Source of the DNA: Limosilactobacillus caviae
GTDB taxonomy: Bacteria; Bacillota; Bacilli; Lactobacillales; Lactobacillaceae
Assembly (NCBI RefSeq): GCF_014635905.1
Contig: NZ_BMDS01000002.1
Coordinates: 310,001 to 374,000 of the forward strand
Direction: 5' to 3'
Length of the DNA stretch: 64,000 nucleotides
A model generated the notes under the pieces. That model made no database searches. It was not told where the DNA came from and saw nothing but the letters and a program-made list of their open reading frames with translations. The position numbers and the translations under genes were made by a program. Shown in pieces: positions 1-64,000 of the stretch; the stretch's first letter is position 1; each line of letters begins with the position of its first letter.

Positions 1-310
1 TGCAAATGTGCAACAAATTCCCGTAGAACATCATGGAATGAACCATCCTATTCATGAAATTATTACTGATCATGTTGTATATGCTACTCAGGCAGAGGGT
101 TATACTATCGCTCGGAATTCTGTTGACCGTTCTCAGCTATTCATTACGTATGTTGATATGATTGATGATAGTGTTCAAGGGCTTCGTCATCGTCGCTATC
201 CCGCATTTTCTGTTCAATTTTTCCCTGATGGTGCGCCGGGACCGGATGAAACAGATGGTTTATTTGACGAATTTGTCGATACGATGAATAGAAGGGAGGC
301 TCGTCACTAG
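1..310 (+). CDS. carA: Carbamoyl-phosphate synthase small-subunit-like protein, C-terminal part (CarA-like, degenerate)
   Basis: This is the last ~102 codons of a CarA-family class I glutamine amidotransferase; the gene begins before the window and reads in frame from base 2. Family landmarks are EHHGMNHPI, then VQGLRHRRYPAFSVQ and APGPDETDGLFDEF. In CarA this subunit hydrolyses glutamine and passes ammonia to CarB. Here the motif that normally reads GHPEASPGP, carrying the catalytic His and Glu, reads FFPDGAPGP, and the glutamine-binding QNHGF reads QAEGY. Glutaminase activity is therefore unlikely (inference; the nucleophile Cys lies outside the window). The stop overlaps the next gene's GTG start by one base (TAGTG), so the two are translationally coupled. 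Confidence 0.85.
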   Translation, partial: ANVQQIPVEHHGMNHPIHEIITDHVVYATQAEGYTIARNSVDRSQLFITYVDMIDDSVQGLRHRRYPAFSVQFFPDGAPGPDETDGLFDEFVDTMNRREARH

Positions 311-2784
311 TGCAAAATTTAAAGTCTGTATTAATTATTGGGGCTGGAGCAAATGATGTTCAGCACGGGGATGAGCTTGATTCGGCTATCTATCAAGTCT
401 CACAAGTCTTTAAACAAATGAAGATTAAAACAATTCTCGTTGATGATAACCCGTTTTCAGTAAGTTTAGAAAAAGTGGATCATGGATGCATTGTGCCGTT
501 AAAGGTTGAGAGTCTTGTAGATATCATTAATAAGTTCCACCCTGATGCAATTTTACCTACTTTAGGGAATCGACAAGCATTTGAGCTTACACAGGAACTG
601 TTAGAAAAAGGAATTATTAGAAAAGAAAACATTCAACTATTGGGTGTTCCTGAAGCCACCGTTCGCCAGGTTAATAGTGCGGTTCTTCTTGAACGGACCC
701 TTCGTCAAATGGAAGCACCGGTCAAAAAGATTATTACTGTTAACAACTATCAAGAAGCGCTTGATGAAGCTACTAAATTAGGCTATCCGGTCATTATTCG
801 GTCGGTATTGCCGAAAAGCAGCAGCACCCGGAAAATTGTTCATGACCGTAGTGAATTAGCTGATGCGGTAAAACAATGTTTAAGTCAATCAAGGGCTGAG
901 CAGGTTGTTGTTCAGCAAAGTTTAGCTGGATATAAGGAAATTGAAGTTGTCGTTCAGCGGGATAGCTCGGGGACAATGATGATGCTATCGATGATTGAGG
1001 ATATGGACCCGATTGGTATCCATGCTGGTGATTCAATTGCTTTTAATCCAGTTCAAACACTTCTGGACCGTCAAATCCAAGACATCCGTGATACTGCATT
1101 TGCTATTACCCGCAAGCTGCGGATTGTAGGGACAAATCACATTCAGTTTGCACTTGATACCAATAGTGACCGCTTTTATGTCATTAAAAGCAGTCCGTAT
1201 TTTGATCGCATCACTGCTTTTGCTTCACAATCAACGGGTTATCCAATTGCACAGGTAACAGCACAATTATATGCAGGTAAGCGCCTTCGCGATATTGATT
1301 TAGGCGAGAATTATATTCATCATGCAGCATTGGTTGAGCCAACAATGGATCATATTGCTGCCCGTGTTCCGGTTTGGGGGTTTAGTGAATTACCTAAAGC
1401 AAGCCGATTGCTGGGGACAGAAAAGCGTTCAGTTGGGACAGTGTTTGGTGTTGGGCGAAGTACAATTGAAGCACTTTTTAAGGCGATTGAATCACGTTAT
1501 AACGAACCTGCTGATTTCCATTTGGCAGCTCAAAAACAATTGACAGATGATCAGTTAGTTGCAAAAATTGTTCATCCAGAAGCTGGCCGGCTCTTTGTAT
1601 TAATCGAAGCAATGCAACGCGGATACTCAATTAGTGAGCTATCAGAGATGACAAAGATTGATCCCTTTTATTTTGATCAAATTGATAAGATGCGCTCATT
1701 AATTCAGGAAATTGCTAGCCATCCTAATAAAGAACCATTCTTACAAAAGGCTAAAAGCTATGGACTGAGTAACCAGCTCATTGCCAGGTTATGGGAAACT
1801 ACTCCTGAGCAGATTTATCAAATGAGCCTAGATCATCAATTAATGACAAAATATAAAGAAATTGAACCATCTGCGGGGGAATTTGATCAGCATACTAATA
1901 GTTTCTATTCTGCTTATGAGGAAGAAAATGAGATTGAACGAACTCCCCAACCAAGTGCACTTGTTGTTGGAACAGGGGGATTACGATTAGGTCTAAGCAA
2001 TTCTAGTGATTACTTTGTAGCTATGTTATTACAAGAATTGCAAAATGAAGGCTTTAATAATGTTGTTATTAATTCCAATCCTAGTTCAGTAACCCTTAGC
2101 CCGGAATTGGCAAAAAAACGCTATATTGAACCTGCCACTATTGAGAATATTTTACAAATTTTACGGATAGAACAACCTCAATATTTATTTATTCCCGCCA
2201 GTTATGGCAAATTGTTAAATTCTCTTCAAAAATATGATTTAGATGTAAAAATGGTTATTATTCCAGATGAATTACCATCTAATGCAGCGGGGAGTGATAA
2301 GCAGCGTTACGGATTTAACTATGTTTATGATGGTAACTACGCATATCCACTTGGAGCAACGACAGAGCTTTTCTCGCCAATTGCATTAAACTACCAATCA
2401 ACAGCCCTTCGTTATCCTGCTGATCTTGTTTCGCCAACTTACCAAAAACTCAATGATCAGGCTAATGCGGCAGTATTACAAATGGAGAAACCAGGGTTAT
2501 ATCAGGTAATCTTTGAACAGACGAATGATAAATTTGAATTATTAAAAGTTCAACCATTGTCATTGCCTGAAGTAGCTTTTCTCTCTAAAGCGTTACGGTT
2601 GAATTTACCTGGGATTTTCGCCCAATTATATACAAATAATTTAGATACTTTGCTAGAAACTAAAGCAGTGCCAGGGATTGTTACTTATCGGGCAACTTTT
2701 CCCTTTAAGGCCCTTCGAGTAAAAGGAGGAATTCCTGCTCGCAATCGGGTAATTGGTGCGCAAATGCAGTTTCTAGATGAATAA
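310..2784 (+). CDS. carB: Degenerate carbamoyl-phosphate synthase large-subunit-like protein (CarB-like, 824 aa)
   Basis: It aligns by eye with CarB: N-terminal pre-ATP-grasp domain (1-120), ATP-grasp (120-390; GIHAGDS at 236-242), oligomerisation region (400-540) and a second pre-ATP-grasp domain from about 549. Normal CarB is about 1060 aa. Here the second synthetase half is heavily shortened and the C-terminal allosteric domain is absent. In the first half the glycine-rich MGGSGGG loop is replaced by KSSSTRK (169-175), and the metal-binding EMNPR is KSSPY (293-297). Family knowledge predicts loss of carboxyphosphate synthesis. The reading frame is intact and keeps CarB-like spacing, so it is probably a retained non-catalytic or repurposed protein rather than a decaying pseudogene. 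The start is GTG, overlapping the carA-like stop. Confidence 0.8.
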   Translation: MQNLKSVLIIGAGANDVQHGDELDSAIYQVSQVFKQMKIKTILVDDNPFSVSLEKVDHGCIVPLKVESLVDIINKFHPDAILPTLGNRQAFELTQELLEKGIIRKENIQLLGVPEATVRQVNSAVLLERTLRQMEAPVKKIITVNNYQEALDEATKLGYPVIIRSVLPKSSSTRKIVHDRSELADAVKQCLSQSRAEQVVVQQSLAGYKEIEVVVQRDSSGTMMMLSMIEDMDPIGIHAGDSIAFNPVQTLLDRQIQDIRDTAFAITRKLRIVGTNHIQFALDTNSDRFYVIKSSPYFDRITAFASQSTGYPIAQVTAQLYAGKRLRDIDLGENYIHHAALVEPTMDHIAARVPVWGFSELPKASRLLGTEKRSVGTVFGVGRSTIEALFKAIESRYNEPADFHLAAQKQLTDDQLVAKIVHPEAGRLFVLIEAMQRGYSISELSEMTKIDPFYFDQIDKMRSLIQEIASHPNKEPFLQKAKSYGLSNQLIARLWETTPEQIYQMSLDHQLMTKYKEIEPSAGEFDQHTNSFYSAYEEENEIERTPQPSALVVGTGGLRLGLSNSSDYFVAMLLQELQNEGFNNVVINSNPSSVTLSPELAKKRYIEPATIENILQILRIEQPQYLFIPASYGKLLNSLQKYDLDVKMVIIPDELPSNAAGSDKQRYGFNYVYDGNYAYPLGATTELFSPIALNYQSTALRYPADLVSPTYQKLNDQANAAVLQMEKPGLYQVIFEQTNDKFELLKVQPLSLPEVAFLSKALRLNLPGIFAQLYTNNLDTLLETKAVPGIVTYRATFPFKALRVKGGIPARNRVIGAQMQFLDE

Positions 2785-2790
2785 TGAAAA

Positions 2791-2831
2791 AACCTTCAGT
2801 CTTTAATCTATGGAAGACTGGAGGTTCTTTT
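2791..2831. terminator. Bidirectional intrinsic terminator between carB-like gene and rqcH
   Basis: A 13-bp stem (2791-2803 with 2814-2826, one G-T wobble) is flanked by A-runs and T-runs. It sits between the convergent carB-like and rqcH genes and can serve both. Confidence 0.8.
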
Positions 2832-2856
2832 ATGTGGCGTGGTATAAACTTTTGTC

Positions 2857-4542
2857 TTATTTCCCTAATTTATGCGGGGTCACGTACAAGGTCTTTTGCC
2901 CTGTGAATGTGACGAAACCGGGTTTAGCACCATTTGGCTTATGAAGGCGTTTTGCTGGAAGATAATCAACGGGCACATTGTCGGAGTCACGACCTTTTGA
3001 AAAGTATGCGGCTAATTGGGCAGCCTCAAGGATCGTTTCCTCGCTTGGATTAGTTGAACGAACGACAACGTGGGAACCGGGAATATCTTTAACATGAAGC
3101 CAAATTTCATTTTTGTTAGCAATCTTAAAGCTTAGCCGGTCATTTTGAAGATTATTTTTACCGACTAAGACTGCCGTACCATCACTGGTATGAAATTCTT
3201 CAGGAGCGCTTACTTTAACTTTTCGCTGTTTTTTACCATGCTTTTTTTTCTTAATGTAGCCCTGTTCTTGTAACTCAAGTTTTATTTCTTGAATATCATC
3301 GGGGGCCGCAAGCTTAATCTGATTTTCAATACTTTCAAAATATCGAATTTCATCTTCTGTTATTTTAAGCTGCTCATTAACATAGTCAACAGATGTTTTT
3401 AGTTTATTGTACTTAGTAAAGTATTTTTGCGCATTACGAGATGGGGATAGCTTGGGAGAAAGCTTAATTTTTATTGGTTTGTTTTCATCATAAAAATTTG
3501 GAAGTTCGATTTCTTTCATTCCAGGGGTTAATTTACTAAGATAAGTAGTAAGGATTTCACCACAAATACGGTATTGGTCTGCAGTAGCGGCATCTTGTAA
3601 CTGTTGTTGGAGTTTTTTAACTTTTCGTCGGTCTTTTTTAAGTTCGTTTTTCAACACTTTTAATACTTGACCTGCTAATTCTTTTGACCGGTCCTGTTCT
3701 GCTTTGTTAGCATAAAAGGCGTCAAGAAGAGCTGATATCGAATTAAAGTGCTGCAACTGTTCTTCAGGGGTATCGACGGGAGGGAAAGCAGCAAATTGCG
3801 TTTTTCCATTAGCCATTGTAATAATAACCGGATCGGGATTTTCAAAATGATTAAGAAATTGCTGGTAAGCAGTTGGTAAGTTATCGCTTTGTAATAGTTC
3901 AGCTGCAAACTCTCTGGCTGAATCCTTGCCTAATCCCTGATAATGTTGCTGTAGTTGATGACCTAATTCTGTTAAATCAGAAGTCTGTTTTACAAGGTCA
4001 GAGTAAATTTGATTTGGAAGGTAAGGATTTACTTTATCTTGTTTAGGAGGCATCACAAATGTAGCACCTGGTAGTAAGAGACGGACACGATTTTGATCTG
4101 AGCCGACATGCTTGATTGTGTCGATGATTTTACTTGTTTTACGATTAACTAGTGAGATATTACTATGGCGAGCCATTATTTCGCTAATTAGAACTAATTG
4201 CTGACTATCGCCCAGTTCATCTCTGGTATCAAACGTAATCTTGATAATTCGATCGTTGTCAACTTGCTCAATCTTGTTAATAATTGCTCCTTCAAGGTAC
4301 TTCCGCATTGTCATGGTAAAATTAGTTGGCACAGCTGGATTCTTATATGGAATGTCTGTGATTTGAATTCGTGGGTAAGTTGGATTAGCGGAAATAAGTA
4401 ACGGGTAATTATGCCGATGAGCGCGAATGGTGATAATTAATTCGGCAGGGTAAGGTTGACTAACTTTGGCTACCCGACCAGTGGTTAATTTTTGATCTAA
4501 CTCATGGACGATTGCGTGAGTAAAAAAACCATCAAAAGACAT
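2857..4542 (-). CDS. rqcH: Ribosome quality control protein RqcH (NFACT family, FbpA-like)
   Basis: This 561-aa NFACT protein is usually annotated fibronectin-binding protein A. RqcH binds peptidyl-tRNA-obstructed 50S subunits and recruits tRNA-Ala to add C-terminal alanine tails. The NFACT-N domain spans about 1-200, a long basic coiled-coil lies around 270-430 (KVLKNELKKDRRKVKKLQQ), and the NFACT-R domain occupies the C-terminus (AVLVGKNNLQNDRLSFK, then WLHVKDIPGSHVV). The Asp97-Arg98 pair needed for tailing is present (DNDRII), so an active protein is expected. An AGGAGG-like ribosome site precedes the ATG. It is a single gene facing carB-like, with no operon partner. Confidence 0.93.
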   Translation of the reverse strand: MSFDGFFTHAIVHELDQKLTTGRVAKVSQPYPAELIITIRAHRHNYPLLISANPTYPRIQITDIPYKNPAVPTNFTMTMRKYLEGAIINKIEQVDNDRIIKITFDTRDELGDSQQLVLISEIMARHSNISLVNRKTSKIIDTIKHVGSDQNRVRLLLPGATFVMPPKQDKVNPYLPNQIYSDLVKQTSDLTELGHQLQQHYQGLGKDSAREFAAELLQSDNLPTAYQQFLNHFENPDPVIITMANGKTQFAAFPPVDTPEEQLQHFNSISALLDAFYANKAEQDRSKELAGQVLKVLKNELKKDRRKVKKLQQQLQDAATADQYRICGEILTTYLSKLTPGMKEIELPNFYDENKPIKIKLSPKLSPSRNAQKYFTKYNKLKTSVDYVNEQLKITEDEIRYFESIENQIKLAAPDDIQEIKLELQEQGYIKKKKHGKKQRKVKVSAPEEFHTSDGTAVLVGKNNLQNDRLSFKIANKNEIWLHVKDIPGSHVVVRSTNPSEETILEAAQLAAYFSKGRDSDNVPVDYLPAKRLHKPNGAKPGFVTFTGQKTLYVTPHKLGK

Positions 4543-4648
4543 TAGTTAAACCTCCTATATTAATTGTTAAAACGAAAATAGCACTATTAATTATACAGTT
4601 TTGAATCATTAATGAAAAGTAATGTTACTTTAGTGGACATTTTTTTAG

Positions 4649-4677
4649 TTGGTTTAGAAGCGTCAATGTGGTATGCT
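4649..4677 (+). promoter_or_regulatory. Putative sigma-A promoter for degV
   Basis: TTGGTT, a 17-base spacer and TATGCT lie about 80 bases before the degV start. Matches to both hexamers are moderate. It is the best pair seen in this intergenic stretch. Confidence 0.4.
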
Positions 4678-4757
4678 TTTTGTATTATGTGGGTAAAATC
4701 CGCGTAAAAACGCAATTATTTTAAATTATACAATTTTTAGAACATGGAGTTGATAAG

Positions 4758-5636
4758 ATGAAAATTGCTGTTGTTACTGACAGCACTGCCTACCTTTCTC
4801 CAGAAGAGGCGGCGGCTAATAATATTCATGTTGTCCCAATCCCAGTAACATTGGATGGTCAAACATACCGTGAAGGTGTTGATATTTCCACCAGTGATTT
4901 TTATGAAAAGATGGCAAATTCAAGTTCTTTTCCTAGTACATCGCAGACACCAATTGGTCAGTTGATGGAAGTTTATCAGGGCTTGGCTGATGATGGATAT
5001 GAAGCTGTGATTAGTATTCATTTAACGCGGGCAATTACAGGTTATTTAGATACCGTTGAGCAGCTCGCTGAACAAATGAAAGATATTATTAAGATTGTTC
5101 CGATTGATTCGCACCTAACCGTTAAGATGATGGGTTATTTAGCTTTAGAAGCAGCAAAATTAGCCAATGAGGGCGATGATTTAGACGATATCGTTAAGAA
5201 AGTAAAAGAATATCGCGATACTTTCAATAATGTTTTTGTAGTTGATGATTTACAAAACTTGGTTCGTGGTGGTCGCCTGTCTAACGCTTCTGCATTTGTT
5301 GGTTCAATTTTAAAAATCAAGCCATTATTAACAATGCATACGCCAACACATGCAATTGAAGCATTCGAAAAAGTTCGTTCAATGAAGAAAGCTAAGCTGC
5401 GTTGTGAGCAAATCTTTGATGAAGATATTGCTAAACTTGACTACCCGGTTCGCGCAATGGTCATTCATGCTGATGTTCCTGAAGAAGGGCAAAAATGGCT
5501 TGATAAGCTTCAAGAAGACCATCCAGATATTTCTTTTGAATTAAGCTACTTTGGTCCGGTTATTGGAGCGCACCTAGGTAAGGGAGCTTTAGCATTGGCG
5601 TGGATGCAAGATACAACAAAGAAGCCTTTAGCATGA
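4758..5636 (+). CDS. DegV family fatty-acid-binding protein
   Basis: The 292-aa protein has the usual DegV length and motifs: the N-terminal TDSTAYLS, a conserved S-T-S-Q-T-P segment around residue 60, and VVDDLQNLVRGGRLSNASAFVGSIL in the second domain. DegV/FakB proteins bind fatty acids, and some present them to the FakA kinase for phospholipid synthesis. Whether this copy partners FakA cannot be told here because no fakA gene is nearby. The start follows a GGAGTTGATAAG ribosome site. Its stop overlaps the next start (ATGA), so it is coupled to the following membrane protein. Confidence 0.9.
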   Translation: MKIAVVTDSTAYLSPEEAAANNIHVVPIPVTLDGQTYREGVDISTSDFYEKMANSSSFPSTSQTPIGQLMEVYQGLADDGYEAVISIHLTRAITGYLDTVEQLAEQMKDIIKIVPIDSHLTVKMMGYLALEAAKLANEGDDLDDIVKKVKEYRDTFNNVFVVDDLQNLVRGGRLSNASAFVGSILKIKPLLTMHTPTHAIEAFEKVRSMKKAKLRCEQIFDEDIAKLDYPVRAMVIHADVPEEGQKWLDKLQEDHPDISFELSYFGPVIGAHLGKGALALAWMQDTTKKPLA

Positions 5637-6274
5637 AAAAACAGACCTTAATCAAAACATTATTGGCAATTGCTGCTGGTATTTTAATGCTGTTAGTTTC
5701 ATTTACCGGATTCCAAACTGTCCTGCCAACGGGCGAGGCATTTATGCCATTAGCTGGGGTAATCGCAGTTGGTACGGCAGTTGCATTAGGAATTAACATC
5801 TCGTTTATTGTTACTATTATTAGTACAATTATTATGTTCGTTTTGGGAACCGCTGACTGGGTTATCTTAGTTGATTTTATTATTGTTTTAATCGTTGTTG
5901 GATTGATTTTAAAAAAGCAGGTTCCACTAAATATTGATCTTAACCATCAGCAATTATTATGGTTGGCAATTTTTACCGGATTAGTACAATTATTTTTTAT
6001 TTCAGCTTTCTATGGCTTAATTGGATTAGTGCTTACCGGCAGCCCAACAGGTGGTTTAACATTCGTGCAGCTAATCATTCCAAATGCGTTGCTTACAGGA
6101 TTATTATATGGCTTTTTGGTTGCACCAATTTCTTTAATCTTTCGCTGGGTTGCTCGAAAAGCTTTACATATTGATAACCACCATGATGATTCTAGTAATT
6201 CTGCGGATACCAAGCACCAAGGATCGATAATTGTTGATTTGAGAAATTCTAAAAATAAAGATGATAAAAAATAA
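5633..6274 (+). CDS. Integral membrane protein of unknown function
   Basis: The protein has 213 residues when started at the ATG that overlaps the degV stop. An upstream GTG in frame would add 11 residues inside degV and is less likely. It has about five or six hydrophobic helices (near residues 8-27, 38-62, 64-92, 108-132 and 142-165) and a charged, His/Asp/Lys-rich cytoplasmic tail. Size and helix count resemble small substrate-binding components of transporters, but I do not recognise a family motif. Coupling to degV suggests a shared envelope or lipid-related role (inference). Confidence 0.7.
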   Translation: MKKQTLIKTLLAIAAGILMLLVSFTGFQTVLPTGEAFMPLAGVIAVGTAVALGINISFIVTIISTIIMFVLGTADWVILVDFIIVLIVVGLILKKQVPLNIDLNHQQLLWLAIFTGLVQLFFISAFYGLIGLVLTGSPTGGLTFVQLIIPNALLTGLLYGFLVAPISLIFRWVARKALHIDNHHDDSSNSADTKHQGSIIVDLRNSKNKDDKK

Positions 6275-6312
6275 AGGTTTCAGGAACTAATCCGAATTCT
6301 AAAAACACTAAA

Positions 6313-6359
6313 AATAAACGACCAAGATTAGCTTCATTAGCGGATTTTGGTCGTTTATC
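6313..6359. terminator. Bidirectional intrinsic terminator
   Basis: An inverted repeat, ATAAACGACCAA against TTGGTCGTTTAT, lies between the membrane protein gene and the convergent HD-domain gene, with A/T runs on both sides. Confidence 0.75.
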
Positions 6360-6366
6360 ATATTTA

Positions 6367-7023
6367 CTATTTTTTAGCATTCCATTCGGCATGAAATTCA
6401 GCAAGATAATCAAGCATTACTTGTTGCCGATGGGCTGCTATTTTTTTAGCAGTAGCCGTATTCATCATATCTTTTAGATGTAGTAGCTTTTCATCAAAAT
6501 GGTTAATAATTGTTTCATTAGCAAGGTTGCGGTATTCTTCACGAGACATGTTATACCGTGGCTTAATTGCTGGATCATATATTTTTTCGTGATGACCACC
6601 GCCATAGTAGATTGCTCTTGTGATCCCGATTGCGCCGATTGCATCTAACCAGTCAGCATCACGAACAATTTGACCTACAATTGATAGATTAATTTGTTCA
6701 CCATCGAGGGTATGGGCAAAGGAGATATTATCAATTACATCCATTATTTGCTGAACTTGGTCAGAAGAAAACTCATTTTGGTTGAGATACGTAATTAATT
6801 CTTCTTTGGCGGCATTGATATTTTTGACTAGCTTTTCATCGATCGTGTCATGCAGGTATGCAGCAACAATTGGTAAAAACGGGTCCACATTCTCACCATT
6901 TGCTAGTCGTTTGCTCATTCTAACGACTCGGTTGATGTGATCCATCCCGTGACCAGTGCTATCCTGACCGAGCTTGCTAATCGTATATGCTTTGACCGCT
7001 GCTAATTGTTCTGTTTGATTCAT
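6367..7023 (-). CDS. HD-domain metal-dependent phosphohydrolase (YpgQ-like)
   Basis: This 218-aa HD-superfamily protein has the metal ligands in order: His near 25-29 (GHGMDHINRV), the HD pair at 58-59 (AAYLHDTID) and the distal Asp in RDADWLDAIGAIGITRA. Small proteins of this layout hydrolyse nucleotides or pyrophosphate-type substrates, but the actual substrate cannot be read from sequence. It is monocistronic and convergent with the upstream operon. The start is an ATG preceded by AGGTAAC-type spacing. Confidence 0.85.
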   Translation of the reverse strand: MNQTEQLAAVKAYTISKLGQDSTGHGMDHINRVVRMSKRLANGENVDPFLPIVAAYLHDTIDEKLVKNINAAKEELITYLNQNEFSSDQVQQIMDVIDNISFAHTLDGEQINLSIVGQIVRDADWLDAIGAIGITRAIYYGGGHHEKIYDPAIKPRYNMSREEYRNLANETIINHFDEKLLHLKDMMNTATAKKIAAHRQQVMLDYLAEFHAEWNAKK

Positions 7024-7166
7024 TTTGTTACCTCTTTTATCTTTTACTTATTTTATTTTAATACCTAATCAAAGAGGTGCCAATTCTAAAAAAGCCCATA
7101 GTCAAAAATAGGGCATCGCATCTCCTGAAAACCTCTTGTAAAATAATATATGAAGGGGAATCAATA

Positions 7167-7985
7167 ATGAACTTATTATTTTCAATTAACGATAAATTTG
7201 TTACGCAATTGGCGACTGTCCTGCTTTCAATCAAGCTTAATACTAAACAGCAGGAGTTTAATGTTTATGTATTGCAAAAAGAAAGACTACAACGAACTGC
7301 GGAGTTAGAGCAAATTTGTAGTAGATTCAATATGCACTATCACCCAGTAACAGTAGATGATGATTTGTTTAGCAAGGCACCGGTCACTGATCGTTACCCA
7401 ACAACCATTTATTATCGTCTGCTTGCACATGAGCTGCTGCCGACAAACTTACATAAGGTTTTATACCTCGATGCCGATGTTTTATGTGTAAATGATCTGA
7501 CAAGTCTTTATAATATTCCATTAGATGACTACCTATATGCTTCTGCAATTCATACTAATCTTACTAATACAACCGATGTGATTAATAAGATTAGACTGCA
7601 AAATTTTGATGCAGACGGCTATTACAATTCGGGAGTATTATTGATGAACTTGGATAATATCCGTAAAAAAGTACAAGCAAAGGATATTTTTGAGTATATC
7701 CGAAGCCACATGCTTTTATTACCAGATCAAGACGTTCTCAATGCTCTCTATGGACGCGATATCAAATCGGTTCCAGACCAGTTATACAATTTTGATACAC
7801 GGAAAGGAACGATTTATGAAACAATCTCATTTGGGGAATGGACGACTGATTGGGTGTTAAAAAATACGGTTATCTTACATTATTGTGGTCATGATAAGCC
7901 ATGGTTAGCCGATAAAAATACAGGACGATATACGGCGCTTTACAAAAACTACTTTCAAATGACCAACCGAATCTTGAATAACTAA
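7167..7985 (+). CDS. Glycosyltransferase family 8 protein
   Basis: The protein has 272 residues from the ATG at 7167, chosen because GAAGGGGAATC sits at the right distance and MNLLFSIND begins the family fold; an in-frame start 90 bases upstream lacks support. GT8 hallmarks are YYRLLAHELLP, the DxD motif LYLDADVL (102-104), YYNSGVLLMNL, LPDQDVLNAL and the C-terminal HYCGHDKPW. GT8 enzymes transfer glucose or galactose from UDP-sugars, in lactobacilli often to cell-surface polymers or glycoproteins. The acceptor is unknown and no partner glycosyltransferases are adjacent. Confidence 0.88.
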   Translation: MNLLFSINDKFVTQLATVLLSIKLNTKQQEFNVYVLQKERLQRTAELEQICSRFNMHYHPVTVDDDLFSKAPVTDRYPTTIYYRLLAHELLPTNLHKVLYLDADVLCVNDLTSLYNIPLDDYLYASAIHTNLTNTTDVINKIRLQNFDADGYYNSGVLLMNLDNIRKKVQAKDIFEYIRSHMLLLPDQDVLNALYGRDIKSVPDQLYNFDTRKGTIYETISFGEWTTDWVLKNTVILHYCGHDKPWLADKNTGRYTALYKNYFQMTNRILNN

Positions 7986-7986
7986 T

Positions 7987-8033
7987 AAAAGCATCGTGCT
8001 AATGAATGGGTTTCATAACACGATGCTTTTACT
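7987..8033. terminator. Bidirectional intrinsic terminator
   Basis: A perfect 12-bp stem, AAAAGCATCGTG (7987-7998) with CACGATGCTTTT (8019-8030), lies between the convergent GT8 and Tim44-like genes. Confidence 0.85.
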
Positions 8034-8046
8034 GATTAAAGACGAG

Positions 8047-9057
8047 TTAGTAAAGGATAACGGCAGCTGGCACAGTAATCCAGTAAAGGAGCGCTAGTAT
8101 AATCAATGTTAAGGGGATGAGTATTAAACACCTTTTCTGCCATGTGATTCGCTGTTTATAGGCCTTTGCCTGCTTGACCAATTCAGGAGAAACTTCTAAG
8201 TGCTGTTCAGTAATTTTTGCTTTATCTAGGCTAGCCTGCTTATTATAGTCTTTTCCGTTGAGGTGGAAGTGAGCGCCATAAACAATATTGTAGATCTTCC
8301 ATTCAGCGTTTTCGGTTTCTCGTCCAAAGACAACATAATCGGTCCATTGCTGACGCTTAAATGAGGAGTTGAATTGTGATAAAACATTAACTTCATTGTC
8401 TAAGCCAAATGCTTGTAATTTTGCAATTATAACGTTAGCTGATACTTGTTTAGCAGCTAACATTTTACCACGATTTACCATTACATCGTCGATAATACCT
8501 TCCGCAGCCTTATTTTTAATTTCAACCTGCATTGTCTTAAGAAAAGTGTACCCTAACTGTTGCTTTAAAATATTTAGATAATCACGATTACCGGTAAAGC
8601 AACGACGAATTGATTGTCCGTAGGTAAACTGAGCTTTAGCATAAGTATCAATTAAAGTTTGAACTAATTCATCGTCTAACTGGTGGGTATGTCCTAAGCT
8701 AATTTGATGTTCTTCCAACCTATTCTTAAATTGGGAAATGGTCATATTAGGCATTAGCATCCATTTAGCTAACCCGACAACTTTATGGGTATCGCTAGTT
8801 TCGCGAACGCTAATAATTAACCTTTTTACGAATGAATAAAGGTAAATAATGACACCAACTAGAAAAATAAGGAGAATAATGCTGTTTGCGCCATTAGATG
8901 AACTACCAGAATAGCTTCTTCCTGTTCCGCCCCCAGTAGAAGTATGGTGATGACCACCACCGCCAGTCGAGCCCATTGATGCGAAAGCTGATTGGATTGT
9001 CAACAATTTGATAATTATTATGAGGGAGATTATTTTTAAATATTTAAATGGTTTAAT
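8047..9057 (-). CDS. Secreted-signal, Gly/His-rich membrane protein with Tim44-like layout; probable ATT start
   Basis: The conventional start (TTG at 9006) has no ribosome site. Reading upstream in frame adds KPFKYLKIISLIIII...QSAFA, a textbook signal peptide with an AFA cleavage site, and an AGAAGAGGA ribosome site lies 8 bases before an ATT codon at 9057. There is no ATG, GTG or TTG in that position. Next come a Gly/His/Ser-rich segment (GSTGGGGHHHTSTGGG), one transmembrane helix, a ~220-aa soluble domain and a C-terminal hydrophobic helix. The order signal, Gly-rich, helix, helical domain resembles bacterial Tim44-like proteins, but the family call is tentative. Function is unknown. Confidence 0.65.
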   Translation of the reverse strand: MKPFKYLKIISLIIIIKLLTIQSAFASMGSTGGGGHHHTSTGGGTGRSYSGSSSNGANSIILLIFLVGVIIYLYSFVKRLIISVRETSDTHKVVGLAKWMLMPNMTISQFKNRLEEHQISLGHTHQLDDELVQTLIDTYAKAQFTYGQSIRRCFTGNRDYLNILKQQLGYTFLKTMQVEIKNKAAEGIIDDVMVNRGKMLAAKQVSANVIIAKLQAFGLDNEVNVLSQFNSSFKRQQWTDYVVFGRETENAEWKIYNIVYGAHFHLNGKDYNKQASLDKAKITEQHLEVSPELVKQAKAYKQRITWQKRCLILIPLTLIILALLYWITVPAAVILY

Positions 9058-9126
9058 GATAGTAATCCTCTTCTAAATTTATTAATCGGCTTATTATAGC
9101 ATATTGCTGGGCAGTCGATTAATAGG

Positions 9127-9771
9127 CTACTTCAAAAGCAGCTCATCATGGGCTAAAAAGCTTTCGTTAAATTTAGTGAGGGGATGAAAGTAAACTTTGC
9201 CAAATTCATCAATTAATCCGTGAAAGTCTTTTGCCATTTCAACTGTAAAATCATTATTTAACTGATACAGTTTAGCAAGACTGCGATAATCGGTTAAGTT
9301 TTGAATCCCAAGAAGGGTAAAAAGGGTGCGGGCATACTTATCACTGATAAAAGTTGGAACTTCAAAGACATAAGTTAGCAACACATCCGCCGTTTCTTCA
9401 CCGACCCCGTGTAATTGGAGCAGGTGGTGACGCAAATCAGCGCCAAAGGTATTCTTTATGGCAGAATAATCAAAATTATATTTATTAAGCCATGAAAAAA
9501 TATTATAAATGGCTTTGCTCTTATTACGGAAAAAGCCGGCTGGGCGAACAGCGTTCTGTAATTCTTCGGTTGTCATTGCAAGGATTAAAGAAGGGATAAA
9601 ATCGGTTTGTTTCTTAAACAATAACCGTGCGCGATCAGCATTTCGCCAGTTTGTATTCTGAATCAGGATTGCACCGATAATAATTTCTTCTTTGGAATCA
9701 GCAGGCCACCACCCAGAAGGTCCCATATTTTGACGCATTTTCCAATAAAGTTCTTGAACAGTTAGTTTCAT
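9127..9771 (-). CDS. Endonuclease III-like DNA glycosylase (HhH-GPD superfamily, MagIII-like)
   Basis: This 214-aa HhH-GPD protein opens with GPSGWWPADSKEEIIIGAIL and QNTNWRNADRA, typical of 3-methyladenine glycosylase III-like proteins. The helix-hairpin-helix reads LHGVGEETADVLLTYVF and is followed by the catalytic-Asp segment FISDKYARTLF. No four-cysteine iron-sulphur loop is visible at the C-terminus, unlike true endonuclease III. It should excise damaged bases such as alkylated purines. The gene starts one base after the DUF915 gene stop, so the two are likely co-transcribed. Confidence 0.85.
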   Translation of the reverse strand: MKLTVQELYWKMRQNMGPSGWWPADSKEEIIIGAILIQNTNWRNADRARLLFKKQTDFIPSLILAMTTEELQNAVRPAGFFRNKSKAIYNIFSWLNKYNFDYSAIKNTFGADLRHHLLQLHGVGEETADVLLTYVFEVPTFISDKYARTLFTLLGIQNLTDYRSLAKLYQLNNDFTVEMAKDFHGLIDEFGKVYFHPLTKFNESFLAHDELLLK

Positions 9772-9772
9772 T

Positions 9773-10621
9773 TTACTTTCCCCAGAAAAATTTAATTAAG
9801 ATCTTATTGACTTGTGGACTATGGTGAAGCAGTTCATGTTTAGCATCTGGTCCGGTAATTTTAATTTCACGATAAGAACGGGTGCGGTTATTAATGAGGT
9901 ATTTAAGTGATTGGCAAGAAGCATTTGATACTTGACTATCATTGCCATCCTTTAAGTCTCCGTATATATTTAAGAGTCTGATTTGAGTTGGGTAACGGTG
10001 ACGGAGAGGTAGCAGTTTTTGATAAGTATCGTTCATTGAAGATGGCTTCCCGGTCTTTCTGTTAGTTGTCAGGTTAGCTGGTTCATTCCAACCAATTGCG
10101 CCGTCGAATGTTCCAGCCATCGCTACTTGTTTTTGGATTTGCGGCAGATTACGATTGCCGGCATTAGCAAGCAGGTAATACATAACAGCCATATTTCCCA
10201 TTGAATGAGCTTCAATATTTACTTTTTTAAAATGGTATTGTGATTGCAATTCTTCAAGGACATTTTTAACCCATTGTCCCTGGAGTGCGTAATCTGTTGT
10301 TCGACTATTATCAAAATTAACCATTACTAAAGGATTAATTGCGTTATGGGCAATATTTCCCTTAAGCGTAACAGTTCCATTACTTGCTACATCGGCTGTA
10401 ATAACAGTTTTTGAGACACCGGCTTTCACAAACTCATTGACCATGTATTCTTCAGCGTGGGCACCACTTCCGTACCCATGAAAGAAAAGGGTGGGTGTAG
10501 TGGAATGGACATATTTGTTAGAGATATCAGCATGGACACCTGTTCCTATCAGACTAAAGCACATGGTCGCCACCAGGAGGGTAATTAGTGATAGTAGGTT
10601 AAATTTTTTTAGTTTAGTCAT
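9773..10621 (-). CDS. Secreted alpha/beta hydrolase of the DUF915 family
   Basis: The 282-aa protein has a signal peptide (basic MTKLKKFN, hydrophobic LLSLITLLVATMCFSLIGTG, cleavage near VHA-D). The alpha/beta-hydrolase signature includes TLFFHGYGSGAHAEEY with the oxyanion HG, the nucleophile elbow AHSMGN, and a late HELLHHSP that supplies the catalytic His. These are the features of DUF915 cell-surface hydrolases, common and often multicopy in lactobacilli; substrates are not established. It is first gene of a two-gene unit with the HhH-GPD glycosylase. Confidence 0.88.
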   Translation of the reverse strand: MTKLKKFNLLSLITLLVATMCFSLIGTGVHADISNKYVHSTTPTLFFHGYGSGAHAEEYMVNEFVKAGVSKTVITADVASNGTVTLKGNIAHNAINPLVMVNFDNSRTTDYALQGQWVKNVLEELQSQYHFKKVNIEAHSMGNMAVMYYLLANAGNRNLPQIQKQVAMAGTFDGAIGWNEPANLTTNRKTGKPSSMNDTYQKLLPLRHRYPTQIRLLNIYGDLKDGNDSQVSNASCQSLKYLINNRTRSYREIKITGPDAKHELLHHSPQVNKILIKFFWGK

Positions 10622-10778
10622 AAAAAAGCCTTCTTTTACTATTTAGTGATATCATAGCATATTGAAGGACTAACTTTTAAGAGGTAATGCTTGTATTTAA
10701 AATATAAAATATGTTACAGTATTATGGTTGTCAAACGAATAACACATTAATTATGGAATGAGAAGGGAAGGTAATACG

Positions 10779-11303
10779 ATGGAAATCAAACAAGCTAAAA
10801 TGGATGATTTAAATCAAATTATGGAAATTCTGCGAGATGGTCGTAACCAATTAGCTGAGCAAGGAATCGATCAATGGCAGGGTGATTACCCGAACGAAGA
10901 ACATATTAAAGAAGATATTGAAAAAGGTTTTGCGTACCTTGTTCAATCTGACGATGATGAGACTGTTGGGGCACTATCAATTGTTGAAGCACCGGATCAC
11001 TCATATGACGAACTTCATGGTGACTGGTTAATTGATACTGATAAATATGTTGTTATTCACCGAGTAGCAATTCACTCAAACCATGCCGGTAAAGGATATG
11101 CTTCTCAGTTGTTTACCAGTGTAATCGACTATATTAAGAACAATCGAAAAGAAATTAAGACAATTCGGATTGATACGCATGTTGATAATAAAATTATGCA
11201 ACATTTGATTGCTAAGAACGGCTTTACTAAAGTCGGGGAGCTTCATGGTGTTTACAGACCTGAAGAAAATTCATACGTTTACGCTTTATTAACAGGTAAC
11301 TAA
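10779..11303 (+). CDS. GNAT family N-acetyltransferase
   Basis: The protein has 174 residues from the ATG at 10779, preferred over one 21 bases upstream because AGAAGGGAAGG stands at proper spacing before it. It shows the GNAT fold: N-terminal IKQAKMDDLNQIMEIL, the acetyl-CoA segment VIHRVAIHSNHAGKGYASQLF (motif A, Q/R-x-x-G-x-G/A variant) and the terminal IRIDTHVDNKIMQHLIAKNGF. It transfers an acetyl group from acetyl-CoA to an unknown amine acceptor. It stands alone between a divergent DUF915 gene and a terminator. Confidence 0.87.
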   Translation: MEIKQAKMDDLNQIMEILRDGRNQLAEQGIDQWQGDYPNEEHIKEDIEKGFAYLVQSDDDETVGALSIVEAPDHSYDELHGDWLIDTDKYVVIHRVAIHSNHAGKGYASQLFTSVIDYIKNNRKEIKTIRIDTHVDNKIMQHLIAKNGFTKVGELHGVYRPEENSYVYALLTGN

Positions 11304-11305
11304 TA

Positions 11306-11350
11306 AAAAGCGAGGGATTAGGAATTATTTCTTAACCTCTCGCTTTTTTT
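11306..11350. terminator. Bidirectional intrinsic terminator
   Basis: AAAGCGAGGGATTA pairs with TAACCTCTCGCTTT through two wobbles and is followed by a T-run. It lies between the convergent GNAT and UPF0210 genes. Confidence 0.75.
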
Positions 11351-12692
11351 AATTTTTAAAACTATGAACTGGGGCAGGGATTAAACCGCCACGGTTAATC
11401 ATAGCAGTGCTTGCTGCTTTATTAACAGCCATCAGGGGGGCATGGCCTAATAGCCCGCCAAACTCAACAGTATCGCCTACCTTCTTGCCAGGGGCTGGAA
11501 TAACACGTACTGCAGTTGTTTTGTTATTAATCATTCCAATGGCGGCTTCATCAGCAATCATTGCACTGATAGTTTCTTTTGGTGTATCACCAGGAATTGC
11601 AATCATGTCAAGACCAACTGAACAAACCGCAGTCATTGCCTCTAATTTTGAGATGTTTAGAGTTCCGGCATTAACAGCCTTAATCATTCCTGCGTCTTCA
11701 GAGATGGGGATAAATGCTCCCGACAATCCGCCGACGTGACTACATGCCATAATTCCGCCTTTTTTAACGGCATCGTTTAACATTGCTAGTGCGGCAGTTG
11801 TACCATGTGTCCCGACCTGAGCAACACCAATTTCTTCTAAAACTTCAGCAACTGAATCGCCCGCTGCAGCAGTTGGTGCCAACGAAAGATCAACAATTCC
11901 AAATTGAACTCCTAATTTTTCGGCAGCAACAGTCCCTACTAATTGACCCATTCTTGTAACCTTAAATGCTGTTTTCTTAATTGTTTCTGCGACGACATCC
12001 ATCGAGGCACCCTTTACTTTTTCAAGGGCTGTTTTGATAACTCCCGGACCGGAAACACCAACATTAATTACAACATCAGGTTCACTGACACCGTGGAAAC
12101 CACCAGCCATGAAAGGGTTGTCTTCAACAGCATTGCAGAAGATAACTAATTTAGCATTAGTCATCATATCAAGCTTGGATCCTGCAACAACTACTTCACC
12201 CATTTGCGCAACCGCGTCCATATTAATTCCGCTGCGAGTAGAGCCGACATTTACAGATGCGCAGACGAAATCTGTTTCAGCTAGTGCTTCTGGCAATGAA
12301 GAGATAAGGGTACGGTCACCACTTTGATAGCCCTTTTGAACAAGAGCGCTATAACCACCGATGAAGTCAATTCCCAGGGCCTTAGCAGCCTTATCCAACG
12401 TTTTTGCATACTTAACATAATCATGATCATGAGAAGCGGCAGCAATTAGCGAGATAGGGGTAACAGTTACCCGTTTATTAGCAATCGGAATTCCATACTC
12501 GGTTTCAATCTGATGGCCTACCTTAACTAAATCTTTTGCTTTGGCAGTAATTTTCTCATAAATTTTTTGGCAAGCAATATCACTATCGCTGTCAATACAG
12601 TCAAGTAATGAAATTCCCATTGTAATTGTCCGAACATCGAGATTTTCATTTGAAATCATATGACTGGTTTCATAGATTTGCTGTGAATTCAT
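11349..12692 (-). CDS. PFL/DUF711 family protein (UPF0210)
   Basis: This 447-aa protein is a conserved UPF0210/DUF711 member, distantly related to pyruvate formate-lyase folds. Diagnostic stretches include [20 protein letters not shown] at the start, [18 protein letters not shown], and [21 protein letters not shown]. Its biochemical role is not established. It is paired almost everywhere with the small ACT-domain gene immediately upstream, as here (18-base gap), suggesting an amino-acid-sensing regulatory pair (inference from conserved context). Confidence 0.9.
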
Positions 12693-12710
12693 TAAAATTT
12701 GCTCCTTAAA

Positions 12711-12977
12711 TTAAAGATTATGCATTGCATCGTAAATTTTGGCATTTCGTAAGTTGATTTCAACACCAATCTCTTTCCCAAGCGCGGTAAAATCGTTGTT
12801 CAATTGATGGCTATCAAGATTATTAGGAATCATTACCGACATCATCATAACAAAGTTTCCATCCATAATAGTTTGCGAGACGTCTAAAATGTTGATTTTC
12901 TTATCAGCAAGGAGGGCGCTAACCTTGGCAATAATTCCAACTTGGTCTTCTCCTAATACAGTTACTACAGCTTTCAT
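12711..12977 (-). CDS. ACT domain protein (UPF0237)
   Basis: The 88-aa protein is one stand-alone ACT domain: MKAVVTVLGEDQVGIIAKVSALL at the N-terminus, then INILDVSQTIMDGNFVMMMSV. ACT domains usually bind amino acids and control a partner. It is the promoter-proximal gene of a two-gene unit with the UPF0210 gene. It is related to glycine-cleavage-repressor-type ACT proteins but has no DNA-binding part. Confidence 0.9.
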   Translation of the reverse strand: MKAVVTVLGEDQVGIIAKVSALLADKKINILDVSQTIMDGNFVMMMSVMIPNNLDSHQLNNDFTALGKEIGVEINLRNAKIYDAMHNL

Positions 12978-13067
12978 TAAAATATCCTCGCTTTCTTTTA
13001 ATGATTTTAATTGTAATATAATGATATGATCATTTCTAGACGATTATTGGAATTCTTAATAAAAAAC

Positions 13068-13102
13068 AAGGAGCCGGAAATTAACATTTTTCTCGGCTTC
13101 TT
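13068..13102 (-). terminator. Intrinsic terminator of the aldo/keto reductase gene
   Basis: AAGGAGCCG (13068-13076) pairs with CGGCTTCTT (13094-13102). On the minus strand the stem is followed by GTTTTTT, downstream of the reductase stop. Confidence 0.6.
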
Positions 13103-13127
13103 GCTTCCTAAAATAAATTATTCAATC

Positions 13128-14018
13128 CTAAAACGCGCCTGGCTTAGCGATGTAGTCATCAACACCGTCAGGATTACCCGACCATTTAAACTTATCATAC
13201 CAGATAGAGTGTTTTTCCGTATCTAGCTGGTCAATTTGCTCAATCTCGTGTGGTGATAGGGTAAAGTCGAAAATATCTGCATTCTCTTTCATTCGTTGCG
13301 GATGAGTCGTCTTAGTAAGGACAACAAAGTTTTGCTGAATTTCCCAGCGAAGAATAACCTGCGCCGGAGTTTTCTGATGATGCTCAGCGATTTTAGCAAT
13401 AACATCATTTGCCAACAGTCGTCCATTGCCAAGGGGCGACCAAGCTTCAAGCTGGATATTCTTTTGATGACAAAAATCAACAATCTCTGGTTGATGAATG
13501 AGAGGATTAAATTCAATTTGGTTTACAGCCGGCAAAATTTGGGCATGATCAAGTAAGTCTGTCATTCTTTCGACATTAAAATTACATACTCCAATTGCTT
13601 TTGCTTCACCATCGGCATATATATCTTGTAGTGCGCGCCAGCTTTCATTATATTTATTGTTTACTGGCCAATGAAGTAAGAGTAGGTCAACATAATCAGT
13701 CTGCAGTTTCTGTAGTTGTGCGGAAAAAGCTTTGCGTAATTTATCATAATTGCCTTGATCGCCATTAAAAATTTTAGTTGTTAAAAAGATGCTTTCTCTT
13801 TTTCGACCTGTAGAAGTTAAACCGTCCTGAATTCCTTTTCCAACTGCTTCTTCATTGCCGTATTGTTTGGCAGTATCGATTAGAACATAGTCGTTTTCAA
13901 TAGCTTCTTTTACCGTTTGGCGGGTTTCATTCAGTGATGTCTTCCAAACGCCCAGACCAAGCTGCGGTATAAGCAATCCGTTATTTAATTCGATTTTAGA
14001 TTGAAGATTTTGATTCAT
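13128..14018 (-). CDS. Aldo/keto reductase
   Basis: This 296-aa NADPH-dependent reductase has the full AKR set: LGLGVWKT near the N-terminus, Asp-Tyr of the catalytic tetrad in LIDTAKQYGNEEAVGKGI, Lys in IFLTTKI, His in LLLHWPV, and GVCNFNVE. It closely resembles lactobacillus 2,5-diketo-D-gluconate reductase-type enzymes (AKR5). It is divergent from the LacI regulator that opens the uronate island, so a role in sugar-acid or aldehyde reduction is plausible but unproven. Confidence 0.9.
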   Translation of the reverse strand: MNQNLQSKIELNNGLLIPQLGLGVWKTSLNETRQTVKEAIENDYVLIDTAKQYGNEEAVGKGIQDGLTSTGRKRESIFLTTKIFNGDQGNYDKLRKAFSAQLQKLQTDYVDLLLLHWPVNNKYNESWRALQDIYADGEAKAIGVCNFNVERMTDLLDHAQILPAVNQIEFNPLIHQPEIVDFCHQKNIQLEAWSPLGNGRLLANDVIAKIAEHHQKTPAQVILRWEIQQNFVVLTKTTHPQRMKENADIFDFTLSPHEIEQIDQLDTEKHSIWYDKFKWSGNPDGVDDYIAKPGAF

Positions 14019-14109
14019 TTATATCACCTTTACTATTAAAGAAAACTTTATGCACACATTAATCATAACATTATATAAGATAACTTGTATACTAAAGCGT
14101 ATTAAATAA

Positions 14110-14137
14110 TTGACATGATAAGTCAAAGTTATATAGA
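14110..14137 (+). promoter_or_regulatory. Putative promoter and inverted repeat before the LacI gene
   Basis: TTGACA at 14110, a 16-base spacer and TATAGA lie 35-60 bases before the lacI-type start. TTGAC and GTCAA arms (TTGACATGATAAGTCAA) form an inverted repeat across the -35 box, a possible autoregulatory operator. Confidence 0.4.
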
Positions 14138-14171
14138 ATTGACTTATTATAAAAGTTGGAGAGAGAATGTT

Positions 14172-15182
14172 ATGAACGATAAAGTTACGATAAAGACAAT
14201 TGCAAAGATTGCAAATGTTTCTCACACCACCGTATCACGAGCCCTAAATGATAGTCCTTTGGTTAAAGAGAAAACTAAAAAGGAAATTAGGGACATTGCA
14301 GAAAGACTAAATTATTCGCCTAACCTAAATGCTAAGGCGTTAGTTGAGCATCGATCGTTCATTATTGCCGTTTACTTCACTGATCTAAATAGCGGGACAT
14401 CTCCTAGCTTCATGTCGGAAATGCTCCATCAAATAAAAGAAATGTTACCAACCGGGTATGAGATAGCGGTAGATAGTTTTGCCGGATTGCGTCAGGCAAA
14501 TCAATCAATTAATTTACGATTTGATGGAGCGTTAGTTGTCAGTCAATCTGTGAGTGATGACTTGTATATTGACCAGTTAGCAAAAACGGGAAAACCAGTA
14601 GTAGTCTTGAATAGAAAAATTGATCGTGATGATCTTTTTAACTATGCCTCTGATGATTATTCAGGAACTGTTACGGCAATTGAATATTTGTTACAAATGG
14701 GGCATCGAAAGCTAGGGATTATTTCCGGTAAAGAGGAGTTTACATCTTCTCAAAATCGGTTAGCGGGGTTTCTAGACACACTACAAAAGCACAATATTAC
14801 TCGTAATGATAACTGGGTTGCAACTGGTGATTACAGTGTGCAGTCCGGCTATAACGCAATGGAGAAAATCTTAAATTCTGGTGACCTTCCTACTTGTATG
14901 TTTGTGTCAAATGATGATATGGCAATGGGGGCAATGCGCGCTTGCGAAGATTATGGCTTTAGTATTCCAGAGCAAATTTCGTTTATGGGATTTGATGATA
15001 GTGCATATTCAAATTACTGCATTCCGCGACTAACGACCATTCGAAAGCCGGTGCGTGAAATTACTAACAATGGAATTAAAACATTAAATAGCCTAATTAA
15101 TAATGAAAGTCCAGAAACAATTCAGGCAATGAATATAAAACCTTCTTTAGTCGTTCGGGAGTCAGTGAAAAAAATAAATTAG
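14172..15182 (+). CDS. LacI family transcriptional regulator of the uronate island
   Basis: The protein has 336 residues from the ATG at 14172, which follows GGAGAGAATGTT; an earlier in-frame ATG would add 19 non-homologous residues. The N-terminal LacI helix-turn-helix is clear (IKTIAKIANVSHTTVSRALN, about residues 6-25) with the hinge PNLNAKALVEHRSFIIA. A periplasmic-binding-type effector domain follows, ending FMGFDDSAYSNYCIPRLTTI. It lies upstream of the symporter-uxaC genes in the same orientation and probably responds to a uronate or pathway intermediate (inference). Candidate TTCACGT-type operators occur upstream of neighbouring genes. Confidence 0.9.
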   Translation: MNDKVTIKTIAKIANVSHTTVSRALNDSPLVKEKTKKEIRDIAERLNYSPNLNAKALVEHRSFIIAVYFTDLNSGTSPSFMSEMLHQIKEMLPTGYEIAVDSFAGLRQANQSINLRFDGALVVSQSVSDDLYIDQLAKTGKPVVVLNRKIDRDDLFNYASDDYSGTVTAIEYLLQMGHRKLGIISGKEEFTSSQNRLAGFLDTLQKHNITRNDNWVATGDYSVQSGYNAMEKILNSGDLPTCMFVSNDDMAMGAMRACEDYGFSIPEQISFMGFDDSAYSNYCIPRLTTIRKPVREITNNGIKTLNSLINNESPETIQAMNIKPSLVVRESVKKIN

Positions 15183-15201
15183 TTATTTTTTTCACAAAAA
15201 T

Positions 15202-15215
15202 TGTTAACGTTTTCA
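15202..15215 (+). promoter_or_regulatory. cre-like site upstream of the uronate symporter
   Basis: TGTTAACGTTTTCA matches the CcpA cre consensus TGWAANCGNTNWCA at all but one position. It overlaps a weak promoter pair (TTAACG, 17 bases, TATTAT at 15227-15232), so CcpA repression is likely. The octamer TGTTAACG recurs inverted upstream of uxaB. Confidence 0.5.
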
Positions 15216-15243
15216 AAAATATGTGGTATTATACAATTGTTAA

Positions 15244-15257
15244 GGAAATCGCTTTCA
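15244..15257 (+). promoter_or_regulatory. Second cre-like site upstream of the uronate symporter
   Basis: GGAAATCGCTTTCA matches the cre consensus except for the first base. It lies just downstream of the presumed -10 box. Confidence 0.45.
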
Positions 15258-15356
15258 ATCAATGCAATGATAGAACTATCCTTAGCGATTGCAATCATTC
15301 ACAGTAGTTACTGTTAAGAAGTTGTGAAAGAGCAACTTTTAATTTTATAGATAAAT

Positions 15357-15365
15357 GTTCACGTG
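15357..15365 (+). promoter_or_regulatory. GTTCACGTG motif before the symporter gene
   Basis: This nonamer is identical to the left part of the perfect palindrome at 19936-19947 and similar to TTTTCACGTTAAC upstream of uxaB. It is a candidate operator for a pathway repressor. Confidence 0.3.
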
Positions 15366-15406
15366 TGCGTTTTCTTGCTCTTTAGATATTAAGGGAGGTC
15401 ATACCG

Positions 15407-16885
15407 TTGGATACCACATCTGTTAAAGACAATACTGGAAATGGATCAGCAAAAGATACCACGGTAACGAAAACGGATAACTTTAATAAAAAGATTCCTA
15501 CTCATCAGAAGATTTTTTATGGTTTTGGTGATTTTGGAAATGGTTTTATGTTTGATTTGGGTCAAGCTTACTTGACAAAATTCTGGATTGATGCAGCTGG
15601 AATTGGTGCTGGTGCAGTTGCAGGAATTTTCGCCTTTACTAAGATTTTTGATGCCTTCATGGATCCAATTGCTGGTTCCTTTGTTGATGGACGGAAAAAC
15701 ATTGGTAAACGGGGAAAGTTCCGTCCAGTGATGATGATTTCAGCAATTATTCTTGGTATTATGACAGTTATCACGTTTACGATGCCAATGGGGTTAACAA
15801 CAACCCAAAAGATTATCTACGCTTATGCTGTTTATATGATTTGGGGTGTTGTGTACTCATTTACTAACGATCCATATGGGTCACTAGCATCGGTTATGTC
15901 GCGAAACCCGCAAGATCGAAGCTTTATGGCAACTACTCGTCAAGTTGGTTCTGTTGGTGCCCAATTTATTGCTGGGGTTGCGTTTATTCCACTAATGGAG
16001 CTTGTCGGTGGTGGAATGAGTAGTAAAGATCAGCTTCATGGTTACTTCTTTGCTGCTGCTGTGTTTGCTGTCATTGGTGTTGCTATGTTTGCGGTTTGTT
16101 ATTTTGGAACAAAAGAAAATGTTAAGGTTCACCGTGATAAAAATGCCAAGCGTGAAGGATTTAAAGACTATATTAAGGTTGTCTTTACTAACGGACCGCT
16201 TGGGGCGTTAATTTTGATGACATTGTTCACGATTTCAGCCATGAATACGAATAATCAAATGATGGTCTTTTATGCTCAATATAATTTAGGAAACATTGGG
16301 TTACAGCCAGTTATCAATGCTGTAATGATGGGCTGCTCAATCGTTGGGGTATTCATGATTCCAGCGTTGACTAAACGTTTTGGTCAAAAACGAACTGCAA
16401 TGTTGTCGTTTGTTGTTGGTGCAATTGCTAACATCTTAAACTTCTTCTTACCAAGCAATGTAATTACTTTTATTGTGCTGGTAACAATTGGCTATACTGC
16501 CTTAGCTATTCCAAACGGGATTACATGGGCTATGGTTTCTAACGCCATTGATTACGGTGAATGGCATACTGGAATGCGGAAGGAAGGTATTACATACGCT
16601 GCCTTTAACTTCTCGCGAAAGATTGCGCAATCAATTGCTGCTTTGGTTAGTGCCGGTGTATTAGCAGTTACCGGTTATGTTGCTAATGCTCATCAGACTG
16701 CCCGTACATTGCAAGGAATCAAAGCTGCAATGACCCTTTATCCCGGCTTTTGCTTAATCATGGCTGCAATTATTATTGGTTTCTTATACAAGATTAGTGA
16801 TAAGAAATTTAAGCAAATTGCGACTGACCTTGATAATGGTAAGTGGGAGCATGGTGTCATTGGTGATGAAGACGTTAAGGACTAA
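15407..16885 (+). CDS. GPH-family sugar/hexuronide symporter (MFS)
   Basis: This 492-aa, 12-helix transporter belongs to the glycoside-pentoside-hexuronide:cation symporter family. Family traits are FYGFGDFGNGFMFDLGQAYL in helix 1, the FDAFMDPIAGSFVDG loop 2-3 motif with KRGKFRP, and NDPYGSLASVM. The start is TTG at 15407, eight bases after AGGGAGG. It probably brings in glucuronate or galacturonate or their glycosides, as uxaC follows directly (46-base gap). Two cre-like sites and a GTTCACGTG motif precede it. Confidence 0.9.
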   Translation: MDTTSVKDNTGNGSAKDTTVTKTDNFNKKIPTHQKIFYGFGDFGNGFMFDLGQAYLTKFWIDAAGIGAGAVAGIFAFTKIFDAFMDPIAGSFVDGRKNIGKRGKFRPVMMISAIILGIMTVITFTMPMGLTTTQKIIYAYAVYMIWGVVYSFTNDPYGSLASVMSRNPQDRSFMATTRQVGSVGAQFIAGVAFIPLMELVGGGMSSKDQLHGYFFAAAVFAVIGVAMFAVCYFGTKENVKVHRDKNAKREGFKDYIKVVFTNGPLGALILMTLFTISAMNTNNQMMVFYAQYNLGNIGLQPVINAVMMGCSIVGVFMIPALTKRFGQKRTAMLSFVVGAIANILNFFLPSNVITFIVLVTIGYTALAIPNGITWAMVSNAIDYGEWHTGMRKEGITYAAFNFSRKIAQSIAALVSAGVLAVTGYVANAHQTARTLQGIKAAMTLYPGFCLIMAAIIIGFLYKISDKKFKQIATDLDNGKWEHGVIGDEDVKD

Positions 16886-16930
16886 ACTGATTGGTTTTGA
16901 TGTAAGATAAGGATTATAGGAGGAATAATC

Positions 16931-18400
16931 ATGACATTACTTGATAGAGATTTCTTACTAACTAACGAATGGGGTAAAAAGTTATTCTTTGACTATGCTA
17001 AAGATATGCCAATCATTGACTTTCACTGTCATTTAAACCCAGAAGAGATTTATGAAAACAAAAATTATGCAAACATTACCAGGGTGTGGATCAATGAAGA
17101 CCACTATGGCGACCATTACAAGTGGCGCTTAATGCGGGCAAATGGCGTGCCAGAAGAACTAATTACTGGAGACGCTGATGATTATGAAAAGTTCTTAGCA
17201 TGGGCAGGGACAATCGAAAAAGCCGTTGGTAATCCGGTTTATGAATGGACTCATCTTGAATTACGGCGTTTCTTCGGGATCGATAAACCTTTGACACGAA
17301 AGAATGCGCCAGAAGTTTGGAAGAAAGCTAATGCCCTCCTTCAAACAGATGACTTCAAGCCACGTAACCTAATTAAGCTTTCCAACGTTAAGGCCGTCTG
17401 CACAACCGATGATCCGGCATCAGACCTTCATTATCATAAACTATTGAAGAAAGATGAACGTGAAAACGGTTTTAGAACATTACCAGCAATGCGGCCTGAC
17501 AATCTAATTCAAATTAATAAACCAACATTTGCCGAATACCTTAAGAAATTAGGTAAAGTTTCCGGTGTTGAAATTAACTCTTTCCGTGATTTAATCAAGG
17601 CAATGGATCAACGTTTCCAATACTTCAATGATATGGGCGGTCGTCTCTCTGATCATTCACTTCTTACTTACCATTATGCTGAAGCTACTGATGATGAACT
17701 TGATGCCATTATGAAGAAGGCGGAAGCAAATGAAGAAGTAACAGGGATTGAATATGATAAATGGCTTACGATGTTCCTTGAAGAAATGATGAAATTAAAT
17801 ACCAAGTACAATTGGACAATGCAATTCCACATTAATTCAATTCGGGACCTTAATCACCCAATGTTTGAACAGCTTGGTCAAGACACTGGTTATGATGCAA
17901 TGGGAACTCAACCCGATATTGTTTCTCATATGCAAAAGCTTTACACTAAGATGCGTGATACAAATGATATCCCAAAGACTATCTTCTACTCATTAAACCC
18001 AAATGACTGGATGCAACTAGTTACACTAATGGGCTGCTTCCTTGAAGGTGGTAAGCAACGGATGCAATTAGGTGCTGCTTGGTGGTTCAATGATACTGCT
18101 GAGGGAATGACTACGCAGTTACGTGATTTTGCTCAACAAAGCCTTTTGCCAAACTTTGTCGGAATGCTAACCGATTCGCGGAGTTTCCTTTCATATCCAC
18201 GTCATGAGTACTTCCGGCGGGTATTATGTAACTTTATTGGTAGCTTGGTTGAACAAGGGCGGGCACCTGAAGATAAAGAATACCTTGGTAAAATTGTCCA
18301 AGATATTGCTTACAACAATGCTTATGAATACTTTGGCTTCTTTAATGATGCTACCCCTGATGAATTATTTACTAAGCATGAAAATCCATTTCAATATTAA
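16931..18400 (+). CDS. uxaC: Glucuronate (uronate) isomerase, copy 1
   Basis: The 489-aa UxaC (typical length ~470) converts D-glucuronate to D-fructuronate and D-galacturonate to D-tagaturonate. The amidohydrolase-fold signature MPIIDFHCHLNPEEIY carries the metal-binding HxH. Other conserved segments are [34 protein letters not shown] and [22 protein letters not shown]. It is co-directional with the symporter. It is very similar to the second copy at 34267 and shares long identical DNA blocks with it (for example 53 bases at 17303-17355). Confidence 0.95.
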   Translation: MTLLDRDFLLTNEWGKKLFFDYAKDMPIIDFHCHLNPEEIYENKNYANITRVWINEDHYGDHYKWRLMRANGVPEELITGDADDYEKFLAWAGTIEKAVGNPVYEWTHLELRRFFGIDKPLTRKNAPEVWKKANALLQTDDFKPRNLIKLSNVKAVCTTDDPASDLHYHKLLKKDERENGFRTLPAMRPDNLIQINKPTFAEYLKKLGKVSGVEINSFRDLIKAMDQRFQYFNDMGGRLSDHSLLTYHYAEATDDELDAIMKKAEANEEVTGIEYDKWLTMFLEEMMKLNTKYNWTMQFHINSIRDLNHPMFEQLGQDTGYDAMGTQPDIVSHMQKLYTKMRDTNDIPKTIFYSLNPNDWMQLVTLMGCFLEGGKQRMQLGAAWWFNDTAEGMTTQLRDFAQQSLLPNFVGMLTDSRSFLSYPRHEYFRRVLCNFIGSLVEQGRAPEDKEYLGKIVQDIAYNNAYEYFGFFNDATPDELFTKHENPFQY

Positions 18401-18415
18401 AATTTAAGTAATACG

Positions 18416-18449
18416 AGGAGTGATGGCGGAGATGTCATGACTCCTTTTT
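18416..18449 (+). terminator. Intrinsic terminator after uxaC copy 1
   Basis: AGGAGT (18416-18421) pairs with ACTCCT (18440-18445) with an inner ATG/CAT extension and is followed by TTTTTA. It separates the symporter-uxaC unit from the acyltransferase gene. Confidence 0.65.
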
Positions 18450-18469
18450 AGTAAAGGAGGAATCTGATA

Positions 18470-19681
18470 ATGAAATATCCAGGAGAGCCATTAAATATCT
18501 TACACACAATCGGACTAAAAGAGTTATATCCGCTTATCCGAATCAGCTTTTCGGTTGATGAGCGATTTGATGTGGGGCGGTTTAAAAAAGCAATAATACA
18601 ATGCAATGAGGTTGTTCCAGAGCTTTTTTCAAAGTATGTGCTTGAAGATAATTCGTTTATCCCAGTAACCGATGATTTGGAAGGGGTTCTATTTATGGGA
18701 CTTGATCCCGATATTGACAGTGAACGCTGGGATTTGTTTGCGGATCCTCAATTGCGAATTTATTTAAATGAGTCAGAAGATGGGTATGATGTTACTATTT
18801 ACCTTAGTCATATTTTGACCGATGGGGCCGGTGGCAAACAGTTTTTATATTTATTGGCATCGGCATATAATACAGGAAAAATTAACAAGGTGAACCACCA
18901 GGATATTGATTGGTTGCGACAATTACTTAAAGAACATCCGGTTAAGACTAATCGGCAGGCAGATCACCCTGCAAAGCCATTAACAATGCCTGCGCTCGCT
19001 AATGACCAAGGGAAACGGCGGAGAACGCTGACTATTAGATTGAGCAAAGACGAAACAAACCAATTGTGTCAAGCCGCTCATCATAAGCATGTAACCCTAA
19101 ATGACCTCTTTATGGCTGCGTTTGGGCAGGCGGTTCAGCGTTATGCCGACACTGATGAAATAGCTTTAGCATGTCCAACAGATATGCGGCAATTTATTCT
19201 GGGGGCTGAACAGCTACGAATGGCTAATCATACTTCGCGGTATAATATCGCAATCAAATCAGATTTGCGACAGCCATTTGAAACGGTCGTTAATTCAGTC
19301 CATCAAGCAATGGCAACCAACAAGCGGGAATTCCAATGCTTCCAGTCAGTTAAAGAATTAATTGATAAGTATGAGCAGTATCCGCTTGCTGAATTACAGC
19401 AGATTGTGGAGGATAATTACCATGTTCGCAATATTTCATATACAAATTTTGGCATTATTGATCCACAACGCTTTGCTTTTACTGATTGTGCAATTACAGA
19501 TTTTTCAATGCTGGGAACATATCGAAAATACCCGATGTTTCAAGTGGCAATTAGCACTTATTGCGGACAGGTTAACTTATCTTTTGCAATGATCGGTAAT
19601 GATGCGGAAGAACGAATGGGCAGAGCAGTAGTGTTAACCATGTGCGACTTATTGCGTGAATATTTCTTAAGATTTAATTAG
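18470..19681 (+). CDS. CAT/condensation-domain-like acyltransferase of unknown substrate
   Basis: The 403-aa protein has the fold signature of chloramphenicol-acetyltransferase-like and condensation-domain acyltransferases. The catalytic HxxxDG motif is HILTDGAGG (around residue 115), and a second half contains VTLNDLFMAAFGQAVQRYA and LACPTDMRQF. Such enzymes move acyl groups from CoA or carrier proteins to alcohols or amines. No carrier protein or NRPS gene is adjacent. It sits between two terminators inside the uronate island, with a good AAAGGAGG ribosome site, so its link to uronate metabolism is only positional. Confidence 0.75.
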   Translation: MKYPGEPLNILHTIGLKELYPLIRISFSVDERFDVGRFKKAIIQCNEVVPELFSKYVLEDNSFIPVTDDLEGVLFMGLDPDIDSERWDLFADPQLRIYLNESEDGYDVTIYLSHILTDGAGGKQFLYLLASAYNTGKINKVNHQDIDWLRQLLKEHPVKTNRQADHPAKPLTMPALANDQGKRRRTLTIRLSKDETNQLCQAAHHKHVTLNDLFMAAFGQAVQRYADTDEIALACPTDMRQFILGAEQLRMANHTSRYNIAIKSDLRQPFETVVNSVHQAMATNKREFQCFQSVKELIDKYEQYPLAELQQIVEDNYHVRNISYTNFGIIDPQRFAFTDCAITDFSMLGTYRKYPMFQVAISTYCGQVNLSFAMIGNDAEERMGRAVVLTMCDLLREYFLRFN

Positions 19682-19689
19682 TGACTTAA

Positions 19690-19715
19690 AGCGGCTATTT
19701 AGTGGCCGTTTTTTT
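19690..19715 (+). terminator. Intrinsic terminator after the acyltransferase gene
   Basis: GCGGCTA and TGGCCGT form a short stem with one wobble and a small bulge, followed by seven T residues. Confidence 0.6.
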
Positions 19716-19737
19716 ATATTTTCAAGGTTAGTCGATA

Positions 19738-19766
19738 TTGACTAATTAGTTAAAAGCGATTACAAT
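19738..19766 (+). promoter_or_regulatory. Strong promoter with overlapping cre-like site, upstream of the tagaturonate branch
   Basis: TTGACT, a 17-base spacer and TACAAT form a good sigma-A promoter. The cre-like TAAAAGCGATTACA (19751-19764, one mismatch to consensus) overlaps the -10 box. The GntR-type operator starts three bases downstream. The same arrangement occurs before uxuB. Confidence 0.6.
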
Positions 19767-19769
19767 TCT

Positions 19770-19789
19770 AATATACTAATATATCAGTT
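19770..19789 (-). promoter_or_regulatory. GntR-type operator, copy 1
   Basis: Its reverse complement, aactgatatattagtatatt, is identical over 20 bases to 28407-28426 upstream of uxuB. The core is an imperfect palindrome (TGATATA, TTAG, TATATTA). The likely ligand is the GntR regulator encoded at 27617-28300. Confidence 0.65.
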
Positions 19790-19904
19790 ATCAACAAATG
19801 GAAGAAGATGGTACTCTGGTTAGCTGGCAGATTGCTTTTATAAACATTTGTCAGTATGACTGTTAAAAGGTCTTTTCAATTATTCTCCTTGCATCTCAGT
19901 GAAG

Positions 19905-19947
19905 TTGTAGTAAAATACTGTTTGGCTAATCTCTTGTTCACGTGAAC
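19905..19947 (+). promoter_or_regulatory. Promoter and palindromic operator before the small secreted peptide
   Basis: TTGTAG, a 16-base spacer and TAATCT form a plausible promoter. A perfect 12-bp palindrome, GTTCACGTGAAC (19936-19947), lies directly downstream of the -10 box, a typical repressor position. Confidence 0.45.
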
Positions 19948-19982
19948 ATAGAGATTAAAAAGAGTGAGAGGAGAGACTTTTA

Positions 19983-20162
19983 ATGAATCTAATTAAAAGT
20001 ATTATTGTTGTTATCATTGCTAGTATTCTTTTAGCAGGCGGTGTTAGTGCCAGTTCGATTTATACTAGCAAGCAAAATATGAATAGTCATAATCTAAGCT
20101 ACCAGATGACAAATATTGTAACAAAGAATAAGGAAACAGTTGACTATCAAATGAATAAGTAA
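19983..20162 (+). CDS. Small secreted or membrane-anchored peptide, 59 aa
   Basis: The ORF starts at ATG 19983, seven bases after a GAGAGGAGAG ribosome site. Residues 1-24 form a signal peptide or N-terminal anchor: MNLIKS, then IIVVIIASILLAGGVSA, with a possible VSA-S cleavage. The remaining ~35 residues are polar (Asn, Ser, Thr, Lys, Gln-rich) with no cysteine. No known bacteriocin leader or family motif is recognised. A dedicated promoter with palindrome precedes it, and uxaB follows 288 bases later. It may be an exported peptide or a small membrane regulator; function is unknown. Confidence 0.6.
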   Translation: MNLIKSIIVVIIASILLAGGVSASSIYTSKQNMNSHNLSYQMTNIVTKNKETVDYQMNK

Positions 20163-20248
20163 TGCAAACCGTTAGCAGACCGGCAGTTTGTGTTGGTCTC
20201 TTAATTTTAAAATGACTTGATCAATCCTAAACAATCTAATTAATCCTA

Positions 20249-20277
20249 TTGAAATTTTCACGTTAACATTTTATAAT
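20249..20277 (+). promoter_or_regulatory. Promoter of the uxaB operon with operator-like element
   Basis: TTGAAA, a 17-base spacer and TATAAT form a near-consensus promoter. Its spacer contains TTTTCACGTTAACA (20255-20268), which carries CGTTAACA, the inverse of TGTTAACG at 15202, and TTCACGT, also found at 15358 and 19937. It is a candidate LacI-family operator. Confidence 0.55.
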
Positions 20278-20449
20278 ACAAATAGATTGATAGCGCATTC
20301 ATCAACTGCTGTAGTTGCACATATGACTACGTATTCAATATATCGGCTTAATTTGCAAGTTATTGCACATCATCCTCTCACAGATGCGACTAAATTTAGC
20401 AAATCAAACCGGGCGCACAGTAGTTAATTTGGTTTGGAGGTTTTTTAGG

Positions 20450-21871
20450 ATGGAGAGTCTAAATAACAGTTTTCGTAAGTTGCCACAATATCCAAATAAG
20501 GTTATTCAGTTCGGTGAAGGAAATTTCTTACGTGCATTCATTGATTGGCAAATTCAGCAAATGAATAAGCAAGGCCTATTTAAGGGCGGGGTGCAAATTG
20601 TTCAACCATTGCCAACAGGTCGAGTAAAAGATCTCGATGAACAAGATGACTTGTATACAGTATTGCTTGAAGGAATTTTAGATGGCAAGAAAATCCAAAG
20701 TCATGAAATTATTGAATCAGTTAATGGAACTGTTAATCCTTACACTGAATATGATAAGTACATGGCTTTAGCTGAAGATGACAATATTGAGGTTATCTTC
20801 TCTAACACGACTGAAGCAGGAATCGCTTTTGATAAAAATGACACTCTTGAGAAAATTAAAAATGGTGAAAAGAGTTCATATCCTGCTAAGCTAACTGCTT
20901 TACTTTACCATCGATTTGAACTTGGTAAGAAGGGATTCCATATTATCCCGTGTGAATTAATCAATCATAATGGTGATGCATTGAAGAAGACCATTTTACA
21001 ATATGCGGATCTTTGGAATTTAGGACAAGACTTTGTTGACTGGATTAACAAAGATAATAAATTCTATTCCACATTAGTTGACCGGATTGTACCGGGTTAT
21101 CCACGTGATCGAGCAGCAGATCTTGAACAGGAATGGGGCTATAAAGACCAGAACATGGTAAAGACAGAACCATTCTTAATCTTTGTAATTGAAGGCGACA
21201 AGGACATCGAAAAAGTATTACCGCTTAAAGAAGCCGGCATTAACCTCGTCGTAACTGACGATATGCAGCCATACCGTAATCGGAAAGTATCGATTCTTAA
21301 TGGCCCGCATACCACGATGTCGCCAATTGGCCGTTTAGCCGGTCTACAAACAGTTGGCCAGGTAATGGCTGATAAGGACTTTTATAAGTTTATTGATGAT
21401 GAAATGCATAAAGAAATCATTCCTGTTGTGCCGCTACCAAAAGAAGAATTGGAAAGTTACGCTAAGGGAATCCAAGAACGGTTTGAAAACCCATATGTTA
21501 AGCACCAATTAAGCGCTTTGGCCCTCAATAGTATTTCAAAGTACCGTGCGCGGTTATTACCAAATTACAAGCGCTATTATGAAAAATATGGCAAGCTTCC
21601 TAAACGGATGACCGTTGCCCTAGCAGCTTATCTTTGGATCTATAACGGCAAATCTGAATTTGAGATTAATGACACCGCTGATATTGTTGACGGTTTTGCG
21701 AAGATTAAGGGTACAGATGATTACATCCATGCGGCTCTTTCTAATCATGATTTCTGGGGTGAAGATTTAACTAAGATTCCCGGACTCGAGGACTTAGTAA
21801 CCAAGTATTATAACGAAATTGGCAAAAAGGGAACACGTGAGATCGTTCAAGAAATTAACGTGGAGGAGTAA
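20450..21871 (+). CDS. uxaB: Tagaturonate reductase (altronate oxidoreductase)
   Basis: The protein has 473 residues from the ATG at 20450; GGAGG nine to thirteen bases upstream and the family start MESLNNSFRKLPQYPNKVIQ favour it over an in-frame start 87 bases earlier. It belongs to the mannitol dehydrogenase/polyol-specific long-chain family: the Rossmann motif VIQFGEGNFLRAF, then FSNTTEAGI, and the catalytic K-V-S-I-L-N-G-P-H segment. UxaB reduces D-tagaturonate to D-altronate with NADH. It is first gene of the run uxaB-uxaA-epimerase-kdgA-uxaA-kdgK, with only a 5-base gap to uxaA. Confidence 0.93.
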   Translation: MESLNNSFRKLPQYPNKVIQFGEGNFLRAFIDWQIQQMNKQGLFKGGVQIVQPLPTGRVKDLDEQDDLYTVLLEGILDGKKIQSHEIIESVNGTVNPYTEYDKYMALAEDDNIEVIFSNTTEAGIAFDKNDTLEKIKNGEKSSYPAKLTALLYHRFELGKKGFHIIPCELINHNGDALKKTILQYADLWNLGQDFVDWINKDNKFYSTLVDRIVPGYPRDRAADLEQEWGYKDQNMVKTEPFLIFVIEGDKDIEKVLPLKEAGINLVVTDDMQPYRNRKVSILNGPHTTMSPIGRLAGLQTVGQVMADKDFYKFIDDEMHKEIIPVVPLPKEELESYAKGIQERFENPYVKHQLSALALNSISKYRARLLPNYKRYYEKYGKLPKRMTVALAAYLWIYNGKSEFEINDTADIVDGFAKIKGTDDYIHAALSNHDFWGEDLTKIPGLEDLVTKYYNEIGKKGTREIVQEINVEE

Positions 21872-21876
21872 GTTTT

Positions 21877-23361
21877 ATGGAAAAGCTACTTATCTTAAAC
21901 CCTAATGATAACGTGGCCGTTGCGACCGTTGATCTTCCTGCACAAACAACCGTTGAAGTTAATGGCAAAAAGATTGTTATCAGTGATAATATTCCCGTTG
22001 GCAATAAGGTTGCGCTGACCGATTTAAATAGCGGGGCTAATATTATCAAATTCGGACAACCGATTGGGCACTTAACAACAAGTGTGACTGCTGGTGTATT
22101 GATCAATAAACAAAATCTTATAACAAATCAAAATAACAACAAAATTAACACACCAAATATAAAAGTTGATTTTCCTGATATAGGTCAAAAAACTTTTATG
22201 GGTTATCGTCGGCAGAATGGCAAAGTTGGGATCCGCAATGACCTCTATATTGTGCCAACAGTTGGTTGTATTACACCTTTAATGGATGTGATGGTCCAAC
22301 AGTTCAAAGCCAAACATCCTGATAATGGAGCATTCGATAATATCATTTTGCTTAAGCACCCATATGGCTGTTCGCAACTGGGTGATGATTTTGAACAAAC
22401 GCGGCATATTCTTTGTGACGCAGCTTTGCATCCGAATGCTGGTGGTGTATTAGTATTTGGTCTTGGCTGTGAGAACAACCAAATGGACGGAATGAAAGCT
22501 GAAATTGAGCAAATGGCAGGAATTGACAGCCAAAGAATGAAATTTCTTGTTGCCCAGGAAGTAAAAGATGAATTTGCGGACGCTCAGCAGTTACTAGAAG
22601 AGTTAAATGCGGCAGCAGCTGATGATAAGCGAACGCCGGTATCGTTGAGCGAACTGAAAATAGGATTGCAAAGTGTTCGTCCTGATGGGCTAAGTGCGAT
22701 TACCGCTGACCGCTTAATTGCTGATGCGGCTAGTTACATTACTGCTAATGACGGGACGGTTGCATTAACCGGAATCCCTTCGCTATCTGGAGCAGAGCAG
22801 GAAATCATTGCACGTGCATCGAATAAAGAAGTTTCTGAGCATGTGACTTCGATTTTTGATAACATTAAGCATTATTATGCTCATTTTGATGCTCAGATGA
22901 ACAAAGTACCAAGTGACGCAGAAGATAAAATTGGCATTTCAACTGCTGAAGAACGCGCACTTATGACCCTTCGTCTTGCTGGTAATGGTGAAGTGAATGA
23001 TGCTTTACCGTATGGGCATAAATTAACAAGAAATGGGATTAACCTAATTGAAAGTCCGGATAATGACCTTATTGATTCTTCGGCAGAAGCTTCTGCTGAC
23101 TGTCAAATGGTTGTTGTCAGTACAGGTAAAGGGACGCCATATTCTACCTATGTCCCGACAATTAAGGTTTCCTCTAACTCAGCGCTTGCAGAAAAGAAGA
23201 ACCGCTGGATTGATTTTGATGGTGAGAAAGCCGCAAATGATCCAAAGGGGATTGAAAGATTTATTAACTATATTATTGATGTTGCTAATGGTACCAAGAC
23301 AAGTAATGAAAAAGCCGGGCTTCATGGGTTAGCTATTTTCAAGATTGGTGTCACCGAATAA
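21877..23361 (+). CDS. uxaA: Altronate dehydratase homologue 1 (retains middle-domain motifs only)
   Basis: The 494-aa UxaA/GarD-family protein should act on D-altronate to give KDG. The middle domain is canonical: PTVGC (Cys131), HPYGCSQLGDD (161-171), GLGCENNQ (195-202). Elsewhere family motifs are lost. The SAF-domain RGHKxAL is VGNKVAL and HVHxHN is LINKQN; the later CGGSDGxSGxTANP reads SVRPDGLSAITADR (266-279); the STLEDKSLGCTQK segment reads STAEERALMTLRL; APGND is SPDND. The second homologue at 24972 shows exactly the opposite pattern. Its end lies 13 bases before the epimerase start. It may function only as one subunit of a heteromer (inference). Confidence 0.88.
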   Translation: MEKLLILNPNDNVAVATVDLPAQTTVEVNGKKIVISDNIPVGNKVALTDLNSGANIIKFGQPIGHLTTSVTAGVLINKQNLITNQNNNKINTPNIKVDFPDIGQKTFMGYRRQNGKVGIRNDLYIVPTVGCITPLMDVMVQQFKAKHPDNGAFDNIILLKHPYGCSQLGDDFEQTRHILCDAALHPNAGGVLVFGLGCENNQMDGMKAEIEQMAGIDSQRMKFLVAQEVKDEFADAQQLLEELNAAAADDKRTPVSLSELKIGLQSVRPDGLSAITADRLIADAASYITANDGTVALTGIPSLSGAEQEIIARASNKEVSEHVTSIFDNIKHYYAHFDAQMNKVPSDAEDKIGISTAEERALMTLRLAGNGEVNDALPYGHKLTRNGINLIESPDNDLIDSSAEASADCQMVVVSTGKGTPYSTYVPTIKVSSNSALAEKKNRWIDFDGEKAANDPKGIERFINYIIDVANGTKTSNEKAGLHGLAIFKIGVTE

Positions 23362-23374
23362 GCGGGGGATTAAA

Positions 23375-24256
23375 ATGCAAGTTATTGAAAACAAAGAATT
23401 TCGGGCTGAGATTGATGAACATGGCGCGCAATTAACTCACCTCATTAATAAAACAGCTGGTTTCGATTATATCTGGAATGGAAAAGAATGGGGGAAACAT
23501 GCTCCGGTTCTCTTTCCGGCAATCGGACGCTCGAATAAAGACGAATATGTATTAAATGGACATACTTATTCTATGCCGCAACATGGTTTTGTGGCAGATG
23601 AAGACTTTTCAGTTATCTCACATGAGCCTAATATTCTTACTTTAGGTCTTCGTGCGGATGATAAAACTAGAGAAATGTATCCATTTGATTTTGAACTGAA
23701 GATTACGTTTACTCTCCTTAGCACGGGTCTTACGCTTAGCTTCGATGTTAGTAATCATTCAGATGAGGTCATGCCATTTTCACTTGGCTCTCATCCCGCA
23801 TTTAATGTGCCAATTAATGGCATCGGTAAATTTGATAATTACCGGGTAGAATTTATCGGTACAGAAGATCCGTTAAATGTTTATGAAATTGTAAAAACAC
23901 CTGCTCCATATCGGACAGGAAAACAGGAACCGTTAACTAATTCAAATGGTAACCTATTTGAACTTAACTATGAAACGTTTAAACCAGGATTGCGAATCAT
24001 TACTAATTCAGGAGTCAAAAGTGTTCGTCTCTTCTCACCTCTAACTAGTCACCAAATTCAATTAGATGTTGACCAGTTTAACAATATTTGCTTATGGACA
24101 AAAGAAGACGAAGATTGTTCATTCCTATGTATTGAACCATTTAATGGCTTACCTGATGTACTTGGTGCTCCTGTTGATTGGAAGGATAAAGAAGGCAACT
24201 TGTTCTTACAACCAAGTAGTTCACAGGTATATCAATATGAAATTCATTTATCATAA
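23375..24256 (+). CDS. Aldose 1-epimerase family protein (LacX-like)
   Basis: The protein has 293 residues from the ATG at 23375, which follows GCGGGGGAT; an upstream in-frame GTG lies inside uxaA. It has the galactose-mutarotase beta-sandwich with YIWNGKEWGKHAPVLFPAIGR, the catalytic His in SLGSHPAFNVP and the late Glu in CIEPFNGLPD. LacX-type members interconvert anomers of sugars or act on phosphorylated or acidic sugars. In this operon it may epimerise a uronate or keto-uronate (inference). It is within the uxaB-kdgK transcription unit. Confidence 0.85.
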   Translation: MQVIENKEFRAEIDEHGAQLTHLINKTAGFDYIWNGKEWGKHAPVLFPAIGRSNKDEYVLNGHTYSMPQHGFVADEDFSVISHEPNILTLGLRADDKTREMYPFDFELKITFTLLSTGLTLSFDVSNHSDEVMPFSLGSHPAFNVPINGIGKFDNYRVEFIGTEDPLNVYEIVKTPAPYRTGKQEPLTNSNGNLFELNYETFKPGLRIITNSGVKSVRLFSPLTSHQIQLDVDQFNNICLWTKEDEDCSFLCIEPFNGLPDVLGAPVDWKDKEGNLFLQPSSSQVYQYEIHLS

Positions 24257-24274
24257 AAAGGAGATTATTTAATT

Positions 24275-24931
24275 ATGTTACCAAAATTTGAAGCATTAGA
24301 AGCCGTCAAAAATGCTGGTGTTGTAGCGGTTGTTCGTGGTCGTAGCGAAGAAAATTCTTACAAGATTTCAAAAGCAAGTATTGAAGGGGGCATTAAGGCA
24401 ATTGAATTAGCTTTCACCTCGCCAAATGCTGACGTTACAATCAAACGTTTAAGTGAAGAATATGCTGATGATCCATCGGTAGTCGTTGGCGCGGGGACTG
24501 TTCTTGATCCATCAACGGCGCGAATGGCAATGATTGCTGGCGCAAAATTTATTGTTAGTCCTTCTTATAATGAAGAAGTTGCGGAATTATGTAACCTCTA
24601 CTGTGTTCCATATATGCCCGGATGCTTTACACCAAGCGAAGTTCAAAAAGCATTAAGCACCGGTGCTGACGTTATTAAGATCTTTCCTGGTGCAATTGCT
24701 ACTCAAAAGATGATTCCAGAATTGCAAGGACCATTCCCTCAAGCCAATATTATGCCTAGTGGCGGTGTTTCTCTGGACAATATGGCTGAATGGTTCAAGG
24801 CTGGTGCATTTGTTGTTGGTGCTGGTGGTAGTTTAGTTGGTCCTGGTGCCGATGGTGATTACTCTAAAGTAAAGGAAAATGCACAAAAGTTTCATGCAGA
24901 GTTTGAACGGATTCAACAAGAAGCAAAGTAA
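24275..24931 (+). CDS. kdgA: KDPG/KHG aldolase
   Basis: The 218-aa class I aldolase cleaves 2-keto-3-deoxy-6-phosphogluconate to pyruvate and glyceraldehyde 3-phosphate, the last step of the island. Motifs are GVVAVVRGRSEE, the catalytic Glu in AIELAFTSP (Glu44), GAGTVLDP, YMPGCFTPSE and the Schiff-base lysine in ADVIKIFPG (Lys135). An AAAAGGAG ribosome site precedes the ATG, 18 bases after the epimerase stop. Confidence 0.95.
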   Translation: MLPKFEALEAVKNAGVVAVVRGRSEENSYKISKASIEGGIKAIELAFTSPNADVTIKRLSEEYADDPSVVVGAGTVLDPSTARMAMIAGAKFIVSPSYNEEVAELCNLYCVPYMPGCFTPSEVQKALSTGADVIKIFPGAIATQKMIPELQGPFPQANIMPSGGVSLDNMAEWFKAGAFVVGAGGSLVGPGADGDYSKVKENAQKFHAEFERIQQEAK

Positions 24932-24971
24932 CAAATAACCTTTGCTTCAATAAAAAAGGAGCTTGATACTA

Positions 24972-26477
24972 GTGAACAATTTCATTATTCTGAACGATCA
25001 TGACACTGTCGCCGTTGCTCTCCAAGACATCAAAAAAGGATCTGTTCTAAAGACAAAAATGCATGGAGACGTAATCGTTTTAGAAGATATTACTCGTGGT
25101 CATAAGATTGCCCTTGAGAATGTTGCAGAAGGCGAAGACATTATTAAATACGGGTATCCAATTGGTCATGCGACAAAGCCTATTAAGCGTGGCAGTCATG
25201 TTCACGTTCACAATGTTGCAACCAATTTATCCGGCGAATTACAGTATCACTATAATCCAATTGAAATAGAGTCTAAAGTAAAAAAAGATAAGCGGACGTT
25301 TATGGGCTACAAGCGTCCAAATGGTAAGGTTGGCATTCGCAATGATTTATATATTATTCCGGTTGTAGGTTCTGTTAGTGAAACCCTCGATCCGCTAGTC
25401 GAGCAGTTTAAAGCCTTACACCCTGACAACGGTAATTTTGATAATGTAATTCCGTTAAAACACACATACGGTTTTGACACGCCTGAAGATAATTATGAAC
25501 ATGCTCGTAAGATCTTAGTTGATGCTGCCCGTCAACCTAATGCCGGCGCAGTACTTATTTGCGGATTAGATTGTGCCGATGATAGTGAGTTAGAAAAAAT
25601 GAAACAGGCACTAGTTGCAGCAGGCGGGCCGATTAATACCCAACGAATCAAGTTCCTTTCATCTGCTGATAGCGACGATGAACTTGCTGATGGATTAGCG
25701 ATGCTGGAAGAATTAAATAACGCGGTAGCAGACGATCAGCGAACACCGCAACCGCTTAGCGAATTAAAAATTGGCTTAAAGTGTGGCGGTTCAGACGGGT
25801 TATCTGGCGTTACTGCTAATCCATTGCTAGGACGACTCTCTGATTTTGTTGATGCTCAGGGAGGAACGACCGTTTTATCAGAAGTACCAGAAATGTTTGG
25901 TGCAGAACAGATTTTAATGTCACGAGCACAGGATAAAGAGACATTTGACAAGATTGTGAACCTGATTAATAACTTCAAGGCTTACTTTGAGAGTTTTCAC
26001 CAGCCAATCTATGAAAATCCTTCACCAGGTAATAAAGCTGGTGGAATTTCTACACTTGAAGATAAGTCATTGGGATGTACGCAAAAATCAGGATCATCAG
26101 CAGTTAATGATGTCCTGCAATATGGTGATAAGTTGAAGACAAAAGGATTAAACCTATTGCAGGCACCCGGCAACGACCTCGTTTCTTCTTCAGCCGAGGC
26201 ATCGGCAGACTGTCAAATGGTTCTATTTACAACTGGCCGGGGAACGCCATTTGCTACTTATGTTCCAACAGTAAAAGTATCTTCTAATTCTTATATTGCT
26301 AACTTAAAACCACGGTGGATTGATTTTGACGCAGGACGATTAATGAATGAATCAATGGATGATTTAGCGGATGAATTTATCCAATTTATCATTGATGTCG
26401 CAAGTGGTAAAAAAACTAATAATGAAAAATATAATGTTCACGGTATCGCAATTTTCAAGACTGGTGTTACTGAATAG
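24972..26477 (+). CDS. uxaA: Altronate dehydratase homologue 2 (retains SAF and C-terminal motifs only)
   Basis: The protein has 501 residues from GTG at 24972, chosen because the AAAGGAGC site spaces well and the start aligns with homologue 1; a TTG at 24963 is too close. The SAF region is canonical (TRGHKIAL 41-48, SHVHVHN 75-81), as are KCGGSDGLSGVTANP (270-284), GGISTLEDKSLGCTQK and QAPGNDL. The middle domain is degenerate: VGC is VGS, HPYGCSQLGDD is HTYGFDTPEDN, and GLGCENN is GLDCADD. It is complementary to homologue 1, so the pair could form one working heteromeric dehydratase. It sits between kdgA and kdgK, 18 bases before kdgK. Confidence 0.88.
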   Translation: MNNFIILNDHDTVAVALQDIKKGSVLKTKMHGDVIVLEDITRGHKIALENVAEGEDIIKYGYPIGHATKPIKRGSHVHVHNVATNLSGELQYHYNPIEIESKVKKDKRTFMGYKRPNGKVGIRNDLYIIPVVGSVSETLDPLVEQFKALHPDNGNFDNVIPLKHTYGFDTPEDNYEHARKILVDAARQPNAGAVLICGLDCADDSELEKMKQALVAAGGPINTQRIKFLSSADSDDELADGLAMLEELNNAVADDQRTPQPLSELKIGLKCGGSDGLSGVTANPLLGRLSDFVDAQGGTTVLSEVPEMFGAEQILMSRAQDKETFDKIVNLINNFKAYFESFHQPIYENPSPGNKAGGISTLEDKSLGCTQKSGSSAVNDVLQYGDKLKTKGLNLLQAPGNDLVSSSAEASADCQMVLFTTGRGTPFATYVPTVKVSSNSYIANLKPRWIDFDAGRLMNESMDDLADEFIQFIIDVASGKKTNNEKYNVHGIAIFKTGVTE

Positions 26478-26495
26478 TAAAAGGGGTGATATGCG

Positions 26496-27521
26496 ATGAG
26501 TAAAATTGTAACTTTTGGCGAAATGATGATGCGTCTCAAACCAACTGATAAGAAACGGATGCTGCAAGCAGATAGGTTCGATGCAAATTATGGTGGTTCG
26601 GAAGCCAACGTTGCGGTTTCATTAAGCCTATTTGGTGACCAGGCAGCCTTTGTATCAAAGTTCCCTGAAAATGTGTTAGGGAAAGCTGCCACTGATAAAT
26701 TACGTGAATATGGTGTGGACACCTCATTACTGCAATATGGTGGCCCGCGTCTTGGAATTTACTTTTTTGAAAAAGGGGCTAGTGTGCGTTCAACCAAGGT
26801 CACCTATGATCGTGCGGGTAGTTCTTTTGCAACGTCAAAGGCTGACGAATATGATTGGGCGACATTGCTAAAGGGCGCGGATTACTTTTACTTCAGTGGA
26901 ATCACAGCAGCCCTCTCCAATGAAATGCGTAAAACAATTTTAACGGCTTGCGAGTATTGCAAAGAACATGGAATTAAAGTAGCCTGTGATTTAAACTTCA
27001 GGGGTAAGCTTTGGACCCCAGCAGAAGCACAAGCATATATGCAAAAAATAATGCCATATCTTACTGTTTGCTTAGTAAATGACGAAGATTTTGAACAAAG
27101 TCTCGGCATTTATGCTTTTGATGGCGACATGGCTCGTGGAATTGATCAAAAAGACACCTTTATTCATGGAATGAAAGAAATTGTTAAGCAATATCCTAAT
27201 GTGAAGGTTGTTGCAAGTGTATTAAGAAACATTCAATCTGTCGATAAGTCGACGTGGATGGCTTTGATGTTAAAAGATGGAAAGGTTTATGAAAGTCCAG
27301 CGTATAAGATTGATGTTCTTGAAGGTGTTGCTGGTGGTGATGCCTTTGGTGCAGGATTAATGCACGGAATTTTGAATGGTCATGATCCGCAAGAGACGAT
27401 TGATTATGCAATTGCGGCGAGTGTGCTTAAGCTAACCGTTCTTGGCGACTTGAATATCTCAACTAAAGAGGATGTTGAAGCAGTTATGCAAGGTGGCGCC
27501 GGTACAAGGGTTGCAAGGTAA
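26496..27521 (+). CDS. kdgK: 2-keto-3-deoxygluconate kinase
   Basis: The 341-aa PfkB/ribokinase-family protein has the N-terminal GG-type motif ANYGGSEANVAVSLSLFG and the C-terminal ATP/anion-hole motif GVAGGDAFGAGL with catalytic Asp. KdgK phosphorylates KDG to KDPG, feeding the kdgA aldolase of the same operon. The ATG has an AAAAGGGGTG ribosome site. The operon ends here with a strong terminator. Confidence 0.93.
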   Translation: MSKIVTFGEMMMRLKPTDKKRMLQADRFDANYGGSEANVAVSLSLFGDQAAFVSKFPENVLGKAATDKLREYGVDTSLLQYGGPRLGIYFFEKGASVRSTKVTYDRAGSSFATSKADEYDWATLLKGADYFYFSGITAALSNEMRKTILTACEYCKEHGIKVACDLNFRGKLWTPAEAQAYMQKIMPYLTVCLVNDEDFEQSLGIYAFDGDMARGIDQKDTFIHGMKEIVKQYPNVKVVASVLRNIQSVDKSTWMALMLKDGKVYESPAYKIDVLEGVAGGDAFGAGLMHGILNGHDPQETIDYAIAASVLKLTVLGDLNISTKEDVEAVMQGGAGTRVAR

Positions 27522-27545
27522 AAGAAAAATATTTTTAGAATAATT

Positions 27546-27595
27546 AAGACAACAAGTAATTATCTATTTTAGGTTATTACTTGTTGTCTTTTTTA
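27546..27595. terminator. Bidirectional terminator after kdgK
   Basis: AAGACAACAAGTAAT pairs with ATTACTTGTTGTCTT, a 15-bp stem followed by a T-run. It lies between kdgK and the convergent GntR gene. Confidence 0.88.
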
Positions 27596-27616
27596 ATAAA
27601 TTATTCAATTCCGTTT

Positions 27617-28300
27617 TTAATCAATATTATCAAAATAATCTGGGAAAGACTTAATAAGCGACTCTTCTTCATCAAGCATTCGGTGCATGTGATTAGCTGT
27701 CAAACGATCCGCCTCGTTAACATCGTTTGTCTTAATAGCTTTATAAATTGCGATATGTTCCTCAATCAATCCTTGCCACGAAAGTTTTTGCACTTTTAAC
27801 CGTAAGAACCGGAAACGATTAAACTGAATATTAATCTTTTTTAGCCAATCCCATACGCGTTGGTGATCGGTAAGCTTATAAAAGTACTCATGAAAGACAT
27901 CGTCACTGTCTAAGAAGGCAGGGAAGTCATCACTTTCACGAGTTCTTTTTTCATTTTCAATGATTCGGTCGAGATAAGCTATTTGTTCTTCATTAAGTTT
28001 CAGCGTTGCAGCTTCTCGCATAATTCGCCGCTCGACACTAGCACGGACAAAACGGGCATCTAAAACGTCTTTTAAATCAATCTTTGCAATATAAGTGCCT
28101 GATTGTGGGATTACATTGATAAGCTGCTCTTGACGTAATTGAAGTAACGCTTCTCTAACGGGAGTCCGGCCAATCTGAAGGTCTTCTTCGATTTTCTTTT
28201 CTGATATCTTCTGACCAGGTTCATATTCGGCATCGATAATCTTTTTTAAGATGATGTCATAAGCCTGTCCAGTTAAGTTATTTCGTGAGTAATTAGGCAT
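27617..28300 (-). CDS. GntR family regulator with FCD domain (UxuR/ExuR-like)
   Basis: The protein has 227 residues from the ATG at 28300, chosen for its AAAGGA site and for MPNYSRNNLTGQAYDIILKK starting the winged helix; the longer reading adds 26 unrelated residues. The HTH segment is ISEKKIEEDLQIGRTPVREALLQL. The C-terminal all-helical FCD domain binds organic-acid effectors, with metal-site residues such as the His in VFHEYF and late EEHIAIYKAI. It is divergent from uxuB, so it probably controls the uronate operons. The repeated 20-bp operators at 28407 and 19770 are its likely targets. Confidence 0.9.
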   Translation of the reverse strand: MPNYSRNNLTGQAYDIILKKIIDAEYEPGQKISEKKIEEDLQIGRTPVREALLQLRQEQLINVIPQSGTYIAKIDLKDVLDARFVRASVERRIMREAATLKLNEEQIAYLDRIIENEKRTRESDDFPAFLDSDDVFHEYFYKLTDHQRVWDWLKKINIQFNRFRFLRLKVQKLSWQGLIEEHIAIYKAIKTNDVNEADRLTANHMHRMLDEEESLIKSFPDYFDNID

Positions 28301-28371
28301 TCCTACAACGTCCTTTCTAGTGTTTTTATTATAACGTTTCTTGTGATAAAAAAGCAATTTCTGTAAAGATA

Positions 28372-28400
28372 TTGACAAAACTACTGAAAACGTTTACTAT
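28372..28400 (+). promoter_or_regulatory. Promoter of the uxuB operon with overlapping cre site
   Basis: TTGACA, 17 bases, TACTAT is a near-consensus promoter. TGAAAACGTTTACT (28385-28398) overlaps the -10 box and differs from the consensus TGWAANCGNTNWCA only at its last base. CcpA repression in rich sugar is expected. Confidence 0.75.
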
Positions 28401-28406
28401 AAAGTC

Positions 28407-28426
28407 AACTGATATATTAGTATATT
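28407..28426 (+). promoter_or_regulatory. GntR-type operator, copy 2
   Basis: aactgatatattagtatatt is identical in inverted orientation to 19770-19789 and lies just downstream of the uxuB promoter -10 box, six bases away. It is a candidate site for the divergent GntR regulator. Confidence 0.65.
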
Positions 28427-28448
28427 ACTTTGAAAGGAAGCGCTGTTA

Positions 28449-30080
28449 ATGGTGAAATTAACTGACGACTATCTTAACAATCCAACACCATTTGAAGAAG
28501 CTGGAGTGCGGGTTCCTAAGTATGCGCAAGATAAATTAATTGAACATACTAACGAGAATCCGGTATGGGTTCATTTTGGTGGCGGTAATCTCTTTAGATG
28601 TTTTCATTCTGTCATTGCTCAGGATTTAATTAATAAGGGCGAATTAGATAGTGGAATTATTGTTGCTGACACCTATGATGATGAAGTAATTAATGAAGTC
28701 TACAAGCCTTATAATAATCGCTTCTTATCAGTTGTGATGAAAAATGATGGCCTGGATAAGGAGTTAGTAGCGAGCGTAACTGACAGTATTTATGCCAATA
28801 GTAAAAATAAAGCAGGACTTGAAAAACTAAAAGATATTTTTAAGAAACCAACACTGCAATTAGCGACATTTTCAATAACGGAAAAAGGGTATGCCTTAAA
28901 AGATATGAACGGCAACTTGACTAAGGGAGCTGAACATGACCTTAGTAATGACCCGGATTCTGCGGTTACTAATATGGGAATAATTGCCAATCTATTACTA
29001 TCACGGTATAAGGCAGGAAAATTACCAATTGCCATGGTCAGTACCGATAATTTCTCACAAAATGGGAAACGGTTGGAAGAAGCAGTCCAACTTATCGCTA
29101 ATGGTTGGGTGAAAAATGGTTTCGCCGACCAAGGATTCCTTGAGTACCTCGATGATCCTAAGCAAGTATCATTTCCGTGGAGTATGATTGACCGAATTAC
29201 ACCAAATCCGTCCGAAAAAGTATCGAAAGAGTTAGTTGAAGATGGGATTAAAGACGCGGCAATCGTTCATACCGATAAGCATACAAATATTGCACCGTTT
29301 GGTAATACCGAAGAAACTCATTATCTCGTAATTGAAGACAGTTTTCCAAACGGACGGCCAAAGCTTGAAGATGCCGGTGTATTTATGACCGACCGCGAAA
29401 CTGTTAATGATGCTGACCAGATGAAAGTTACTGCTTGTCTTAATCCTCTCCACACATCACTAGCAATTTTTGGCTGTCTGCTGGACTTTCATTCAATTGC
29501 TGATGAAGCAGTGGACGATGACCTCCTAAAGATGATTAAGAATCTCGGTTACGGTGAAGATTTACCAGTCGTAAAGGACCCGAAGATTATTAATCCCAAA
29601 GAATTTATTAGTACTTTAATTACTAAGCGGTTACCGAATAAAAATATTCCTGATACACCACAGCGGATCGCGTCAGATACGTCGCAAAAAGTTGGTATTC
29701 GTTATGGAGTAACCCTTCAGCACTATGTTGATAATCCTAAACTTGATCCGGCAGACCTTGAATTTATCCCAATGATCATTGCTGGCTGGTGCCGTTACTT
29801 AATGGCAGTTGATGATAATGGAAATGCCTTTACTCCAAGTCCAGATCCGTTATATGACCAGTTACATGAGTACGTTAAGGATATTAAGATCGGTGGTTCA
29901 GAAAGCAATATCCATGAAAAATTACAGCCAATTTTAAGTAACAAGTCAATTTTTGGTAATGATCTTTATGAAATCGGTCTAGGAAATAAGATCGAGGATT
30001 ACTTCAAACAGATGATTACAAAGCCAGGAGCAGTTCGGGCGACAATTCATCAAACTGTTGAAGAAAAAGGAAAATATTAG
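28449..30080 (+). CDS. uxuB: Fructuronate reductase (D-mannonate oxidoreductase)
   Basis: The 543-aa mannitol dehydrogenase-family protein has the Rossmann start WVHFGGGNLFRCFHSV, the DNFSQNGKRLEEAV substrate segment and KVTACLNPLHTSLAIFG carrying the catalytic Lys-Asn-His set. UxuB reduces D-fructuronate to D-mannonate. It is first gene of the uxuB-uxuA-gntP unit, with an AAAGGAAG ribosome site. Expression is probably controlled by CcpA and by the divergent GntR protein. Confidence 0.92.
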   Translation: MVKLTDDYLNNPTPFEEAGVRVPKYAQDKLIEHTNENPVWVHFGGGNLFRCFHSVIAQDLINKGELDSGIIVADTYDDEVINEVYKPYNNRFLSVVMKNDGLDKELVASVTDSIYANSKNKAGLEKLKDIFKKPTLQLATFSITEKGYALKDMNGNLTKGAEHDLSNDPDSAVTNMGIIANLLLSRYKAGKLPIAMVSTDNFSQNGKRLEEAVQLIANGWVKNGFADQGFLEYLDDPKQVSFPWSMIDRITPNPSEKVSKELVEDGIKDAAIVHTDKHTNIAPFGNTEETHYLVIEDSFPNGRPKLEDAGVFMTDRETVNDADQMKVTACLNPLHTSLAIFGCLLDFHSIADEAVDDDLLKMIKNLGYGEDLPVVKDPKIINPKEFISTLITKRLPNKNIPDTPQRIASDTSQKVGIRYGVTLQHYVDNPKLDPADLEFIPMIIAGWCRYLMAVDDNGNAFTPSPDPLYDQLHEYVKDIKIGGSESNIHEKLQPILSNKSIFGNDLYEIGLGNKIEDYFKQMITKPGAVRATIHQTVEEKGKY

Positions 30081-30100
30081 TAGAAGAAGGTATTTATGAA

Positions 30101-31174
30101 ATGAAAAATATGGGATTTCGCTGGTATGGCGATGGCAATGATTCAATTAAATTGTCAGATATTCGTCAAATTCCAGGAACAACACAAGTAGTAGGAGCGT
30201 TGTTCGATATTCCGGTTGGCGAAGTTTGGCCAAAGGAACGAATAGCAGCACTAAAAAAAGAAGTTGAAGATGCTGGATTAAAACTTGAAGTAATTGAATC
30301 GGTTAATATTCATGACGATATAAAGATTGGATTACCAAGTCGTGATAAATATATTGAGAACTATAAAGAAACAATTAAGAATTTGGCAGCCTATGGAATC
30401 AAAGTCATTTGCTATAACTTTATGCCAATTTTTGACTGGGTACGGACTGACCTTCATTATCCGCTTCCTGATGGATCAACGGACATGGCGTTTCAACATA
30501 AATATGTTGAAGGATCACCAGAAGACATTATTAAATCTGTAGAAAAGAATTCTAATGGTTATGTTCTTCCAGGCTGGGAACCAGAACGGCTAGCAGAAGT
30601 CAAACGCTTATTTGAAGCTTATAAGGATGTTGATGAACAGAAGCTGCGTGAAAACCTTAAATACTTCTTAGATGCGATTATTCCAACCTGTGAAAAGTAT
30701 GATGTTCGGATGGCAATGCACCCTGATGATCCGCCAATGCCATTATTTGGCTTACCGCGAATTTATAAAAATCGAGAAGACATGCTAAAAATCGAACAAA
30801 TGCATGAATCAAAATACAATGGTTTTACGATCTGTACAGGAAGTCTTGGCGAAAATCCTAATAATGATGTTCCCGCTATCATTAGAGAATTTGTCAAGAA
30901 AGATCGGGCACCATTTATTCACGCTCGTAATATTAAGTTTATGGGTAATGGTGATTTTCATGAGTCAGCACACTTATCTTCAGAAGGTTCATTAGATATG
31001 TATGAAATCATGAAAGCTTTATATGACACTGGGTTTGATGGTTACATTCGTCCAGACCATGGTCGTGACATTTGGGGCGAAGAAGGTCGTCCAGGATATG
31101 GATTATATGATCGCGCACTTGGAATTACTTATTTGAATGGTCTTTGGGAAGCAATTACAAAGGAAAATAAGTAA
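30101..31174 (+). CDS. uxuA: Mannonate dehydratase
   Basis: The 357-aa TIM-barrel enzyme dehydrates D-mannonate to KDG. Family segments are MGFRWYGDGNDSIKLSDIRQIPG at the start, MAMHPDDPP with metal-binding His/Asp, TGSLGENPNND, IHARNIKFMGNGDFHESAH and IRPDHGRDIWGE. It follows uxuB by 20 bases and precedes the GntP permease by 24. Confidence 0.95.
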   Translation: MKNMGFRWYGDGNDSIKLSDIRQIPGTTQVVGALFDIPVGEVWPKERIAALKKEVEDAGLKLEVIESVNIHDDIKIGLPSRDKYIENYKETIKNLAAYGIKVICYNFMPIFDWVRTDLHYPLPDGSTDMAFQHKYVEGSPEDIIKSVEKNSNGYVLPGWEPERLAEVKRLFEAYKDVDEQKLRENLKYFLDAIIPTCEKYDVRMAMHPDDPPMPLFGLPRIYKNREDMLKIEQMHESKYNGFTICTGSLGENPNNDVPAIIREFVKKDRAPFIHARNIKFMGNGDFHESAHLSSEGSLDMYEIMKALYDTGFDGYIRPDHGRDIWGEEGRPGYGLYDRALGITYLNGLWEAITKENK

Positions 31175-31198
31175 AGGATGGGAAGGTAGTGATTAACC

Positions 31199-32536
31199 AT
31201 GCCGGCCGATATAGTTTCGCTAATCTGGATTGGTCTTGGAATTGGCTTATTGGTTTATTTAATTGTTGGACTTAAGCTTCATAATATTATCGCACTGCTT
31301 TTAGCAGGACTCTTTATAGCTTTTGCTGAAGGAATGCCAATTACTAAGGTTGTTCCGACAGTTGAAAAGGGAATTGGCGGAGTTTTATCTACTCTTGCCT
31401 TAATAGTTATCTTTGGAGCAATTGTCGGGGAACTGATGACAGAATCAGGCGCTTCTCAACAAATTGCGGATACAATTGTTTCAAAAATGGGACGTAAATA
31501 TTTATCATTTGCTCTTCTTATTATTGGAATGATTTTTGGAATGTCAATGTTTTATGAGGTAGCATTCTTAATTACTGCGCCACTTGTTATCAGTATTGCC
31601 CAAGAAGCAAAAATCCCGTATATGAGATTGATAATTCCAACTGTTGCAGGGGCAACGATGGGACACAGTATATTTCCACCGCAGCCTGGTCCAATGGCAT
31701 TAGTTACTGCCTTTCATGCTGATATAGCGCAAGTATATATTTGGGGATTTGTAGTAGTTATCCCGACAATTATTTGTTCTGGTATTTTAGTTCGACACTT
31801 CATTACAGGACTGGATTCGATGCCTCTTGGCAATGTTATGAAACCGGCACCAAAGAAACCTAAAAATGAACTTCCAAGTTTTGGGATAAGTTTATTGGTA
31901 CCATTATTGCCTGCCATTATTATTATAATTTCATCGCTATTTAAATCTATTAGCAGTGAACAAAGTATGGTTTATAAGGTAATGAGTTTTCTGGGTAGTG
32001 CTGATATTAGTATGTTAATTACTGTAATTATTGCAATGATCGTATTTGGTTATGCAAGAGGCAAGAGCGGTAAACAAGTAACTGCCCAACTTACAAAAGC
32101 GATTCAAGGAATTTCTAATGTTTTACTTGTGATTGCAGCTGGTGGGGTAATGAAAGAAGTTATTATCGATACCGGTGTTGGTAATATTATTGTTCAAATG
32201 TTTGGAAAATTACCAGTATCACCTTTCATTCTTGCGTGGTTAATTACTGTATTAATTAGGATTTTAACAGGACAGGGAGCAGTTGCTGCTATTACTGCTG
32301 CGGGAATTGTGGCCCCAATGGTAACAATGATGCACGTAAGTCCTGTGCTAATGGTACTAGCATGTGCCTGTGGTAGTAATACTATGACTTTAATGTATGA
32401 CGGGGGATTTCTCCTCTTTCAACAATCATTCGGTATTTCCTTAAAAGATACATTTAAAACATGGGATGCTTTAGAATTAGTTAACTCAGTTGTAGGGTTG
32501 GCAATGGTATTACTATTAAGTTTATTTGTTCATTAA
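31199..32536 (+). CDS. GntP-family gluconate/sugar-acid:proton symporter
   Basis: The 445-aa, roughly 12-helix protein has GntP-family stretches such as GIGGVLSTLALIVIFGAIVGELMTESGASQQIA, GMSMFYEVAFLITAPLV, and TGQGAVAAITAAGIVAPM. The family carries gluconate and related acids. As third gene of the uxuB operon it may import mannonate, KDG, fructuronate or gluconate (inference). The 177 bases after it hold no gene and no clear terminator. Confidence 0.88.
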   Translation: MPADIVSLIWIGLGIGLLVYLIVGLKLHNIIALLLAGLFIAFAEGMPITKVVPTVEKGIGGVLSTLALIVIFGAIVGELMTESGASQQIADTIVSKMGRKYLSFALLIIGMIFGMSMFYEVAFLITAPLVISIAQEAKIPYMRLIIPTVAGATMGHSIFPPQPGPMALVTAFHADIAQVYIWGFVVVIPTIICSGILVRHFITGLDSMPLGNVMKPAPKKPKNELPSFGISLLVPLLPAIIIIISSLFKSISSEQSMVYKVMSFLGSADISMLITVIIAMIVFGYARGKSGKQVTAQLTKAIQGISNVLLVIAAGGVMKEVIIDTGVGNIIVQMFGKLPVSPFILAWLITVLIRILTGQGAVAAITAAGIVAPMVTMMHVSPVLMVLACACGSNTMTLMYDGGFLLFQQSFGISLKDTFKTWDALELVNSVVGLAMVLLLSLFVH

Positions 32537-32713
32537 TTGTGAATTGGTGAGCTATATGAGACGCTGAAAATAATTTATAAAGATGGTTGGTAAAAAGGCA
32601 ATTAGAACGCATATTTAAGACGACATTATCTATGGATTAGATATGTGTTTTAATTTTGCTTCGATTGTGAAAAAATTAACAATTTTAGTATTAAAAGAAA
32701 GTTGTGAATTAAA

Positions 32714-34264
32714 ATGAAAAAGAAAGGTAAGACTAGCTGGGTTTACACACCAAAGAAAATCAATGTTTGGCGTGGAATTGGTTTTGGGATGAATGACTTA
32801 ATGGGCGGTGGATGGAATAACATCGTTTCTGGAGTTATCTTTGTGTTTGTTATGAGTAATGGTATTAGTCCCGCACTTGCAGGAGCGATTACGGGAATTG
32901 GACGAATTTTTGATGCTATTTTTTCGCTATTCTTTGGGGCAATTACCGATGGCTTCTATCGAAATAAGTTGGGACAAAAATTTGGTCGCCGGCATTTCTT
33001 CATTTTAATTGGTGGAATCTTATTTGCTATCGTATTCCCATTATTCTGGGTAAAGTCAACTAATTGGATTTATTACTTGATTGTGTATGTTGCCATTGAA
33101 TTGATTATCGCTATGATTTTAATTCCGTGGGAAACATTACCAACTGAAATGACAACGGACTACAACTTGCGTACTGTATTATCTGGATCACGGATGGTAA
33201 TTTCAGCTACTGGTACAGCACTTGTATTCTTTATACTTGCAGCATTGAAACATGCTCAGAACCCTAACGCTTATTTGGTAACAGGAATTATTTGGACAAT
33301 TATTTTTGTCATTGCAATTTTTGTTTCATATCGTAGTACCTGGGAACGACCATTAACAGAGGACTTTGTTAAAAAACTTGATTCAAAGCCTGACTTACCC
33401 TTAGGTACATTTCTTAAAAATACTGTTGAGGATTACTTCTCGACGTTTAAAAACAAATCCTTTAGACAACATCTGGCAATTTATTTACTATCATTTACCG
33501 GTAAAGACTTCTATTCAATTATGCTTCCAACATTTATTCTTTGCTGTATTAATGGCGCAAAAGATGATCTTCCATGGACATTGCAAGCATTATCAGCTAT
33601 TGGTATTTTAGCTACATTAGCTGCAACTAGAATGATGATTAAACGCGGACCAAGATTTCTTTACGGTCTAAGTTATTCAACGATTATTCTTACAATGATT
33701 GGTTATATCCTTACTTGGATGTTTGATGTTAATAATCCGGTTGTAATTTTAATTGCTATTTCATTAGTTTATCAATGCGGACGTGCAATTTTGGAATTCA
33801 CGCCATGGAACGTTTTCCCATTTATTCCTGATATTGATCGGATTATGACGCGTCAAGATCGTGCTGGTATTTATGCAGCTGTCATGACCTTTTTCCGTAA
33901 ATCTACCGGAGCTGTTGCCTCATGGATTGCCGGTATCCTCTTGGAGGTGATTGGCTTTAATTCTAAAACAATGCTTAATTACAATACAACCCCACGAAGT
34001 ATTCAACTTGGAATCATGCTAATTTGCTTCATTGGACCTGTTGTTTTGATTGGCTGGGCATTAATAATTGCAATGAAATTCAAACTTAATCGTCAAACGC
34101 ATGATGTATTAAAGGCTGAACTTGAACGGCTTCAAGCTGGTGGTTCAAAGGCGGATGTAACCCCTGAAACAAAAGAGGTTGTTGAAGAATTAACAGGGGA
34201 ACCATATGCAAAAGTATGGCCTAATATAAATGACGATAACATTAAAACAAACGGAGGTAAATAA
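32714..34264 (+). CDS. Second GPH-family symporter (MFS)
   Basis: The 516-aa, 12-helix protein has GPH features: [18 protein letters not shown] in helix 1, [35 protein letters not shown] between helices 2 and 3, and [11 protein letters not shown] in place of the usual NDPYG-type motif. It stands 2 bases before the second uxaC, so it is probably a uronate or uronide importer with a specificity different from the one at 15407. Confidence 0.87.
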
Positions 34265-34266
34265 AC

Positions 34267-35736
34267 ATGACACTAGTAGGAAAAGACTTTTTGTTAACTA
34301 ACGAATGGGGTAAAAAGCTGTTCTTTGATTATGCAAAGGATATGCCAATCATTGACTATCACTGTCACCTTGTACCGAAAGAAATTTATGAGAATAAGAA
34401 TTATAAAAATATTACTCGTTTATGGCTTAATGATGGTACTTATGGTGACCATTATAAGTGGCGGTTGGAACGAGCAAATGGTGTTCCTGAAGAACTAATT
34501 ACTGGTGATGCTGATGACTATGAAAAGTTCTTAGCATGGGCTGGTACAATTGAGAAGGCTGTCGGTAACCCAGTTTATGAATGGACCCATCTTGAATTAC
34601 GCCGCTTCTTCGGAATTGATGAACCACTAACTCGTAAAAATGCGCCAGAAGTTTGGAAGAAAGCTAATGCCCTCCTTCAAACAGATGACTTTAACCCGCG
34701 TAACCTTATCAAACTTTCCCATGTAGTTGCTGTATGTACAACGGATGATCCGGCATCAGACCTTCATTATCATAAATTGCTGAAAAAAGATGAGAGAGAA
34801 AATGGCTTCCGCACATTACCAGCAATGCGGCCTGATAATTTAATCTATATTGATAAGCCAACATACGGTCAATGCCTTAATGAATTAGCTACGGTATCTG
34901 GAGTTAAAATCGACTCATTTAAGGATATTATTAAAGCAATGGATCAACGGTTTGGTTACTTTAATAAAATGGGTGCTCGGCTTTCTGACCACTCGCTAAG
35001 TACTTATCATTTTGTTGAAGCAACCGATGATGAACTTGATTCAATCGTTAATAAAGCTATCAATAACGAGCAATTAACTGATCGTGAGCGTGACCAATAT
35101 CTCACAATGCTTGTCGAAAACTTAATGAAGCTTAATAAAAAATATGATTGGACAATGCAGTTCCATAATAATGTTTTACGAAGCATCAATCACCCAATGT
35201 TTGATCAAATTGGTCCTGATACTGGTTTTGATGCAATGGGAACACAACCTGACATGGTAGCAGAAATTCAAAAGCTCTTTACTAAGATGAAGGATGAAGA
35301 TAGTTTACCAAAGATTATTTTCTATTCCCTTAACCCGAATGATTGGCTACAACTGGTAACGCTGATGGGATGTTTCCAAGAAGGTGGTAAACAACGAATG
35401 CAGTTAGGTGCTGCTTGGTGGTTCAATGATACTGCTGAAGGGATGCAGCAACAATTACGGACATTTGCTCAACAAAGCCTTTTGCCTAACTTTGTCGGAA
35501 TGCTAACAGATTCACGAAGCTTCCTTTCTTATCCTCGCCATGAGTACTTCCGTCGAGTATTATGTAACTTTATCGGAAGTTTGGTTGAGCAGGGACGGGC
35601 TCCAGAGGATAAAGAGTACCTCGGTAAGATCGTTCAAGATATTTCTTACAATAATGCATTAAATTACTTTAACTTTTTCCCTGATGAAAAGCCAAGCGAC
35701 TTGTTTGGTAAGCATGAAAATAAGTTTCAATTTTAA
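34267..35736 (+). CDS. uxaC: Glucuronate (uronate) isomerase, copy 2
   Basis: The 489-aa UxaC has [16 protein letters not shown] with the metal-binding Hx[28 protein letters not shown] and the same C-terminal [14 protein letters not shown]. It should make fructuronate from glucuronate for the uxuB branch, or tagaturonate. It differs from copy 1 mainly around residues 190-310 and at the C-terminus, and shares identical DNA patches with it. A GGAGGTAA site overlaps the end of the symporter, so the two are coupled. Confidence 0.95.
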
Positions 35737-35790
35737 ATAAAGGAATCCTCAATGAGTACAAAAAGTATTTGTTGGGGATTCCTTTATTTA
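35735..35790 (+). terminator. Intrinsic terminator after uxaC copy 2
   Basis: AAATAAAGGAATCC (35735-35748) pairs perfectly with GGATTCCTTTATTT (35776-35789). Confidence 0.8.
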
Positions 35791-35840
35791 AAGTGATAAA
35801 ACTGATTTTTTACGTATTTAAACTATAGAATCAAAATTGA

Positions 35841-35870
35841 TTCAGAATTCACATACCGATATGGTATAAT
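35841..35870 (+). promoter_or_regulatory. Promoter with palindromic operator before the XRE gene
   Basis: TTCAGA, 18 bases, TATAAT. The palindrome ATACC-GATAT-GGTAT (35853-35867) overlaps the -10 box, a typical autorepressor site. Confidence 0.5.
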
Positions 35871-35972
35871 AAATGAGCAACTATCTGTAAATAAGAGTGA
35901 TATTGTAACTATCCAGATTATTAGTATTGAAGATTACCATTAACATTATTTAGAGCAAGAGGAGTTGATACT

Positions 35973-36308
35973 ATGCTACATCGAGAAAATAGAATTAAAA
36001 AGTACCACCTTAGTTCTGCTGCTGATTTAATTAAAGAAACAATGGATTACTATAGTATTACTCAGTCAGACTTAGCAGACCGGCTAGGCGTCAGCCAAAA
36101 AAATATTTCTGATATTCTTAATCGTAAACGTTTTTTGAATGAGGTAGTGGCGTTGCGGATTGAGAAGGTAATGGGAATATCTAGTGAGTTATTACTTGCA
36201 CTAGACTCTAATTACAAATTACGACTTGCAAAAGAAAATAATGAAGTAACAAAAGCTGATAGTAAATCACCGTTATTTTTGCAACAATATGACTGGGTAA
36301 CTGCGTAG
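35973..36308 (+). CDS. XRE-family regulator, HigA antitoxin-like
   Basis: The 111-aa protein has one helix-turn-helix of the Cro/CI type (YYSITQSDLADRLGVSQKNISDILNRKR, about 30-57) followed by ALRIEKVMGISSELLLALDSNYKL, the layout of HigA antitoxins. No HigB-like toxin ORF lies on either side. It may be an orphan antitoxin or an ordinary repressor acting on the palindrome in its own promoter. The ATG has an AGAGGAG site. Confidence 0.8.
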   Translation: MLHRENRIKKYHLSSAADLIKETMDYYSITQSDLADRLGVSQKNISDILNRKRFLNEVVALRIEKVMGISSELLLALDSNYKLRLAKENNEVTKADSKSPLFLQQYDWVTA

Positions 36309-36353
36309 TTGCATTTAGTATTAAATCTTATTCAAAAAAACCGAATAACAAAT

Positions 36354-36389
36354 TAAAAGTCTTATGGTATACCTACTGTAGGGCTTTTA
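36354..36389. terminator. Weak bidirectional terminator
   Basis: TAAAAGTC pairs with GGCTTTTA. The stem overlaps the stop codon of the minus-strand TIM-barrel gene. Confidence 0.35.
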
Positions 36390-37242
36390 TAATTGCCTTG
36401 GATTTTTTCTCAGCTTGATGAAATACTGCTAGTGCTGAATCTAATTGATTCTCCTTTGTCGCCTCAAAAGTTGCAAAAGTAAAGGGTTTGAGTTGATTGA
36501 TAAAGCTAATATATCGATCAACATCGATGATTCCAGAACCAAATGGAACCGTTACTTTTTGACCATTAATAAAATCAACATCTTTTAAATGAAAGGTACA
36601 GATTTGCGGGCCGTATAATCGAGCTGCCTCGCTTAAGATGGTGCCCTGATCTTTATAGTTATCCTTTGAAATAAGGTTGGCAAGGTCAAAAATTACAAAT
36701 AGGTTTGGGCTGTTTACTGCGTCTAGAACTCGGCGAACTGCGTAATTATCATAAAGGGGATGATTTATCCCTGGTTCAATTGCAAATAAAGCTCCTAACT
36801 TTTCTGCAGCACTGGTTATTTGTTTTACAGAATCAATTACCCGCAGCAGGGCAGAATCTGTGAAATTATGCGGCGTATAGCCATTAGGAGAAAGAACGCT
36901 GCCGGTTTCACTGCCAACAACTGCTGCATGCAAAAACTTTTCTGCTACTAAACTGTTTTGATAGCTTTGTAAGTTCTTATCGCGAACAGTGGAATCATAG
37001 TCAATCATATTAACGTAATTGCCAAGTACAGATATCTTAACTCCGGCTTCCTTAAATTTCTGATCGATCATGGTTAACAGGCCAGGGGAATACTGCAAAC
37101 TATCTGTGATCAATTCTTTTGGCAAAAATTTGAACGGAGCAAACTGCACATTGTTAAATCCATAGTTAGCAGTAACACTTAATAAATGATTCAAAGTATG
37201 CTCACTGACATCATGGGCACGGATACCAATATTAATACTCAT
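36373..37242 (-). CDS. Sugar phosphate isomerase/epimerase, AP endonuclease-2 TIM-barrel family
   Basis: The 289-aa TIM barrel resembles xylose isomerase-like sugar epimerases and inosose dehydratases: NIGIRAHDVSE at the start, metal-site residues in FAIEPGINHPLYDN, VIFDLANLIS, TFHLKDVDFINGQ and TFATFEATKEN. Its reaction is not known. It is divergent from kduI across 169 bases and may isomerise a keto-uronate or related sugar acid in the same pathway (inference). Confidence 0.8.
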   Translation of the reverse strand: MSINIGIRAHDVSEHTLNHLLSVTANYGFNNVQFAPFKFLPKELITDSLQYSPGLLTMIDQKFKEAGVKISVLGNYVNMIDYDSTVRDKNLQSYQNSLVAEKFLHAAVVGSETGSVLSPNGYTPHNFTDSALLRVIDSVKQITSAAEKLGALFAIEPGINHPLYDNYAVRRVLDAVNSPNLFVIFDLANLISKDNYKDQGTILSEAARLYGPQICTFHLKDVDFINGQKVTVPFGSGIIDVDRYISFINQLKPFTFATFEATKENQLDSALAVFHQAEKKSKAIIKALQ

Positions 37243-37320
37243 TTGTAATCACCTCTATGTTTTTATCATATCACTAAATTATTTATTGGAAATTTAATTT
37301 CTTAAATAGAAAGAATTTAA

Positions 37321-37357
37321 TGAAATCGATTGCAAAAAGTGTCAATAAGATTATAAT
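37321..37357 (+). promoter_or_regulatory. kduI promoter with cre-like site
   Basis: TTGCAA (37330), a 16-base spacer and TATAAT (37352) form a good promoter. TGAAATCGATTGCA (37321-37334), one mismatch from the cre consensus, overlaps the -35 box. Confidence 0.6.
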
Positions 37358-37411
37358 TAATAGTGAATAAGGAAATGTTATTTCTAATTAAGAAACGAAG
37401 GAATGAAAACA

Positions 37412-38260
37412 ATGAGTTTCAAAATGGTAACTCGTTACGCACACAGTCCTAAGGATATTCAACATTATGATACAAAAGAATTACGAGACGAATTTTTAAT
37501 GGATAAAATTTTTTCTTTGGGCGACATTTTATTAACATATACCTATAATGATCGGATGATTTTTGGCGGTGTTACACCCAAGGCTGGCGAACCACTAGAA
37601 ATTAAGCTTGATAAAGATCTGGGAGTTGATTACTTCTTACAGCGTCGGGAACTTGGTTTTATTAACATTGGTGGTTCCGGTTCAGTAACTATTGATGGAC
37701 AAAAAGACAATATCGTAAAGCATGATGGCTATTATATCGGAATGGGTGCTAAACATGTTGTATTTGAATCCGATAGTTCTGACGATCCTGCTAAGTTCTA
37801 TGTCGTATCAACTCCTGCTCATAAGACATACCCAAACAAGAAGCTTCCGTTTAAGGACGCGATTGCTATGCCAATGGGGAATCAAAAGGATATGAACAAA
37901 CGGACGATTTACAAATACATTGACGCTTCAAGCATGGATACCTGTCAATTGCAAATGGGCTATACAGTGCTCGAACCTGGTAATGGTTGGAACACAATGC
38001 CGTGTCATACTCATGCACGTCGGATGGAAACGTACATGTACTGTGAATTTGGCTCTAAGGATACCCGCGTTTTCCATTTCATGGGCAAGCCGGATGAAAG
38101 CAAACATATTGTGTTAGAGCCGGAACAAGCAGTAGTAAACCCTAGCTGGTCGATTCATTGTGGTGTAGGGACTACCAGTTACTCATTTATCTGGGCAATG
38201 TGTGGTGAAAATCAAACATATGATGACATGGATATGGTTGACATGCATGATTTAAGATAA
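37412..38260 (+). CDS. kduI: 5-dehydro-4-deoxy-D-glucuronate isomerase (DKI isomerase)
   Basis: The protein has 282 residues from ATG 37412 (GAAGGA ten bases away); the ATG nine bases upstream is too close to the same site. The KduI family is a double-cupin enzyme with zinc ligands in CHTHARRMETYMYCEF and a later His in WSIHCGVGTTSYSFIWAMCGEN. It converts 4-deoxy-L-threo-5-hexosulose uronate, the product of unsaturated uronides from pectin or glycosaminoglycan, to 2,5-diketo-3-deoxygluconate. kduD follows 13 bases later. Confidence 0.95.
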   Translation: MSFKMVTRYAHSPKDIQHYDTKELRDEFLMDKIFSLGDILLTYTYNDRMIFGGVTPKAGEPLEIKLDKDLGVDYFLQRRELGFINIGGSGSVTIDGQKDNIVKHDGYYIGMGAKHVVFESDSSDDPAKFYVVSTPAHKTYPNKKLPFKDAIAMPMGNQKDMNKRTIYKYIDASSMDTCQLQMGYTVLEPGNGWNTMPCHTHARRMETYMYCEFGSKDTRVFHFMGKPDESKHIVLEPEQAVVNPSWSIHCGVGTTSYSFIWAMCGENQTYDDMDMVDMHDLR

Positions 38261-38273
38261 AGAAGGTATTGTA

Positions 38274-39089
38274 ATGGCTCAATCACAAGAAGAAATCAAA
38301 CAAAATGAAGCAGCACTTGACAAGTTTAAGATGTCCGCATTTGACTTAAGCGGTAAGGTTGCAATTATTACTGGCGGGAATACTGGTTTAGGTCAAGGCT
38401 ATGCTGTTGCCTTAGCTGAAGCCGGTGCTGATATTTTTATTCCAACACATGGTACGCAAGGCTGGGACGCTACCCGCGAGATGATTGAAAAGCGTGGGCG
38501 CAAGGTTGAATTTATGCAGGTTGACTTAACTAAGCCGGGTGTTGCACAAAAGGTTGTTGACCAAGCAATTAAGGCATTTGGTCATCTTGATATTTTGATT
38601 AATAATGCGGGAATGATTAAACGTAACCCAATTCTAGAATCAAAGGACGCCGACTGGGACGCGGTAATTAATATTAACTTAAATGCTGTTTACCATATGT
38701 CGATGGCCGCAGCAAAAGTTTTCGCAAAACAAGGTCATGGTAAGATTATCAATATTGGTTCAATGCTTTCTTTCCAAGGGGGGAAGTTTATACCATCTTA
38801 TACTGCATCTAAACACGGGGTTGCAGGTTTAACGAAATCATTTGCTAGTGAGATGGGAGCGTATGGTGTTCAGGTTAACGCGATTGCTCCTGGTTATATC
38901 AAAACAGCTAATACCGCACCCATTCGGGCAGACAAAGCGCGAAATCAAGAAATCCTTGATCGAATTCCGGCTGGCCACTGGGCTGAACCGCACGAATTAA
39001 TGGGTGTTGCAGTGTTCTTGGCAAGTGATGCTGCTAATTATGTTAATGGAACGATCATGCCGGTCGACGGCGGATATTTGGTTCGATAA
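38274..39089 (+). CDS. kduD: 2-keto-3-deoxygluconate (2-deoxygluconate) 3-dehydrogenase
   Basis: The 271-aa short-chain dehydrogenase has the cofactor motif IITGGNTGLGQGYAVAL, NNAG at about 110, the catalytic serine in IINIGSMLSF and the YTASKHG Tyr-Lys pair. KduD interconverts 2,5-diketo-3-deoxygluconate and KDG, giving KDG to kdgK. It is coupled to kduI. Confidence 0.93.
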   Translation: MAQSQEEIKQNEAALDKFKMSAFDLSGKVAIITGGNTGLGQGYAVALAEAGADIFIPTHGTQGWDATREMIEKRGRKVEFMQVDLTKPGVAQKVVDQAIKAFGHLDILINNAGMIKRNPILESKDADWDAVININLNAVYHMSMAAAKVFAKQGHGKIINIGSMLSFQGGKFIPSYTASKHGVAGLTKSFASEMGAYGVQVNAIAPGYIKTANTAPIRADKARNQEILDRIPAGHWAEPHELMGVAVFLASDAANYVNGTIMPVDGGYLVR

Positions 39090-39109
39090 GTAGAAAAAAT
39101 ATATAAAAG

Positions 39110-39156
39110 TGGGAGTAAAGCATGACTTGGCAATGATTACGGCTTTACTCCCATTT
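39110..39156 (+). terminator. Intrinsic terminator after kduD
   Basis: TGGGAGTAAAGC (39110-39121) pairs perfectly with GCTTTACTCCCA (39142-39153). The T-run after it is short. Confidence 0.65.
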
Positions 39157-39242
39157 GCAGTTTTATATTATTTGGCTTGCTAAAAGAAATAAAATGTTGT
39201 TTGATAGAAATTAGTTAATTTTTGACGAAGTGAGTGAATTAA

Positions 39243-39995
39243 ATGGAAAGTAAATTATACGGTGCTGTGTTATTAAAAGCACGTCAGATCCTTGATTATA
39301 TCGCAAGTGCTTCCGAAGCGCCGACCCTCCGTGAATTAGATGAACAACTTGATATTTCAAAGCCCACAATCTATAAAATACTAAAAACTTTAGAATACTG
39401 CGGATATGTTCGGGTAGAAGGAGAAGATAAGCACTACTACTTAGGGACGATTTTTCTTCAGTATGCGCAAGCAGTTAATAATTCTTTCAATATAGAAGAA
39501 ATTGCTAAACCATATTTAAAGGAGCTTCGTGACGCAACCAATGAAACGGTTAATCTTGGTATTATCGAGAGTAAAAGTGTCGTCCTTCTCTCAAAGCTGG
39601 AAAGCACTAATAGTATCAAACTGGTATCGTATATTGGCGGTAAGATGCACATGTACTCTTCTGCAATGGGGAAAGCGGTGTTAGCTACTTATAACGACAA
39701 ACAATTATCCGAATACTTAACGGGCATCACTTTTGAAAAGCTAACCGCAAAGACAATCGATAATGAACAAGCACTGCTAACCAATCTAAACGAAACAAGG
39801 GCGCAGGGATATTCAATTGACGATGTTGAAAATCAGCCAGGGGTATACTGTCTCGGCTTTGCCTTAGTAAAAAATGGTCATACTTTTGGCGCATTTAGTA
39901 TTAGTACTCCTGAATACCGGATGAACGATAAGAAAAAAGAACAGTTCGTAAAGCTTGGGCAACAAACCCAACAAAAGATTTTAAATGCAATTTAG
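39243..39995 (+). CDS. IclR family regulator (KdgR-like)
   Basis: The 250-aa IclR protein has an N-terminal winged helix (APTLRELDEQLDISKPTIYKILKTLEYCGYV) and a C-terminal effector domain with YSSAMGKAVLATY and YSIDDVENQPGVYCLG. KdgR-type IclR proteins sense KDG and control pectin and uronate genes. Placement after kduI-kduD fits that role (inference). Its 3' end overlaps the convergent LysR gene by four bases. Confidence 0.88.
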   Translation: MESKLYGAVLLKARQILDYIASASEAPTLRELDEQLDISKPTIYKILKTLEYCGYVRVEGEDKHYYLGTIFLQYAQAVNNSFNIEEIAKPYLKELRDATNETVNLGIIESKSVVLLSKLESTNSIKLVSYIGGKMHMYSSAMGKAVLATYNDKQLSEYLTGITFEKLTAKTIDNEQALLTNLNETRAQGYSIDDVENQPGVYCLGFALVKNGHTFGAFSISTPEYRMNDKKKEQFVKLGQQTQQKILNAI

Positions 39996-40876
39996 GATTC
40001 TTGAATTTCTTCATTAACAAATTGTAAAAATTTCTTGATAGCTGGTGAAAGGACGGTATTCTTACGCCAAGCTAGGACATCCCCAGTTGATTTATTAGGA
40101 GTAAACGGGACAAATGCTAAGTCCGGATCATGAAAATTATCGTAGACCCCTTTAACCGTTAAGACATAATAGTTGCTGTTTCTTAAAAGTGCAATGGTAT
40201 TTCCTGGCAGGCTAGTAGTTGCACGAACATTTAACCGCGTTTGGTCAAGTTTTAAAATATCGCTAACCTCATCCCGAACAATGCTACGATGAGGAAGGAT
40301 TAAGGGAAGCTTGTAAAGATCTTTTTTAGTGACAGTTGGATACTTGGCAATAGGAGCATCTTTAAGCATTATCAGTCCCCATTTTTCACGAACGGGTAAT
40401 TCAAGGAAGTTATACTTAGCGGCTTCAACCGGCTCTAATAAGCACACAAGGTCATCCAATCCTTCATCTAATTGGCGTCGAAGAACATCACCATCACCGT
40501 CAGATAAATTAAAGATAACATTAGGATAAAGTTTTTGAAATTCAGCGATTAATTTTGTGATATATGAGGAGACGCTTGAGACAGCTGAACCAAGATTGAT
40601 TTCCCCAGTTAACTCTTCTTCGTGCTGGTGGAGCTCATTTTCTGTTTGATGTAGCAATTGTACTATTGTTGTTGCTCGCTGTTGGAAAATGATACCGGCC
40701 TTGGTTAATTGCAACCGACGATTTTCACGATCAAAAAGCTTCACGTCCAGTTCTGCTTCTAAATCCATAATTTGTCGTGATAAGGTCGGCTGCGTAATAT
40801 GCAATTGTTCCGCAGCTTTAGTGATATTATTAGTTTGAGCAACAGTTAAAAAGTATTTTAATACACGGGTATCCAT
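39992..40876 (-). CDS. LysR family transcriptional regulator
   Basis: The 294-aa LTTR has the N-terminal helix-turn-helix NNITKAAEQLHITQPTLSRQIMDLEAEL (about 16-43) and a type-2 periplasmic-binding effector domain. It is divergent from the flavodoxin gene across 40 bases, the standard LysR target arrangement, so it probably regulates that gene. The effector is unknown. Confidence 0.9.
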   Translation of the reverse strand: MDTRVLKYFLTVAQTNNITKAAEQLHITQPTLSRQIMDLEAELDVKLFDRENRRLQLTKAGIIFQQRATTIVQLLHQTENELHQHEEELTGEINLGSAVSSVSSYITKLIAEFQKLYPNVIFNLSDGDGDVLRRQLDEGLDDLVCLLEPVEAAKYNFLELPVREKWGLIMLKDAPIAKYPTVTKKDLYKLPLILPHRSIVRDEVSDILKLDQTRLNVRATTSLPGNTIALLRNSNYYVLTVKGVYDNFHDPDLAFVPFTPNKSTGDVLAWRKNTVLSPAIKKFLQFVNEEIQES

Positions 40877-40916
40877 AATTTATCCCTCGCTTAGAATTGA
40901 TTAAGGAGTATTTGAA

Positions 40917-41393
40917 ATGGCAAGGCAAGCATTGATTTTATACTATTCACAATTTGGCAACACGGCTAAGTTAGCTGGCCAAATTCATGAAGCAACGAGT
41001 GCTGATATTGTTCGGGTTAAAGTTGCTGCTAATGTCTTTCCGCTTGATATGCAGGAAACAGGAAGAATTTATCAACAGCAACGTAAAAATCATGATTTAC
41101 CTAAATTGGTGACGGACGTACCTAACTTGGCTTATTATGATTTGCTTTTAATAGGCGGACCAGTTTGGAATGAAAAAGTTGCTTCTCCCATCTTATCTTT
41201 ATTACAACAATTGCAGAGCTTTAACGGTGAAGTGGCACCTTTTAGCACCGGCTGGAGTGAAACAGGTAATTATCAGCAAGATTTCATTAATCATGCTGGC
41301 AAACTAAATGTCACTGATGGCTACCACATTCTAACGCACGGCACGCCCGCATTTAACCAAAAATCATTATTTTCTTGGTTACGAAAATTATAA
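40917..41393 (+). CDS. Flavodoxin-like protein
   Basis: The 158-aa flavodoxin-fold protein has the FMN phosphate loop YYSQFGNTAKLAG (T/S-x-T/S-G-x-T variant) and LLIGGPVWNEKVASP. It probably acts as an FMN electron carrier or quinone reductase-like redox protein. It is divergent from the LysR regulator. Confidence 0.85.
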   Translation: MARQALILYYSQFGNTAKLAGQIHEATSADIVRVKVAANVFPLDMQETGRIYQQQRKNHDLPKLVTDVPNLAYYDLLLIGGPVWNEKVASPILSLLQQLQSFNGEVAPFSTGWSETGNYQQDFINHAGKLNVTDGYHILTHGTPAFNQKSLFSWLRKL

Positions 41394-41490
41394 TTCACTT
41401 TTTGGATAATTTATTATTTATAATAAGCTTTTTACATTCTTTATTCTAGTAGTTATTATTAAAGCACTAATTTAATTGGAGGTAATAACT

Positions 41491-41907
41491 ATGGCTAAGA
41501 ATGAACATGAAGTGAAAAATGACCTTTTTGGTTTTGGCGATATGAACGTTGCATTTGCAAAATACTTTGTTGGTACGAGTTACCTTAACGGACTAGTATC
41601 ACCTGATGATAATATTGATGTAAACATTTCTAACGTTAATTTTGAACCCGGTTGCCGTAATAACTGGCACATCCATCATAATGGCTTTCAAATTTTACTA
41701 GTAACTGCTGGTGAAGGATGGTACCAAGAAGAAGGTAAGCCAGCACAGTTACTGAAATCTGGTGACGTTGTAGCAATTCATGAAGGCGTTAAGCATTGGC
41801 ATGGTGCTACTAAGGATAGCTGGTTCTCTCACATTGCAATTACTAAGGGAACAAGCGAATGGTGTGAAGAAGTGGATAATGATACATATAATCGCCTATC
41901 TGAATAA
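41491..41907 (+). CDS. Cupin domain protein
   Basis: The protein has 138 residues from ATG 41491 behind TTGGAGGTAA; an in-frame start 15 bases upstream overlaps that site. It is a single cupin barrel with metal ligands in NNWHIHHNGFQILLVTAGEG (His-x-His, Gln/His) and GDVVAIHEGVKHWHGA. It resembles small cupins associated with carboxymuconolactone decarboxylase-type oxidoreductases. Substrate is unknown. Confidence 0.87.
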   Translation: MAKNEHEVKNDLFGFGDMNVAFAKYFVGTSYLNGLVSPDDNIDVNISNVNFEPGCRNNWHIHHNGFQILLVTAGEGWYQEEGKPAQLLKSGDVVAIHEGVKHWHGATKDSWFSHIAITKGTSEWCEEVDNDTYNRLSE

Positions 41908-41978
41908 TTGAACAGTCAGTTTTGTTTGTTCTCTTGTCTAACTTTGATATACTAAATAAGGTTTGAGGAGGAGATCAA

Positions 41979-42434
41979 ATGGAAAGCTGGCTCTTTTTAG
42001 CTTTAGTATTATTAATCGCAATTTTCGGTCATAATTCATCTTTGATTATCGCAAGTATCGTTGTAATAGTTTTGAAATTAATTCCTTACACTGCCAAATG
42101 GCTCCCGTTAATTCAACAAAAGGGGATTAATTGGGGCGTAACAGTAATTTCTGTGGCTATTTTAATTCCGATTGCTACGGGACAGATAGAGTTTGATGAT
42201 TTATGGGCAGCATTTAAAACGCCTGCTGGCTGGATTGCAGTTGGTGCCGGAATAGCTGTTGCAATTTTATCAAAGTATGGTGTTAATCAATTAGCTGCCG
42301 TACCCCAGGTTACAGTCGCCTTAGTACTGGGAACAATTATTGGTGTGGTTGCCTTTAAAGGAATCGCAGCCGGACCGGTAATTGCTAGTGGGATGACTTA
42401 TTGTATCGTCACTTTATTAAATTTGCATTTTTAG
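41979..42434 (+). CDS. DUF441 family membrane protein (UPF0756)
   Basis: The 151-aa protein has four to five transmembrane helices and the DUF441 stretch [30 protein letters not shown] followed by LSKYGVNQL and [26 protein letters not shown]. Function is unknown. It has a GAGGAGG ribosome site and a strong terminator after it. Confidence 0.9.
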
Positions 42435-42440
42435 TAAAAA

Positions 42441-42487
42441 GAAACAAGATCAAAATTAGCTAAATAGCTGATTCTGATCTTGTTTTT
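42441..42487. terminator. Bidirectional intrinsic terminator
   Basis: AAACAAGATCA and TGATCTTGTTT stem with an inner AGCT/AGCT extension, between the convergent DUF441 and DHA2 genes. Confidence 0.85.
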
Positions 42488-42500
42488 CGTTTACTAGTTT

Positions 42501-43889
42501 TTATCCGTTTTCTAACTTCACTTGCGAAGAAATTTTATGGTAGAGTTTCGTACTTAAATAAAGAGAAGTTAATAGTAAGCATAAACATAAAATAAATCCA
42601 GCTTGAATCCCCAGGTGTGATGAGGGGTTATGTACAAGGTGGTTAACAATTCCAACAATTGCAACGATTAACGCTGTCCCGAATGAGGCGGCAATTTGAC
42701 GTAAGGTATTAAAAGTTGCAACCGCATCTGGAACAATCTCATTCGGTAAGAGGGAGAGGGCTTGTGTTTGCAAGGGGATTAACATTGTTACCAAACCAAA
42801 TTGACGAACGGTTTGAAACAGGGTAATCATAATTACTGAACTTCGTGCTCCAATTGCAGCTTGTCCGATTGTACCGAGAATATCAATTATTAGCCCAACA
42901 CCGACAAGTATTTTAATTGGGTAGATATCATAAAAGTGACCACTGGTTGTTGAAAGCAATCCGGTCAAAATTGCCCCTGGCAAGACTGCAATAGCAGAAA
43001 CAACTGTACTTTTGCCCAGAACAATCTGAACCAGTAATGGAATTAAAATGGCATTACCGTACATAGTTGCTGTGATTAACATATTAATAATAGTGGCAAG
43101 AACAAACTGCTTATGAGTAAAAATTCCAAAGTTAATTAATTGCTTATTACTGTGCCGTTGGTTGAGGAAAAAGAAAAGTAGGAATAATAAACCGATTAAA
43201 ACATAACCAGCAACATTGAACGACATAAGCGGGTTATTAGAAACATTTGAAAGGCCCATTAATAGCGACCATAAGCCAGCAGTAATTAAGATTAATGCTA
43301 GGGTATTGAATTGCGGATGCTCATTGTGCGCGATTGACGGTAAAAAGAAAAATGATAAGAGCAATGTTGCAACGGCAAAGGGAATAATTAACAGAAATAA
43401 GTACCGCCATGAAAAGAAGTGTAGCAAGAAGCCGGAAATAGCTGGTCCCAGAATTGGTGCGCAATTAAATGCCAGTCCAATAATCCCCATAATTTGGCCC
43501 TTTTTACCTGGCTTAGCATAACGAATTGCTAGTACATTTACTAGGGGCATCATCATTCCTGCTCCCAGCGCTTGAATCATTCGGGCAATCACAATTAAAT
43601 TAAAGTTCCAAGCTGCTGCTCCTGCAATTGTCCCGATGAGAAAAATTCCAGAAAAGACAATGAAAAGGTTTTTAAATGGAAATCTCTTTATTAAAAATGA
43701 ACTGACGGGAATCATCAGGGCATTTACAAGCATGTATCCATTTGTAACCCATTGAACTTGCGCTTCACTGATATGAAAAACATTCATAAAAGTTGGCAAT
43801 GCAATGTTCATTAAGGTTGAACAAAGAAGGCCAAAAAATGTACCAAAAACCATGATTATTAATGCATGGCGAATTCGTTGATTTTCCAT
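42501..43889 (-). CDS. DHA2-family (EmrB/QacA-type) multidrug efflux MFS transporter
   Basis: The 462-aa protein has about 14 helices and DHA2 signatures: NIALPTFMNVFHISEAQVQWVTNGYMLV in helix 1 to loop 2, RMIQALGAGMMMPLVNVLAIR, and the motif C-like GPAISGFLLHFFSWRYLF. It exports drugs or organic cations. No regulator is adjacent on its strand; the CopY-like gene is divergent. Confidence 0.88.
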   Translation of the reverse strand: MENQRIRHALIIMVFGTFFGLLCSTLMNIALPTFMNVFHISEAQVQWVTNGYMLVNALMIPVSSFLIKRFPFKNLFIVFSGIFLIGTIAGAAAWNFNLIVIARMIQALGAGMMMPLVNVLAIRYAKPGKKGQIMGIIGLAFNCAPILGPAISGFLLHFFSWRYLFLLIIPFAVATLLLSFFFLPSIAHNEHPQFNTLALILITAGLWSLLMGLSNVSNNPLMSFNVAGYVLIGLLFLLFFFLNQRHSNKQLINFGIFTHKQFVLATIINMLITATMYGNAILIPLLVQIVLGKSTVVSAIAVLPGAILTGLLSTTSGHFYDIYPIKILVGVGLIIDILGTIGQAAIGARSSVIMITLFQTVRQFGLVTMLIPLQTQALSLLPNEIVPDAVATFNTLRQIAASFGTALIVAIVGIVNHLVHNPSSHLGIQAGFILCLCLLLTSLYLSTKLYHKISSQVKLENG

Positions 43890-44014
43890 TAGTTAAATAT
43901 ATCGCTCCTTGGTATTAGTCAAACATTATAGAGTTTACTAGTTCGATTATTAAAGTCAATACGCATTGAAAATTTGCAACAAAGTAAAATAATGATAGAA
44001 TATAATTATAAATA

Positions 44015-44030
44015 ATTTACATCTGTAAAC
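44015..44030 (+). promoter_or_regulatory. Cop box (CopY operator)
   Basis: ATTTACATCTGTAAAC matches the Gram-positive cop-box consensus RNYKACANNTGTMRNY at every position. It lies 14 bases before the copY start, so copY is likely autoregulated. Confidence 0.75.
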
Positions 44031-44044
44031 GCAGGAGGTATTAG

Positions 44045-44473
44045 ATGAACAGCGATTTAGAAATAACTCCCGCTGAATGGCAAGTTATGCGGGTAGTTTG
44101 GAGCTTAAGACAAACAACCAGTAGTCGAATCATTGAAATCTTGCAACAAAAAGTTGAATGGAAACCAGCCACAATAAAAACACTATTACGACGCTTAGTT
44201 GACAAAGAGGCTCTATCGGCAACTCGTCAAGGTCGTGGTTTCATTTATGAGCCGTTAGTTCCTGAACAGCAAACAATGGATCAAGCCGCTGATAACTTAT
44301 TTAATAATATTTGTGAGCGGCACGTTGGTAGTACTCTTGAGCATGTAATTAATAATGCAACTCTTAGTAAAGATGATATTGCGAGCCTTCAAAAATTACT
44401 GGCAAGCAAAGTAGCTGATTCGCCTGATAATGTTAAATGTAACTGTATTCCGCACATGCAAATGAAATGCTGA
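44045..44473 (+). CDS. copY: CopY/TcrY-family copper-responsive repressor
   Basis: The 142-aa BlaI/MecI/CopY protein has the winged helix ITPAEWQVMRVVWSLRQTTSSRIIEILQQK and VEWKPATIKTLLRRLVDKEAL. The C-terminus has a cysteine hook, KCNCIPHMQMKC, with a CxC pair and one further Cys, whereas the usual hook is CxCxxxxCxC. It binds Cu(I) and releases the cop box. No copper ATPase or chaperone gene is next to it, so its targets must lie elsewhere, or it controls only itself and possibly the divergent efflux pump. Confidence 0.88.
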   Translation: MNSDLEITPAEWQVMRVVWSLRQTTSSRIIEILQQKVEWKPATIKTLLRRLVDKEALSATRQGRGFIYEPLVPEQQTMDQAADNLFNNICERHVGSTLEHVINNATLSKDDIASLQKLLASKVADSPDNVKCNCIPHMQMKC

Positions 44474-44526
44474 TAAAAGAATTAAGAGACTGGAAAACAC
44501 TTCTTCCCAGTCTCTTAATTCTTTAT
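44474..44526. terminator. Strong bidirectional terminator after copY
   Basis: AAAGAATTAAGAGACTGG pairs perfectly with CCAGTCTCTTAATTCTTT, an 18-bp stem, and serves the convergent CNNM/CorC gene too. Confidence 0.9.
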
Positions 44527-45878
44527 TTATTTTTATCGTCTTTAGTTGAGCCTTGTTTTTTTCTAGGTTTGATAAAGACTACCTTGAATTTGTTAACATA
44601 CGCGTTCTTTAAATCAAGTGGCGTAAATGAAAAGTTATCTACCCTAATAGGCTGACCAACCTTTAAATCGTATTGGCGTTCAAGGAAAAAGCCAGTTAAT
44701 GTTGTTACCTCGGAGTTATCAAATTGTTCAATGTTAGTATTGAAGTAACGTTCAAAATCATCAAGAGGCATCTTACCAGAAACCTCAAATGTTGGATTAC
44801 CCTTACTATCAGGATCTTTCTTTTCAATCATATCAGATGTTGCATGATCTATTTCTTCACCCACAGTGCCGAATAATTCTTCGTAAATATCCTTATCAGT
44901 AATGATTCCTGAAGTACCGCCATATTCATCTTGTACGACAACAATCGGTACTTGTTTTTTCATCATTTCAGCTAAAACATTAGTAAGCTGTTCATTTTCA
45001 TAAACAATTGGGATCCGCCGCATGATTGTCCGGACAGATTGTTGCGGATTAATTTGATTTTGCCGCATAATGTCATATGCAAAAACATAACCAAGAATGT
45101 GGTCCTTATCATTATTGGCAACAACCGGAAAACGTGTAAATTTCTTTTCAAAATAAAGTTTTGCTGCGTCTTCAATGGAGGCCGTAATATCAATGACCGC
45201 TAATTGTGTCCGATCAACCATAATGTCTTCAGCAACCTTATCATTCATTTCAAAGGCACGTTGCATGAAGATAACATCTTCTTTATCCATCTCACCAGCT
45301 TTTTCTGACTGTTGAGATAAGGTCATAATTTCATTTTGTGAATACGTATCTTCTTCCGGTTGGACATTGTATCCTAACATTTTTGTAATTGCAGCAGCGA
45401 CTACCGCGAATAACCAAACAAATGGGTAGAAGACAGTATGGAAAAATTGAATTGGATGAACAATTGCTAAAAGAATCGGTACCGGTCGATCAATCGCCAT
45501 GTTTTTAGGAACCAAGTCAGTAAATACTGCATGGAAGAATGTGAAGATCAAAACTCCGATAACCGGTGCAATTGCTTGAAGAATATCATGTGGAATTACA
45601 TTAATCTTTAGTAACAGGTCGGTGATAAACTCGTCACCTAACCAACCTAAAACTAAAGAAGTCATAGTAACACCGACTTGAGCTGTTGATAAGTACTCAT
45701 TAAGGTTTGCTACCATGTGTTCCGCACGTTGAACCTTACGTGTTTGACGTAGTTCTTTTAATTCACTGGGGCGGACTTTAACAACTGAATATTCCAGAAG
45801 CGTAAATAAAGCCGCAAGCAGTAAAATCAAAATAATGATAATTAATTTAAACCAATATGAATCCCATAAACCATTCAT
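44523..45878 (-). CDS. CNNM/HlyC/CorC-family transporter with CBS domains
   Basis: The 451-aa protein has an N-terminal DUF21 (CNNM) membrane domain of 3-4 helices (STAQVGVTMTSLVLGWLGDEF, FTDLVPKNMAIDRP), two CBS domains (MVDRTQLAVIDI..., VVVQDEYGGTSGIITDKDI) and a C-terminal CorC/HlyC domain (PLDDFERYFNTN). The family is implicated in Mg2+ or Co2+ export and was once called haemolysin. It is monocistronic. Confidence 0.92.
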   Translation of the reverse strand: MNGLWDSYWFKLIIIILILLLAALFTLLEYSVVKVRPSELKELRQTRKVQRAEHMVANLNEYLSTAQVGVTMTSLVLGWLGDEFITDLLLKINVIPHDILQAIAPVIGVLIFTFFHAVFTDLVPKNMAIDRPVPILLAIVHPIQFFHTVFYPFVWLFAVVAAAITKMLGYNVQPEEDTYSQNEIMTLSQQSEKAGEMDKEDVIFMQRAFEMNDKVAEDIMVDRTQLAVIDITASIEDAAKLYFEKKFTRFPVVANNDKDHILGYVFAYDIMRQNQINPQQSVRTIMRRIPIVYENEQLTNVLAEMMKKQVPIVVVQDEYGGTSGIITDKDIYEELFGTVGEEIDHATSDMIEKKDPDSKGNPTFEVSGKMPLDDFERYFNTNIEQFDNSEVTTLTGFFLERQYDLKVGQPIRVDNFSFTPLDLKNAYVNKFKVVFIKPRKKQGSTKDDKNK

Positions 45879-46017
45879 CGTTTAAAAATTTCACCTAAAC
45901 TTTCTTAAATAATTTATCGACTACTATTGTATCAGTAAATCATCGTGAAGGGGGAGTTTAATTATTTTTTTATAATTGAAAATGCTAAAATAGAGGAAAA
46001 TAAGTAGGAGAAGAGCC

Positions 46018-47754
46018 ATGTCGAGCAACGAAGAAGAGATAAAAAAATCAGCACGATTACGCGAAATCATGCAAATAATGCGGAAGTACCATTTTGTTAG
46101 TAATTTTTACCACCAAACCAATCCACAAGCGATTTGCCAGGCACTCCAAGAGTTGGGGCCAACCTTTATTAAACTTGGTCAGATTTTGTCAACTCGTCCT
46201 GATCTTGTATCGCCAGCATATATTAAGGAACTGCGCAACCTGCAAGACCAGGTTAAATCTGATAGTTTTACAACGGTAAAGCAGACTTTTGAAGAAGAAA
46301 CCGGAAAGAAAATTGATGATGAATTTGCCAGTTTTGCAGAAGAACCTTTTGCGTCTGCATCGATTGGTCAGGTTCACCATGCAACACTTAAAGATGGCAC
46401 TCCAGTTGTTGTTAAGGTTCAGCATCCAGAAGTTGGTAAGCTTGTTAATACTGACTTAGCCCTCTTAAGAAAAGCAGTTGTCTTATTTAAGTATGTTCCT
46501 CAAGATATTGCAGTTGTTGACTTAAATAAGGTAATTGATGAATTAAGCACTTCATTATTAAGCGAGGTTAACACCCTTAAGGAAGCAAAAAACGGGGAAG
46601 AATTTTATACATTAAATAACGGGGACGGCGCAATTTTAGTGCCTAAAGTATACTTGGATTATTGTGCGCCTAAGATTCTTGTTAATGAGGCGATGGAAGG
46701 GAAGAGTATTCGTTATCGGTTTAAACCATCAAACGATATTGATCAAAAGACAGTGGCAGTAAATCATGAGATTGCTATTACCCTGGTTAATAACTTTCTG
46801 AAACAGGTTTTCGTGGACCACTATTTTCACGCTGATCCTCATCCGGGCAATATATTGATTCATGAACTAGGTCCTCACGATGCGCAAAAGAAATACGCAA
46901 CGACCAAGCACCGTGAAAAAACAATCTATAATACAATGATTAGCTATGATCAACAAGTTGAATTAACAAACTATCGAATTGTCTACCTTGATTTCGGAAT
47001 GATGGGAAGATTGAGTCCGGCAATGGCCAATAGTATTGCTAATATCGTAATTGCAATCAACACCAAGGATACCCGTAAAATTGGAAAGGCAGTTTTAAAT
47101 GTTTGCAACCGGATCGGTGAAGTTGATGAAAATGCATTTTATCGGGAACTCGGCGCATTTATCCAACCATATTTTTCAACGGGTCTTGGCGATATTGACT
47201 TTGTAAAAATGTTGTATCAAATTATCCAGCTATGCAAGAAAAACCATCTTCAAATGCGGGGAGAGGTAACAATGTTGATTAAGGCATTTGGCACCCTAGA
47301 AAGTTCGGTTGCTAAACTTGACCCCGAAATATCAATGCTCGAGGTTGCACAGTCTTTTGGCCGGCACTATTTAAAACGAAACTTTAACTGGCGGTCTGCG
47401 GTTGATAATAATTTGATTAATCTTTTCTTTGCTAGTAAGGCAATGAGTAAGATGCCAGAACGAATTAATGAACTGATTGAAACCTTTGTTAGTGGGGATG
47501 CAAAAATTGACTTACAGTATAAGAATGAACAACGAGTATTAAAGCAAGTTGAACGATTGATGAATCGGTTCATGATCGCAATTATTTTAGCTGCGGTAAT
47601 TCTTGGTTCATCATTATTGATTCAGGGGACTCCGGCTGGTTCTCATATCTACCGTTTTGGGGTAACTGGTTATATTATTGCGATTATAATAATAATCATT
47701 TTGGTTATTACGGAAGTTATTCATCGATGGCGAAATTGGCGAAGGAAACGATGA
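46018..47754 (+). CDS. AarF/UbiB-family ABC1 kinase-like protein
   Basis: The 578-aa protein has the family's KxGQ motif in GPTFIKLGQILSTRPDL, the Ala-rich nucleotide loop FASASIGQVHHATLKDG, the catalytic HADPHPGNIL and the metal-binding YLDFGMMG. Two transmembrane helices lie at the C-terminus. These atypical kinases support ubiquinone synthesis in proteobacteria; lactobacilli make no ubiquinone, so the role is more likely lipid or membrane related (inference). It is coupled to the next gene. Confidence 0.92.
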   Translation: MSSNEEEIKKSARLREIMQIMRKYHFVSNFYHQTNPQAICQALQELGPTFIKLGQILSTRPDLVSPAYIKELRNLQDQVKSDSFTTVKQTFEEETGKKIDDEFASFAEEPFASASIGQVHHATLKDGTPVVVKVQHPEVGKLVNTDLALLRKAVVLFKYVPQDIAVVDLNKVIDELSTSLLSEVNTLKEAKNGEEFYTLNNGDGAILVPKVYLDYCAPKILVNEAMEGKSIRYRFKPSNDIDQKTVAVNHEIAITLVNNFLKQVFVDHYFHADPHPGNILIHELGPHDAQKKYATTKHREKTIYNTMISYDQQVELTNYRIVYLDFGMMGRLSPAMANSIANIVIAINTKDTRKIGKAVLNVCNRIGEVDENAFYRELGAFIQPYFSTGLGDIDFVKMLYQIIQLCKKNHLQMRGEVTMLIKAFGTLESSVAKLDPEISMLEVAQSFGRHYLKRNFNWRSAVDNNLINLFFASKAMSKMPERINELIETFVSGDAKIDLQYKNEQRVLKQVERLMNRFMIAIILAAVILGSSLLIQGTPAGSHIYRFGVTGYIIAIIIIIILVITEVIHRWRNWRRKR

Positions 47755-47757
47755 TTA

Positions 47758-48573
47758 ATGATAATTTTAAGTTTAGTTAATGAATTACTATGTGCTTTAT
47801 GCTGGGGAATTACGATTCGATTGATTTTAGTTCGCCATCTGCACAGTGAATCGAGGGCAATCCAATTTAACGCTTTTGCCTTTATTTTAATGTTGATAAA
47901 CCTCATAATTATTTTGCCCGTTTTTGCCTTTTTAATTATGAATATGCCTGCTAAGACTTTTAGCTGGCTAACCGTATTAGTGGTAGCAACACTTGACGTC
48001 TTAAGTACATTTAATTTAATTTTATTTTGCGTTTACAGTCACTATACCCGTATGCTAAAATGTCCACCCACGGTTCATTATTTTCTCGTTTTAGGAGCGG
48101 CAGTTAGGCACGGGCACGTTCCACCGGTTTTAGCTACGCGGCTAGACAGGGTAGTCGTATGTTGGAAAAAACATCAATCTGCGAAAATTATTGTTTCAGG
48201 CGGAAAGGTACAGAAAGAAAAAATATCTGAAGCTGATGCAATGGCAGCTTATTTAATTAATCAAGGGATTCCGACGTTAAAAATAATTCGGGAGACACGG
48301 GCACGGAATACATGGCAAAATTTAACTTTTACCAGTCAACTTATTAATCCTCATGCGTCTGTAGTAGTTGTAACTAGCGATTTTCACGTGCTTCGTGCTA
48401 AAACTTATGCAAGAAAGCTTGGCTTGCTGTGGTCCTTTGTAGGAAGCAAGACACCCTGGCAGTATTGCCCGTTAACTTTTATTCGCGATTATCTTGGCCT
48501 TATTCGTGATCATCGTTGGCTAGCCGGTAGCATCTTTATCCTGCTGCTTTTGGTTGAATTTAGTTTGATATAA
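47758..48573 (+). CDS. YdcF/ElyC-family (DUF218) membrane protein
   Basis: The 271-aa protein has three N-terminal helices, a DUF218 domain (LGAAVRHGHVPPVLATRLDR, KIIVSGGKVQKEKISEADAM, TWQNLTFTSQL, VVVVTSDFHVLRAKTYARK) and a C-terminal helix. DUF218 proteins are linked to envelope polysaccharide or cobalamin-related functions, not defined here. It begins 3 bases after the AarF stop. Confidence 0.88.
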   Translation: MIILSLVNELLCALCWGITIRLILVRHLHSESRAIQFNAFAFILMLINLIIILPVFAFLIMNMPAKTFSWLTVLVVATLDVLSTFNLILFCVYSHYTRMLKCPPTVHYFLVLGAAVRHGHVPPVLATRLDRVVVCWKKHQSAKIIVSGGKVQKEKISEADAMAAYLINQGIPTLKIIRETRARNTWQNLTFTSQLINPHASVVVVTSDFHVLRAKTYARKLGLLWSFVGSKTPWQYCPLTFIRDYLGLIRDHRWLAGSIFILLLLVEFSLI

Positions 48574-48576
48574 ATA

Positions 48577-48620
48577 AATGGGGAATAGCCGTCACGAAAA
48601 CAGCTATTTCCCATTAAAAT
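48577..48620. terminator. Bidirectional terminator
   Basis: TGGGGAATAGC (48579-48589) pairs with GCTATTTCCCA (48603-48613), one wobble, between convergent genes. Confidence 0.7.
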
Positions 48621-49013
48621 TTACTTATTCTTATAAACAGCAATCTCAATTAAATTCTTATCAGGATCATAAACATAGAGAGAGGTCATTTCACCTTCAG
48701 CTCCATGCTTTTCAACAGGCCCAGCAATAATGTCAATGTAATAACTATTAAGATGATGAACAATATCGTCAATGCTATCACCTGCAACCAAGCACAAATC
48801 GGCAGAACCGGTCGTTGGGTGAGCAGCCTTTAGAGTAGTTGGCCGTTCACTCTTTTGTAATCGAATTAATTGGTGTCCGCACCGCATTGTGATTAAGTCA
48901 TCATTACTTTGTTCCTTAATTACGGGCATATCAAATACCTCATGATAAAAACGCATTGATTGTTCTAAATTCGTTACTGTTAGAACAATATGATCAATTC
49001 GTCGCATTTTCAT
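48621..49013 (-). CDS. VOC-family (glyoxalase/bleomycin resistance) protein
   Basis: The 130-aa protein has two beta-alpha-beta-beta-beta units: IDHIVLTVTNLEQSMRFYHEVFDMP with the first metal His, and a second half ending YDPDKNLIEIAVY with the metal Glu. It is a possible metal-dependent lyase, isomerase or dioxygenase; substrate is unknown. Confidence 0.9.
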   Translation of the reverse strand: MKMRRIDHIVLTVTNLEQSMRFYHEVFDMPVIKEQSNDDLITMRCGHQLIRLQKSERPTTLKAAHPTTGSADLCLVAGDSIDDIVHHLNSYYIDIIAGPVEKHGAEGEMTSLYVYDPDKNLIEIAVYKNK

Positions 49014-49119
49014 AATTCAAGTCTCCCTTAAATTTAAGTCAATATCATTATACAAGTTTCTAAATTAAAATAGCAAAAGTTGTATAATGGAATGACTATT
49101 GGATATAAGGAGAGCGACT

Positions 49120-49497
49120 ATGGATTCAAGGACGATAATTAGTGTAGCGGTTGGGGGCTTCTTAGGCGGAATTACTCGTTATGAGCTTGGTTTCTTATTA
49201 GGGAACAACGGTGTTTTATGTGCTAACCTTATTGGCTCATTTTTATTATCATTTATAACCTACTACTTCATAGATCGAAAGCCACTAGCAACATGGTTAA
49301 ATGCCGGGATTGGAACTGGATTCATTGGTGCATTTACGACTTTTTCATCACTAATAACAACAATTATTAAGCTTGAGAGTCAGGATCTAATTGCTAGTAT
49401 TGCCTATTTTTTGGTAAGTTCTCTGGGCGGGTTAACGTTAGCGTTACTAGGATTCGTGCTGGCGCGAAAATACGGGAGGCATCAGCAAAATGATTAA
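49120..49497 (+). CDS. crcB: Fluoride exporter CrcB/Fluc, subunit 1
   Basis: The protein has 125 residues from ATG 49120 (AAGGAGAG site); an upstream ATG 21 bases away is inferior. It has four helices with the Fluc motifs GGFLGGITRYELG, ANLIGSFLLSFI, and GIGTGFIGAFTTFSS. Fluc channels are dual-topology dimers exporting fluoride. With the overlapping second copy it should form a heterodimer. I see no fluoride riboswitch motif upstream. Confidence 0.92.
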   Translation: MDSRTIISVAVGGFLGGITRYELGFLLGNNGVLCANLIGSFLLSFITYYFIDRKPLATWLNAGIGTGFIGAFTTFSSLITTIIKLESQDLIASIAYFLVSSLGGLTLALLGFVLARKYGRHQQND

Positions 49498-49828
49498 CGT
49501 GGGTCTTGGGGCAGCAATTGGGGCGGTTATCCGTTACATAATTACAACCTGGTGGAAGCGGCTAAAAATAGATTGGCCATTAGCTACTTTATTTATTAAT
49601 ATAACTGGGAGTTTCTTGTTAGGGATCCTTACCGAAAATTTTGCCAGTAATTCGCCAATTATGCTTTTGTTTGGTACTGGTTTAATGGGTGGTTATACTA
49701 CGTTTTCTACTTTTAATGTTGAATTGATTTCGATGATTGATGAGCGGAGATGGCGGACATTGACCGTTTATTTAGGATTAAGTTATATTGGTGGAACTGT
49801 CGCAGCAATATGCGGGCTAATGATATGA
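49490..49828 (+). CDS. crcB: Fluoride exporter CrcB/Fluc, subunit 2
   Basis: This 112-aa, four-helix Fluc protein has GLGAAIGAVIRYI, FINITGSFLLGIL and GTGLMGGYTTFSTF. It overlaps the first copy by 8 bases and is followed 15 bases later by the UvrA2-like gene, so the three are likely co-transcribed. Confidence 0.92.
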   Translation: MINVGLGAAIGAVIRYIITTWWKRLKIDWPLATLFINITGSFLLGILTENFASNSPIMLLFGTGLMGGYTTFSTFNVELISMIDERRWRTLTVYLGLSYIGGTVAAICGLMI

Positions 49829-49843
49829 AAGAAGCGATAAAGA

Positions 49844-52357
49844 ATGACAAAAAATACCTTACCATCACAAATTGAAGTGAGAGGCGGTAAAGTACATAAT
49901 CTTAAAAAGATTGATATTAACATACCGTTACATAAATTTGTTGCAATCTCCGGTCTGTCCGGATCTGGAAAAAGCTCATTAGCAATGGGGATTTTATATG
50001 AAGAGGGTTCACGTCGATACTTAGAAGCCCTTTCAACTTATACAAGGCGTCGAATAAAACTAGGCGCGCAGGCAGATGTCACCAGCGTTAAGCATATTCC
50101 CTCAGCGCTGGCCCTCAAACAGCGGCCATCAATCCCATCTGAACGTGCAACTGTCGGCACAATGAGCGAGATGCTAAACGTAATTCGGTTAATCTTTTCG
50201 CGGCTTGGGGAACCGGTTTGTCCAAATGGTCACCGTTTAAAACCAAGCCTTGAGATTGCTGAGGTAATGAGTAAAACCGGCGATGCGATGGGCCAATTGA
50301 CATGTCCGGTTTGTGGTGAAAAATTTTATGCTTACAGTGCGGAAGATTTTGCCTTTAACTCTGACGGGGCGTGTCAACGATGTCAAGGAACTGGGCTGGT
50401 TCGTGAACTTGATGAGAGTAAGCTTATTGGTGATGAAAATCTTAGCTTGGCTGACGGTGCAGTTGCGTCATGGCATTTACCGGGGCGTAATTTTATGCCA
50501 AGTGTTGCTGAACAAGCCGGTGTCCGAATTCACGTTCCATATAAAGACCTAACTGCAAAAGAAAAGGATTTTGTCTTAAATGGTCCGCAAAAGAAGTTTA
50601 AAATGGATTTTCGTTCAGGAACTGGCCGCGTTTTTCACGATTTTAATGCATTATACGAGAATGCTCACGAGGCAGTTCTTGCATCTGCTAAAAGCAGTAA
50701 AAGCGAACGGGCGCAAAAACGGATTAGCGAATTTTTTCATTATTCAACATGTCCAGTTTGTCATGGATCACGGTTAAAGCCAGAATTATTGAAGCAGCTT
50801 GCCGGTGGCTTAAACATTGCCCAAGTTAGCGATCTTACGCTTGGTGAATTGAAACAGTGGAAGCAAGATGTATCAGCCGCACTTCCTCCTGAAATGGAAA
50901 AAATGGCAACTTCGCTTTTTAAGGAGTTTGATGATAATTTACGGCCGTTGCTTGAATTGGGGCTTGACTATTTAACTTTATCACGGAACGGCAATACCTT
51001 ATCAACCGGAGAATTACAACGAATTCAACTGGCGCGAACCTTGCGAACACAAACTACTGGCGTTTTATACATCCTTGATGAACCTTCAATTGGTCTTCAC
51101 CCGGATAATATTAATGGCCTTCTAAACGTGTTTAAGGAATTAGTGGCACAGGGCAACTCGTTAGTGGTTGTCGATCATAATGTTGATATTATTAAGGAAG
51201 CTGATTGGATTATTGAAATTGGCCCTGGCTCTGGCGAAAAAGGCGGAAAAATTCTTACACAGGGAGCACCATCCCAAATTGCTGATGATCCACAATCAAA
51301 AATCGGTCCTTATATAAAGGGAACGGCAACCTTAAATAGCCGACCATTAGCAAAGAATCCCGCTAATCAAAATATTTCATTTGAAGTGAATAATTACTAT
51401 AATCTAAAGGACGTCCAAGGCAAAATTCCCGTTAATCGGTTAACTGCAATCACCGGATTTTCTGGTGCCGGTAAGACTAGTTTAATTTTAGATAGTCTAG
51501 TTCCAGCTATTCATGCACAATCAACGGGAACTAAATTACCGCAGCAAGTAAAGAACTTATCAAGCCCGTTAAAAGAAGTTGTAAGTGTCGATGCGGCACC
51601 AATCGGTAAAACCAATCGTTCAACGGTAGCTACCTATACTAGTATTATGGATAACCTGCGGAAACTATTTGCCGCCCAATCATTAGCAAAAGAAAAACAT
51701 TTTACGCCTTCATATTTTTCATATAATAATAAGCAAGGTGCTTGTCCAACATGTGGAGGTGCCGGCATCGTAACACTCGACATTCAATTCTTACCGGATA
51801 TGCAGCAAACTTGTCCAAAGTGTGGCGGAAGTCGATATAATGAAAAAATCCAAAAGGTCAAATGGCATGGATATTCAATTGTTGACATCCTAAAGCTAGA
51901 CGTACGAGTTGCGATGAAAGTGTTTGAAGAAGTTCCCAAAATTGCTCGCGAACTCCAGTTATTAGATGAAGTTGGCTTAGGCTATCTTCATTTAGGTGAA
52001 AGTACGCCGAGTCTTTCTGGTGGTGAAGCTCAACGTTTAAAACTCGTTAAACACCTGAACCATAATCAAAGCGAGACCCTATTTGTATTCGATGAACCAA
52101 CTATTGGGTTGCATCCCCTTGATGTCAAAACGCTTTTAGCGGTAATGCAACAGCTGCTTGACCGGGGAGCAACAATTATTACCATTACTCACGATTTAAA
52201 TCTAATTAGCAATGCTGACTACATGCTTGATATGGGTCCGCGTGGTGGTAGTAATGGCGGGGAGATTGTTGCCCATGGTAAGCCATCGACCCTGATACAA
52301 GATCCGCAAAGCCTAACCAGTAAGTATCTGGCAGAATACTGGGCAAGATTTAAATAG
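49844..52357 (+). CDS. UvrA2-type ABC ATPase lacking the UvrB-binding domain
   Basis: The 837-aa UvrA paralogue has two nucleotide-binding domains: Walker A GLSGSGKSS and GFSGAGKTS, ABC signatures LSTGELQRIQLAR and LSGGEAQRLKLV, Walker B ILDEPSIGLHP and FDEPTIGLHP, plus zinc-finger CxxC pairs. Ordinary UvrA is about 940-950 aa. Here the segment between SRLGEPVCPNGH and CPVCGEKF is too short to contain the UvrB-binding domain. UvrA2 proteins are linked to DNA-damage tolerance and antibiotic self-protection. It probably does not act in normal UvrABC repair. Confidence 0.9.
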   Translation: MTKNTLPSQIEVRGGKVHNLKKIDINIPLHKFVAISGLSGSGKSSLAMGILYEEGSRRYLEALSTYTRRRIKLGAQADVTSVKHIPSALALKQRPSIPSERATVGTMSEMLNVIRLIFSRLGEPVCPNGHRLKPSLEIAEVMSKTGDAMGQLTCPVCGEKFYAYSAEDFAFNSDGACQRCQGTGLVRELDESKLIGDENLSLADGAVASWHLPGRNFMPSVAEQAGVRIHVPYKDLTAKEKDFVLNGPQKKFKMDFRSGTGRVFHDFNALYENAHEAVLASAKSSKSERAQKRISEFFHYSTCPVCHGSRLKPELLKQLAGGLNIAQVSDLTLGELKQWKQDVSAALPPEMEKMATSLFKEFDDNLRPLLELGLDYLTLSRNGNTLSTGELQRIQLARTLRTQTTGVLYILDEPSIGLHPDNINGLLNVFKELVAQGNSLVVVDHNVDIIKEADWIIEIGPGSGEKGGKILTQGAPSQIADDPQSKIGPYIKGTATLNSRPLAKNPANQNISFEVNNYYNLKDVQGKIPVNRLTAITGFSGAGKTSLILDSLVPAIHAQSTGTKLPQQVKNLSSPLKEVVSVDAAPIGKTNRSTVATYTSIMDNLRKLFAAQSLAKEKHFTPSYFSYNNKQGACPTCGGAGIVTLDIQFLPDMQQTCPKCGGSRYNEKIQKVKWHGYSIVDILKLDVRVAMKVFEEVPKIARELQLLDEVGLGYLHLGESTPSLSGGEAQRLKLVKHLNHNQSETLFVFDEPTIGLHPLDVKTLLAVMQQLLDRGATIITITHDLNLISNADYMLDMGPRGGSNGGEIVAHGKPSTLIQDPQSLTSKYLAEYWARFK

Positions 52358-52363
52358 AAAAAG

Positions 52364-52412
52364 CAGGTATTTATGCGCGTTATAATTTTCCGTACATAAA
52401 TACCTGTTTTTA
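52364..52412. terminator. Bidirectional terminator after the UvrA2 gene
   Basis: CAGGTATTTATG (52364-52375) pairs perfectly with CATAAATACCTG (52395-52406), followed by TTTTT, between convergent genes. Confidence 0.85.
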
Positions 52413-52414
52413 TG

Positions 52415-53107
52415 TTATTTAGCGACTTCTTTCTCCTCATGGTTTTGCCAAATCTTACGCACGAGCAGATAACAGCCGATTAGGATTAAAATTGCGATTG
52501 CGGCACCAATTAATCGTCTCATGTTGCCCTTAAAAATTGCATCTCCACCAAAAGCATATAGGAATGATGTTGGTGCCATTCCGACAGCTACCATTGCAAG
52601 ATAGTGCTTTCGGCTGACGTTTAGGCGAGCACCGGCATAGTTTACAAGTACGCTAGGAATAACGGGGACCATAAAGCCGATTGTTAGGGCAATCAGGGGA
52701 TGCTTCTGTTGTAAAAGATGCTGAAGGAGCTTATTCTTTTTTACTCGTTTAGAGAGATCAATTTTCCGAATAATACTCATCACAGTACAGTTTCCGAGAA
52801 TATTCCCAGACCAGTTAATTAAGAAACCGACGATTGGTCCATAACATAATCCGGCAAAGATACAGACAACAGAATTAGACATTCCTGGAATTGAATTTAG
52901 GATCCCGACTAATGCAACAAGAAGAAAAATATCTGTAAAGCCATGACTTCTAATCATATGAAGGAGCTTTGTCCTATTGTGAGAATTAAAGTTTAAGAGC
53001 AAGTCAATCTCTGGTTTATATGTTCGATAGATAAAGTAAAGGACGATTATTGCTAAGATGATTGCCCCAACAATTAGCCATGTTTTATTTAATTTACGCT
53101 CTTTCAT
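52415..53107 (-). CDS. TVP38/TMEM64 (VTT domain) membrane protein
   Basis: The 230-aa protein has about six helices and the VTT/SNARE-associated motifs FAGLCYGPIVGFLINWSGNILG and VPVIPSVLVNYAGARLNVS. DedA-superfamily relatives support membrane lipid or proton homeostasis. It is translated after the DUF2075 gene with a 2-base gap. Confidence 0.9.
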   Translation of the reverse strand: MKERKLNKTWLIVGAIILAIIVLYFIYRTYKPEIDLLLNFNSHNRTKLLHMIRSHGFTDIFLLVALVGILNSIPGMSNSVVCIFAGLCYGPIVGFLINWSGNILGNCTVMSIIRKIDLSKRVKKNKLLQHLLQQKHPLIALTIGFMVPVIPSVLVNYAGARLNVSRKHYLAMVAVGMAPTSFLYAFGGDAIFKGNMRRLIGAAIAILILIGCYLLVRKIWQNHEEKEVAK

Positions 53108-53109
53108 AG

Positions 53110-54360
53110 TTAATGTTCCTCCTTTTGAAACGTGAGACCGGCTTTTTTAAATAGCGAAATGAGAGAATGGCGTAAAAGAGGATCATGAGCGTAAAGATAA
53201 GTTCCATAAACGCCACGCTTAAATAAAACATTCAGTGAGTTCATAATCATTCGTTTTTCTAAACTTTCAATCTCTGCTGGGTCAGTAAGGTCGTCTCGTT
53301 TTTTGAATGCTTCAATATCGGTATAGCGATTGAGATTAACTTGAAGCTGATGTGTTTGCGGGGTCTGACTGATGGGCGGACCGATTATGATCCCCGTGTA
53401 ATTTAAGTCAAAACCTTGGCAGGTATAGATTGAACCGACTTCATTAATTGTTTGCGGCAGTTCTGCCCAGGGGGTAACGGTATAATTATATTGATCCCAG
53501 GGCATTTTGAATCTGCCTTCTTCAATATAATGTTTGCCACCATCAAGAGTTGACGGATATCCTGACGTAGAAAGAATTCGCGAAAGTCCCACTTCCTCAT
53601 TACGATGCACAATTGCCTTTCTCATTTCCTCAGCGTCATCGTAAATGCGGAAATCATAATGATCACGGGCGGATGCTGGTAGAGGGGTTAATTTATAGTT
53701 AGTAAAGTCGTTAAACCACTTAACTAATTTATCGCTTGCATTCATCCGAAACATATGTGTAAGATGATAGTCTTTATGCGGGTACTGATTAGTAATTGCC
53801 TGAAGTCGTTTAGGTGTCCAGAGACTCTTCATTCGTAAAACTTGATACTGGTCAAAAACAATCACAACCACTTTTGCTCGTTTAATAATCTCCACAAGCT
53901 GATTATCGTGGTAGAAATTATTATAGTGGTCCGGTTTGGATAATAAAAGATGTGCCTCATCAATGACAGCGATGTCAATAGTCTGCTTTTGTTTGTCCAG
54001 CTGGTTAATTAATGAGGTTGGCCGCGCAAAGTCTTTTTTATACAGCTCCTTTATCGGTCCTGCAATCTCTTTATATACCTTCAAAATTTCCGGGTGGTTA
54101 ACAAGAAAATAATTATTGGTATGATAGAGCAAAGAATTTTTCTGGGTACGAGCTTCTGTTTGAATTCGCGCAAATAATTGTGAAAGAATTACGCTTTTTC
54201 CAGTACCCGCATCCCCGTATATTGTATATATTGCAGGATAATTTTCAGTTAAATGCTGCTTAGTAAATGTAATAATGTCATTTACAAGTCTTTCTTGTTC
54301 TGATGTTAGTTTTTTAAATGGTGAAATTTTGCTAGTTGCAGCGTTATCAATATTTTTCAT
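53110..54360 (-). CDS. DUF2075 P-loop ATPase/helicase-like protein
   Basis: The 416-aa protein of the schlafen/SF1-like DUF2075 group has Walker A GDAGTGKS (49-56), the DEAH-type Walker B AVIDEAHLL (134-137) and later helicase-like segments HMFRMNASDKLVKWF, EVGSIYTCQGFDLNYTGIIIG. It probably couples ATP hydrolysis to nucleic-acid handling; the substrate is unknown. It is first gene of a two-gene unit with the VTT membrane protein. Confidence 0.88.
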   Translation of the reverse strand: MKNIDNAATSKISPFKKLTSEQERLVNDIITFTKQHLTENYPAIYTIYGDAGTGKSVILSQLFARIQTEARTQKNSLLYHTNNYFLVNHPEILKVYKEIAGPIKELYKKDFARPTSLINQLDKQKQTIDIAVIDEAHLLLSKPDHYNNFYHDNQLVEIIKRAKVVVIVFDQYQVLRMKSLWTPKRLQAITNQYPHKDYHLTHMFRMNASDKLVKWFNDFTNYKLTPLPASARDHYDFRIYDDAEEMRKAIVHRNEEVGLSRILSTSGYPSTLDGGKHYIEEGRFKMPWDQYNYTVTPWAELPQTINEVGSIYTCQGFDLNYTGIIIGPPISQTPQTHQLQVNLNRYTDIEAFKKRDDLTDPAEIESLEKRMIMNSLNVLFKRGVYGTYLYAHDPLLRHSLISLFKKAGLTFQKEEH

Positions 54361-54529
54361 GACTATTTCCTTTTTTACGAATTACTCTATTTAATGGTAT
54401 CGAAATGCACTAATTTCGTCAATTTGAACCTGAGGGTAATTTACTCAATGCTTGCGAAAGTGTTAAAATAATAAGAGCAATAAATATTACTACATTGATT
54501 AAATGTAAAATTAAGAAGGAGTGGAATAG

Positions 54530-56305
54530 ATGAATCTGCATCCTGATTACCTCTTAAATGAAGTTAATGAACCAAGTGATATTAAAGGGATGTCACTTGA
54601 TGAATTAAAGCAATTAGCAACCGAAATGCGTCAATTAGTTTTAGAACGTGATGCCAAAATCGGTGGACATGTTGGCCCTAACCTTGGTGTAATGGAATTG
54701 ACAATTGCTTTCCATTACGTTTTCGACTCACCGCATGATAAAGTTATTTGGGATGTTTCGCACCAAAGTTACGCCCATAAGATGCTGACCGGACGTAAAT
54801 TAGGGTTCTTAGATCCTGATCATTATGAGGACATTACAGGATATACGTCGCCAGAAGAAAGTGCCCATGATTTCTTTGAGATTGGTCACACTTCAACTTC
54901 AATTTCACTTGCGGTAGGAATGGCACAAGCACGTGATTTGATGAAGCCTCAATCACATAACAATATTATGGCGGTAATTGGGGATGGTTCCTTAAGTGGC
55001 GGATTAGCATTTGAAGGGTTAAATAACGCTGCAAAACTTAAGTCAAACTTGATTATCCTAGTTAATGATAACCAGATGTCAATTGATGAAGATCAGGGCG
55101 GATTATATAAGGGCCTTAAAGAACTTCGCGATACTAACGGTCAGTCACCAAATAACATTTTTAAGTTTATGGGGCTTGATTATAAGTACATTGCTGATGG
55201 TAATGACCTACAGACGATGATCGATACATTCAAAGAAGTGAAAAATATTGATCACCCAATCGTCCTCCATGTTAATACGCTAAAGGGAAAGGGATATAAG
55301 CCAGCTGTTGACAATAAGATGAAGTACCATTGGCGCGCTCCTTTTGACCTTAAGACAGGCGAGGATATTTATAAAGCAAATGGTGAATCGTATAGTGATG
55401 CGGTTCTTGCAGAATTAGATAAACAGATTGCGGAAAAGAAACCGGTTGTTGCTATTAATGCCGGTATTCCAGGAGTTTTTGATCTTGGTAAATTTAAAGC
55501 TAAACATCCGGACCGTTACTATGATGTTGGAATTGCTGAACAAGATTCTATTACGACAGCGGTTGCAATGGCTCAGGCTGGTGCGCGCCCCGTTGTTTTC
55601 CAAAACAGTACTTTCCTTCAACGGGCATATGACCAGTTAATTCATGATATGGCATTGAATGATGCGCCGGTTGTAATGATTGTTCGTGGCGGCTCGATTT
55701 CTGAAAACTCTGCTACTCATCAGGGAACATTTGATATTTCAATGATTAGTGATTTGCCAAATATTGAATATTTAGCACCAACAAATGTTGAAGAAATGAT
55801 TTCAATGCTTCGTTGGGCAATCAACCAAACTGATGAACCAGTTGTCATTCGTCAACCAGAAAAACCACTTGTCCATGGTACGCCAACTCAAGAGGACTAC
55901 AGTACAATTAAGTATGATATCGCTCATCGCGGAAGTGAAGTTGCGATTATGGCAGTCGGCGATTTCTGGGAGCTTGGGGAAAAGGTAAGAAAAGAGCTTC
56001 AAGATAAGTTGAATATTGATGCTACCTTGATTAATCCGAAGTCGGTAACCGGAATTGATTCAGATGTTTTGCATCATTTAGCGGAAAATCATGATGTCGT
56101 TGTAACACTAGAAGACGGAATCTTGAGTGGCGGCTTTGGTGAAACGATTGCTCGCTATTACGGACCCAAGAATATGAAAGTTTTAAACTTCGGAGCACCG
56201 CGTGAATTTGCGGATAATGTTCCTACAGATGTACTATATGAATGGTATCACTTAACTCCTAAACAAATTGTGGATGACGTTGAACAAGTTATTCACTCGT
56301 TGTAA
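54530..56305 (+). CDS. dxs: 1-deoxy-D-xylulose-5-phosphate synthase-like enzyme
   Basis: The 591-aa TPP enzyme has the Dxs order: catalytic His in IGGHVGPNLGVMELT (His47), IWDVSHQSYAHKMLTGR, GHTSTSISLAVGMA, TPP/Mg motif GDGSLSGGLAFEGLNNA (151 on), then a transketolase-type Pyr domain (YYDVGIAEQDSITTAVAMA) and C-terminal domain. Dxs joins pyruvate and glyceraldehyde 3-phosphate. It is slightly shorter than usual (~620 aa), and no other MEP-pathway gene is nearby, so its product may feed thiamine synthesis or it may be a related ketolase (inference). Confidence 0.88.
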   Translation: MNLHPDYLLNEVNEPSDIKGMSLDELKQLATEMRQLVLERDAKIGGHVGPNLGVMELTIAFHYVFDSPHDKVIWDVSHQSYAHKMLTGRKLGFLDPDHYEDITGYTSPEESAHDFFEIGHTSTSISLAVGMAQARDLMKPQSHNNIMAVIGDGSLSGGLAFEGLNNAAKLKSNLIILVNDNQMSIDEDQGGLYKGLKELRDTNGQSPNNIFKFMGLDYKYIADGNDLQTMIDTFKEVKNIDHPIVLHVNTLKGKGYKPAVDNKMKYHWRAPFDLKTGEDIYKANGESYSDAVLAELDKQIAEKKPVVAINAGIPGVFDLGKFKAKHPDRYYDVGIAEQDSITTAVAMAQAGARPVVFQNSTFLQRAYDQLIHDMALNDAPVVMIVRGGSISENSATHQGTFDISMISDLPNIEYLAPTNVEEMISMLRWAINQTDEPVVIRQPEKPLVHGTPTQEDYSTIKYDIAHRGSEVAIMAVGDFWELGEKVRKELQDKLNIDATLINPKSVTGIDSDVLHHLAENHDVVVTLEDGILSGGFGETIARYYGPKNMKVLNFGAPREFADNVPTDVLYEWYHLTPKQIVDDVEQVIHSL

Positions 56306-56309
56306 TAAA

Positions 56310-56353
56310 GAACTGTCATTACAGGTTTTTGCCTGGTGGGTGACAGTTTTTTT
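56310..56353 (+). terminator. Intrinsic terminator after dxs
   Basis: AACTGTCA and TGACAGTT with an inner CAGG/CCTG extension, followed by seven T residues. Confidence 0.85.
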
Positions 56354-56424
56354 AGTTTAAAAATGCAAATAGCTTCTTTTTACGTATATATATTTATAGT
56401 GACCTAAAAAGGAGTTATTTAATT

Positions 56425-58122
56425 ATGAAACTTAAAAATAATACTTACTCATTACGCAACGCCTACTTATTAGGACTAGCAACGGCAACATCGATTTTGA
56501 CAATCAATTTTACTAACCCTCCAGCATTGGCCGATAGTCAGGTTCTTCCAGCAAATTCCCTTGTTAGCAAATCAGATAAAGGCGAAACTGTCCCTGTAAA
56601 ACGAGTGATTTTCTTTAACCTTTTAAGCGGTGTTCAAAAGGTGGAACAAGTGTCTTATGCTCACCGTCAAGTATCAAATGATCCTAAGCAGCCTTCTGTT
56701 TGGATTATTGAACCGTTTGAAGAGATTAAAATTCCAGAACAAGCTGGCTTTGTTCCTTCAATTAGTGAACTACCGATAATTACTAGAACGACTGATCTTT
56801 CTTGTTTTAAGCATCCCATCGATGTCTTTTACCATCCCCTTGACGCAGGTTATCAATTAGATAAACCAGCAAAGCAAGAAAAACAAAATGAGGAATCCTT
56901 TACTCAAACAAGTATTGCCACAGAGGATCGGCAAACTAACACAGAATATTATCAAGTAAAGAGTGAAGGAGTGCAGAGTGATAATACCGGGTCAGCAGAC
57001 AAATCGACGAATACAATGGTGAATGAAACTAAAGATGAAGCAATTCAGGAAGGCAATCAAGGAATTGATGCAGGTACGGATCCACTAGAAATAGGGCATA
57101 AAGATCAAGATACTCAGGTTACGAATGAGGTAGAAGAACAGGGAGTAGGAGAATCAATAATCGATATTAAAGACACAGCAGCCGGAGATAGTGACTATCA
57201 CTATCAGGACCAAAATTGGCAAACAGACGCCTTACCACAAGACGATGAAAGTACAATGACTGACTTTAATCCCCCAATGCTAATATCGACTGAAACAGGG
57301 GATGCTGTAGTGAGTGTGAAGGAGCAGGGGACCCAGACAAATGATTATTCTGGTGAAAAACCTAAACAAGACACAAGGGATACCCAGACGCTAATTGATA
57401 AAAAAGAAGCAGGGATGCAAACAATGACTTCAGATGTTGAAAATAGCGAAAGTCAAACAAATTATATTGAAACAGGTGAAACTGCAACACAAACAAAGAT
57501 AGAAGTAATGGATAAAGAAGTTCAAACGGAAAATAAACTGTTGCAAGATCAAGAAATAGATAAGTCGAAAGAGGATTATCTTGAGCAAGGAAGTCAAACG
57601 GACCAGGTATTACAGGAAACTCGAGGAACACAAAGCAGTATTCCAGCGCAAGATGACAACCAGCAAACGGATAATTTTAGTCAAGAAGTAGCGGTACAGA
57701 TAGATCCTATTGAAACAAAAGAAGAAGGGACTGATCCGCTAATCAGTTATCAGGAAAGAGATACTCAAGCAACGTTAAAACAAGCAGAAAAAATTACCCT
57801 GCCAGAAGATAATCAAAATAAGGAAATCAGTTTCAGGAGCCGTCCTCAGTCAACGATCCAAGAGATTAACGAGGAGTCTGCGGGAATTTCTCTACCCGAT
57901 AACAATAAGCGCAGTAATTTTCACCAACAAATAACGAAAGCTAATGATAAATTGAGGACTTTAGTTAAGCATAGAAATAATAAACATCAGCAGGAAAAAG
58001 GGATGCTTCCGCAAACGGGTAATAAAACTGATTCGTTAGCGACATTTATTGGTTTGGGAATCACACTTTTGATTGCGGGGATGGGCTTATTTTCCCTCAA
58101 GAAGATAAAAAGCAGAAAATAA
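56425..58122 (+). CDS. LPQTG-anchored surface protein with Gln-Thr periodic repeats
   Basis: The 565-aa protein has a YSIRK-like signal (NTYSLRNAYLLGLATATS) cleaved near ALA-D, and a folded-looking N-terminal part to about residue 150. An acidic Glu/Gln/Asp/Thr-rich middle (about 155-480) has degenerate copies of a 11-12-residue unit ending in QT (DTQT, GMQT, ESQT, ATQT, EVQT). A basic linker precedes LPQTG (528-532), then a hydrophobic helix and KKIKSRK tail, the standard sortase signal. It is therefore covalently bound to peptidoglycan. No adhesin domain is recognised; adhesion or aggregation is a guess. Confidence 0.87.
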   Translation: MKLKNNTYSLRNAYLLGLATATSILTINFTNPPALADSQVLPANSLVSKSDKGETVPVKRVIFFNLLSGVQKVEQVSYAHRQVSNDPKQPSVWIIEPFEEIKIPEQAGFVPSISELPIITRTTDLSCFKHPIDVFYHPLDAGYQLDKPAKQEKQNEESFTQTSIATEDRQTNTEYYQVKSEGVQSDNTGSADKSTNTMVNETKDEAIQEGNQGIDAGTDPLEIGHKDQDTQVTNEVEEQGVGESIIDIKDTAAGDSDYHYQDQNWQTDALPQDDESTMTDFNPPMLISTETGDAVVSVKEQGTQTNDYSGEKPKQDTRDTQTLIDKKEAGMQTMTSDVENSESQTNYIETGETATQTKIEVMDKEVQTENKLLQDQEIDKSKEDYLEQGSQTDQVLQETRGTQSSIPAQDDNQQTDNFSQEVAVQIDPIETKEEGTDPLISYQERDTQATLKQAEKITLPEDNQNKEISFRSRPQSTIQEINEESAGISLPDNNKRSNFHQQITKANDKLRTLVKHRNNKHQQEKGMLPQTGNKTDSLATFIGLGITLLIAGMGLFSLKKIKSRK

Positions 58123-58145
58123 AACAAGAAATTTGCTAAAAGTAC

Positions 58146-58174
58146 TTGCATTCTTAATTTTCTAATAGTATTCT
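58146..58174 (+). promoter_or_regulatory. Promoter of the leader peptide-permease unit
   Basis: TTGCAT, 17-base spacer, TATTCT, about 34 bases before the leader-peptide start. Confidence 0.6.
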
Positions 58175-58207
58175 AATGTTATTGAAAAACAAATGGAGGA
58201 AATTAAA

Positions 58208-58285
58208 ATGCAAATTTATAATCGATCTATTATTCATCATCTAACCTCCACCTCAACCACAACAACATTCATCGTGGTTGAGTAG
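58208..58285 (+). CDS. Threonine-rich leader peptide (25 aa)
   Basis: This short ORF has a strong ribosome site (TGGAGGAA, seven bases before ATG). Codons 13-20 read Thr-Ser-Thr-Ser-Thr-Thr-Thr-Thr, preceded by His-His and followed by Phe-Ile-Val-Val-Glu-stop. Its Thr/Ser run overlaps strand 1 of a set of alternative hairpins that end in a terminator before an amino-acid permease gene. The layout matches ribosome-mediated attenuation as in the enteric thr operon leader, sensing charged tRNA-Thr. Peptide function beyond its own translation is not expected. Confidence 0.75.
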   Translation: MQIYNRSIIHHLTSTSTTTTFIVVE

Positions 58286-58388
58286 TTTTAATATATCTTA
58301 AATCTGTTAGCAAATGGCTATCCAAGATGTCTCAACCACTTATCAAAATTGACAAGGGTTGTTTAGGGACGTAATGGGTAGCTTTTTT
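58252..58388 (+). promoter_or_regulatory. Transcription attenuator: alternative hairpins and terminator
   Basis: Strand 1 is CTCAACCAC (58252-58260), strand 2 GTGGTTGAG (58274-58282), strand 3 an exact copy of strand 1 (58331-58339). Strand 2 can pair with either. Strand 3 also lies inside a terminator: GCTATCC (58317-58323) with GGGTAGC (58376-58382), inner CAACC/GGTTG and GTCT/GGAC pairs, then TTTTTTATTT. A ribosome stalled on Thr codons would cover strand 1, allow 2-3 pairing and read-through. One reaching the stop at 58285 would cover strand 2 and let the terminator form. Confidence 0.72.
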
Positions 58389-58406
58389 ATTTGAAATGAG
58401 GTTAGA

Positions 58407-59798
58407 ATGATGGACAATCAAGAAAAGAAAGTAAAATTAAATCGGACGATGACACCTGGTCAAATGGAAATGATTGCAATCGGGGGAACAATCGGTAGTG
58501 GTCTTTTCATGGGGGCAACATCAACGATTAAATGGACAGGACCATCTGTACTACTGGCGTATGCGTTTGTCGGTTTAGTTCTTTATGGTGTTATGCGTGC
58601 GCTAGGAGAAATGATCTATATTAGTCCAGGCACCGGGTCTTTTGCGGATTATGGTTCAAAATACATTCATCCCTTAGCAGGATATTTAACAAAGTGGAGT
58701 AATGTTTTCCAGTTTATCATTGTTGGTATTTCAGACATTATTGCAATGAGTCAATACTTAAATTATTGGTGGCCTAAATTACCAGACTGGATTTCTGGAT
58801 TAGTAATGATCACTATTCTGACGCTTGCTAATCTGGCTTCTGCTAAGGCTTATGGACGACTCGAATTTTGGTTCGCGATGATTAAGGTTGTTACAATTAT
58901 CGTAATGATCATTTTAGGACTTTTGGTAATTGTGCTAGGACTTGGAAATAACTGGCATCCGGTTGGTATTTCCAACTTATGGACACATGGTGGATTCTTT
59001 ACTGGCGGATTTATGGGATTCATGTTCTCATTATCTGTTATCGCAGGTTCATACCAGGGAATTGAGTTACTTGGTATTACAGCCGGTGAAGCTGCTTCTC
59101 CACGTCACGCAATTGTTAAATCAGTGAAATCTGTTATTTGGCGGATCTTGATTTTCTACATTGGAGCAATTTTTGTTATCGTTTCAATCTATCCATGGGA
59201 CGAATTAAAAGCAGTAGGTTCCCCATTTGTTGAAACATTTACTAAGGTTGGTATTACCGGAGCAGCAGGGATTATTAACTTTGTTGTGCTAACTGCCGCT
59301 TTATCTGGTGCCAACTCAGGAATCTACAGTGCTAGTCGGATGTTATTTAAGCTTTCGGTCGATGGTGAAGTTCCTAAGGTATTTAGTAAGTTATCAAAAC
59401 GGGTTGTTCCTAATGTAGCCATTCTAACAATTGCATTTTGGATCTTCCTTGGCTTTATTGTTAACATGCTGCTATCAATGTTTAATGCTGCCTCGGCAAA
59501 TATCTTCGTAATCGTATATAGTTCAAGTGTTCTTCCCGGAATGGTCCCATGGTTTATTATCTTAATTTCGGAATTAAACTTCCGCCGCAATAATCCTGAA
59601 GAATTAACTGACCATCCATTTAAAATGCCGTTGTATCCAGCATATAATTACTTCAGTTTAATCGCATTAACCGTTATCTTGCTCTTTATGTTCTTCAATC
59701 CAGATACAAGAATTTCGGTTAGCGTTGGCGCAATCTTCTTAATTATTATGAGTATTATTTATAAACTAAGAACTCGCCGCCAAGATAAATTAGCATAA
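58407..59798 (+). CDS. Amino-acid permease of the APC superfamily (AAT family)
   Basis: The 463-aa, 12-helix protein opens with the AAT-family MEMIAIGGTIGSGLFMGATSTI and LLAYAFVGLVLYGVMRALGEM, then PGTGSFADYGSKYIHPLAGY and YQGIELLGITAGEAASPRHA, as in GabP/CycA/AnsP-type proton symporters. Substrate is not readable from sequence, but the Thr/Ser-rich leader upstream points to threonine or serine (inference). A GAGGTTAGA site precedes two adjacent ATG codons; the first is used here. Confidence 0.9.
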   Translation: MMDNQEKKVKLNRTMTPGQMEMIAIGGTIGSGLFMGATSTIKWTGPSVLLAYAFVGLVLYGVMRALGEMIYISPGTGSFADYGSKYIHPLAGYLTKWSNVFQFIIVGISDIIAMSQYLNYWWPKLPDWISGLVMITILTLANLASAKAYGRLEFWFAMIKVVTIIVMIILGLLVIVLGLGNNWHPVGISNLWTHGGFFTGGFMGFMFSLSVIAGSYQGIELLGITAGEAASPRHAIVKSVKSVIWRILIFYIGAIFVIVSIYPWDELKAVGSPFVETFTKVGITGAAGIINFVVLTAALSGANSGIYSASRMLFKLSVDGEVPKVFSKLSKRVVPNVAILTIAFWIFLGFIVNMLLSMFNAASANIFVIVYSSSVLPGMVPWFIILISELNFRRNNPEELTDHPFKMPLYPAYNYFSLIALTVILLFMFFNPDTRISVSVGAIFLIIMSIIYKLRTRRQDKLA

Positions 59799-59806
59799 AA
59801 ATATAA

Positions 59807-59846
59807 ATGCTCTCAAAATAGATTGTTTTGGGAGTATTTTCTTTTG
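59807..59846 (+). terminator. Intrinsic terminator after the permease gene
   Basis: ATGCTCTCAAAA (59807-59818) pairs with TTTTGGGAGTAT (59826-59837) with wobbles, followed by TTTTCTTTT. Confidence 0.75.
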
Positions 59847-59909
59847 CTAAGGAAAATGATAGAATATTTTTACGAACGTACGTTTAATTAGAAAGGTATT
59901 TACGAACAT

Positions 59910-60761
59910 ATGCGATTTCGATTTAATAAAAAAACAAAGTATCTAATTTTAGCATTAGTAGCGATTTTCGGTATTGGCAGTTTTACACAGCAGCCAGAAA
60001 AGGGGAATGCTTCTCCGCAAGGGATTCAACGACTTGTCTCCTGGCGGCATAACAGCAACCATAATCGTTCATCAACATTAACGCCTCCTACGCAATCTCA
60101 GGCGACAAGTGTACTCTCTGATGGTGTTCGTCAGCAATTAGGAACCTCCAATATAAAATGGAATGGATATGGTGCATTTATCCTCAATAATAACCAAACT
60201 AATTTGAATGCCAGCATTAATAACGCTCCATACGCTGTTAATCGTCGCGATTCTCGAGGACGCGCATGGCAGGGTGATGCATGGCTTAACCGAACAACAC
60301 GACAATATCGTAACCGTAATGAAACGGGGAATGGTGCTACTAATTGGAAACCGGTTGGATTTTTGCAGGCCCATAATTTAAAGGGTGGTATTTCTCATGC
60401 TTATGATCGCGGCCACTTGCTAGGTTATGCTCTGGTTGGCGGGATTCGCGGATTTAATGCTTCTGAGTCTAATCCAGCAAATATTGCGACACAGACAGCC
60501 TGGGCAAATGAAGCACGAAGCAGTTCTTCGACTGGGCAAAATTACTACGAAGGCCTTGTTAGAAAGGCACTTGACCAAAATAAACAGGTGCGTTACCGAG
60601 TAACTGATATTTATGATGGCAATAATTTAGTGCCTTCCGGTGCTCATATTGAAGCAAAATCAAAAGACGGGAGCTTACAATATAACGTTTTCGTGCCAAA
60701 TGTACAAAATAATATCAGTATCAATTATGCTACTGGAGCGGTAACGGCGATTGATGGATAA
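59910..60761 (+). CDS. Secreted DNA/RNA non-specific endonuclease (EndA/NucA-like)
   Basis: The 283-aa protein has an N-terminal signal or anchor (RFRFNKKTKYLILALVAIFGIGSF), a low-complexity Ser/Thr/Asn linker and a beta-beta-alpha-metal nuclease domain. The catalytic DRGH box is at 166-169 (YDRGHLLGYALVGG) and the metal-site Asn lies in SNPANIATQTAWANEA. This matches pneumococcal EndA-type surface nucleases. It probably degrades extracellular nucleic acids. Confidence 0.92.
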   Translation: MRFRFNKKTKYLILALVAIFGIGSFTQQPEKGNASPQGIQRLVSWRHNSNHNRSSTLTPPTQSQATSVLSDGVRQQLGTSNIKWNGYGAFILNNNQTNLNASINNAPYAVNRRDSRGRAWQGDAWLNRTTRQYRNRNETGNGATNWKPVGFLQAHNLKGGISHAYDRGHLLGYALVGGIRGFNASESNPANIATQTAWANEARSSSSTGQNYYEGLVRKALDQNKQVRYRVTDIYDGNNLVPSGAHIEAKSKDGSLQYNVFVPNVQNNISINYATGAVTAIDG

Positions 60762-60784
60762 ATAACTATTACTAAGCTATAAAG

Positions 60785-60818
60785 AGGCTCTTCCTGATAT
60801 TCAGGAGGGGCCTTTTTT
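60785..60818 (+). terminator. Intrinsic terminator after the nuclease gene
   Basis: AGGCTCTTCCTGA pairs with TCAGGAGGGGCCT through two wobbles around a three-base loop, followed by six T residues. Confidence 0.85.
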
Positions 60819-60927
60819 AGTTAATCACTCTATTGATAATTCAAAATATTTTAATGGTTACTTGCAAAATTAATGTAAATAACCGAAAATAAAGGAAGTT
60901 AATATTGTTTAGAAAAGGACTATGCTA

Positions 60928-63243
60928 ATGACAGATTCAGATCTAAAAAAGATTCATATTGTTTTTAATGGTCAAGACACGCCACCATTAAAAATTAGCC
61001 AGCTTTTTGATGCAAATAAGTTTAATCGTATGACAGCGGTAACGGGTAATATTACAGCTGATTTTATTAATCAGTACTTAAGTCGATTTATTAAAGTTGA
61101 AGTTGCCCTCAGTACTCCTGAAAATCATGAAGTCAAGACTGGCGAAGACGTAATTACAAAAGTTGCTTTAACTGATGCATTGCTTGTGGCAGCAAATAAA
61201 AAGCCAGCAAAAATATTTGAAGCACTTACCAGCGATAATCAGGTAAATGTATTGAATAACCTTTTTCAGGTTGCTATTGCACCAACTCAGGCCATTCATT
61301 CGCGTTTTTACCTTTTGAGTAATTCTGAAACCCATGATACGCGGGTAATTCTGGGAAGTCTTAACCTAGATAATGATTCATTTGATAGTCAACGTAACCA
61401 ATATGAAGAAATTCTGGTTTTTGATAACGATATCCGGCTATTTCAGAACTTAGACAGCCACTATAAAAATGATATTAAGCCAGTGTTGCGACCATTTTTT
61501 ACAGAAAACCTCTTAAAGGCCGCACAGAATCAAATTGATGAGAGTCTTAAAGATAATAAAGGCGCTACAAATGCAGTTGTAATTCTTGATAATGAAGTAA
61601 CCGACCAAATTGCCGCTGCTGATATGACTGACTTAATTAGTCATGATATTCAAAAACAAATCGATGAAAATAAGATTCCCGCTATGATTACAAAGGCTAT
61701 GCGGGATATTACTACTAATCGATCCCAAGACAAAGAAGAAGCAGAACGACAAATTCAACAGCATGACACTATTTATACCTTACAGAAGACAGCAGTGTCA
61801 CCACGTGCTGCTAAACCAAAATTAAAATCACGGGAAAAGATTTTTAAACAGGTTCAGGATGCGCTGATTAGTGGCATGACACCACAACAACGATCTGCAG
61901 AAAAGAAATATACAACCTTCTTGTATGACCGGCCAATGGAAAGAAACCTAGTTAACAATAATAGCGGACTTTATGTACCAAATGATACTGGTACTCACCC
62001 GATTCCATTTGGCAAGGTCGCAACTATTAGTCAAATTCGTGATGGATTAAAGAGCATCGACGCGATTATGAAAGGCTACCAGCAATATGTTGTCGATTAT
62101 AATGATGACTACGGCAAGCGGTTTTATGAGGCTATTTTATATAGTTTTACGGCGCCATTCTTATGGGAAATTCGGGCTAAAGCTAGTCTAAATCCCGAAG
62201 ATGGTAACGATATCCCTAATTTCCTGATTCTAGGTGCAACTGCCGGTTCTGGAAAGTCAACCTTATTGCGGATCATTAATCAGTTAACGTGGAATACCGA
62301 CCGTTCATTAATAGACTTTGGAACTATCTATCCAACTGAAACACCTCAGAAAAAGGCAAAGACAGTTGATGCAATTGAACATTACATGAAACTAGGCAGT
62401 TCATATCCGGTTTTAATGGACGAAATTGAACCATATTTCTTCCAGCAGGACCAATATAGTCGGCACTTGGTCGTTGATACGATGAATGAATTAGTTAATA
62501 ATCCTCATGCAATTGCACCATTAATCGGAACAACTAACTACGATTCAGGCTTTACCATGCTTCGTGAAACCGCTCGGCGAACTTATTACCTACAAATCGA
62601 CAAGGTTATCGATGAACAGCAGAAGGGTGAGGCTAATAAATATATCTATAACGTACGTCAAACCTTAAATAATACATTGTTTAAGGATTTTGTAATGCGG
62701 ATGGCAAGTTTATTAGAAGATGACGAAACCCCATGGCGGGCCTTTGATGAAAAGACTGGTAAACTAGATTTCTTAGCAAATACGCGAAAGCTATTCCGTG
62801 ACTACTACCAAATGGCTGATATGGAAATTCCGCCATATTTTGCTGATGAAATTTGTGATGATTTTAAGGAGAGTTCACGAAACCGTTGGGCAAAACTCTA
62901 TTTAACGCAAGAAGAAGATTTCAAATATCGTCAACAAGATCATAGTTTGTTATTTGATATTTCAAAGCTTAATACTTTTAATGGATTTACAGCTGATAGT
63001 ATTGAAAAGTACCGAAATGCGCTTCCAATTGAACTTTGCGTTGATGGGATTAATGGGAAACGTGGTAAATTCGTTGAAATAAAAGCAAACGAATTCTTTA
63101 AGTGGATCGGTGAGCGTAATCCATATGCTGACGAAAAAGATATGGATAATAATGAAACAATAACCGCAAAGCCAGCTAAAAAATCTTCAGAATCCCTTGC
63201 AAGAGAACCAAAGAGAGGATTCTGGGCACGTCTATTTGGTTAA
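60928..63243 (+). CDS. Fusion of a PLD-like nuclease domain and an AAA+ ATPase, unknown function
   Basis: The protein has 771 residues from the ATG at 60928, eight bases after AAAAGGA; an ATG six bases earlier is too close. The N-terminal ~170 residues are PLD-like: ITADFINQYLSRFIKVEVAL, then HSRFYLL (His124, a H-x-R variant of HxK) and VILGSLNLDNDSF...NQYEEILVF. A charged helical middle follows. The C-terminal half holds a P-loop ATPase: Walker A LGATAGSGKST (about 436-444), Walker B YPVLMDEIEPYF (Asp498) and a sensor-like APLIGTTNYDS with an arginine-rich RETARRTYY. I know no named family for the whole. It could be a nucleic-acid processing or defence protein (inference). It is monocistronic. 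Confidence 0.8.
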   Translation: MTDSDLKKIHIVFNGQDTPPLKISQLFDANKFNRMTAVTGNITADFINQYLSRFIKVEVALSTPENHEVKTGEDVITKVALTDALLVAANKKPAKIFEALTSDNQVNVLNNLFQVAIAPTQAIHSRFYLLSNSETHDTRVILGSLNLDNDSFDSQRNQYEEILVFDNDIRLFQNLDSHYKNDIKPVLRPFFTENLLKAAQNQIDESLKDNKGATNAVVILDNEVTDQIAAADMTDLISHDIQKQIDENKIPAMITKAMRDITTNRSQDKEEAERQIQQHDTIYTLQKTAVSPRAAKPKLKSREKIFKQVQDALISGMTPQQRSAEKKYTTFLYDRPMERNLVNNNSGLYVPNDTGTHPIPFGKVATISQIRDGLKSIDAIMKGYQQYVVDYNDDYGKRFYEAILYSFTAPFLWEIRAKASLNPEDGNDIPNFLILGATAGSGKSTLLRIINQLTWNTDRSLIDFGTIYPTETPQKKAKTVDAIEHYMKLGSSYPVLMDEIEPYFFQQDQYSRHLVVDTMNELVNNPHAIAPLIGTTNYDSGFTMLRETARRTYYLQIDKVIDEQQKGEANKYIYNVRQTLNNTLFKDFVMRMASLLEDDETPWRAFDEKTGKLDFLANTRKLFRDYYQMADMEIPPYFADEICDDFKESSRNRWAKLYLTQEEDFKYRQQDHSLLFDISKLNTFNGFTADSIEKYRNALPIELCVDGINGKRGKFVEIKANEFFKWIGERNPYADEKDMDNNETITAKPAKKSSESLAREPKRGFWARLFG

Positions 63244-63251
63244 TATTAAAA

Positions 63252-63292
63252 AGAAGGTCTAGGACGCAATTAAGCATTCAAGACCTTTTTAT
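63252..63292. terminator. Bidirectional terminator
   Basis: AAGGTCT (63254-63260) pairs with AGACCTT (63281-63287) with inner GC/GC pairing and T/A runs, between convergent genes. Confidence 0.7.
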
Positions 63293-63561
63293 TATTTACT
63301 ATTAACTTTAGCGGCTGCTCGTTTAGGCTGCCGTTTTAAGTTTTCAAGTCGATTTACCAATGGTTTCGCATATTTTACGTAAAGCGAATTGCTAAGGAGC
63401 CAGTTATGAAAACGCGGCGATACCTTAGTAATACACCATATTGTCAGAAGGAAAAAGGGCACTTGAGGAATTATCGGAAGTAAGACCCCAATTATCCCGC
63501 CAACAAATGAAATACTGCCTAATACGATCCACAGAAGTTTCATTCCTAGTTTTAAGAGCAT
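63292..63561 (-). CDS. DUF454 (YbaN-like) small membrane protein
   Basis: The 89-aa protein has hydrophobic helices at about 5-25 and 30-45 and the DUF454 stretch GIIGVLLPIIPQVPFFLLTIWCITK followed by SPRFHNWLLSN. Function is unknown. The tail is strongly basic. Confidence 0.87.
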   Translation of the reverse strand: MLLKLGMKLLWIVLGSISFVGGIIGVLLPIIPQVPFFLLTIWCITKVSPRFHNWLLSNSLYVKYAKPLVNRLENLKRQPKRAAAKVNSK

Positions 63562-63674
63562 TAATAATTCCTCCTTCTTTCGATGTTAAAGTTATTATTA
63601 TTCTATCATGCTAACACAGAAAAAGGTTGGGCAGTGTTTTAAGTTTTTATTATATTTAGATTAAGGAGAGAAAA

Positions 63675-64000
63675 ATGACATTTTATACAATTAGTTATTT
63701 ATCAAATCATCAACACATGAATCAACTGTTTAATTACATTGCAATCCTCATTTTTGCGATTTTAATTGGAGTAATGGTGCTCTTATATTTACGTCACCGG
63801 CTTATTACCCGCTATCGTGATTTAGGGATAATTTTCTTTTTATTATTGCTGCTCTTCATTGGTTTTCAGGTTACCGATATGGAAAAGAGTACGACCCAGC
63901 AATCGCAGACAACCCAAATGATTCCATTTATTAAAGCAGTTGCCCGTGATCATAATGTTTCACCACAAAAAGTAGTTGTTAATTCGACAACGTTAACAGA
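63675..64000 (+). CDS. DUF3290-family membrane protein, N-terminal part
   Basis: The ORF runs from ATG 63675 (AAGGAGAG ribosome site) off the window end, 108 codons seen. MTFYTISYLSNHQHMNQLFNY and two helices (about 20-43 and 53-68) followed by an extracellular QVTDMEKSTTQQSQ region match DUF3290 proteins of lactobacilli. These usually precede a DUF421 gene. Function is unknown. Confidence 0.75.
   Translation, partial: MTFYTISYLSNHQHMNQLFNYIAILIFAILIGVMVLLYLRHRLITRYRDLGIIFFLLLLLFIGFQVTDMEKSTTQQSQTTQMIPFIKAVARDHNVSPQKVVVNSTTLT

Follow-up and report, generated by a model that had tools for sequence, protein, structure and literature searches.

Complementary residue loss in two Limosilactobacillus UxaA paralogues suggests a heteromeric altronate dehydratase

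The window analyzed here, a 64,000-nucleotide stretch of the Limosilactobacillus caviae genome, contains two intact UxaA-family paralogues with 47% identity, A and B, each of which has lost conserved residues that the other keeps. We propose that A and B form the subunits of a single altronate dehydratase, whose active site would join middle-domain residues of A with SAF and C-terminal residues of B, and we put the probability of this reading at about three in four. Because each paralogue has lost what the other keeps, and because a similar split evolved separately, A and B probably function only as a mixed pair. The pair is a clear and convergent example of paralogues that have lost complementary parts of an active site, legible from the sequence alone.

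Materials and methods

Conserved positions were defined using reference proteins that were mostly the best-scoring matches among the matches listed at the class and phylum levels; lone A-like or B-like proteins may therefore exist elsewhere. The universal set contained positions present in at least 97% of references, yielding 57 positions with 92 references and 53 positions with 95. The 12 ORFs of six pairs from one Bacilli family (f14) were removed from the reference once it was clear how their residues were partitioned, and a SuyB-like row was excluded and is reported separately. The alignment omitted nine fragment ORFs shorter than 440 aa, including one type split over two genes (L080) and disrupted copies from genomes G376, G507, G616 and G030, while a truncated ORF (L146) was omitted from the counts.

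Results

A (494 aa; 21877..23361, + strand) keeps a three-cysteine middle domain and lacks the SAF histidine and many conserved C-terminal residues, while B (504 aa; 24963..26477, +) keeps the SAF and C-terminal motifs and lacks the middle-domain residues C132, C166, E200 and Q225 (E. coli UxaA numbering). An ORF check bore out the claim of the sequence-only reading that both are full length and in frame. Between them lie an aldose 1-epimerase-like gene (galM; 23345..24256, +) and a KDPG/KHG aldolase family gene, likely kdgA (24275..24931, +), and the order A-galM-kdgA-B recurs in 8 of 9 genomes, those with one contig across the stretch. Upstream are the uronate isomerase UxaC (16931..18400, +; PF02614) and a UxaB-type tagaturonate reductase (20363..21871, +; Mannitol_dh). 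Downstream are a PfkB-family kinase, likely the KDG kinase KdgK (26496..27521, +), a GntR/FCD regulator (27617..28378, − strand), a UxuB-type fructuronate reductase (28449..30080, +; Mannitol_dh) and the mannonate dehydratase UxuA (30101..31174, +; PF03786), which is the dehydratase of the glucuronate branch. Because of this operon, altronate would be the substrate of A and B.

Both proteins score above the curated cut-offs for all three domains of the UxaA/GarD superfamily (PF08666, PF04295 and PF20629), with the SAF domain of A barely passing (21.5 bits; cut-off 21). The remaining scores are reciprocal: A obtains 140.7 bits for the middle domain (PF04295) and 166.1 bits for the C-terminal domain (PF20629), compared to 91.6 and 322.9 bits for B. 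Structure prediction suggests that the whole fold is kept in both proteins (pLDDT 86.4 and 87.1), and the top structural match of both predicted models is E. coli GarD (6u7l), with TM-scores by target of 0.82 for A and 0.84 for B. The predicted folds thus place both proteins in the superfamily. GarD shares this fold and differs in being encoded by a single gene, in having all four conserved cysteines and in belonging to another subfamily.

We compared the losses of A and B at 170 positions that are identical across E. coli UxaA and all 23 single-copy relatives. A has lost 9 of 21 positions in the SAF domain, 1 of 40 in the middle domain and 48 of 109 in the C-terminal domain, whereas B has lost none in the SAF domain, 11 in the middle domain and none in the C-terminal domain (Fisher P = 3.5 × 10−11 for middle versus C-terminal losses). 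One position, N134, is gone from both. According to the alignment, the partition is common to 9 A and 10 B orthologues across Limosilactobacillus. The earlier claim that A keeps the middle-domain motifs is confirmed by these counts and by the nine A orthologues, which are alike. The accompanying claim that A is without the SAF and later C-terminal motifs was too broad: H42 (replaced by Asn) and Y58 are indeed lost, but the SAF fold is predicted to be kept alongside its marginal Pfam match, and 61 of the 109 C-terminal positions remain, including the Asp of APGND, T418 and K428. Similarly, B does keep the SAF and C-terminal positions and lose middle ones, but the third middle-domain cysteine, C199, is retained in 9 of 10 B orthologues, which counts against an A:B heteromer.

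The division extends to four cysteines, the only ones conserved across the superfamily, SuyAB excepted, for which joint binding of one iron has been proposed (PMC6336799). A has the three middle-domain cysteines: Cys131 (codon 22267..22269, +), equivalent to E. coli C132 and a Ser in B; Cys165 (22369..22371, +), equivalent to C166 and a Phe in B; and Cys198 (22468..22470, +), equivalent to C199 and also a Cys in B. B has the fourth, C-terminal one, Cys274 (25782..25784, +), equivalent to C264 and a Ser in A, as well as the SAF His47 (25101..25103, +), equivalent to H42 and an Asn in A. The cysteine pattern in the window is CCCS for A and SFCC for B, while it is CCCC in 95 of 95 relatives outside A/B pairs, these references being mostly the best-scoring matches among those listed. 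Neither A nor B has the four cysteines in one chain, as a single-chain altronate dehydratase does. Across the 53 universal positions of the middle and C-terminal domains, A alone covers 31–33 and B alone 48–49, and together they cover 53 of 53 in all nine Limosilactobacillus pairs; in this window, A holds 31 and B holds 48, so that no single chain has them all. With the 57-position set, B retains 44 of 44 universal C-terminal positions.

The distribution of the genes within the genus is largely consistent with joint function. Among 50 genomes, a UxaB tagaturonate reductase (at least 90% identity) is found in nine, precisely the nine that hold both A and B; judged by this co-occurrence, altronate-making genomes carry both. 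The expectation that A and B always occur together held in these nine genomes and failed in one other (G029), which has B without A and counts against the heteromer, though it lacks UxaB as well. No A is present elsewhere in the G029 genome, and its B contig stops 58 bases before the epimerase gene. In another genome (G030), B is reduced to a 67-codon remnant.

A and B are both under purifying selection. The median dN/dS, calculated from few unsaturated pairs, is 0.24, 0.025 and 0.106 for the SAF, middle and C-terminal domains of A, and 0.045 and 0.019 for the middle and C-terminal domains of B. The fast evolution of the SAF and C-terminal domains of A is what a duplicate decaying into a pseudogene would show, and the pattern might also arise from an assembly or frame artefact. 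We give these explanations almost no credence, as A has no stop codon in any of the nine genomes, its middle domain is under strong purifying selection and the cross-species data largely refute both. Moreover, the middle domain of A is far better conserved than its C-terminal domain (0.915 versus 0.632), opposite to single-copy genes (0.689 versus 0.766).

Full-length proteins under purifying selection would also be expected if A and B were separate homo-oligomeric enzymes that had acquired different substrates. A has changed at 59 near-invariant C-terminal positions; 14 of these are fixed to a new residue, consistent with such neofunctionalization, but the other 45 are variable; since they were not refixed, the pattern looks more like relaxation than a new active site. 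A and B also each lack residues present in at least 97% of the 95 references, and we therefore regard two independent enzymes as very unlikely.

A second set of pairs, six from the Bacilli family f14 and 14 from haloarchaeal plasmids, is partitioned as in Limosilactobacillus. All 20 A-types have the three cysteines together with Q225, and all 20 B-types are without C132, C166, C199 and Q225 and keep C264. Several details count against the heteromer: one haloarchaeal A-type (L175) retains the fourth cysteine, E200 is lost in Limosilactobacillus B and kept in these B-types, and 8 of the 20 pairs leave one or two of the 53 universal positions uncovered. These B-SAF-A gene sets resemble the Limosilactobacillus pair in their complementary partition of mostly identical residues; they differ in having the SAF domain as a separate gene, a shorter A in Bacilli and a separate origin. 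No published description of them was found in the literature searched.

A common origin of the second set with the Limosilactobacillus pair was rejected for A-types and B-types (AU P = 4.6 × 10−7 and 4 × 10−52), while one origin for the B-types of haloarchaea and Bacilli was not rejected (AU P = 0.137); these tests used 81 of 155 rows, comprising five of the nine A and six of the ten B proteins, 10 of 14 haloarchaeal pairs and all six Bacilli pairs, with groups that were defined by residues yet tested after seeing a first tree. For this reason we count a minimum of two origins rather than three. A shared origin of A and B was likewise not rejected (AU P = 0.314).

Alternatively, B alone could be the active dehydratase, with A serving as an accessory pseudoenzyme that stabilizes, regulates or iron-loads it. 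The SAF and C-terminal module of B is complete at all 44 universal C-terminal positions, and a SuyB-like protein (L182) is without the three middle-domain cysteines, with no A-type gene annotated in the surrounding 7,155 bases that were viewed. SuyAB cleaves sulfolactate (PMC6336799, PMC12421959). A B-like protein may thus catalyze a related elimination without these cysteines, which speaks against the heteromer. Nevertheless, we consider activity of B alone unlikely: the presence of four cysteines in 95 of 95 relatives outside pairs makes their loss unexpected in a lone dehydratase, no part of A is more constrained than its middle domain (dN/dS of 0.025) and the same partition arose at least twice.

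Discussion

The subfunctionalization proposed by the sequence-only reading is well supported, as a deduction from sequence, by the cross-species pattern, purifying selection, co-occurrence with UxaB, the preceding enzyme of the pathway, and the separate second case, which make the argument stronger than that reading could. In the proposed heteromer mechanism, the ancestral single-gene UxaA would have been an oligomer with an active site built from the middle, SAF and C-terminal domains. Its gene would have been duplicated within the Limosilactobacillus lineage or close to it, and each copy would then have shed the half that its partner could supply. A would contribute the three-cysteine middle domain (C131, C165 and C198) and the matching Gln; B would contribute His47 of the SAF domain and, from the C-terminal domain, the conserved residues and C274 as the fourth cysteine. 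Only the A:B site would have the complete family set, while the heteromer's other site, combining the B middle domain with the A C-terminal domain, would be dead. We infer from these patterns a physical A:B complex with iron at the cysteines and a cross-subunit geometry.

We lean slightly toward a broader view, in which UxaA/GarD dehydratases generally form their active site from two protomers and in which the family was for that reason split by duplication, at least twice, into obligate heteromers with a metal half and an acid-base half. The three-cysteine iron site of one middle domain would then face residues from the SAF and C-terminal domains of a second chain. In the crystal structure of GarD, the middle domain is reportedly the dimer interface and the metal is said to lie in the C-terminal domain. 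The conserved residues of a poorly understood iron-dependent dehydratase fold have here been naturally sorted into two separately expressible groups, which should reveal the role of the cysteines and whether subunits share a site. Moreover, two annotated altronate dehydratases can conceal one enzyme, so predicting galacturonate use from the number of genes may be misleading.

A and B share their three-domain architecture and sequence with E. coli UxaA (b3091) and single-copy Lactobacillaceae UxaA, and some of these relatives likewise adjoin uxaB, uxaC and other pathway genes. The single-copy proteins, however, hold the four cysteines and the SAF/C-terminal set in one polypeptide, whereas A and B split the set over two paralogues. 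The earlier statement that no heteromeric UxaA had been described needs narrowing. The literature searched yielded no paralogue pair whose halves complement each other, but PMC6336799 terms the sulfolactate lyase SuyAB heteromeric, and also the L-fuconate dehydratase of Paraburkholderia mimosarum, the latter from gene context and unpublished data. SuyAB is similar in being described as a superfamily heteromer (PMC6336799), and the SuyB-like protein is without C132, C166, C199 and Q225, as in B-types. In contrast, SuyAB divides a small SAF-like subunit from the rest and eliminates sulfite, while A and B each have their own SAF domain. In several superfamily members, a separate small UxaA-family gene adjoins a large one. 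These enzymes are also multi-gene, and one of them, the L-fuconate dehydratase, is the enzyme named heteromeric above; unlike in A and B, the large protein has all four cysteines in each of the five that were opened (L168–L171 and L185).

Complementary residue loss in the two UxaA homologues

The two UxaA homologues, A (21877-23361) and B (24963-26477), are 47% identical over their full length, and their Pfam scores are reciprocal: 140.7 versus 91.6 for the middle domain (PF04295) and 166.1 versus 322.9 for the C-terminal domain (PF20629). The alignment comprised 9 A and 10 B orthologues, 23 single-copy UxaA proteins of related genera, 12 further members that are GarD-like or distant (14 rows, two of which repeat the E. 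coli pair), and the UxaA and GarD proteins of E. coli. Of the 170 positions at which E. coli UxaA and 23/23 single-copy proteins agree, 21 lie in the SAF domain, 40 in the middle domain and 109 in the C-terminal domain; A has lost 9, 1 and 48 of these, and B 0, 11 and 0, respectively (middle versus C-terminal losses, A against B: Fisher P-value 3.5e-11). At the 77 positions also common to GarD and no fewer than 11 of the 12 GarD-like or distant proteins, the losses are 2, 0 and 25 in A and 0, 4 and 0 in B. Those of B are C132, C166, E200 and Q225 (E. coli UxaA numbering), and those of A include H42, C264, N276, E297, E300, N342, N347, K358, K365 and R416. The sequence-only reading had claimed complementary motif loss, SAF and C-terminal in A and middle in B; the alignment with E. 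coli UxaA and GarD bears this out, and the split is real.

Neither gene looks to be decaying, and their matches in the genus genomes contain no stop codons. Mean identity is 0.915 (middle) and 0.632 (C-terminal) within A, 0.858 and 0.951 within B, and 0.689 and 0.766 among single-copy genes of more distant genera, an order opposite to that of A. Median dN/dS, rough because synonymous sites are near saturation and few pairs are usable (5 to 19 of 36 for A, 7 to 16 of 45 for B), is 0.025 (middle), 0.106 (C-terminal) and 0.242 (SAF) for A, and 0.045, 0.019 and 0.050 for B. Given an alignment of 22 sequences, AlphaFold models both proteins with confidence (pLDDT 87.1 and pTM 0.89 for A; 86.4 and 0.88 for B), and both models match GarD 6u7l best (TM-score by target 0.82 and 0.84, rmsd 5.7 and 4.7 for A and B), from which each predicted protein seems to retain the whole scaffold.

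A proposed four-cysteine site divided between A and B

Watanabe and colleagues report iron in an enzyme of the UxaA/GarD superfamily, liken its EPR signals to those of rubredoxin and [3Fe-4S] ferredoxin, and suggest that the only four superfamily-conserved cysteines (134, 173, 208 and 276; SuyAB excepted) bind one iron (PMC6336799). By conservation and spacing (39/35/68 in that enzyme versus 34/33/65 in E. coli UxaA), rather than direct alignment, we placed these on C132, C166, C199 and C264, all present in 95/95 references. The window's proteins have C, C, C, S (A) and S, F, C, C (B); if the four cysteines form one site, neither protein alone makes it, and the three of A together with C274 of B (E. 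coli C264) can complete it. Judging from sequence, the best reading is an A:B heteromer, with a probability of roughly three in four.

A SuyB-like protein of Haloarcula litorea (L182), which owes this name to the genes beside it (a small UxaA-family gene, an Ldh-family dehydrogenase and a sulfate-exporter-like gene), is without the three middle-domain cysteines and Q225, and the 7,155 bases inspected around it have no annotated A-type gene. Sulfite elimination is apparently possible in the superfamily without the three cysteines, and B could therefore conceivably be active by itself, with A as a helper. L182 further differs at G265, N276, D284, N342, D395, F412 and R416; alternatively, and speculatively, it may be read to mean that the cysteine site matters for water removal.

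The sequence-only reading knew of no heteromeric UxaA of this kind. Heteromers as such are on record in the superfamily: the same article describes SuyAB as one and also names an L-fuconate dehydratase as heteromeric, citing gene context and unpublished data (PMC6336799). Searches of open-licence papers turned up no pair of paralogues that divide the conserved residues into complementary halves.

Recurrence of the split in Bacilli and haloarchaea

A second case was met while reference sequences were collected. Among the matches listed, six genomes of one Bacilli family have two adjoining UxaA-family ORFs with an A/B-like split (L109, L111, L113, L114, L119 and L124). In L119, the one examined for this, the two are separated by an ORF with SAF motifs. 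The A-type of these pairs is shortened (~310 aa in L119), with 36 of 44 universal C-terminal positions missing. Haloarchaeal plasmids carry the genes as B-SAF-A, mostly with short overlaps of a few bases. Fourteen plasmid records match 80% or more of the Bacilli A-type in a single place; all 12 of those examined hold the triplet, and two more triplets came from the B-type list. The triplet is probably a three-subunit sugar-acid dehydratase. In the annotation, each of its three genes (L164-L167, L172-L181) appears as 'UxaA family hydrolase', with a small extra ORF ahead of A in L177; among the neighbours in various records are FAH hydrolases, DapA-type aldolases, enolase-superfamily genes and sugar transporters. 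Two Haladaptatus plasmids have an Nramp divalent metal transporter gene downstream of the triplet (L174 5022-6083, L176 5025-6083), in keeping with a metal-dependent enzyme.

Across these 20 pairs, every A-type keeps C132, C166, C199 and Q225 and is missing E297, E300 and K365; C264 is missing in 19/20, retained in L175. Every B-type is without C132, C166, C199 and Q225 and has C264, E297, E300, N347, K358, K365 and R416. E200 is kept by these B-types, whereas Limosilactobacillus B has lost it. Single members cover 19 to 33 (A-types) or 46 to 49 (B-types) of 53 universal positions; jointly, 9/9 Limosilactobacillus pairs and 12/20 others cover all 53, and the last 8 reach 51 or 52. Because B-types lose few positions, non-overlap within one pair is only a modest surprise, and the strength of the case is the domain-wise split and its recurrence.

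The Lactobacillaceae UxaA group, with an SH-aLRT support of 100%, includes Limosilactobacillus A and B. In topology tests on 81/155 rows, with long branches present, single clades of all A-types (P-value 4.6e-7) and of all B-types (4e-52), each joining Limosilactobacillus with the second case, were rejected. Bacilli and haloarchaeal A-types form one group (97%); their B-types are not grouped, and a forced joint B clade was not rejected (P-value 0.137), which accords with either one origin or two.

Gene cluster and co-occurrence

The cluster encodes UxaC, a UxaB-type reductase, A, an aldose-epimerase-like protein, a KdgA-type aldolase, B, a PfkB kinase, a GntR regulator, a UxuB-type reductase and UxuA. 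It looks like a complete galacturonate and glucuronate isomerase pathway; UxuA serves the glucuronate branch. The genome has two PF20629 matches, so A and B are its only UxaA-family representatives. The closest named relatives of A are from Limosilactobacillus balticus (82%), Lactobacillus sp. 0.1XD8-4 (81%), L. rudii (75%), L. caccae (64%) and L. kribbianus (61%), which by that measure places the window in a Limosilactobacillus genome.

Among 50 genus genomes, 9 hold A and B, G029 holds B alone, G030 retains a B remnant of 67 codons, and the other 39 show no match. A UxaB of at least 90% identity was found in exactly those nine (its matched frame in G045 includes one TAA) and not in G029 or G030; its remaining matches, at 23-27%, are distant paralogues. 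The order uxaB-A-galM-kdgA-B is kept on single contigs in 8/9, the ninth (G045) being on two contigs. The G029 cluster is apparently decaying: neither A nor uxaB was found in the assembly. Its locus (L092, contig C49) has B, kdgA and the epimerase gene left, and the contig ends just upstream of the latter. Across 396 family genomes, C-terminal profile scores outside the genus are 281 to 329 bits, as in single-copy types, except for one gene in two pieces (G376), and reveal no A-type there. UxaA-family genes in two pieces or broken by stops occur in other Lactobacillales (L056/L061 in G376, L074/L078 in G507, L075/L079 in G616).

The aldose-1-epimerase-like gene (23345-24256) lies between A and B in 8/8 genomes with a contig spanning the stretch. 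A second uronate isomerase gene (80% identity across 338 aa, truncated where the locus ends) begins near the cluster in G034 (L097 18985-19998). Between uxaC and uxaB, the window encodes a condensation-domain-like protein (18470-19681; PF00668, 42.7 bits), found in a like position in four further genus loci (L003, L004, L013, L097), with a relative elsewhere in the cluster in L006.
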